A stretch of DNA of 34,917 nucleotides from Methylomonas koyamae. GTDB lineage: Bacteria; Pseudomonadota; Gammaproteobacteria; Methylococcales; Methylomonadaceae. Within the stretch, counting starts at the first letter, position 1; each line of letters begins with the position of its first letter. The position numbers and the translations under genes were made by a program. The stretch is from assembly GCF_001644025.1 (NCBI RefSeq), contig NZ_LUUK01000163.1:1-34917 (forward strand). Direction: 5' to 3'. Positions 1 to 34,917 of this stretch are shown here, piece after piece. A model generated the notes under the pieces. That model saw only the letters and a program-made list of their open reading frames with translations. It made no database searches and was not told where the DNA came from.

Positions 1-59
1 AGCGGAGCCGAAGGGAACATCAGTAACGAGCCCCCAAGCGCCAGCAACAAAGCCGGCAA
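1..59 (-). CDS. Possible 5' end of a truncated gene (hydrophobic N-terminus)
   Basis: Directly downstream of the 164-aa gene, a minus-strand frame stays open to the window edge. From a TTG at 59 it would encode a strongly hydrophobic stretch rich in Leu, Ala and Gly, resembling a signal peptide or membrane segment. An in-frame ATG lies at 20. No good ribosome binding site is visible and the gene would be cut by the window end, so this is only a suggestion. Confidence 0.2.
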   Translation of the reverse strand, partial: MPALLLALGGSLLMFPSAP

Positions 60-67
60 ATCGCGGT

Positions 68-562
68 CTATTCGGTCGGTGTGGCGTGGTGCTGGCTGTG
101 CTCCGGCAACGCCGCGCTACCGTGCTCGGCGATCTGCGCGTCGAACCAATGGTGTAAGGCCGTCAGTAACGGCGCGTATTCGGTCGAGAAATGGATTTGG
201 CCGCCGTCGGGCAATCGCTTAAAGTCGAAACGAATCTCGCCGGGCTGGGCCACTTTCATCTGCGCCAAACCGGGCATGTCCGGGCCGTGATAGCGTTCCG
301 TCGACGAAAAGTCGCCTTTCTGGAATTCGGCGGCGGTTTGCCGCAAATAGTCTTGTATCCGCCGGATCTGTTCGGCGTTGTCCGCCGATTTCGCCACGAT
401 ATGCAGGATGCCGCCGTGCACGGTTTTCGAGAAAGACTCCAAGGCCTGAGCCCTGTCATAAGGCACCAAAGGACTATGCGCCGCCGACGACAGCTCGGCC
501 GTTGGTTTCGCTGCCGCCCCGCCCGCGAACAGGGCAACGATCAATAATAGGATGGTTTTCAT
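68..562 (-). CDS. Hypothetical secreted protein, 164 aa
   Basis: I do not recognise this family. The start is well supported: a GGGGGAGG ribosome binding site lies directly before the ATG at 562. Residues 1-18 form a classic signal peptide (Lys, a Leu/Ile/Val core, then GGAAAK), so a periplasmic location is likely. The mature part has no cysteines, mixes helical stretches with a likely beta segment (GEIRFDFKRLPDGGQIHF), and ends in a His-rich tail (HSQHH). The tail could bind metal, but that is speculation. It stands alone with 154 bp of non-coding DNA upstream. It is probably a real gene because of the signal peptide, the ribosome binding site and neighbour-like composition. Confidence 0.7.
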   Translation of the reverse strand: MKTILLLIVALFAGGAAAKPTAELSSAAHSPLVPYDRAQALESFSKTVHGGILHIVAKSADNAEQIRRIQDYLRQTAAEFQKGDFSSTERYHGPDMPGLAQMKVAQPGEIRFDFKRLPDGGQIHFSTEYAPLLTALHHWFDAQIAEHGSAALPEHSQHHATPTE

Positions 563-716
563 GGCCTCCCCCTTGTCGATTCGACATTGCGAACGTTTAA
601 AACAAGAAGACCCGGACTGGCGGCGGTAGTTCAGCCAGCGAAGGGGTAAAGCGAAGCGCTATCAGAGTGCGGGAGCCATTAACGGGCGGATTTCATCGAG
701 ACGAGTTGCTTGCGAC

Positions 717-2858
717 TTAACCCATCAGCGGCGCGGGCAAGGGTTGATAGCGGTCCAGCAAATCCTTGAGCCAGTCGGCGCCGACAGCCGATGCCGCCGG
801 GTCGTCAGCCTTCAAAGCCTCCCAACGTTTGGCTAGATAAGTCCGCCAACTTTCATCCTTTTCCGCTGACTGGCGTTCCGCATCCAACCAAGCTTGCATC
901 GCCTGTTTGGCTTGCTCGCGCCGAGCGGCGGACGCATCGGCTTGCAAGGTTTGCAGATAGCGCCACAGCCGGATTTCCAGCGGAAACTCCCGTTGCAGGT
1001 TGTCGTCGCAATTCGCCAGCACCGCGTCATCCCATAGGCCGTTGAGCACGGCGAGGCGCAAGGCTTGCGGCAACGGCAACACCCGGTCGCCGACTAGGGC
1101 TTGGTCGGCGCCGTTGCCGGCGCTTTTAGCGCTTACCCAGTGTTGGACGGATTCGGCAAACGCCTGCCACGCAGCTTCATTTTCGGTCGTTGCCGCCTGC
1201 GGTTCGGGCGCCGGCTCCGCGTCGTCTTCGAAGTCTATCCACTGCCCTTGTTCCGCCAGTTGCCGGCGATGCAGCAGCTTTTGCAGATAGCCCTCTGCAT
1301 TCGGATTCCCCGGATATTTCTGCACAAAGCCCTGCAAGTGCTCGATGGCGGCTGGCAAGTCGTCGGCTTGATGGCGGCGGGCATAGGCGGTCGCCAGCAG
1401 CAAGGCGCAATGACCATCGCTAGGCTCGATTCGCAAGCCCCGCTGCGCGTAGTCCAAGGCGGCGGTCCAGTCCTGGTCGCGTATCGCTAATTGGGCCAGC
1501 GTGGCATAGGCGTGCAGATTGTCCGGATCGAGTTGCAACACCTGTTGCAACAAACGCCGGGCTTGCGTCCTGTCGTCGGCGTTAGCGGAGGCGGCCAGCA
1601 AGCGCGCCAATTCCACCCGGCATGGCAAATGCTCGGGAAAGCGCCGGGGCATTTCCCACAACACCCACTGCGCCCGTTGCGGCTGACCGGCTTGGCGCAA
1701 GGCCAGTTCCCACAGCATCCACAGCCGGGGATTGTCGGCGTCAATTTGCACAGCTAGATGAATCCACTGCATCATGCGGCCCTGGATTTCCGGCTCGCGT
1801 AGCGGGTATTTATTTAAAAACGCGCGGGCGCATTTATCCAGTGCCCTTACGAAGTGGAACCCATCGCCAGACTGGTGCAAATATGCTTCGTGATCGGCAA
1901 GCAGCGACCGAATGGTGTCCCACGCATGATTTAAGTTGCGCGATTGCTTGACATCGCGAACCGCTTGGTCGGCCACGCTAGCCAGCGCGGGCGGTTCTAG
2001 CCGGTACGCTTTCTTGGCCGGCGTTGCGGCCCGCGCCTGTGCGGAAAAACCGACCAAACTCAATATCGACAAGGCCTTGTCTTCGCCCAGCGGCGTCAGC
2101 AATTCCAGCAAAAAACCGCGATAGCGGTCGGTACTCAGACTGGGATTGCGCGCCATCACCGCGCGTAGCGACTGCGCCAGTTCCTGTTGTGCCGGCGTTC
2201 CCCAGCTTTTGCGGCGTTGATACCGGTTGATCAGCGCTTGCACTTGCAGGCGTAAATTGCGCAGGCTGTCTTGCTCCGACAACGGCAATCTGGCCAAGGC
2301 CAGCAAACCCAAATGCAAATAACGTAGCGAACGCAAGCGTCCGGCTTCGACGACGAAGGATTGCCAGAAAAACTGCAAATCGTCGTCGCCTTGCTGAACG
2401 GCCAGCACTTGCCAGTAATCGAACTCCGGGTCGCGGTAGGCGGACAGGGTCAGTTTAGCCAGCCATTGCAGCCACGACGCCCGTTCAGATTTCAACGCCT
2501 CCTGGGTTTGCGGCAGCCGAAAATACAAGGGCCATTGCAAGGCTTCGCAGACCTGCGCGGCGTAAGCCGACAATTTGCGCGGCTGCGGCAGCGCCGTTTG
2601 CCGCTGCGTCGTCAGCCAAGCGGCCAGACCAGCATCCAGCGAGGCCGGCAAATCGGCGGTGGTTTCGTCCGGTAATCCCGTCGGTTCGCCCAACAGGCTT
2701 CCGGCTATATGGCGGCTGTCGCGCGGTAAGATCGCCAATAAAAATTCGTAGGGCTGAATCCGCTCGAACGGCGAAACATCCGCCGCGCCGCGCAGTAAGT
2801 CATTTACTGCTTGCTCGGGCGCTTGGCATAATTGCTCCGCCCAGTTTTGCCAGCTCAT
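717..2858 (-). CDS. Large TPR-repeat protein of unknown function, 713 aa
   Basis: The start is the ATG at 2858, whose ATGA overlaps the TGA of the upstream gene, so the two are translationally coupled. A longer reading from 2885 would overlap the neighbour more and is less likely. There is no signal peptide or membrane segment, so the protein is probably cytoplasmic. The N-terminal half (about 1-330) is alpha-helical and rich in Leu, Trp and Gln, with no motif I can name. Around residues 350-530 there are tetratricopeptide-type repeats, with units such as DADNPRLWMLWELALRQAG and DPDNLHAYATLAQLAIRDQ. An acidic linker rich in Asp, Glu, Pro and Ala follows near 545-565, then a helical C-terminal domain. 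It is probably a scaffold that works with the 333-aa partner encoded just before it. Its function is unknown. Confidence 0.8.
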   Translation of the reverse strand: MSWQNWAEQLCQAPEQAVNDLLRGAADVSPFERIQPYEFLLAILPRDSRHIAGSLLGEPTGLPDETTADLPASLDAGLAAWLTTQRQTALPQPRKLSAYAAQVCEALQWPLYFRLPQTQEALKSERASWLQWLAKLTLSAYRDPEFDYWQVLAVQQGDDDLQFFWQSFVVEAGRLRSLRYLHLGLLALARLPLSEQDSLRNLRLQVQALINRYQRRKSWGTPAQQELAQSLRAVMARNPSLSTDRYRGFLLELLTPLGEDKALSILSLVGFSAQARAATPAKKAYRLEPPALASVADQAVRDVKQSRNLNHAWDTIRSLLADHEAYLHQSGDGFHFVRALDKCARAFLNKYPLREPEIQGRMMQWIHLAVQIDADNPRLWMLWELALRQAGQPQRAQWVLWEMPRRFPEHLPCRVELARLLAASANADDRTQARRLLQQVLQLDPDNLHAYATLAQLAIRDQDWTAALDYAQRGLRIEPSDGHCALLLATAYARRHQADDLPAAIEHLQGFVQKYPGNPNAEGYLQKLLHRRQLAEQGQWIDFEDDAEPAPEPQAATTENEAAWQAFAESVQHWVSAKSAGNGADQALVGDRVLPLPQALRLAVLNGLWDDAVLANCDDNLQREFPLEIRLWRYLQTLQADASAARREQAKQAMQAWLDAERQSAEKDESWRTYLAKRWEALKADDPAASAVGADWLKDLLDRYQPLPAPLMG

Positions 2859-3856
2859 GCCAGCATCTCGCCGAAACCTTCGCAACCCGACAGGTTTTGC
2901 AAGCCCTGAATATGGCGGTTGCGCGCCTGTAGGTAGTCGTGCCCGCTTTGCAGCGCATGCGGTCGGGAGATAAAGCCCAAGGCCTTGATGTGCTTGGGCT
3001 GATAATCGATAGGAAAGGTCAGCAGTTCCGGGGTAAAGGCGTCGGGTATCCGATCAATGCTTAAATCCAGGGTATAGCCGTAACTTTGGTTGCTGGACTG
3101 CGAGGGTGCGGGAATAAACGCGGCGGACATTTCCGCATCCAGTACCGTGGGACGAGTAAAACTAGCAACGGCACCTTTCCGACCCGCTAGAGTCCGCGCG
3201 CGCCGCACTTCGTCCACCTGATAACACATCAAGGCCACAGCCAAGGGTTTGCCGGCGGTACTGGGCCAATGGGTCAGGCCCAGTCGGTCGCGCAAGATGT
3301 GCGGCCAATCGGCTTTGATCAGTTTATCCAGGTTGCCGCCTTCGAAATCGTTCAAAAAAGTGGCGAACAACGGGCGCATTTGGGTCCGTTTATCGTTCCA
3401 AAGCCGCACGAATTCGCTACGCAATAATTCGGCATCCTCGGGCAAATCGCTTTTCCCTAAGTCTTTCCGTGAGTTGTAAAAGCGTTGCCAAAAGGCTTGA
3501 GCGGTAGCGGACAGCAGAGGATCGTCGAATAGATAACCGATGGATTCCAACCGCAATAAATAGGTGTTGTCCAATGATTCGTTCAAGTGCGCCGGGCCGT
3601 TTATAGCCGTAAAGGTTTCGGCGCTTCTGGGCAAATCCTTGGCGACGTGAACGGACGTTGCCAAATAGCTTTTATGCTCCGCCTTCCAATCCGGATGAGT
3701 CGCTACATCGCCGACGTAGTCGCTGTAATCGTAAGCACGCTGATCCGAAACTGCTTGCTCCCAGCGAAAATTGGCGGCTTCGCAACGAGTCAATTCGTTG
3801 GTTTTTGCGGCACTACCGTCGGCGGCAAGGGATTCAAGTGAAGGACTGAGGTTCAT
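2855..3856 (-). CDS. Hypothetical protein coupled to the TPR protein, 333 aa
   Basis: I do not recognise this family. I chose the ATG at 3856 because AGGA lies just before it. Upstream in-frame starts exist (ATG 3895, TTG 3925) but lack a clear ribosome binding site, so the N-terminus is uncertain by up to 23 residues. No signal peptide or membrane segment is visible. The protein looks globular, with many aromatic residues and a possible helical region around residues 105-190 (AFWQRFYNSRKDLG, EFVRLWNDKRTQM). Its stop codon overlaps the start of the TPR protein gene by four bases (ATGA), so the two products are probably made in fixed ratio and may form a complex. It lies downstream of glmS but is separated from it by 240 bp holding a palindrome, so it probably has its own promoter. 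Confidence 0.72.
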   Translation of the reverse strand: MNLSPSLESLAADGSAAKTNELTRCEAANFRWEQAVSDQRAYDYSDYVGDVATHPDWKAEHKSYLATSVHVAKDLPRSAETFTAINGPAHLNESLDNTYLLRLESIGYLFDDPLLSATAQAFWQRFYNSRKDLGKSDLPEDAELLRSEFVRLWNDKRTQMRPLFATFLNDFEGGNLDKLIKADWPHILRDRLGLTHWPSTAGKPLAVALMCYQVDEVRRARTLAGRKGAVASFTRPTVLDAEMSAAFIPAPSQSSNQSYGYTLDLSIDRIPDAFTPELLTFPIDYQPKHIKALGFISRPHALQSGHDYLQARNRHIQGLQNLSGCEGFGEMLA

Positions 3857-3941
3857 GTTCCTAAGAGTAAAAATTTTTGCCGTTGTCTCAGGCATTGATT
3901 GGGTAAACGAAGCGTGATCCAACAATTTTTAACTTTTTCTC

Positions 3942-3971
3942 TAAGGCGGATGGTTTTGCTTATCCGCCTTA
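3942..3971. repeat. REP-like palindrome (GGCGGAT type)
   Basis: A perfect 10-bp inverted repeat, TAAGGCGGAT and ATCCGCCTTA, encloses a 10-nt loop. The plus strand continues into CAATTTTT, so it could terminate plus-strand transcription, but no plus-strand gene leads into it. The arm sequence resembles the scattered GGCGGAT...ATCCGCC extragenic palindromes common in proteobacteria. It lies between glmS and the 333-aa gene and could act as a 3'-end stabiliser or weak terminator for glmS. Only one copy was seen in this window. Confidence 0.55.
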
Positions 3972-4098
3972 CAATTTTTGTATTTCTGAGTACCGATTTA
4001 AATTGCAAAACGGCATTCAAGACTAAAAACACTAATTTTCGCTTGTAGTCGATCTCCGTTCGCCTTTATCACATTACCCCTGTCCCCAATCTTCCGTG

Positions 4099-5934
4099 CT
4101 ATTCCACCGTCACCGACTTGGCCAGATTTCTGGGCTGATCGACGTCGGTGCCTTTCAGCACGGCGACGTGGTAGGACAGCAGTTGCAGCGGTATCGTGTA
4201 GATGACCGGCGAGATAGCGTTGGCGACGCTAGGCATTTTGACGATTTGCACGTTCTCGTCGGCGGCGTCGCTTTCGGCCAAGTCTTCGTCCATGAACACG
4301 ATCAACTGCCCGCCGCGGGCGCTGACTTCCTGGATATTGGATTTCAGCTTTTCCAACAGGTTGTTGTTGGGCGCGACCGTGACCACCGGCATTTCGGCGT
4401 CGATCAAGGCCAGCGGGCCGTGCTTCAATTCGCCTGCCGGATAGGCTTCGGCGTGGATGTAGGAAATCTCCTTCAACTTCAAGGCGCCTTCCATCGCGAT
4501 CGGGTAATGGGTGCCGCGGCCGAGAAACAAGGCATTGTGCTTATCGGCGAAACGCTGCGACAACAGTTCGATGGCGTTGTCCAGCTTCAGCACTTTTTCG
4601 ATGTTGCCGGGCAGGGCGAACAGTTGCGAGACGATGTGTTCCTCTTTCTCGGCACTGAGATCGAAGCGGCGGCCGACCACGATGATCAGCATCAACAAGG
4701 CCACCAACTGGGTGGTAAAGGCCTTGGTCGAAGCGACGCCGATTTCCGGGCCGGCGCGGGTCATCAACACCAATTCGGATTCGCGCACCAGCGAGCTTTC
4801 CGGCGCGTTGCAGATCACCAGCGAGTGCTTGACGCCGAGCTTTTTAGCTTCCTGCAAAGCGGCCAGCGTGTCGGCGGTTTCGCCGGACTGGGAAATGGTC
4901 ACGACCAAGGTATCCGGCGCCACGACCGGGTTGCGGTAGCGGAATTCGCTGGCGATTTCGATAGCGCAGGGCACGCGGGCGTATTTTTCGAACCAGTAGC
5001 GGGCAACCAAGCCGGAATGGTAACTGGTGCCGCAGGCCAGGATCAGCACCGATTTGATTTGGTCGAACACGTCGGCGGCGTTGTGGCCGAAGGCGTTGTC
5101 CTGCAAGCGGTTGTCGATAAAGCGGCCTTCCAGGGTTTCGGAAACCGCCCAAGCTTGCTCGTAGATTTCCTTGAGCATGTAGTGGCGGTATTTGCCTTTG
5201 TCGACCGAGTCGGCTTTCAACTGGCTTTCGATGACCGGACGGACCACGCGGCGGCCGGCTTCGTCGAATATCGTGACGCCGTTGATGGTCAATTCGGCCA
5301 CGTCGCCGTCTTCCAGAAAGATGAAGCGCTGAGTGACCGGCAGCAAGGCGGCGATGTCGGAGGCGATGAAGTATTCGCCGATGCCGATGCCGATCACCAA
5401 TGGGCTGCCTTTGCGGCAGGCGACCAGCACGTCCGGTTGCTCGCAGTCGATCACGCCCAGCGCATAGGCGCCGCGCAGGCTTTTGACGGTTTTACCGACA
5501 GCGTCGAGCAAATTGCCGGCAGCTTTCAGCTCTTCGGCAACCTTGTGGACGATGACTTCGGTATCGGTCTCGGAAGTGAATACGTAGCCGTTTTCCTGCA
5601 ACGCGGCGCGCAGGTGGTCGTGATTTTCGATGATGCCGTTATGTACCACCGCCACTCTGTCCTTGCTGACGTGCGGGTGGGCGTTGCGGGTACTCGGCTT
5701 GCCGTGGGTGGCCCAGCGAGTGTGGGCGATGCCGATGCGGCCTTCGATCGGGTCGGCGGCGATTAGCGCTTCCAGGCCCTTAACCTTGCCCAGTTCGCGC
5801 TTGCGGAAGATTTCGCCACCGTTGATGACGGCCAGGCCGGCCGAATCATAACCCCGGTACTCCAGACGCTTTAAACCTTCAATCAAAATCGGAACCACGT
5901 TGCGTTGGGCAACGCCCGCGACTATGCCGCACAT
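4099..5934 (-). CDS. glmS: Glutamine-fructose-6-phosphate aminotransferase (isomerizing)
   Basis: GlmS makes glucosamine-6-phosphate from fructose-6-phosphate and glutamine, the entry step to UDP-GlcNAc, peptidoglycan and lipid A. The start at 5934 gives MCGIVAG, so after Met removal the N-terminal Cys is the glutaminase nucleophile of this class II amidotransferase. The in-frame extension upstream lies inside glmU and is rejected. The protein is 611 aa, close to the E. coli length of 609. Residues 1 to about 240 are the glutamine amidotransferase domain, followed by two SIS sugar-isomerase domains ([38 protein letters not shown]) and the conserved C-terminus NLAKSVTVE. It begins one base after the glmU stop, with a GGAG inside the end of glmU as ribosome binding site, so the genes are co-transcribed and likely coupled. 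No glmS ribozyme is present, as expected in a proteobacterium. Confidence 0.98.
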
Positions 5935-5935
5935 A

Positions 5936-7357
5936 TTATTTCTCCGGCCGACTGCTTTGTTGGGAGTGCGGAGCACTGTCTGTTTCAGGGCCCGCTTGTT
6001 TAACCGGTCTTTGCCAACCGGCGATACTGACTTGCTTGACGCGGCTTAGGGTCAATTGCTCGGCGGGGGTGTCCTTGGTAATCGTCGAACCCGCGCCTAT
6101 CGTGGCGTTTTTGCCGATCCTGACCGGTGCCACCAATTGCGAGTCGGAGCCGATGAAGGCACCGTCTTCGATGACGGTTTTGAATTTATTCACCCCGTCG
6201 TAATTACAGGTAATGGTGCCGGCGCCGACGTTGACCTTGCTGCCGATTTCGCTGTCGCCAATATAGCTCAAATGGTTAATCTTGCTGCCGACGCCGACGT
6301 CGGCTTTCTTGATTTCGACGAAATTGCCGATGTGGACCTGCTCGGCCAAGCGGGTTTGCGGTCGCAGACGGGCGAACGGGCCGATCCGGCTGCCGGCGCC
6401 GACTTCGGCGTCCTCAATGACGCTGTTAGGCAGAATTTCCACGCCTTCGCCGATAGTGGCGTTCTTGATCACGCAATGGGCGCCGATCTTGACGTTGGAG
6501 GCGATGCGGTTCACGCCTTCGAAGATCACGTTGATGTCGATGTCGATGTCTTGACCAAGCTCGGCGAAAACGCCGCGCACGTCTAGGCGGGCCGGATCCC
6601 GCAAGGTCACACCCTTCTCCATCAGCGCCTGGGCTTGTTCGCGTTGGTAAACCCTTTCCAAATGGGCCAATTGCGCGCGATTATTGACACCCAGCACTTC
6701 GTCGGCACTGGCGGCCTGACTGGTTTCTATCGTCAAACCGTCGTCTACCGCCATTTCGATAATGTCGGTCAGATAGTATTCGTTCTGGGCGTTGTTGTTG
6801 GACAGCCTTGCCAGCCACTGCTTGAGCTGGCTGCCCTTGCAAGCCAGGATGCCGGTATTGCCTTCGTTGATTTGCGCTTCTGCCTCGTTGGCGTCTTTTT
6901 GTTCGACGATCTTGATGACTGCATGATCCTTGTCGCGGACGATGCGGCCGTAGCCGGTAGGATCGTCCAAAGTCACGGTCAGCAACGCCAATGAAGTCAG
7001 ACTGGCTTTGCGCAACAGGGTTTGTATGGTTTGGGTTTTCAGCAGCGGTACGTCGCCGTATAGGATCAAGACGGTATCGCCGTCTTCGACATGATCGATG
7101 GCTTGCTGTACCGCGTGACCGGTGCCAAGCTGCTGCTTTTGCTCTATCCAGGTGGCGTCCAACGCACTCAGGGTTTGTTTAACCGCCTCGCCACCGTGGC
7201 CGTAGACGATAAAGATTTGATTGTCCTCTAGCCCGCGGCTAGTTAGGTATACGTGCTCCAGCAATGCCCGGTTGGCGATTTCATGTAGCACTTTGGGCCG
7301 AGCCGAACGCATCCGCGTACCTTGGCCGGCGGCGAGTATTATGGTTTTTATCGACAT
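5936..7357 (-). CDS. glmU: Bifunctional UDP-GlcNAc pyrophosphorylase / GlcN-1-P N-acetyltransferase
   Basis: GlmU acetylates glucosamine-1-phosphate and then couples it to UTP, giving UDP-GlcNAc for cell-wall and LPS synthesis. The N-terminal nucleotidyltransferase domain opens with [19 protein letters not shown], carrying the G-x-G-T-R-M and Lys signature, and continues to about residue 230. The C-terminal half is a left-handed beta-helix of hexapeptide repeats ([41 protein letters not shown]). Its acetyltransferase site lies around NHLSYIGD. Length 473 aa against 456 in E. coli; the extra residues form a Gln/Ser-rich tail that looks disordered. AGGA lies eight bases before the ATG. A strong atp terminator ends only about 14 bases upstream, which leaves no space for an ordinary promoter in the gap. 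Confidence 0.98.
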
Positions 7358-7370
7358 CGTGATTCCTAAA

Positions 7371-7411
7371 ACAAAAAAGCCCGATGACGTCTAGCGCCAT
7401 CGGGCTGTATT
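7371..7411 (-). terminator. Rho-independent terminator of the atp operon
   Basis: On the minus strand the arms AGCCCGATG and CATCGGGCT (7398-7406 and 7378-7386) pair perfectly, with further pairing inside the loop, and are followed by TTTTTTGTTTT. This is a classic intrinsic terminator placed directly after atpC. The plus strand also continues into a T-run (GTATTTTT), so it may work in both directions. It probably lowers but does not abolish read-through into glmU. Confidence 0.88.
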
Positions 7412-7428
7412 TTTACGCGATTCCGAGC

Positions 7429-7851
7429 TTACGCGCCACGTTTTCTTAATCTATCCAGAGTCCGTAGCTTCATGACCGCGTCGGCCAATTCGGCCTGCGC
7501 GAGGGCATAGTCGATTTTACCGCTCTTGTCGGACAGCATTTCCTCGGCTTTGGCCTTGGCTTGCAAGGCGGCGGCTTCGTCAATGTCCTTGGCCCTAATC
7601 GCGGTGTCGGCCAATACCGTGGCGACATGCGGCTGCACTTCCAGGAAGCCGCCGGTAATGTAAAACGCGTGCTGCTCCTTGTCGCTGATCTTGACCCTGA
7701 CTTCGCCGGGTTTCAATTTAGTGATCAGCGGTGCGTGCCGCGCCGCGATACCGACATCGCCCATTTCGGCCGGCGCGAACAACATTTCCGCCAAACCGGA
7801 ATAGATTTCCTGCTCGGCGCTGACTATGTCAACATGGATGGTCATTACCAT
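7429..7851 (-). CDS. atpC: F1F0 ATP synthase subunit epsilon
   Basis: Epsilon is part of the F1 central stalk; it couples rotor to catalytic head and inhibits ATP hydrolysis. The N-terminal beta-sandwich is clear (IHVDIVSAEQEIYSG, FAPAEMGDVGIAARHAPL, FYITGGFLEVQPHVATVLAD) and is followed by the C-terminal helical hairpin (about residues 88-140). At 140 aa it has the usual length. An AGGAGG lies eight bases before the ATG at 7851, which supports that start over the second ATG two codons later (7845). It is the last gene of the operon, 22 bases after atpD and just before the terminator. Confidence 0.97.
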   Translation of the reverse strand: MVMTIHVDIVSAEQEIYSGLAEMLFAPAEMGDVGIAARHAPLITKLKPGEVRVKISDKEQHAFYITGGFLEVQPHVATVLADTAIRAKDIDEAAALQAKAKAEEMLSDKSGKIDYALAQAELADAVMKLRTLDRLRKRGA

Positions 7852-7873
7852 GATCGAACCCTCCTATGCCGAG

Positions 7874-9268
<1,395 letters not shown>

Positions 9269-9293
9269 CTATCTAAAACTTGTCTTGAAAGGC

Positions 9294-10157
9294 CTAAACG
9301 GCGGATGCACCGGCAACGATCTCGGAAATTTCCTGGGTGATGGCGGCCTGTCTGGCTTTGTTGTAAACCAGTTGCAATTCCTTGATGATGTTTCCGGCAT
9401 TGTCGGAAGCACTCTTCATCGCCACCATCCGGGCGGCCTGCTCGCAAGCGTTGTTTTCCACCAAACCTTGAAACACTGTGGATTCGACGTAACGAATCAG
9501 CAAACTGTCCAGAACGTCCTTGGCATTGGGCTCGTACAAATAATCCCAATGGCCGGACAAAGCCGGTTCCAACTCGCCGACTTGCACCGGCAGCAGTTGT
9601 TGCAGCACCGGTTTCTGCGTCATCGTGTTAACGAAATCGTTGCTGATCAGAAACACTTGGTCGATCCGGCCGGCTTCGTAGGCATCCAGCATGATTTTCA
9701 CGGTTCCGATGATGTCGGTTTGGTGCGGCGTATCGCCGAGCTTGGTTGCTTGACCGATCAGGTTGGCATTCAGCAGGTTGAAAAACACGGCCGCCTTGCC
9801 GCCGATCGCGCACACATCGATTTCGATGCCGTTAGCACGCCATTGCTGCATTTCGACCAAGATCTTCCTGAACAGGTTGGCGTTCAAACCGCCGCACAAG
9901 CCGCGGTCGGAACTGACCACGATAATGCCTACCCGCTTAACCTCGCGTTCGATCAGGAACGGATGTTTATATTCCGGATTGGCATAGGCCAGATGCCGAA
10001 TGATCTGACCTATTTTTTTTGCGTAAGGCCGGGTTGCTTGCATGCGGTCCTTGGTTTTCCGCATCTTGCTCGCCGCCACCATTTCCATGGCTCGGGTGAT
10101 CTTCTGAGTATTTTTGATACTCGCGATCTTGGTACGTATCTCTTTGCCAACAGCCAT
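9294..10157 (-). CDS. atpG: F1F0 ATP synthase subunit gamma
   Basis: Gamma forms the rotating coiled-coil shaft inside the alpha/beta hexamer. The conserved N-terminus ([20 protein letters not shown]) and C-terminal helix ([37 protein letters not shown]) together make the antiparallel coiled coil. The central Rossmann-like part contains [11 protein letters not shown]. Length 287 aa equals the E. coli subunit. It starts with ATG 11 bases after the atpA stop, as expected in a tightly packed operon. Confidence 0.98.
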
Positions 10158-10168
10158 GTGCGGACCCT

Positions 10169-11710
<1,542 letters not shown>

Positions 11711-11731
11711 GTTATTTTCCCGCTCTAACTC

Positions 11732-12262
11732 TTAAAGTCTTTTGGCTAATTGATGAAGCTGGCCTCTGACGGAACCGTCGATGACTTTATCGCCGGCTCT
11801 GGCGAGTATGCCCCCAATTAACGATTTATCGACAGAAACGGCAGCGTTGACTTTTTTGTTCAAGACTTTTTCAAGCATGGCGACATATTTGCCTTGCTCG
11901 GCCTTGCTCAACGCGTATGCACTGTACAAGTCGACATTGACATAGCCTTCGTCGTCGGCTTTGTGCTGTTCGAACATTGTCGCAATTTGCGGCAACAGCG
12001 ACAGCTTGTCGTTGTCTATCAGTATCTTGATCAGATTTTTCGCTTCATCCAGAACATGGTCTCCGCAAATGTCGAAAACCAAGTTCGTAATGTTCTGTTT
12101 ACCCACTCTAGGGTTATTCAAAATGTCGGACAGGGCCGGTTCCCGCAGCGCCAAAGACAAAAAAGCCAACGAATCGGACCATGCGGCGACAGCGTCGCCC
12201 TCCTTGGCACGCTTGAACACAGCTTCGGCATAAGGTCTTGCTAGTGTCGCTAACTCAGCCAT
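11732..12262 (-). CDS. atpH: F1F0 ATP synthase subunit delta
   Basis: Delta links the peripheral stalk (b2) to the top of F1. The N-terminal helical domain starts MAELATLARPYAEAVFKRA, the usual opening for this family. The C-terminal part contains the conserved segment DKSLIGGILARAGDKVIDGS, followed by a closing helix. Length 176 aa against 177 in E. coli. Its ATG lies three bases after the atpF stop, so expression is tightly linked. Delta is among the less conserved subunits, but position and motifs make the call safe. Confidence 0.97.
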   Translation of the reverse strand: MAELATLARPYAEAVFKRAKEGDAVAAWSDSLAFLSLALREPALSDILNNPRVGKQNITNLVFDICGDHVLDEAKNLIKILIDNDKLSLLPQIATMFEQHKADDEGYVNVDLYSAYALSKAEQGKYVAMLEKVLNKKVNAAVSVDKSLIGGILARAGDKVIDGSVRGQLHQLAKRL

Positions 12263-12265
12263 GGC

Positions 12266-12739
12266 CTAACCCAATTGGTCCGCTGCTTTGCTGAGAATAT
12301 CCTGATGCTTGGCCTTGTCGATTTCTTCTTTCAATATCTGTTCGGCCGCGCGCAACGCCAACGAGGAAACTTCCTTACGCAGACTTTCCCTGGCTTGCAG
12401 CAATTCTTGCTCGATTTGGGCCTTGGCCGCTTCCAATAACCGTTCGCCTTCTTTTTTGGCTTGGTCCTTGGCATCCTCGACTAACAGGTTGGCGCGCTTT
12501 TGAGCGGCACCGACAATCTCGGAAGATTGCTCCTTGGCTTCCTTCAAGATGGATTTGGCTTTTTTCTCGGCCAATTTGATTTCTTCTTGGCCTCTCTCGG
12601 CCGCCGCCAATCCTTCGGCGATCTTTTTTCTGCGCTCTTCCAAAACGCCCAATAGGTATGACCAGACGTACTTCTCGGTGAACCACACCAGAAGCGCGAA
12701 GGTAATCATCTGCCCGATTAGGGTTAGATTGATACTCAT
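12266..12739 (-). CDS. atpF: F1F0 ATP synthase subunit b
   Basis: Subunit b is the membrane-anchored peripheral stalk, present as a dimer. It has one N-terminal membrane helix (about residues 5-25, starting MSINLTLIGQMITFALLVWF) followed by a long charged coiled coil rich in Lys, Glu, Ala and Arg up to the C-terminus. The 157-aa length matches E. coli (156). The start is supported by GAGGAAC just upstream. Only one b-type gene is present, so this is a homodimeric stalk rather than the b/b' type. Confidence 0.97.
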   Translation of the reverse strand: MSINLTLIGQMITFALLVWFTEKYVWSYLLGVLEERRKKIAEGLAAAERGQEEIKLAEKKAKSILKEAKEQSSEIVGAAQKRANLLVEDAKDQAKKEGERLLEAAKAQIEQELLQARESLRKEVSSLALRAAEQILKEEIDKAKHQDILSKAADQLG

Positions 12740-12817
12740 GAATGTTCCTCGTTATACCGTTGCCCGATTGATTATTGAGGTAAGGCTATGCCGTAACCCC
12801 GATCGACAATCTTGCAA

Positions 12818-14297
<1,480 letters not shown>

Positions 14298-14669
14298 CCG
14301 TTTCCCCTTTTCTTTTAAGCCGAGGGATTATATCCAGCCCTACCCGCTAAAGCAAGGTAAGGGCTTGGGAAGCCCCGCTCCAACCGGCCCCCAGAAACCA
14401 CAACAATCATCTGTGATTTTAGGTTTTCGGAGTATAAGCAACTGTCATGCCAGCACAACCAAGCCGGTTTTCCTGACCATTCCAACGCATTCCTTGTTGC
14501 GAACCCTACAATTTCACCAGCCCGATGGCGTAAGCCCGACACTGAACGCTTCTCGTCCAAGACATCTGCCGATTGAAGACAACCAATCCTCTCAGACCCA
14601 CTCCTGGACCGCCAAGCCGATCCCCACGCTGCCCGCGCGGCTCTCGAATCGGTCCGATAGAGCTCGTTG
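14298..14669. other. Intergenic region between parB and the atp operon
   Basis: These 372 bp hold no convincing gene. They carry the candidate atp promoter at 14327-14355. A second possible minus-strand promoter has TATACT at 14431-14436 and TTGTGC at 14453-14458 with a 16-bp spacer. Short open frames on both strands here lack ribosome binding sites and look spurious. I found no clear terminator for parB. Confidence 0.6.
14327..14355 (-). promoter_or_regulatory. Candidate sigma-70 promoter of the atp operon
   Basis: On the minus strand TTGCTT (14350-14355) and a perfect TATAAT (14327-14332) are separated by 17 bp. The predicted transcription start near 14320 leaves a short leader of about 23 bases before atpI. 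Good -10, moderate -35; inferred from sequence only. Confidence 0.55.
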
Positions 14670-15524
14670 TTAGCCTATCCGGCCGATAATCCCCTCCAGC
14701 TCTTCCAAACTACTGTAATTGATCACTAGCTTACCCTTGCCGTTGCTTTGGTGATTGATCTCGACCTTCGCTCCGGTTCGCTCGGACAATTCGCGTTGCA
14801 ATCTCAAGGTGTCCGGGTCGACCTTCTTGGCGACGGCCGGCTTTTCGTCGTGCAGTTCGCGCACCAGTTTCTCGACGGCGCGCACGGTCAGATGCTGTTT
14901 CACAGCCTTGTTGGCGATTTCGATCTGCTTGGCTTCGTCCAAGCCCAACAGGGCGCGGGCATGACCCATTTCCAATTGTCCGCGCGCCAGCATGGTTTTA
15001 ACCTCGCCCGCGAGATCCAGCAAACGCAGCAAATTGGTCACCGTGGTCCGAGATTTGCCGACCGATTCGGCGATCTGCTGATGCGTCAATTCGAATTCGT
15101 CGAGCAAACGATGCAAGGCCTCGGCTTCTTCCAGCGCATTCAAATCCTCGCGCTGGATGTTCTCGATCAAAGCCACTGCCATCACCGAGCGATCATCGAT
15201 GTCCTTGACGATGACCGGCACCTCGGCGAGTTCCGCCAACTGAGCGGCGCGCCAACGACGCTCGCCGGCAATAATCTCGTATTTATCGCCATCGGTCTTG
15301 CGTACGACGATCGGCTGAATGATGCCCTGCGCGGCAATCGAATCCGACAGTTCCTTCAGTTTTTCCGGGTCCATGTCTCGGCGCGGCTGGTATTTGCCGC
15401 GCTGCAGAAATTCGATGGGGAGTTTTTGCACGTCTTGCGGCTTCTCGGCGCCGGCTGGCGGCGATACCACGTCGCCGAGCAGCTCGCTCAATCCCCGGCC
15501 TAATCCGCGTTTTTTTTGCATCAT
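14670..15524 (-). CDS. parB: Chromosome-partitioning protein ParB (Spo0J family)
   Basis: ParB binds parS sites near the origin, loads as a CTP-dependent clamp and works with ParA in chromosome segregation. The N-terminus MMQKKRGLGRGLSELLGD carries the ParA-interaction motif. The ParB/Srx domain (about 35-125) includes YQPRRDMD and the CTP-binding GERRWRAAQL, followed by ENIQREDLN. A helix-turn-helix (LTHQQIAESVGKSRTTVTN) lies near 145-165, and the C-terminal dimerisation domain ends the protein. Length 284 aa is usual for chromosomal ParB. The first ATG overlaps the parA stop (ATGA); a second ATG follows directly. I saw no 16-bp parS site in the window. Confidence 0.97.
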   Translation of the reverse strand: MMQKKRGLGRGLSELLGDVVSPPAGAEKPQDVQKLPIEFLQRGKYQPRRDMDPEKLKELSDSIAAQGIIQPIVVRKTDGDKYEIIAGERRWRAAQLAELAEVPVIVKDIDDRSVMAVALIENIQREDLNALEEAEALHRLLDEFELTHQQIAESVGKSRTTVTNLLRLLDLAGEVKTMLARGQLEMGHARALLGLDEAKQIEIANKAVKQHLTVRAVEKLVRELHDEKPAVAKKVDPDTLRLQRELSERTGAKVEINHQSNGKGKLVINYSSLEELEGIIGRIG

Positions 15525-16297
15525 GATTTGGCAGCCTTGTGTTTTCGTATCAGTTCGCCGGCCAACGCGATATAGGCCACCGCGCCGCGCGAAGCCTTAT
15601 CGTAGGTCAGCACCGGTACGCCGTGACTCGGCGCTTCGGCCAGCCGAATGTTTCGGGGTATCGTGGTCCTGAACACCTTGTCACCGAAATACTCGATCAA
15701 TTGGTCGGACACATCCTTGCCCAATCGACTGCGATTGTCGACCATGGTGCGCAGGATGCCTTCCAGATGCAGGCCGGGGTTGACGCTGTCGCGGATGTTA
15801 CGCAACGTGGACATCAGCGACGACAAGCCTTCCAGCGAGTAATACTCGCACTGCATCGGAATCAGTACGCTGTGGCCGGCCACCATGGCGTTCAGCGTCA
15901 ACATGTTCAAGGACGGCGGGCAGTCGATCAGAATGTAATCGTATTGCTCCCTGACCGGCAGCAATGCGTCGGCCAGCCGCCGCTCGCGGTGCTGGGCCCC
16001 CATCAATTTGACTTCGGCGGCGGTCAGATCGGCGTTGCCGGGAATCAGGTCGAAACCCAACTCGCGATTTTTCAGAATGATGCCGGAGACCGGCACCTCT
16101 TCCAGCAGCAATTCGCAACTGGAATATTCCAGCTCATCCTTGTTCACGCCGCAGCCCATCGCCGCGTTGCCTTGCGGATCGAGGTCGATCAATAACACCT
16201 TACGCTTGGTGGCGGCCAAGGCCGCCGCCAGATTGACGCTGGTCGTGGTTTTGCCGACCCCGCCCTTTTGATTGGTAATCGCGATAATCTTAGCCAT
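15521..16297 (-). CDS. parA: Chromosome-partitioning ATPase ParA (Soj family)
   Basis: ParA is a Walker-type ATPase that binds DNA in the ATP form and moves ParB-parS complexes. It has the deviant Walker A loop KGGVGKTT at residues 11-18, the switch segment DLDPQGNAAMGCG near 40, and the Walker B region YILIDCPPSLNMLTLNA near 120. Length 258 aa, without the N-terminal extension of plasmid type Ia proteins, fits a chromosomal Soj-type ParA. The start overlaps the end of rsmG by eight bases, so the genes are translated as a coupled set. Confidence 0.97.
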   Translation of the reverse strand: MAKIIAITNQKGGVGKTTTSVNLAAALAATKRKVLLIDLDPQGNAAMGCGVNKDELEYSSCELLLEEVPVSGIILKNRELGFDLIPGNADLTAAEVKLMGAQHRERRLADALLPVREQYDYILIDCPPSLNMLTLNAMVAGHSVLIPMQCEYYSLEGLSSLMSTLRNIRDSVNPGLHLEGILRTMVDNRSRLGKDVSDQLIEYFGDKVFRTTIPRNIRLAEAPSHGVPVLTYDKASRGAVAYIALAGELIRKHKAAKS

Positions 16298-16916
16298 GCT
16301 TGATTCCTTGTACCCGAATCAGACAACGCTCGGCGTCTATGCCGGGCACCGTCAGCGGTATCAGTTGAGTTTCGGCGTCGATTCCCGCCAGTTCGTCGCG
16401 CGGATTTTGGCCCTTCATCGCCAGCAGGATACCGTCTTCGGCCAGTAAATGGCCGGTCAGCGCGACGATGTCGGGCAACGAAGCGAAAGCGCGAGTCAAC
16501 ACCGCATCGAATCCGGCATCCGGCGCCCATTGTTCGACTCGCGCATGCACGACGTCGACATTGCCCAGCTTTAGTTCCAGCGCGGCCTGTCGCACGAAAC
16601 GAGTTTTCTTGGAATTGGAGTCGACCAGCGTAAAACGGCAATCCGGCCGGCAAATCGCCAGAGGAATACCCGGCAAACCGGCACCAGTACCGATGTCGGC
16701 GATTCGGGTCGGTTTCAAATGCGGCAGAATCGCCAAACTGTCGAGCAAATGCAGACTGACCATCTCCAACGGATCGCGCACGGCGGTCAGATTATAAGCC
16801 TTGTTCCACTTAACCATCAGTTGGATGAAGCGCAGCAGTGCGTCGATCTCACTGTCGCTGGTCGGCAAAGCCAAGGCTGTCAAGCCTTGCAGCAGTTTTT
16901 CCCGGCAAGCATCCAT
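16290..16916 (-). CDS. rsmG: 16S rRNA (guanine-N7-)-methyltransferase RsmG
   Basis: RsmG (GidB) uses S-adenosylmethionine to methylate G527 in the 530 loop of 16S rRNA; loss gives low-level streptomycin resistance in known bacteria. The protein shows the family opening KWNKAYNLTAVRDPLEMVS, with HLLDSLA directly after, the SAM-binding loop ADIGTGAGLPGIPLAI near 70-85, and DSNSKKTRFV plus LTRAFASLPD further on. Length 208 aa matches E. coli (207). Its ATG shares one base with the mnmG stop (TGATG) and its 3' end overlaps parA, so it sits inside a coupled operon. Confidence 0.97.
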   Translation of the reverse strand: MDACREKLLQGLTALALPTSDSEIDALLRFIQLMVKWNKAYNLTAVRDPLEMVSLHLLDSLAILPHLKPTRIADIGTGAGLPGIPLAICRPDCRFTLVDSNSKKTRFVRQAALELKLGNVDVVHARVEQWAPDAGFDAVLTRAFASLPDIVALTGHLLAEDGILLAMKGQNPRDELAGIDAETQLIPLTVPGIDAERCLIRVQGIKHG

Positions 16917-18793
16917 CAGGCGCTTTTCTTTTTAAGATGCACCAATAACAGCGAAATTGCCGCCGGGGTGATGCCGGGAATCCGCGACGCCTGGCCCAGG
17001 GTTTCCGGCCTTTGTTTTTTCAGCTTCTCGCTGACTTCGTTGGACAGTCCAGATACCAGACTGTAATCGACGTTTTCCGGTAGCTTCAAATGCTCGTAGC
17101 GCTGAGTTCGGTTGATCTCGGTTTGTTGGCGGTCGATGTAGCCGGCGTATTTGGCCTGGATCGCCACTTGCTCGGCGACTTGTTCGTCGATGTCGCCTTC
17201 GTCGCTGAAATGCTGCAATAAATTGTCGACGTCCACTTCCGGCCGGCGCAGCATCTCCATCAGACTCGCTTCCTTCAACAGCTTTTTGCCCCACAACTCT
17301 TCGGCCAACGCCGCTTCGTCGGATTCGGTGCGTATCCATTTTTTAGCCAGTTTGCCTTGCAGATTGGCGATGGCTTCGCGCTTTTCCTCGAAGCGGCGCC
17401 AGCGTTCGTCGTCGACCAAACCCAATTCTCGGCCTTGTTCGGTCAGGCGCAAATCGGCATTGTCCTCGCGCAACTGCAAGCGGTATTCGGCGCGGCTGGT
17501 GAACATCCGGTAGGGTTCGGCGGTGCCGCGAGTGATCAAATCGTCGATCATCACGCCGATGTAGGCTTCCTCGCGGCCGGGGCACCAACTTTCCAAGCCT
17601 TTCACCAATCTTGCCGCGTTCAAGCCGGCGATCAAGCCTTGGGCCGCGGCTTCTTCGTAGCCGGTAGTGCCGTTGATCTGGCCTGCGAAGAACAGCGCAT
17701 TCATATGCTTGGTTTCCAGCGAGGTTTTCAAATCGCGCGGGTCGAAGAAATCGTATTCGATCGCGTAGCCGGGCCTGACGATTTCGGCGTTTTCGAAACC
17801 CAGCATGGTCCTGATAAACCGATACTGAATGTCGAACGGCAGGCTGGTGGAGATGCCGTTGGGATAGACCTCGTTGGTGGTCAGACCTTCCGGTTCGACG
17901 AAAATTTGATGCGAATCGCGCTCGGCAAAGCGCACCACCTTATCTTCTATCGACGGGCAATAACGCGGGCCGACGCCTTCGATGATGCCGGAATACATCG
18001 GCGATCTATCTAGGCCGGAGCGGATGATGTCGTGGGTTTGCTGGTTGGTGCGGGTGATATGACAGCAGATTTGCCTTGGATGCTGTTCGCGGCTGCCCAT
18101 GAACGAAAATACCGGCAGCGGCGTGTCGCCGTGCTGCTCTTGCAATTTGCCGTAGTCGATGGTCCGGCCGTCGATCCGGGCCGGCGTACCGGTTTTCAAG
18201 CGACCGATGCGAAACGGGAGTTCGCGCAGGCGCTGTGCCAAATCGGTCGAAGCCGCATCGCCGGCACGGCCGCCACTATAATTTTCCAGTCCGATGTGGA
18301 TGCGGCCGGCCAGAAAGGTACCGGCGGTCAACACCACGGCTTTGGCGGTAAATTCCAAGCCCATCTGGGTTTTAACGCCGGTCACCCGGTCGCCCTGCAC
18401 GATCAAATCCGAAACCGTTTGTTGAAACAGCGCCAAATTCGGCTGATTTTCCAACGCGGAACGCACCGCCTGTTTATACAGCATCCGATCCGCCTGCGCG
18501 CGGGTCGCGCGCACCGCCGGACCCTTGCTGGCGTTCAGAATACGAAACTGGATGCCGCCTTTATCGATGGCTTTGGCCATGATGCCGCCAAGCGCATCGA
18601 CCTCTTTCACCAAATGGCCCTTGCCGATGCCGCCGATGGCTGGATTGCAGCTCATTTGCCCCAAGGTTTCGATGTTTTGGGTCAACAGCAGGGTTTGCGC
18701 GCCGGTGCGAGCCGCCGCCAGCGCCGCCTCGGTGCCGGCATGGCCGCCGCCGACCACGATCACATCAAAGTCTTTCTGGAATTTCACAGGCAA
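16916..18793 (-). CDS. mnmG: tRNA uridine-5-carboxymethylaminomethyl modification enzyme MnmG
   Basis: MnmG (GidA) works with MnmE to install the cmnm5 group on U34 of several tRNAs, using FAD and a methylene-tetrahydrofolate donor. The FAD-binding [17 protein letters not shown] is at residues 15-31. Other family signatures are [48 protein letters not shown] and the C-terminal helical domain that contacts MnmE. Length 625 aa against 629 in E. coli. The start is unusual: the best upstream start is TTG at 18793, with GTG two codons later at 18787; no ATG is available and the ribosome binding site is weak. It heads the cluster mnmG-rsmG-parA-parB. Confidence 0.97.
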
Positions 18794-18810
18794 TTCACGC
18801 TCGAATAGGG

Positions 18811-18832
18811 TTAAAATAACACGCTATTTTAA
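18811..18832. repeat. AT-rich palindrome between mnmG and arfA
   Basis: A perfect 8-bp inverted repeat, TTAAAATA and TATTTTAA, with a 6-nt centre lies in the only non-coding DNA between the divergent mnmG and arfA genes. It may be an operator or contain overlapping -10 elements for both directions. No known regulator site was recognised. Confidence 0.45.
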
Positions 18833-18852
18833 TGGCTTACGGAGAAAAAAGC

Positions 18853-19101
18853 ATGAAAAAACAAAAGCAGGGCAAGGGTTTGCATGAACCGCCCACCCAT
18901 AACCCGGTCGCGAAATTCGCCCACCGTTACAACAAACACCAAATTTTCGCCGATAAACGCGCCTACCAACGCAAAGGCAAACACCGCGGGCAGGAGCCCT
19001 TTGCCATCGTTTCGGCCGAGCCGATGGCAAAGGGCTTAGCCGAACTAAGCCAGCGTGTTCCGACCCGCCTCGGGCCGGTCGGTTCCGCCAGACTACGCTA
19101 A
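18853..19101 (+). CDS. arfA: Alternative ribosome-rescue factor ArfA
   Basis: ArfA frees ribosomes stalled on mRNAs without stop codons by recruiting release factor RF2; it is the back-up to tmRNA. The start is the ATG at 18853 with GGAG eight bases upstream; a longer frame from 18832 has no ribosome binding site. The 82-aa protein shows the family pattern: HNPVAKFAHRYNKHQIF, then DKRAYQRKGKHRGQEPF, equivalent to the basic RKGKHG region of E. coli ArfA that enters the mRNA channel. From codon 48 the gene holds a perfect 15-bp hairpin. In E. coli such a hairpin is cut by RNase III, so active ArfA is made from truncated mRNA only when tmRNA fails. The final 25 residues would then be dispensable. 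The family call rests on motif match and the hairpin. Confidence 0.82.
   Translation: MKKQKQGKGLHEPPTHNPVAKFAHRYNKHQIFADKRAYQRKGKHRGQEPFAIVSAEPMAKGLAELSQRVPTRLGPVGSARLR
18995..19036 (+). promoter_or_regulatory. Intragenic arfA hairpin (predicted RNase III cleavage site)
   Basis: AGCCCTTTGCCATCG (18995-19009) pairs perfectly over 15 bases with CGATGGCAAAGGGCT (19022-19036), leaving a 12-nt loop. It lies wholly inside arfA, just after the codons for the conserved core. No T-run follows, so cleavage rather than termination is the likelier route to a non-stop mRNA. A second hairpin, GGCTTAG (19033-19039) with CTAAGCC (19045-19051), shares bases with its right arm and could compete. Confidence 0.8.
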
Positions 19102-19159
19102 CCGCCCATCGAGACGATTCCGGCCGCCCCCTGGCCGTACTTTGAGGATTTCCCACGCA

Positions 19160-19768
19160 GTGAAAGCAAGCATAGAAGACAAAGTTCAAACCCGAATTCC
19201 CACCAAACACGGCGAATTCATCCTGCACTACTACAGCAACAGTCTGGACGACAAGGAACACGTCGCCTTCGTCAAGGGCGAGGTCGCCGGCAAGGACGAG
19301 GTACCGGTACGCATACACTCCGAATGCTTCACCGGCGACGTATTGGGTTCGCGGCGTTGCGACTGCGGCGCTCAACTGGACATGGCGCTGGGCTTGATCG
19401 AGCAGGCCGGCTGCGGCGTGTTGATTTACCTGCGCCAGGAAGGCCGTGGCATCGGCCTGCTGAAAAAGCTGCAAGCTTACAATTTGCAGGATCAGGGGCT
19501 GGACACCGTCGATGCTAATATCAAACTGGGACATCTGGCCGACGAGCGGCAATACGACATCGCCGCGCTGATTCTCAGCGCCTTACAGGTACGCTCGATC
19601 AATTTGATCACCAACAATCCGCAAAAAATCGACGAACTGACCAAACTGGGCGTAAAGGTTCACGACCGGATCGCCATCGAAACCCGGGTTCACGACGACA
19701 ACGTCGATTATCTGAAAACCAAGGCTGAACGCATGCGCCACATGCTGAACATGCCCGACAGCGAATAA
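19160..19768 (+). CDS. ribA: GTP cyclohydrolase II
   Basis: RibA opens the ring of GTP to give the pyrimidine precursor of riboflavin, with release of formate and pyrophosphate. I start it at GTG 19160 (VKASIEDKVQTRIPT) with GAGGA 11 bases upstream; the open frame extends further back into arfA but is not conserved-looking. The zinc ligands are Cys56, Cys67 and Cys69 (SECFTGDVLGSRRCDCGAQL), matching E. coli Cys54/65/67. The GTP-binding and catalytic segment LRQEGRGIGLLKKLQAY and the C-terminal TNNPQKIDEL are intact. At 202 aa it is a stand-alone RibA, not a RibBA fusion. It lies 58 bases after arfA and four bases before the Lon-like protease gene. No FMN riboswitch precedes it. Confidence 0.96.
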   Translation: MKASIEDKVQTRIPTKHGEFILHYYSNSLDDKEHVAFVKGEVAGKDEVPVRIHSECFTGDVLGSRRCDCGAQLDMALGLIEQAGCGVLIYLRQEGRGIGLLKKLQAYNLQDQGLDTVDANIKLGHLADERQYDIAALILSALQVRSINLITNNPQKIDELTKLGVKVHDRIAIETRVHDDNVDYLKTKAERMRHMLNMPDSE

Positions 19769-19772
19769 ATCT

Positions 19773-22157
19773 ATGCTGGACCATCTGAAACTACCCGCGT
19801 CCGCGCTGAAGCTGACGTTAGACCTGCCGCACCCAACGCCCCCACACCCGGCGTCCGGCATCCTCGGCCAACAACGCGCCCAGTCGGCGCTGGCCTTCGG
19901 CATCGCGATGAAGGCGCCGGGCTACAATATTTTCGTGATGGGCGAACCCGGCACCGGCCGACTGTCGATGGTCAGTCAATATCTCGGCGAACAGGCCGAA
20001 CGCCAGGAGTCGCCGCTGTCCTACGCCTATGTCGAGAATTTCGACAACCCGCGCGAACCGGTCGCTATCGAGCTACCGTCCGGCGAAGGCCATAACTTCG
20101 CCAAGGACATCGAAAAATTGATCGACGGCGTCCTGGCCACCTTTCCGGCCTCGTTCGAAAGTCCCAGTTACCAGCAAAAAAAAACCGCGATCGAGCGCCG
20201 TTTCAGCCAACGCTATAACAGCGCGATCGATCTGGTCGACAAAAAGGCCCGCGAGATGGATGTCGCGCTGTACCGCGACAACGACGCCATCACCTTTTTG
20301 CCGATCCAAAACAACAAAGCGCTGGACGAGGAACAATTCACACTGCTGCCGCAAGCAGAGCGCGACGCCTTCCATCAACACACCGAGGAACTGGAAGAAT
20401 ATCTGAGCGAAGTGTTGCTGGAGCTGCCGCAGTGGCGGCGGGCGCTGGTCGAGGAAATGCGCCAGCTCGACAACGACACCATCAAGCTGGCCTTGGAGCC
20501 GCTGTTGGCCGAATTGACAGGCACCTATCAGAACGTCGACGACGTCATCACCTATCTGGCCGAAGTCGAGAAAAACCTGAGCCTGACCATCGGCGACCTA
20601 CTGATGCCCAGCCGCGGCGGCGAAGGCCGCGAATTCGTCAGCAAACGCCAAATCCTGATCGAGCAATATCTGCCGAATATTCTGGTCGATTGCAAACACG
20701 ACGGCGTCGGCGCGCCGGTAATTTACGAACCGCATCCGATTTACCAAAATCTGTTCGGCCGCATCGAGTACGTCAGCGACCAAGGCACATTAGTCACCAA
20801 CTACCGGCGCATCTGTCCCGGTTCGCTGCACCGCGCCAACGGCGGTTATCTGATCCTCGACGCCGAAAAAGTGTTGACCTACCCCTTTGTCTGGGAAGGC
20901 CTGAAACGGGCGCTGAAAGCGGGCAAAATCGAAATCGAATCGCCGTACTCGGAATTGGGCATCAACACCATCACGTTAAAACCGGAAGTGATTCCGCTCA
21001 ACGTCAAGGTCGTTCTGGTCGGCGATCGCGACATCTACTACCTGCTGGAAGAACTGGATAGCGAATTCAACGAGATGTTCCGGGTGCTGGCCGATTTCGA
21101 CGACCACATCAAACGCACGCCCGACAACGTCGACCAGTTCGTGCAACTGCTGACCCGCCACGCCGCCGACTCCGGCGCCAAAGCCTTGACCGACCAAGCC
21201 TTGCTGCGGCTAATCGAACACAGTTGCCGCTTGGCGGAGGACCAAGGCCGCTTGTCGGCCCACGTCAATCAATGCCTGGAAATCATCGCCGAGGCCAATT
21301 TACTCGCCGGACAATCCGGCGCCGACGACATCGGCAAACCGGAAATCGAACTGGCGCTGAGCGCCCGCGAGCAGCGCAACGGCCGTATCGCCGAGGCGAT
21401 ACTCGAGGAAATGCTGGACGGCACGATTTTGATCGATACCGACGGCCAAGCCATCGGCAAGGTGAACGGCCTGACCGTAATGGACATCGGCGGCAGCAGC
21501 TTCGGCGCGCCGGCCCGAATCACCGCGACCGTGCATCCCGGCTCGCGAGGCATCGTCGACATCGAACGCGAAGTCGAACTCGGCCAGCCCATCCATTCCA
21601 AGGGCGTGATGATCTTGACCGGCTATCTGGGCCATTGTTACGCCCAGCAATTTCCGCTGGCGATCTCGGCCAGCATCGCGATGGAACAATCCTACGGCCA
21701 CATCGACGGCGACAGCGCCTCGCTGGCCGAGTTGTGCTGCTTGATCTCCGCGCTGACCCGCACCCCGATCCGACAAGACTTGGCGATGACCGGCTCGATC
21801 AATCAATACGGAGAAGTGCAGGCCATCGGCGGCGTCAACGAAAAAATCGAAGGCTTCTTCGCGCTGTGCCAGGCACGCGGCCTGACCGGCACCCAGGGCG
21901 TGATCATACCAACCTCCAATAAACGCCATTTGATGTTGAAACAGGACGTCATCGACGCGGTGAAAAAAGGCCTGTTCGAAATTTACGCGGTGTCCAAGGC
22001 CGACGAAGCACTCAGTCTGTTAACCGGCCAGGACGCCGGCGCGATGAACGAAGCCGGGCAATATCCGGAAGGCAGCGTGAATTTCAAGGCCGTGGCCCGC
22101 TTGAAGGAAATTTCCGATATGGCCTCCGACGACGACAAGGAAACCGAAACCGGTTAA
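19773..22157 (+). CDS. Lon-related AAA-family ATP-dependent protease (AAA_32 type)
   Basis: This belongs to the Lon-related protease group that includes E. coli YcbZ (LonH), not to classical Lon. The N-terminal part has a P-loop GEPGTGR at residues 57-63, where the usual Lys of Walker A is replaced by Arg; this is usual in the group. A long helical insert with coiled-coil character spans about 120-260. The ATPase core continues with NGGYLILDAEKVL and VVLVGDRDIYYLLEELDSEF. The C-terminal S16 peptidase domain carries the catalytic dyad Ser648 (DGDSAS) and Lys691 (NEKIEGFF), 43 residues apart as in Lon. Length 794 aa. Its ATG lies four bases after the ribA stop, so it is probably co-transcribed. 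Substrates are unknown. Confidence 0.92.
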   Translation: MLDHLKLPASALKLTLDLPHPTPPHPASGILGQQRAQSALAFGIAMKAPGYNIFVMGEPGTGRLSMVSQYLGEQAERQESPLSYAYVENFDNPREPVAIELPSGEGHNFAKDIEKLIDGVLATFPASFESPSYQQKKTAIERRFSQRYNSAIDLVDKKAREMDVALYRDNDAITFLPIQNNKALDEEQFTLLPQAERDAFHQHTEELEEYLSEVLLELPQWRRALVEEMRQLDNDTIKLALEPLLAELTGTYQNVDDVITYLAEVEKNLSLTIGDLLMPSRGGEGREFVSKRQILIEQYLPNILVDCKHDGVGAPVIYEPHPIYQNLFGRIEYVSDQGTLVTNYRRICPGSLHRANGGYLILDAEKVLTYPFVWEGLKRALKAGKIEIESPYSELGINTITLKPEVIPLNVKVVLVGDRDIYYLLEELDSEFNEMFRVLADFDDHIKRTPDNVDQFVQLLTRHAADSGAKALTDQALLRLIEHSCRLAEDQGRLSAHVNQCLEIIAEANLLAGQSGADDIGKPEIELALSAREQRNGRIAEAILEEMLDGTILIDTDGQAIGKVNGLTVMDIGGSSFGAPARITATVHPGSRGIVDIEREVELGQPIHSKGVMILTGYLGHCYAQQFPLAISASIAMEQSYGHIDGDSASLAELCCLISALTRTPIRQDLAMTGSINQYGEVQAIGGVNEKIEGFFALCQARGLTGTQGVIIPTSNKRHLMLKQDVIDAVKKGLFEIYAVSKADEALSLLTGQDAGAMNEAGQYPEGSVNFKAVARLKEISDMASDDDKETETG

Positions 22158-22170
22158 CCCCGCCAAGGCA

Positions 22171-22196
22171 GCCGCCCAAACTTAGCTTAGGGCGGC
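22171..22196 (+). terminator. Possible terminator after the Lon-like gene
   Basis: GCCGCCC (22171-22177) and GGGCGGC (22190-22196) form a 7-bp GC-only stem just after the stop of the protease gene. No T-run follows, so it is at best a weak intrinsic terminator or an mRNA-stabilising hairpin. The neighbouring gene converges from the other strand. Confidence 0.35.
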
Positions 22197-22248
22197 AAGC
22201 ATCCTTCCTCGGCTCTGCTCGCTCGGCGGCGGGGAAGAATCAAGTTTG

Positions 22249-22932
22249 CTAGGCCGAACGCCTTCCGCCAAGTAAGCGCAAGATCGCGATACCGGACAGC
22301 ATCAATGGTAACGCGGCCGGTACCGGGACCGTCGCGATACCTTCCCGGAACCACAGATCGAACGGCGCCTCACTGCCCGCGTAAACGCCCCCCCCGAAAT
22401 ACGGCTCGCCTTGCGCATAGGCATCGATTTTAAACCCTGTACCGAAGATGCCCAGGTCCGAGGACTCGGCACCGTTGCGGAAAACTTCCCACACGTAAGT
22501 ATTGCCGGCCGTCAAACCGACCGGCGCGGTGAACTCGAAACGCACCAATTCCGGCGCATGAAAAGGCCGCGACTCCGGTTGATCGGCAAAAAACACCGTC
22601 TCGCTGACGCCCAGAATCGTGCCGCTAATGTCGGCTTCGCGAATTCTGAGCGCAATGTCGTCGCCGGCTCCGAAATCCGGATTTTGGTCGTTGATCATCA
22701 ACTCGACGAAATCCAGCGACGCCAGACCGGGCCGGAAGCTTTGCCCGATCGGGCCGGCGTTGAGGGTAAAACCGCCGGAAACGATGCTGTCGTTGGCTTG
22801 ATCGACAATATCGGCCAACGCCGCCCGACTCGACAAACCCAGCGTTAATGCCAATCCCAGCGTAAACAAACCGGCCTTGCAAGCCGGCGCTATCCAGCGC
22901 CCCGCGCCGGTGTCGGAATAGAGGTAATCCAT
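22249..22932 (-). CDS. Secreted protein with VPxPAA-CTERM sorting signal, 227 aa
   Basis: The start is ATG 22932 with GGGAG seven bases upstream; an upstream in-frame ATG lacks a ribosome binding site. Residues up to about 40 hold a basic N-region and a long hydrophobic signal peptide ending near AALA. The mature part looks like a beta-sandwich, resembling the choice-of-anchor type domains (IGQSFRPGLASLDFVELMIN, VGLTAGNTYVWEVF). The C-terminus is VPVPAALPLMLSGIAILRLL followed by GGRRSA: a Pro/Ala motif, a hydrophobic helix and a basic end. This is the VPxPAA variant of PEP-CTERM signals, normally processed by an exosortase. No exosortase gene is in the window. Function is unknown; surface or matrix attachment is the likely role. 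Confidence 0.78.
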   Translation of the reverse strand: MDYLYSDTGAGRWIAPACKAGLFTLGLALTLGLSSRAALADIVDQANDSIVSGGFTLNAGPIGQSFRPGLASLDFVELMINDQNPDFGAGDDIALRIREADISGTILGVSETVFFADQPESRPFHAPELVRFEFTAPVGLTAGNTYVWEVFRNGAESSDLGIFGTGFKIDAYAQGEPYFGGGVYAGSEAPFDLWFREGIATVPVPAALPLMLSGIAILRLLGGRRSA

Positions 22933-23082
22933 GGTATTTCTCCCGTCAATTCTAAGAACCGGCCGTCGCGGCCGACATGAGTTCACGCCAACGCGACCAT
23001 CACCGAAACGGGCTTAGGCGAGACACCGGCGAACCACGTAAACCGTGTATTCCATCGTCTCGAATCGTTAGCGCTGGGAAGT

Positions 23083-23133
23083 GTAAAAAAGACGGGGGCC
23101 GGTTGGCGGTGAACTATTTCACCGCCAACCGGC
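23083..23133 (-). terminator. Strong hairpin terminator downstream of the metalloprotease gene
   Basis: GCCGGTTGGCGGTGAA (23098-23113) and TTCACCGCCAACCGGC (23118-23133) form a perfect 16-bp stem with a 4-nt loop. On the minus strand it is followed, after about seven bases, by TTTTTT. It lies about 115 bp after the stop of the matrixin gene and before the promoter region of the next minus-strand gene, so it probably separates the two units. Confidence 0.68.
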
Positions 23134-23201
23134 GAATACTGCACTTTGCCGCCGCCGAGCAAATACCGGGCGCCAAAGTCATCGGAAAGAGGGCCGCCCG
23201 A

Positions 23202-23238
23202 CCGGTGGCCGGTGGCCGGTGGCCGGTGGCCGGTGGCC
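23202..23238. repeat. Heptanucleotide tandem repeat, about 5.3 copies
   Basis: The unit CCGGTGG is repeated five times without error, plus two bases. It begins eight bases past the end of the metalloprotease stop codon, on its 3' side. Seven is not a multiple of three, so copy-number change would alter a reading frame if one crossed it, but none evident does. Confidence 0.9.
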
Positions 23239-23246
23239 TTCAGGGA

Positions 23247-24083
23247 TTAAACCATCCGGCGTTTTCGGCGACTTGCCAAAACCCCGAACAAACCGCTTGC
23301 AAACAACCCGGCCGCCGCCGGCAACGGTACCGCGGCCGGCGCGCCGTACAAGTATTGCGCGCCGGCGATGTCGTCGGCGTCCAATTCGCGATTGATTCGG
23401 AACCAGCAGGCCGAATCGACGACCTGCATCACCGGACAACCGCCGCCGACCGGCGGGTGTGCCAAGCCGAGCGCATGCCCCATTTCATGCAGCAATAAAC
23501 TCTCGAAATCGTTAGGCGCGGTGGAGGCGCTGGGGAACAAATCGCCATCGTTACCCGGTTGGAAAGCATAAAACGAGTTAGCCGCGAAGATGATGTCGCC
23601 GCTACCGGTACCGCCATTGGGCGGTGGCGCGTAGCCGACCGCGCCGCCACCGGAACTGAAATCGAAGGCGCCGATGCGAATGTCCGGCACACCCGCGCCG
23701 GCATGATTGATCGGCAAACCGGAATCGGACAGCGGCCCGACAAAGCTGATGTTGGCAACGCCGGCCCATTTGTCGAACGCCGCCTGGATGTAGCCCACCA
23801 AATCGGTCAACGGTGTCAGCGTATAACCGGTGCCGGGTGAATTTTCAATCCAGATCGACGTTTTCGCGGTACCGGAGCAGGCGCTATCGCAATAAGCCGA
23901 ACCGGCCGTGCCTTCCGGAATGAAGCCCCAAGTCACGCTGCCGCCGGGGGTACCGGGCGTATTGTCGCCACCCCATTTCAAAACGCCGCCGTTGCCGTCG
24001 GGAAATGTCGCGTAAGCCTGAGCGGCCCCGGACAATACCGCCAAACCCAAACCGACCACCATTGCATACGATCGATAACCCAT
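23247..24083 (-). CDS. Secreted matrixin-type zinc metalloprotease with VPxPAA-CTERM signal
   Basis: The start is ATG 24083, preceded by GGAGGGGG; a TTG five codons earlier overlaps that site and is rejected. Residues 1-24 are a signal peptide ending GAAQAYA. The catalytic motif HEMGHALGLAH (His199, Glu200, His203, His209) is the extended HExxHxxGxxH zinc site of metzincins, matching the matrixin/M10-like family. Upstream lies a region typical of such enzymes (VGYIQAAFDKWAGVANISF and PDIRIGAFDF), and four Cys that may pair. The Met-turn is probably the CPVMQ following the zinc site. The C-terminus VPLPAAAGLFASGLFGVLA ends with RRKRRMV, a PEP-CTERM-like sorting signal. No propeptide Cys switch is evident. 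Total 278 aa. Confidence 0.88.
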   Translation of the reverse strand: MGYRSYAMVVGLGLAVLSGAAQAYATFPDGNGGVLKWGGDNTPGTPGGSVTWGFIPEGTAGSAYCDSACSGTAKTSIWIENSPGTGYTLTPLTDLVGYIQAAFDKWAGVANISFVGPLSDSGLPINHAGAGVPDIRIGAFDFSSGGGAVGYAPPPNGGTGSGDIIFAANSFYAFQPGNDGDLFPSASTAPNDFESLLLHEMGHALGLAHPPVGGGCPVMQVVDSACWFRINRELDADDIAGAQYLYGAPAAVPLPAAAGLFASGLFGVLASRRKRRMV

Positions 24084-24252
24084 AAATACCCCCTCCAAAA
24101 CAAAAACTCATGAAAGCGCCGGCGAAACCGACACCGAAACTGAGCCGGGCGCGGGCCGCTCGGCACCAGATACTCCGGTTCCAGGCCGGCATCGACGCGG
24201 GCCAACCGGTTTTTACTTGACGCACATCACAAAATTTGCCGCGCCAGTGTGC

Positions 24253-24280
24253 TCTATAGCACGTTTTTTAAAAAAATCAA
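24253..24280 (-). promoter_or_regulatory. Candidate promoter of the metalloprotease gene
   Basis: On the minus strand TTGATT (24275-24280) and TATAGA (24253-24258) are 16 bp apart, inside an unusually AT-rich tract (24263-24292) that could act as an UP element or bent DNA. The predicted leader is about 165 bases. A 5-bp palindrome, GTGCT/AGCAC, overlaps the -10 box. Confidence 0.4.
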
Positions 24281-24313
24281 AAATTTTTGCTTGACCGTGC
24301 CTAGCGTTTGGCC

Positions 24314-24835
24314 TCAGACCGGCTTTTCCAGTCGCTCCAAGCTCAAGTCGGTCACCTTAGGCTGCCAAAGCATTGGATTTTCCGGGAATGGGAGCAGAAC
24401 GCCCGTGCGCCGATAACCGCGGCGCTGGTAATACGCTAGCAATTCGGCGCGGCGTGGAATCACGAACATCGCGAAACGTTCGATCGCCCAAGTTCGCGCC
24501 GCCAAGTCTTCGGCGGCGCCCAACAAGCGCCGGCCCACGCCCCGGTTCTGCCGCGCCGGATCGACCGTAAGCATGCCTATCTGGGCTTCGCGATCGGCCA
24601 GGCGCACTTGCACGCAAGCCACCAGCCGGTCGGCTTCGAAACCGGCAACTATTAATACAGCGGGGTCCGTCAGCGCGGCCGTCAGCTCCTCGGCGTCGGT
24701 GCGCTTGCCGTCCAGCAAATCGGCCTCGGTGGTCCAACCCAAACGGCTGGCCTCGCCGCGATAGGCTGAATTGACTAAATCCGCCAAGGCTGGGGCATCG
24801 TGAAGTTGAGCACGCAGGAAGGTCAGTGGGAACAT
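24314..24835 (-). CDS. GNAT-family N-acetyltransferase
   Basis: This is a 173-aa acetyl-CoA-dependent acetyltransferase. Motif A of the GNAT fold is clear near residues 88-105: IGMLTVDPARQNRGVGRRLL, where the RxxGxG/A loop binds the pyrophosphate of acetyl-CoA. Motif B follows as FAMFVIPRRAELLAYYQRRG with the typical YYQRRGYRRTG. The N-terminus (RAQLHDAPALADLVNSAYRG) is the usual opening helix pair. The substrate cannot be told from sequence. The ATG at 24835 has no strong ribosome binding site. It is divergent from the zinc-ribbon gene and followed by the AT-rich promoter region of the metalloprotease. Confidence 0.9.
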   Translation of the reverse strand: MFPLTFLRAQLHDAPALADLVNSAYRGEASRLGWTTEADLLDGKRTDAEELTAALTDPAVLIVAGFEADRLVACVQVRLADREAQIGMLTVDPARQNRGVGRRLLGAAEDLAARTWAIERFAMFVIPRRAELLAYYQRRGYRRTGVLLPFPENPMLWQPKVTDLSLERLEKPV

Positions 24836-24944
24836 ACGGTGATCTGGCGTTGAGAAATTGCCGGCACTCGGGCCGGGTCGGGAATTGCTGCTAGGCTAGA
24901 CGATAACCAGACCGCGCTCAAGCGCATGTTTTCGGGAGCCCGCC

Positions 24945-25688
24945 GTGGACACCTGCCCTAAATGCCAACACGCCCTAGCACAACCCACCCCGACCATCTG
25001 CCCCCACTGCGGCGTGGTGTTCGAAAAGTATTTGCGCTATCACGCGGATCCAAACCGGCCAGCCCCGATGCCAACCACTCGGGTCGAATTTGCGCCAACG
25101 CCCTCGGCCGATTGGGTCTCGGATACCTATGCCGACAGCGAGTTCGCCTTCTGGGGCCGAGCGCTATTGCTCGCGTTGTTCGCGCTATGGAGTTGGATAT
25201 TGATCGTTCCGCCGATCGCCGCTAACGCCGCCGGCTCGTCGTTTTTGCATTTGGTCAATCTGCCTTTCCACGAAGCCGGCCATCTCATTTTCCGGCCCTT
25301 CGGCGCCTTTGTCACATCGTTGGGCGGCACATTGGGCCAGTTGCTGATGCCGACGATTTGCATGGCAACCCTGTTCATAAAAACCCGCGACCCGTTTGGT
25401 GCCGCGCTGTGTTTGTGGTGGCTGGGCGAAAATTTTTTGGACATCGCCCCCTACATCGACGACGCTCGGGCCGGGCAACTACCGTTGCTGGGCGGAAACT
25501 TCGGCCATTCCGCACCTTACGGTTTTCACGACTGGGAATATTTGCTGACCGAATCCGGCCAGCTGGCCCACGATCACGCCATCGCCAAATTTTCCAAATT
25601 CGTCGGGTCGCTGACGATGCTGGCGGCACTGGCCGGCGGAAGCGCTATTCTGGTTCGGCAGCGCGCCATCCTGGCGGCGCGGCGCTAA
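24945..25688 (+). CDS. Membrane protein with N-terminal zinc ribbon and HEAGH motif
   Basis: The start is GTG 24945 with GGGAG seven bases upstream. The first 25 residues form a zinc ribbon with two CPxC knuckles (CPKC at 4-7, CPHC at 19-22). A Pro-rich linker follows, then a membrane helix near 68-93. HEAGH occurs directly after it (NLPFHEAGHLIFRPFG), in the position and context of the zinc-binding HExxH of intramembrane M50 (site-2) proteases. Further hydrophobic segments lie near 122-165 and 215-240. An Asp-rich segment (ENFLDIAPYIDDARAG) might supply the third ligand, but the NxxPxxxxDG motif of classical M50 enzymes is not seen. It may be a membrane metallopeptidase or a derived non-catalytic relative. 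Length 247 aa. Confidence 0.8.
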   Translation: MDTCPKCQHALAQPTPTICPHCGVVFEKYLRYHADPNRPAPMPTTRVEFAPTPSADWVSDTYADSEFAFWGRALLLALFALWSWILIVPPIAANAAGSSFLHLVNLPFHEAGHLIFRPFGAFVTSLGGTLGQLLMPTICMATLFIKTRDPFGAALCLWWLGENFLDIAPYIDDARAGQLPLLGGNFGHSAPYGFHDWEYLLTESGQLAHDHAIAKFSKFVGSLTMLAALAGGSAILVRQRAILAARR

Positions 25689-25701
25689 CCGAGCCGGACT
25701 G

Positions 25702-26175
25702 TTAACGCTTCAGCCAGGTTTTCACCCGGTCCTTAACTCGCTGTTTGGCGAGTCTGGACCAACGGTACAAGACCGTCTCGGCGATTTTGGCGTGCGCCCA
25801 GCGTAACCAGCCGGTAATCGTGCCGTACAGCCAGGCCAATACCGCAAAACTCAGCAATTGCGGCTTGGTCAGAGTGAACACGCGCGCCACCAACAACGTA
25901 CCCAACAATTTGGCGACGATTTCCAGTACCAAACCTTGCAGCAACAAACCGTGCAGCAGCAACCACAGCGCCGCCAGATTCAACGGCGTAACCAGTAAAA
26001 TCGGTACGGTAATGGCTATTAGCGCGACACCCGGCGAGCAGCGGCTTAGCCAGCGTTCGATGCGTTCCAGGCCCAGCGCCAGCGCCAGATAGTGGCCGCA
26101 AGCGGATAGAAAATCCCACAGCCATTCCTCGACGATCAGCGCGACGGCCAACAAGGTCAGCAATAATCTGTTCAT
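25702..26175 (-). CDS. Small integral membrane protein of unknown function, 157 aa
   Basis: I do not recognise a family. The ATG at 26175 has GAGGAAATC just upstream. The protein has three to four hydrophobic segments: residues 3-16, about 50-75, 72-97 and 105-121, followed by a basic, probably cytoplasmic C-terminal tail (KQRVKDRVKTWLKR). The N-terminal part includes Trp-rich and Leu-rich stretches. Its 3' end faces that of the zinc-ribbon gene with only 13 bases between the stops. The good ribosome binding site and consistent hydrophobic pattern support a real gene. Confidence 0.7.
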   Translation of the reverse strand: MNRLLLTLLAVALIVEEWLWDFLSACGHYLALALGLERIERWLSRCSPGVALIAITVPILLVTPLNLAALWLLLHGLLLQGLVLEIVAKLLGTLLVARVFTLTKPQLLSFAVLAWLYGTITGWLRWAHAKIAETVLYRWSRLAKQRVKDRVKTWLKR

Positions 26176-26317
26176 GATTTCCTCGGGATGCAGGTATCGC
26201 CGACCACTATAACCGATCGCGGCCCAAGCCGTCCGCAGTCTGCAATCTTACCGGGCGGTAGCCGTGGCGGCTCAACTATGCGAGGATAACGCCGCCTCTT
26301 TAGCGCAGGAACCACCG

Positions 26318-27169
26318 ATGATTGAAAACGCCTATTTGGAATCCGCGTCCGGCGTGCGCATGCCGCCACTCATTTACGGCACCGCCTGGAAACAGGAACG
26401 CACCGCCGAGTGGGTCGAGCTCGCTCTCACCCAAGGATTTCGCGGTATAGATACCGCCTGTCAACCCAAACATTACCATGAGGCCGGCGTTGGGGCCGGT
26501 CTGGCGACCGCGCTGACTCGCTTGAACCTGGATCGCGCCGCGATTTATCTACAAACCAAATTCACGCCGCTCAACGGCCACGATCCGCTACGCATACCCT
26601 ACGACCCGAACGCCAGCCTGGAACAGCAAGTCGCCCAGTCGTTCGCGGTGTCGCTACAAAATCTGCGCACCGACTATTTGGACTGCTTGGTATTGCACTC
26701 GCCGCTAGCCGACCGCCAGCAGCTGTTAACCGTGTGGCAAGCCATGCAGACCATTCAGCGCAACGGCGGCACCCGGCAACTGGGCATCAGCAATTGCTAC
26801 GATCCGGAGCTCTTCGAATTCCTGTACCAACAAGCCGAGGTCAAACCCGCCGTGCTGCAAAACCGGTTTTACGCCGACACCGGTTACGACAAGGCGCTAC
26901 GGGCGTTCTGCCGGACTAACCGCGTGATTTACCAAAGTTTCTGGACCTTGACGGCCAACCCCAAAATATTGACCGGCAGCGTCGTCGCCAATCTGGCCGA
27001 GCGCTTGGACCGCCGCCCGGCGCAAGTGTTTTTCCGATTTTTGACCCAAATCGGCATTGTACCGTTGACCGGCACCACCTCGGCCGATCATATGCGCGAG
27101 GATTTGGCGATTTTCGATTTCGAACTCAGCGAAGCCGAATGCGCCGAGTTGGCGGCACTATTGGACTAG
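26318..27169 (+). CDS. Aldo/keto reductase
   Basis: A 283-aa NAD(P)H-dependent reductase of the AKR superfamily (TIM barrel). I start it at ATG 26318 (MIENAYLES) with AGGA about six bases upstream; a GTG 18 codons earlier has none. The catalytic tetrad can be placed: Asp in RGIDTACQPKHYHEAG, Tyr in the same segment, Lys in LQTKFTP and His in VLHSPLAD. The family signature LGISNCYDPELFEFL is present, and the cofactor-binding region IVPLTGTTSADHMRED near the C-terminus. The Asp-to-Tyr spacing is two residues longer than in classical DTAxxY enzymes; I recall the DTACQPKHYxE form from fungal and some bacterial aldo/keto reductase-like proteins. The substrate is unknown. Confidence 0.9.
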   Translation: MIENAYLESASGVRMPPLIYGTAWKQERTAEWVELALTQGFRGIDTACQPKHYHEAGVGAGLATALTRLNLDRAAIYLQTKFTPLNGHDPLRIPYDPNASLEQQVAQSFAVSLQNLRTDYLDCLVLHSPLADRQQLLTVWQAMQTIQRNGGTRQLGISNCYDPELFEFLYQQAEVKPAVLQNRFYADTGYDKALRAFCRTNRVIYQSFWTLTANPKILTGSVVANLAERLDRRPAQVFFRFLTQIGIVPLTGTTSADHMREDLAIFDFELSEAECAELAALLD

Positions 27170-27333
27170 CGCCAACCGCCGCCGTCCCGCGCCGGCTAAG
27201 CTACAATAGTTCATTGGTTTGTTGTTAATCCGGCCACCACGTATTCGAACCGCCGAATTCTCCACCGTTTCGGCCTTTTATTCCGGAACCGCCCGGCGCA
27301 AGCCTGGCGGGTTTAATCGTATCCCGACTATTC

Positions 27334-27846
27334 GTGCTTACCCGCCTGCTTAAATCCGCGCTGCTCAGCGCCAGCGTTTGGCTGAGCGAGCCGGCTTTTG
27401 CCCTGGATAACCCCAGCCGGGAATTCCAACTGAAATCCGCCTATCTGTTTCATTTCGCCGAATTAACGCAATGGCCGGCCATGGGCCCGATCACGATTTG
27501 TCTGAGGGGCGACAGTCCGATACGGCATTTTCTACCGGCGCTGGAAGGTCAAAAAATCGAAGGCAATATAGTCCATGTTTTGCTGGAGCCGCCGGCCACG
27601 CTGGAGGCTTGCAACATCCTGTTTGTCGGCGATATCGACGAACTGAAGCCCCGCCTGTTCGAACAAGCCCGCGCCGCTCACATCCTGTTGGTCGGCGACG
27701 TGGACGGTTTCGCCGCCCAAGGCGGCATGGTGCAATTCACATTGCGCGACAACAAGTTGAAACTAGTGGTAAATTTAGGTTCGGTAAAATCGGCGGATTT
27801 AAAATTGAGCTCCAAATTGCTGCGGATGGCGGAGATTATCGAATGA
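27334..27846 (+). CDS. YfiR-family periplasmic protein (DUF4154)
   Basis: In Pseudomonas, YfiR is a periplasmic protein that represses the diguanylate cyclase YfiN. This 170-aa protein starts at GTG 27334 and has a signal peptide ending near FALDN. The family pattern is clear: [19 protein letters not shown], then [19 protein letters not shown], and the conserved C-terminal [20 protein letters not shown] with [11 protein letters not shown]. The disulphide-forming cysteines are reduced to two in the mature part (CLRGD and ACNIL). The stop overlaps the ATG of a membrane histidine kinase (ATGA), so the two are translated together. The likely role is to sense a periplasmic state and control that kinase. 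Confidence 0.88.
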
Positions 27847-29780
27847 CATCGTCACCCCCCCCACGTATTTCGATCAGCCGCAAGTTGGGCAACAATCTGC
27901 GGCTGATGGTGGTACTGAGTCTGGCCGTCGCGACCTTCTCACTGTCGATCCGCGAATATTCCGCGTTGCAAGACGCCATCGACAACAAGTTGAAGCTGAC
28001 CGCCAACCTGATCGGCCAAAACAGCAGCGTGGCCCTGGTATTCGACGACACCCAAACCGCCCAGGAAATTCTGGACGCCCTGGTCTACGATCCGGACATC
28101 ATCGCCGGCTCAATCCGGCTACCGACCGGCCAGGCTCTGGTCAGCCACCAAAAGGAAGCGCCGCGCTGGCCGGCGTGGTGGCCGGACTGGTTACCGAAAA
28201 CCCAACAATACACGCAACCGATCTTGCACAAAAACCAACGCATCGTCGGTCATATTTCGCTGATCGCCAGCATGGTCCAACCGTATCGGACGATGCTTTG
28301 GAATGCGTCGATCAACGCCGGCATCGTGATGATTGCATTGAGTCTGGCAGCCTTGTATGTGCGCCGCTTGCAACGCATTTTCCTGCGGCCGCTGCTGAAT
28401 TTGGCCGACACCGCCCATCAAATTGAAAAAGATCACGACTACAGCCGGCGTTCGCGCTACGACGGCAACGACGAAATCAGCGATTTGGCCGAAGCCTTCA
28501 ACAACATGCTGGCACAGATCGAGGCCAACGAAGCGGATCTGGAAACCCAGGTGCAAACCCGCACCCGCGAGCTGGAAATCGCCACCCGCGACGCGGAATC
28601 CGCCAATCGCGCCAAAAGTCAGTTCCTGGCCAACATGAGCCACGAAATCCGCACGCCGATGAACGCCATCGTCGGTCTGGTGGAACTGAGTCTGAATACC
28701 CAGTTGACCTACAAACAACGCGAATATCTGCAACGAGTGGAATCCTCGGCCCATTCGTTGATGACCTTGATCGACGACATTCTGGACTTTTCCAAAATGG
28801 AAGCCGGCAAGATGCAGATCGAGACCATTCCCTTCCTGCTTGAGGAGATGTTGGAGCACGTGTTTTCGACGATGTCGCAACTCAGCGCCGACAAAGGCAT
28901 CCGCCTGATTCTCCCCGACTGCGGCCCGCAATATCACGCGGTGGTCGGCGACCCGCAGCGTTTGCGGCAAGTGCTGATCAATCTGATCGGAAACGCGATC
29001 AAATTTACCGAGCGCGGCCACGTCGCCATCGCTTTCAACGAACTCAGCCGCGACGATAACCGCATCGTGTTGCAATTTTCGATTCAAGACACCGGCATCG
29101 GTATCAAACCCGAACAGCAACCCAAGTTGTTTCAAGCCTTTAGTCAGGGAGACAGTAGCGTGACCCGCAATTACGGCGGCACCGGCCTGGGTTTGATTAT
29201 CTCCAAGCAATTGGTCGAGCAAATGGGCGGCAGCATCGGCGTGACCAGCCAAGCCAATATCGGCTCGACCTTTACCTTCAGTGTCGCGCTGGGTTTGAGC
29301 GACTTGGCGACGATACGCCACTTCCAACTCCGCCGACACCGTGCCAGCATGGATTCGTTGCGCTTGGAGCCCTTGCACGACAGCCGGGTCCTGCTGGTCG
29401 AGGATAACGAGATTAATCGGATGGTGGCGATCGAATTGCTGGAACAGGCCCGCATCCGGGTCGATGTCGCCGAGAACGGCGAAATCGCGCTGGCCAAATT
29501 GCGGGAAAATCGATACCAATGCGTGCTGATGGACGTGCAAATGCCGGTCATGGACGGCTACCAAGCCACCCGCGAACTGCGCAAGCTGCCCGCCTGTCAA
29601 GCGCTACCGGTGATTGCGATGACCGCCAACGTGATGAGTGCCGACCACCAGCTATGTCTGGACGCCGGCATGAACGACTTTATCGGCAAACCCATTCTGC
29701 CCGCCAAGCTTTATGAGGTGTTGTTGAAATGGATCAACGCCGAACAGACTCTGGAAAACCGCAAGCAACTGGGCGTCTAA
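27843..29780 (+). CDS. Hybrid sensor histidine kinase (CHASE8-like, HAMP, HisKA, HATPase, receiver)
   Basis: The start is ATG 27843, overlapping the yfiR stop; the longer open frame upstream runs out of frame through yfiR and is rejected. The 645-aa protein has a membrane helix at about 19-36, a periplasmic domain (about 37-148) resembling the CHASE8 domain of YfiN ([37 protein letters not shown]), and a second helix near 150-171. A HAMP domain and a coiled coil follow. The phospho-acceptor is His267 in [13 protein letters not shown]. The ATPase domain has its N box near 378 ([10 protein letters not shown]) and [12 protein letters not shown] near 447. The receiver domain has Asp564 ([12 protein letters not shown]) and a conserved Lys in GKPI. 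No output domain or partner regulator is encoded nearby, so phosphotransfer to a distant protein is expected. Confidence 0.93.
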
Positions 29781-29787
29781 GCCCGGA

Positions 29788-30258
29788 TCATTTGCCCCAG
29801 GGCATCACCGGCACGGTCGAAACGCTGTTGGCCGGCGCGCCTTCGATGACTTTCCGGCTGATCGCCAGATACACCAGTGTATTGTGCTTGGCATCCCATA
29901 GCCGGGTGATATTGGTGGATTTGAACAACAACGACGTGCCTTCGCTGAACACCAGTTCCTCTTCCGGCAATTTGGCCGGCAAATTGATCGGGCCGATCTG
30001 CCGACAAGCCAGCGAAAACTGCGACGGATCTTCCGCCAAACCCAACCCGCCGGCGATGCCGCCGGTCCGGGCCTGACTGATGTGACAGATCACGTTGGGA
30101 ATCTTCGGATCCTCGAAGGCATCGACGCAGACCTTATGATTGGCGCCGATCAGTTTCCACGCCGTGGTCACGCAGCCAACTTCCTCGGCGCGGACCGCGC
30201 CGGCCAACAAGCCCAAACCGCAAAACAGCCAAGCCGATCTCTTCGAAAACGCGCGCAT
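29788..30258 (-). CDS. creA: CreA family protein
   Basis: CreA is a widespread small periplasmic protein of unknown biochemical role, found beside the CreBC system in enterobacteria. I start it at ATG 30258, with GGGAG seven bases upstream; an ATG six codons earlier lacks a site. The 156-aa protein has a signal peptide of about 24 residues and then the strongly conserved family core: EVGCVTTAWKLIGANHKVCV, AFEDPKIPNVICHISQARTG, and GLAEDPSQFSLACRQIGPI. No creB, creC or creD gene is present here. It lies 84 bases downstream of the amylase gene on the same strand and could be co-transcribed with it. Its 3' end converges on the kinase gene with seven bases between them. Confidence 0.92.
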   Translation of the reverse strand: MRAFSKRSAWLFCGLGLLAGAVRAEEVGCVTTAWKLIGANHKVCVDAFEDPKIPNVICHISQARTGGIAGGLGLAEDPSQFSLACRQIGPINLPAKLPEEELVFSEGTSLLFKSTNITRLWDAKHNTLVYLAISRKVIEGAPANSVSTVPVMPWGK

Positions 30259-30342
30259 CGCATACTCCCAAACCATGATTGAACACAGACCGTCAGCCTA
30301 ACAAGCTTGCGGGATTCTCGCAAACCCGTCCGCATCGTCGCT

Positions 30343-32217
30343 TCACCGGTAAATTACCAAGCCGGCCGCCGGCGCCGTTAGCCGCACCGCCAAACCGTTT
30401 TTCGGTTGTATGTCGGCGGTCGTGCCGATCTGGGCCGAATCGGTGGAGTACAAACAGGTCAGTTTTTCACCCGGCCTATGCAGCGCCGCATCTATCGTCA
30501 CCCAGGCCGTTTTGGCGGCATTGGGGTCGGTATTGATCGCCACAACGACTTCATGGTCGGCCAGAATCCGCGACCACGGCACCAGCGACAGCAATTTGCC
30601 GCCCAACATCGTCGGCAAACCGAAATTTTGGCCGTCTCCGGAAATTGGCCGCAAATACTGCCGCCCCCGCCGCAAGGCCGGTTGAGCCGCGCGGATCGCC
30701 ATCAATTTGGCGAATTCGCTGTACACCGGATGGTTCTCGTCGAAATAATGCACGCCTCTGGACTCGAATGCGCCGAATTCACCGCCGAACATCGCTTCGC
30801 GAATGTAGCGATCCGAATCGCCGCCGTGGCCGTCGAAACCCTGCTCGGTACCGTAATACACGCAAGGGATCCCCAAGGTCAGCGCGTTGACCGCCAGCGC
30901 GTTCAACACCAATTCGGCTTTATCGGTGTCGGCGCAAAACCTCGCCTTGGCCCGGCCGACTTGATCGTGGTCGTTAAACATCGTCACGACCTTGTTGCGG
31001 AACCAAGTATGGCTATCCTTACCGATCAATAGCGAATTACGGAACAAGCTGAAATAGTCGTTGGGGTTCCCGGCCCCCTTGACCATCAATTCCAATTTGC
31101 TCGGAATATCGTCGATGCCCAATGCCGCGTCCAGACCGGTCGTTTCCAGGGTATCGAAGGCCCGGTAGCGGCCGCCGGTAATTTCGCCGACCAGCAGAAA
31201 ATTGTCCTTGCCGATGCTTTGCGCGAATTCGTGAATCGCAGAGCCGAATATCCGGGTCGCGCCGTCCTGCATGTGTTTGACGGTATCGATCCGAAAGCCG
31301 TCCAGATCGGCGTACGCGATCCAGTATTTGTAGACTTCGATCAACGACAGCAAGCCCAGAGCCGGCGCAAAGTCGTCGGTGCCGCCGAAGCCGTGATGCA
31401 AATCCTTGAGATCGAAGAAATCGCCCTCGCGAAATTCCGGGTCGTAATCGAAGCTGGCGATACGGCCCTTCTGGGTAAAGTATTCCGGATTCTGAAATTC
31501 GACCGGCCAGATCGCCCCGTCCTTGGCCGGCCAAGTCGCCGGCGCCGCCGGATTGGCGATGACGAAGGGAATATTGGCCTGGCCGGCCGCGTCGTTAAAG
31601 CCGGTCACCGGGTAGTGGCCGCCGTCCCAGCGCGGGTCGAAATGGCCGCTACCGTCTTTATAGTTGGGCTGGCGATTGGCATCGTAACTAAACACGTTGC
31701 CGGAATGATTCAAGATGATGTCCAGTATCACCAAAATCCCCTGCTGGTGTGCGGCGGCTACCAAGTCCTTCAATGCCTGATTGGTGCCGAAGCGCGGATT
31801 GACCTGCAAAAAATCCTGGATGCCGTAGCCGTGGTAAGTTTCCTGAAACGCCACCTGCTTGAAGAGCGGGCTGATCCAAATCGCGGTCACCCCCAAGCGT
31901 TTTAAATAGCCTAACTTGCTCTGCAGCCCGGCCAGGGTGCCGCCGACGTACTTGCCGCCGGCGTCGCTCCATTTCGCGGCGGCGGCCGGGGTTTGGATCG
32001 CATTGCGTTTGTCGGCGGTTTGCGCCAACGGCGTAGTGCCGCCGGCGACCGGCTTGCCGGCGACATCTCGGAATCCGCCGCTTTCGTTACCGTCGGAAAA
32101 CCGGTCCAGCATCAAAAAGTACAATACCTTATCCTCCCACGCGGTAGGGGAAGGGGTGTAGGAAACGTTGGAAGTAAGTTGACTCAAATCGACATCGGCT
32201 AAACGGGATTCGGACAT
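30343..32217 (-). CDS. Alpha-amylase family glycoside hydrolase (GH13)
   Basis: This 624-aa enzyme should act on alpha-1,4-glucans or related oligosaccharides. The four GH13 conserved regions are intact: region I DIILNH; region II GFRIDTVKH with the nucleophile Asp311; region III VGEITGG with the acid/base Glu345; region IV FNDHD with the transition-state stabiliser Asp418. The N-terminus has no signal peptide, so the enzyme is probably cytoplasmic and would act on stored glycogen or internal maltodextrins rather than secreted starch. The C-terminal 100 residues form the usual beta domain. GGAG lies eight bases before the ATG. A palindrome overlaps its candidate promoter. The exact substrate (amylase, maltogenic amylase, glucosyltransferase) is uncertain. 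Confidence 0.93.
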   Translation of the reverse strand: MSESRLADVDLSQLTSNVSYTPSPTAWEDKVLYFLMLDRFSDGNESGGFRDVAGKPVAGGTTPLAQTADKRNAIQTPAAAAKWSDAGGKYVGGTLAGLQSKLGYLKRLGVTAIWISPLFKQVAFQETYHGYGIQDFLQVNPRFGTNQALKDLVAAAHQQGILVILDIILNHSGNVFSYDANRQPNYKDGSGHFDPRWDGGHYPVTGFNDAAGQANIPFVIANPAAPATWPAKDGAIWPVEFQNPEYFTQKGRIASFDYDPEFREGDFFDLKDLHHGFGGTDDFAPALGLLSLIEVYKYWIAYADLDGFRIDTVKHMQDGATRIFGSAIHEFAQSIGKDNFLLVGEITGGRYRAFDTLETTGLDAALGIDDIPSKLELMVKGAGNPNDYFSLFRNSLLIGKDSHTWFRNKVVTMFNDHDQVGRAKARFCADTDKAELVLNALAVNALTLGIPCVYYGTEQGFDGHGGDSDRYIREAMFGGEFGAFESRGVHYFDENHPVYSEFAKLMAIRAAQPALRRGRQYLRPISGDGQNFGLPTMLGGKLLSLVPWSRILADHEVVVAINTDPNAAKTAWVTIDAALHRPGEKLTCLYSTDSAQIGTTADIQPKNGLAVRLTAPAAGLVIYR

Positions 32218-32288
32218 GGCGGCACTCCGGCGGGAAATGGGAAGGCGATAGACAGCGGCGAACGCGGCTGTGGGTAAGCCGCATCGCT

Positions 32289-32324
32289 GTTAGAACTTCT
32301 AACAAAGACACCCGGCGAAAGCAA
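32289..32324 (-). promoter_or_regulatory. Candidate amylase promoter with overlapping palindromic operator
   Basis: GTTAGAA (32289-32295) and TTCTAAC (32297-32303) form a 7-bp inverted repeat around one base. On the minus strand a possible promoter has TTGCTT (32319-32324) and TAGAAG (32296-32301), 17 bp apart, so the -10 lies inside the palindrome. This suggests repression by a dimeric regulator; the regulator is unknown and the -10 match is modest. Confidence 0.4.
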
Positions 32325-32491
32325 GTGAAGTTAGGCACTCAGGCAAGCGGCGATCCGCATGCGCCATCGAACGGTTTACGAGACAACACTTAGCGGCATG
32401 ACTGCTGGAAGGTTGATCTTCGACCTTTAGACCTGAAGGAATCGCTACGGATTATCACAGTAAAGGGTGGCGATGGATTTGCAATAGCCGT

Positions 32492-32520
32492 TTGTTGAAG
32501 TGATTGGAGGCGGATACAAT
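32492..32520 (+). promoter_or_regulatory. Candidate sigma-70 promoter of the Uma2 gene
   Basis: TTGTTG (32492-32497) and TACAAT (32515-32520) are 17 bp apart on the plus strand. The predicted start near 32527 gives a leader of about 27 bases containing a CAGGA ribosome binding site before ATG 32554. Confidence 0.55.
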
Positions 32521-32553
32521 CGGGCCATTTAACATTCAGGACAGGATGGCGAT

Positions 32554-33114
32554 ATGGCATTGGCGGAAAAATTAAACCTCAGCGTGGCGGATTACCTGCA
32601 AGGCGAACTGATCAGCGAAGTTAAATACGAATATATCAATGGTGAAGTGTATGCGATGTCCGGAGCAAAGCGTGCTCACAATATCATCAGCATGAATCTG
32701 TCCGGACTATTGTTTGCCCACCTCCGCGGTACGCCTTGCCGAGTGTTCAATTCGGATATGAAAGTCCGCGTGCAAACCGCCGCCGCCGACTGCTTCTTTT
32801 ACCCCGACCTGCATGTTACCTGCTCGGCCAGCGATACCGAGGAGCTGTTCAACAGCCAGCCCAAGTTGATCGTCGAAGTGCTGTCCGATGCCACCGAACG
32901 CTACGACAGAGCCGAAAAATTCCACCATTACCGCAAACTGGCCAGTCTGGAAGAATACGTGTTAATTGCCCAAGACACTCCCCGTGTTGAATGCTACCGG
33001 CGCGGCGATGCTTGGGATCTTCAGATTTATCAACAAGGCGAGCAGGCGGTTTTCCAATCGTTAGGTTTTGAACTGGCGGTAGCGGATATCTATGAAGGGG
33101 TATTCGCTGGATAA
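32554..33114 (+). CDS. Uma2 family endonuclease-like protein (DUF820)
   Basis: Uma2/DUF820 proteins have a PD-(D/E)XK restriction-endonuclease-like fold and are abundant in cyanobacteria and patchy elsewhere; their biological role is unsettled. This 186-aa protein shows the family pattern: YLQGELISEVKYEYINGEVY, then KRAHNIISMNLSGLL, the active-site strand FYPDLHVTC with Asp, and PKLIVEVLSDATERYD with the Glu of the (D/E)XK-like motif. AEKFHHYRKLASLEEYVLI follows. The length is normal and no catalytic residue seems lost. AGGA precedes the ATG. The patchy distribution of the family suggests horizontal spread, but no mobile element is adjacent. Confidence 0.92.
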   Translation: MALAEKLNLSVADYLQGELISEVKYEYINGEVYAMSGAKRAHNIISMNLSGLLFAHLRGTPCRVFNSDMKVRVQTAAADCFFYPDLHVTCSASDTEELFNSQPKLIVEVLSDATERYDRAEKFHHYRKLASLEEYVLIAQDTPRVECYRRGDAWDLQIYQQGEQAVFQSLGFELAVADIYEGVFAG

Positions 33115-33121
33115 GCTCGAA

Positions 33122-33186
33122 AAAATGCTAAGTATAGGATTAGGTCTGAACGACAAACTCTGGCTTGCCTTGGTTCTTAGCATTTT
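33122..33186. repeat. Inverted repeat, 11-bp arms, between Uma2 and DUF1640 genes
   Basis: AAAATGCTAAG (33122-33132) and CTTAGCATTTT (33176-33186) are perfect inverted copies 43 bases apart, followed on the plus strand by ATTG. It could be a long-loop terminator of the Uma2 gene or the ends of a tiny inserted element. A possible -10 box for the next gene (TAGAAT, 33191-33196) lies just beyond. Confidence 0.5.
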
Positions 33187-33228
33187 ATTGTAGAATTCCC
33201 GCCAGGCTCCCGCGGAGAATTAAGCGCC

Positions 33229-33600
33229 ATGAACACGATCATTCTCGACACACTCGAATTTGCCAACAAACTCAAGGCGGGTGGTTTTACCGACCAACAA
33301 GCGGAAACCCAGGCGAGGGCTATCGCCGAAATTGTCGAGCGCCAACTGGTCAGCCGCCAAGATTTCGACCAGCATCAATCCGAAATCAAACGCGACATTC
33401 ATGAATCCGAGAATAAGCTGGAAATTCGCATCAAGGAGCTTGAAACCACGTTGCGTAAAGATATTGAAATCTTGCGCGCGGAAACAAAACGTGACGTAGC
33501 GGAAACCAAAGCCGAGCTGATTCGTTGGGTGGTTGGTGTCGGAATTTTACAAATCGCCATTATCACCGCATTGTTGCTTAGATTAGCCAACCGCATTTAG
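33229..33600 (+). CDS. DUF1640-type coiled-coil membrane protein, 123 aa
   Basis: This resembles the DUF1640 (CCDC90-like) family, whose mitochondrial members include MCUR1; bacterial members have no settled function. The N-terminal region (LDTLEFANKLKAGGFTDQQA) is typical: a short helix followed by the GFT/PxQAE motif. A long heptad-rich coiled coil spans about 45-97 with many Glu, Lys and Asp. A single membrane helix (about 98-118) ends the protein with a short basic tail, so it is tail-anchored with the coiled coil in the cytoplasm. GGAG lies 11 bases before the ATG. It follows Uma2 at 114 bp. Confidence 0.85.
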   Translation: MNTIILDTLEFANKLKAGGFTDQQAETQARAIAEIVERQLVSRQDFDQHQSEIKRDIHESENKLEIRIKELETTLRKDIEILRAETKRDVAETKAELIRWVVGVGILQIAIITALLLRLANRI

Positions 33601-33649
33601 CGTATACGGTTCACCTTTTCAGCCACCGCTCTAAGCAAAGCATTTACTC

Positions 33650-33673
33650 TACTCCGGTTTGGGAACCGGAGTA
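33650..33673. repeat. 10-bp palindrome upstream of the TerB-like gene
   Basis: TACTCCGGTT and AACCGGAGTA form a perfect 10-bp stem with a 4-nt loop (TGGG), 22 bases before the TerB-like ATG. No T-run follows, so it is not a standard terminator. It may be an operator or a leader hairpin affecting translation. Confidence 0.6.
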
Positions 33674-33694
33674 AACGAATACCGGACAACCAAC

Positions 33695-34147
33695 ATGCTT
33701 GAGCAAATTAAATTTTTTTTTGAAAAACACCTGTCCTTACCGTCACCCGAGGTTGCAACAGAAATGCAGCTTCAAGAGGCGTTGACGGCCTTAATGACGG
33801 AAATGATGACCATGGACGATGTCTGTCAGGATGTCGAACGAACCAAGATTCTGTCCTTGGTCAAACAGTGTTTTTCGCTCTCCACCGAACAGGCCGAGAC
33901 CTTGCTGGCCAATGCCGAACAAATGCGTCGGCAGGCGGTCGATTATTATCAATTCACGTCGACGATCAACCAATGTCTTAGCCCTGAGGAGAAGACAACG
34001 TTTGTTAAATCCCTCTGGCAAATCGCCTATGCCGACGGCAATATCGACCCGCAAGAGGAGTATATGGTGCGGAAGATTGCCGACCTGCTTGGCGTCTCGC
34101 ACACCGATTTTATTCTGGCCAAACTGCGCGCGAATCCCAATCCCTGA
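33695..34147 (+). CDS. TerB-like (tellurite resistance protein B family) protein, 150 aa
   Basis: The protein is all-helical and looks like a TerB/DjlA N-terminal-type domain: ALTALMTEMMTMDDVCQDVE in the first half, and LWQIAYADGNIDPQEEYMVR with KIADLLGV in the second. The acidic ADGxIDPQEE loop is the typical metal-binding TerB signature. I start it at ATG 33695 (MLEQIKFFFEKHLSLP); an upstream in-frame GTG lies inside the palindrome. The ribosome binding site is weak (GGA). TerB proteins occur in stress and phage-defence contexts, but no other ter gene is here, so no tellurite role should be assumed. Confidence 0.85.
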   Translation: MLEQIKFFFEKHLSLPSPEVATEMQLQEALTALMTEMMTMDDVCQDVERTKILSLVKQCFSLSTEQAETLLANAEQMRRQAVDYYQFTSTINQCLSPEEKTTFVKSLWQIAYADGNIDPQEEYMVRKIADLLGVSHTDFILAKLRANPNP

Positions 34148-34184
34148 ATATCGCCGGACCAACACCGTTTAAAACCAATCGTTG

Positions 34185-34541
34185 ATGAAAAAAATCAAGA
34201 AAAATAAAAATCTGTGGCTAAAAGAAGCTGAAATCGAGGTCGGTGATTTGTACTTCACCACCGCCCGGCAATACCGCGCAGTCCTGGCGATCAACGGCGA
34301 TTTCTTGATTTACGCACCCAGCTCGGAAGGCATGCAGCCGTTAACGACCGATAGCCAAATGCCGTTTGCAAATTCGCCCGCTAAAAAATGCCAGATTGCC
34401 ACATTTGCGCAAAAGGAATATCAAGCATTCGATTGGCACGGTACGACAGCCGTTAAACATAAACTCACTCAGTCGCAGAGGGGCGAGGCCATTAGCCAAT
34501 GTAATGCCAAGGCCCAAATCGCGGGGTTGATGGCTGACTAA
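34185..34541 (+). CDS. Hypothetical protein, 118 aa
   Basis: I do not recognise this protein. The N-terminus is very basic (MKKIKKNKNLWLKEAE) and is followed by a beta-rich part (VGDLYFTTARQYRAVLAING, FLIYAPSSEG). There is no signal peptide or membrane helix. The last third is helical and rich in Gln and Ala. The start is ATG 34185, or a TTG directly before it; neither has a good ribosome binding site. It lies 37 bases after the TerB-like gene and may be co-transcribed. The base composition is somewhat AT-richer than in the core genes. Confidence 0.6.
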   Translation: MKKIKKNKNLWLKEAEIEVGDLYFTTARQYRAVLAINGDFLIYAPSSEGMQPLTTDSQMPFANSPAKKCQIATFAQKEYQAFDWHGTTAVKHKLTQSQRGEAISQCNAKAQIAGLMAD

Positions 34542-34917
34542 TTCTAGTTTGTCGGATTGGTTCAAGACCGTCACACATAATGGCCTTATTCAAGTTTTCA
34601 CCGTGATGTGAAGCAGGGTATTTATGAGGAAAATTGGGGAATAATGGAAATACCGAAATTAACGGCATTGAGTAACTCGACAGATGCGCCTCCTTGCGTC
34701 GGCACCCATCGGCGCACCTTATCGCGTTGCCGGTGCCAATCGACAACCCCCGCCATCTCCGACCGAATCAAACCATCGATCCCGATATGATTCTCCGAAG
34801 TTTAAAAACATTTTGGGGAGCGATCGAATCTTGTCGTACGACCCTAAGCGGAAATTCGGATATTGATCTTGAATGTCGGTTTAAAATTTAAATCAGTCAT
34901 TCAAATAATAAAAGTTG
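34542..34917. other. Terminal region without a convincing gene
   Basis: These 376 bp hold only short open frames without ribosome binding sites on both strands. The inner part (about 34690-34745) is GC-richer and carries GGCACC and GGTGCC as a 6-bp inverted repeat. The last 80 bases are AT-rich and could be a promoter region for a gene beyond the window. Confidence 0.5.

Follow-up and report, generated by a model that had tools for sequence, protein, structure and literature searches.

A conserved in-frame RNA hairpin in a DUF7230 gene of Methylomonas koyamae, a putative non-stop-controlled ribosome-rescue factor outside the ArfA family

The described systems closest to the gene treated here are the ribosome-rescue factors ArfA, BrfA and ArfT. 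According to the portions of the literature drawn on here, the arfA mRNA of E. coli is cut by RNase III in a stem, and transcription also terminates just past this stem (PMC3989581). The E. coli protein binds Trp319 of RF2 through a hydrophobic N-terminal patch (Leu19, Leu24 and Phe25), its basic region sits in the empty mRNA channel, and it is active if cut at Asn47 and inactive if cut after Met40 (PMC5378476). A Lys-His contact of BrfA with U534 of the 16S rRNA appears to be common to ArfA, and the same source states the need for finding rescue factors that are missed by sequence similarity (PMC6881298). ArfT, according to a later survey, is more widespread (PMC6514570).

The window, meaning the whole 34.9-kb stretch of DNA that was analysed, contains a short ORF that a preliminary description had taken for an arfA gene with an in-frame hairpin. 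We file it as a member of DUF7230 that would work like ArfA while standing outside the ArfA family. DUF7230 carries no assigned function, and both the non-stop hairpin and the rescue role put forward below would be new proposals for it.

A DUF7230 protein with an ArfA-like basic segment

The ORF (bp 18853–19101, plus strand; 82 codons and a stop) translates to 82 aa, and its product had rightly been described as a small basic protein. A Shine-Dalgarno-like GGAG (bp 18841–18844, plus strand), recognized from the sequence, lies 8 nt 5′ of the ATG; in many relatives the same stretch translates in frame as ..YGEKSM... In hmmscan, DUF7230 (PF23876) was the only Pfam match of the protein at E ≤ 1 (E 1.3e-18; 67.3 bits against a curated cut-off of 27), spanning residues 14–53 (bp 18892–19011, plus strand). 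The closest database protein, 96% identical, comes from Methylomonas sp. MED-D and is named as a member of DUF7230, and 1,095 database proteins matched at E ≤ 0.001 in the DUF7230 protein search, of which the best 120 were taken; the spread of the family was surveyed in 61 genomes of the same order and 370 of the class. A locus search made with the one protein as query gave 1 locus. An NCBIfam scan of the protein at E ≤ 1 gave no match, and neither the protein nor the A1 profile matched a solved structure. The predicted structure was of low confidence (mean pLDDT 61.8, pTM 0.15) and uninformative. DUF7230 or PF23876 was not named in any literature searched, and the literature search found no paper combining ArfA and ArfB with Methylococc-.

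The assignment to arfA by family was not borne out, as PF03889 was absent at E ≤ 1 both from the Pfam scan of the protein and from a profile search of the whole genome (5.4 Mb, 99.9% complete). None of the 61 relatives, the genome studied included, gave a PF03889 match at E ≤ 0.01. By the standard model the gene is therefore not a member of the ArfA family, and plain membership is ruled out. The looser claim that the protein matches the ArfA pattern stood where Y-x-R-K-x-K-H is found, in the C-terminal portion of the core, and failed for the remainder. Comparison by hhalign aligned the DUF7230 and ArfA profiles locally over K-x-x-Y-x-R-K-x-K-H-x-G-x-E-P-F, 16–17 columns, with E 4–6e-5 for a single pair and a probability of 65–69%; the score of 23.1 was not matched by any of 150 ArfA profiles with shuffled columns and fell to 12.9 when the profile was reversed. 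In the protein this match includes Y-Q-R-K-G-K-H at codons 38–44 (bp 18964–18984, plus strand), which is common to the mRNA-channel part of ArfA, so that the basic channel segment of ArfA is present. Global alignment of the two families reached a probability of 1.5%. The resemblance could reflect either remote descent or convergence, the latter being admitted because the similarity is confined to 16–17 columns and the global probability is so low.

The N-terminal half is another matter. Its pattern N-P-V-A-K..F-N-K-A..F-x-D-K, strongly conserved in DUF7230, is unlike ArfA and gave no confident alignment to it by hhalign, and a clear equivalent of the RF2-binding patch of ArfA was not found in DUF7230. 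It would be a guess that the conserved F residues of DUF7230 play the part of this hydrophobic patch. The KGKGS motif was absent from the protein, which reads DKRAYQRKGKH, and from the DUF7230 sequences compared.

Three class-level matches were noticed during the survey. L042 and L044 are weak DUF7230 matches (26.7 and 26.5 bits, just below the cut-off of 27) that carry RTPRF in the N-terminal part, as does the ArfA of L047, and might be seen as intermediates between the families; a scan to E ≤ 10 gave them no PF03889 match, so that as bridge sequences they do not establish a common origin. L039, a DUF7230 match, has the N-terminus N-x-V-A-K-H..N-K-A..D-R-x-K and neither a K-H tail nor a hairpin, and the DUF7230 family may accordingly include more than one function.

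The in-frame hairpin and its conservation

An RNA hairpin and predicted RNase III site (bp 18994–19037, plus strand), identified by its fold, conserved position and covariation, begins at the first base of codon 48. Its core is a perfect 15-bp stem (bp 18995–19009 paired with bp 19022–19036, loop of 12), to which an outer G-U and three inner pairs are added, giving 19 pairs with 1 mismatch. The perfect 15-bp hairpin from codon 48 noted in the preliminary description was thus confirmed, and the length of its stem is well beyond what chance would produce: in a set of 20 first-order Markov windows, perfect stems reached 12 bp at most, and perfect stems of at least 15 bp (loop 3–20) occur in two places in the window, of which the hairpin is one. 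The RNA fold has a free energy of -34.1 kcal/mol (z -6.0), equalled by none of 200 dinucleotide shuffles. Synonymous recoding of the window's own peptide gave a less extreme result, 6 of 500 recodings folding as stably, and the decisive evidence against chance is the comparison of relatives.

A search of the 5.4-Mb genome for the exact arm-gap-arm pattern (12-base arms, no mismatch, diverged copies being invisible to it) gave a single occurrence, and a dispersed repeat was ruled out by this one exact copy. No intrinsic terminator was found at bp 18600–19300 in a scan limited to loops of 3–8, and the sequence contains no T-run after the stem. Elsewhere in the window, a second strong hairpin was located at bp 23098–23133, with a perfect 16-bp stem and a 4-base loop.

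For the comparison, 51 DUF7230 loci were used (L021 was dropped as a copy of L001, and the hairpin sequence is the same in some loci). A helix of at least 15 pairs was present in 45 of the 51, and in 42 of the 51 the hairpin, valued as the best of 7 offsets, was the most stable of 49–93 local windows. Among same-order loci, our own included, 39 of 40 had 18–30 pairs, with up to 2 mismatches, beginning 0–10 nt after the K-H codon; the exception is L058, from the same genus, whose hairpin is imperfect (-45.4 kcal/mol, z -4.0). Alignment of 32 stretches revealed compensatory changes on both sides in 18 of 24 pairs, with 89.2% of the alignment cells pairing; the observed covariation was reached by none of 500 shuffles and by no slid register, and pairing dropped to 35–51% when the registers were slid. 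In alignment columns 10–28, G-U outnumbered A-C by 48 to 8, indicating that the coding-strand RNA, that is, the message, is the folding strand under selection. Synonymous recoding of 15 hand-chosen loci gave 0–7 equally stable sequences per 500 in 14 of them and 18 per 500 in L059.

Seven loci have their stop codon within the hairpin (L012, L013, L017, L032, L035, L036 and L055), although in L012 it reaches the hairpin only at the last base of the latter. In L013, L017 and L055, the 3′ arm is largely or wholly non-coding and the pairing is still kept, which indicates that this arm is retained for RNA pairing and not for protein. The hairpin is thus a conserved RNA element at a fixed place after the core. 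Behind it, the DUF7230 tails vary between relatives, and the C-terminal codons and stop of our ORF (bp 19038–19101, plus strand) are predicted to be absent from most messages. Two loci, L029 and L034, have a U-tract behind the stem, which gives it a terminator-like appearance. Cleavage by RNase III and termination are both known routes to a non-stop message, E. coli arfA using the two of them (PMC3989581) and brfA an in-frame terminator (PMC6881298).

Outside the family of the window's host, class-level matches behaved differently. Ten were inspected (L035–L044), and an in-frame hairpin was seen only in L035, L036 and L040. No in-frame hairpin was found in L037, L038, L039, L041 and L043, that of L042 lies only past its stop, and L044 has no simple long hairpin. 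These hairpin-less members indicate that the circuit is not common to every DUF7230 protein.

Taken over the sequences compared, a non-stop architecture of the DUF7230 message is well supported as a prediction. An in-frame hairpin or terminator just past the essential core, the feature of ArfA-type regulation, is present. The suggestion that the same circuit as that of ArfA operates here, with a hairpin in frame leading to a truncated non-stop message that tmRNA controls, is accordingly strongly supported as a prediction by the relatives, and was set aside as regards the ArfA family label.

The ends of the full-length proteins deserve a separate remark. Of the 35 distinct ORFs in the genus group (L020, L022, L026, L031 and others), 13 end in [LIF]AA, which resembles the end of the host tmRNA tag (...SVAIAA); such tripeptides were met with 4 times in 910 inside the tails. 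The window's own protein does not end in this way, and among the 120 database proteins an end of a hydrophobic residue plus AA was rarer (3/120). The [LIF]AA end may be a built-in degron for the read-through product.

Co-occurrence with other rescue genes and alternative readings

The genome carries a tmRNA (207 bits; tag ANDENYSVAIAA) and an RNase III gene. Its RF-1-domain genes are two, encoding 363 and 366 aa, the size of RF1 and RF2; no RF-1-domain match of the size of ArfB (GGQ release-factor domain, about 140 aa) was found in the genome, nor any match to NF006718 at E ≤ 1e-15. Of the 61 relatives, our genome included, 40 had DUF7230, none had ArfA and 11 had a third, ArfB-like RF-1 match (GGQ is present in the four of these that were fetched, and the one that was scanned matched NF006718). 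ArfB was thus found in 1 of 40 DUF7230-positive vs 10 of 21 DUF7230-negative relatives (Fisher p 3.5e-5, shared ancestry being ignored), and G057 was the only one of the 61 with both. Five near-complete genomes of one other genus in the same order (G041, G047, G052, G055 and G058) had no ArfA, ArfB or DUF7230; they may either rely on trans-translation alone or possess yet another factor.

In the draw of 370 class genomes, DUF7230 was found in 13 (11 over the cut-off), ArfA in 7 and ArfB in 194, and no genome had both ArfA and DUF7230. Of the 13 DUF7230 genomes, 2 (G292 and G368) had ArfB, vs 192 of the 357 genomes without DUF7230 (p 0.009, ancestry ignored); ArfB was present in 1 of the 11 over the cut-off and in none of the 10 clearly over it, the last group differing from the other 360 genomes with p 0.0005 (ancestry again ignored). 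ArfA and ArfB were found together in 4 of the 7 ArfA genomes, so that two backups per genome are not unusual. The complementary occurrence of ArfB and DUF7230 supports a rescue role.

This bears on the alternative that survives best, namely that the message is non-stop and the protein controlled by tmRNA, yet the protein is no release-type factor and acts, for instance, as a plug of the ribosome channel or as a factor for hibernation or stress that is induced once trans-translation reaches saturation. Such a role would agree with the protein resembling ArfA in the channel-binding tail alone, its conserved N-terminal half being unlike ArfA. On the other hand, occurrence complementary to ArfB fits an interchangeable rescue function, and a non-stop design under tmRNA control has been described, in the parts of the sources concerned, for the rescue factors ArfA and BrfA (PMC6881298, PMC8012679). 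We consider this alternative unlikely and prefer a rescue factor.

In Methylomonas, the gene lies between a divergent mnmG and a co-directional ribA. In the window, these neighbours are ORFs at bp 16916–18793 (minus strand), the product of which we take to be MnmG from its sequence, and at bp 19160–19768 (plus strand, likely GTG start at 19160), presumably encoding a RibA-like GTP cyclohydrolase II. By tblastn, MnmG was matched in all genus loci save two short ones (L007 and L056) and also in L033, L034 and L057, and the RibA match starts 0–76 nt 3′ of the DUF7230 stop in the genus loci. RNase III sites are frequent processing points of polycistronic messages, and with ribA so close the hairpin might serve processing or attenuation of that gene, the small ORF being incidental or a leader. 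This reading is very improbable in our judgement: outside the genus, ten loci keep the hairpin with no RibA match in the fetched stretch (L029, L033, L034, L035, L036, L053, L055, L057, L060 and L061), which argues against a role for ribA only; the distance of the hairpin is fixed relative to the protein core and not to ribA; and no Rfam family reached its gathering score in the window, so that a known riboswitch or RNA family is ruled out. Two of the ribA-less loci, L029 and L034, are those with a U-tract, but there are other such loci without one, and it may be, as a suggestion only, that a co-transcribed downstream gene sets whether a lineage relies on a hairpin cut by RNase III or on a genuine terminator. 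Finally, an origin of the inverted repeat as a DNA element (repeat, uptake sequence or operator) or as a product of codon constraint, to which the constrained peptide around the hairpin and the 6 of 500 own-locus recodings lend something, is strongly disfavoured by the single exact genome copy, the compensated differences in stem sequence between species, the excess of G-U over A-C and the retention of the 3′ arm even where it is non-coding.

Proposed mechanism and comparison with known rescue systems

In our opinion, the DUF7230 gene probably works like arfA, as a non-stop-controlled backup ribosome-rescue factor that does not belong to the ArfA family. The mRNA would form the hairpin in frame just past the codons of the ribosome-binding core, and RNase III would cleave it to leave a message with no stop codon; in L029 and L034, a terminator at the site of the hairpin would end the transcript instead. 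Ribosomes are predicted to stall at the end of the message, where tmRNA would normally mark the unfinished chain for degradation. Once trans-translation can no longer keep up, a shortened protein of about 48–56 residues would be set free; its basic Y-x-R-K-x-K-H tail would enter the mRNA channel left empty in stalled ribosomes, and the protein would recruit a release factor. The cleavage and tagging steps, product length, binding in the channel, recruitment of the release factor and the identity of the latter are all inferred here, and the rescue activity of DUF7230 is likewise a prediction made from sequence comparison.

Whether the proposal may be extended to the family seems to us evenly balanced: DUF7230 would then be a further release-factor-dependent rescue family with a release-factor-binding half unlike that of ArfA, would take the place of ArfB across much of the order of methanotrophs, and would have acquired the same hairpin switch for a non-stop message either convergently or from a remote common ancestor. 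If true, an unannotated protein family would gain a function, and the backup of trans-translation in bacteria lacking both ArfA and ArfB would be explained. It would also suggest a route to factors invisible to similarity searches, namely to look for conserved hairpins in short ORFs directly after a basic K-H segment.

Among known systems, ArfA (YhdL, PF03889) of E. coli and other beta- and gamma-proteobacteria is likewise small and basic, with a C-terminal Y-x-R-K-x-K-H and, as in DUF7230, a poorly conserved tail. With the same stem search applied to 110-nt stretches, a helix of at least 15 pairs after the K-H segment was found in 20 of 36 ArfA loci and none in the other 16, and the stop is sometimes inside the hairpin there too (e.g. 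L047, L083 and L090). In the ArfA of L083 and L088, the next residues, G-K-E-[PS]-Y, are also common to DUF7230. ArfA differs by having KGKGS and by its RF2-binding N-terminal half, which cannot be confidently aligned to DUF7230.

ArfT of Francisella, as described in PMC6299226, resembles the protein studied here in being short, in having a basic tail and in occurring in a host with neither ArfA nor ArfB; it differs in its KKGGSTNKK-type tail and in having neither an in-frame terminator nor an RNase III site. The window's protein has no KGG-type tail motif of ArfT, and it has the hairpin. BrfA (YqkK) of Bacillus, compared by description only, differs in being reported mainly from Bacillus and in having two N-terminal helices; nevertheless, it is a backup factor made from a non-stop message by means of an in-frame terminator, as we suggest for L029 and L034, and its Lys-His pair in the channel may be likened to the K-H of DUF7230 (PMC6881298, in the portions dealing with these points).
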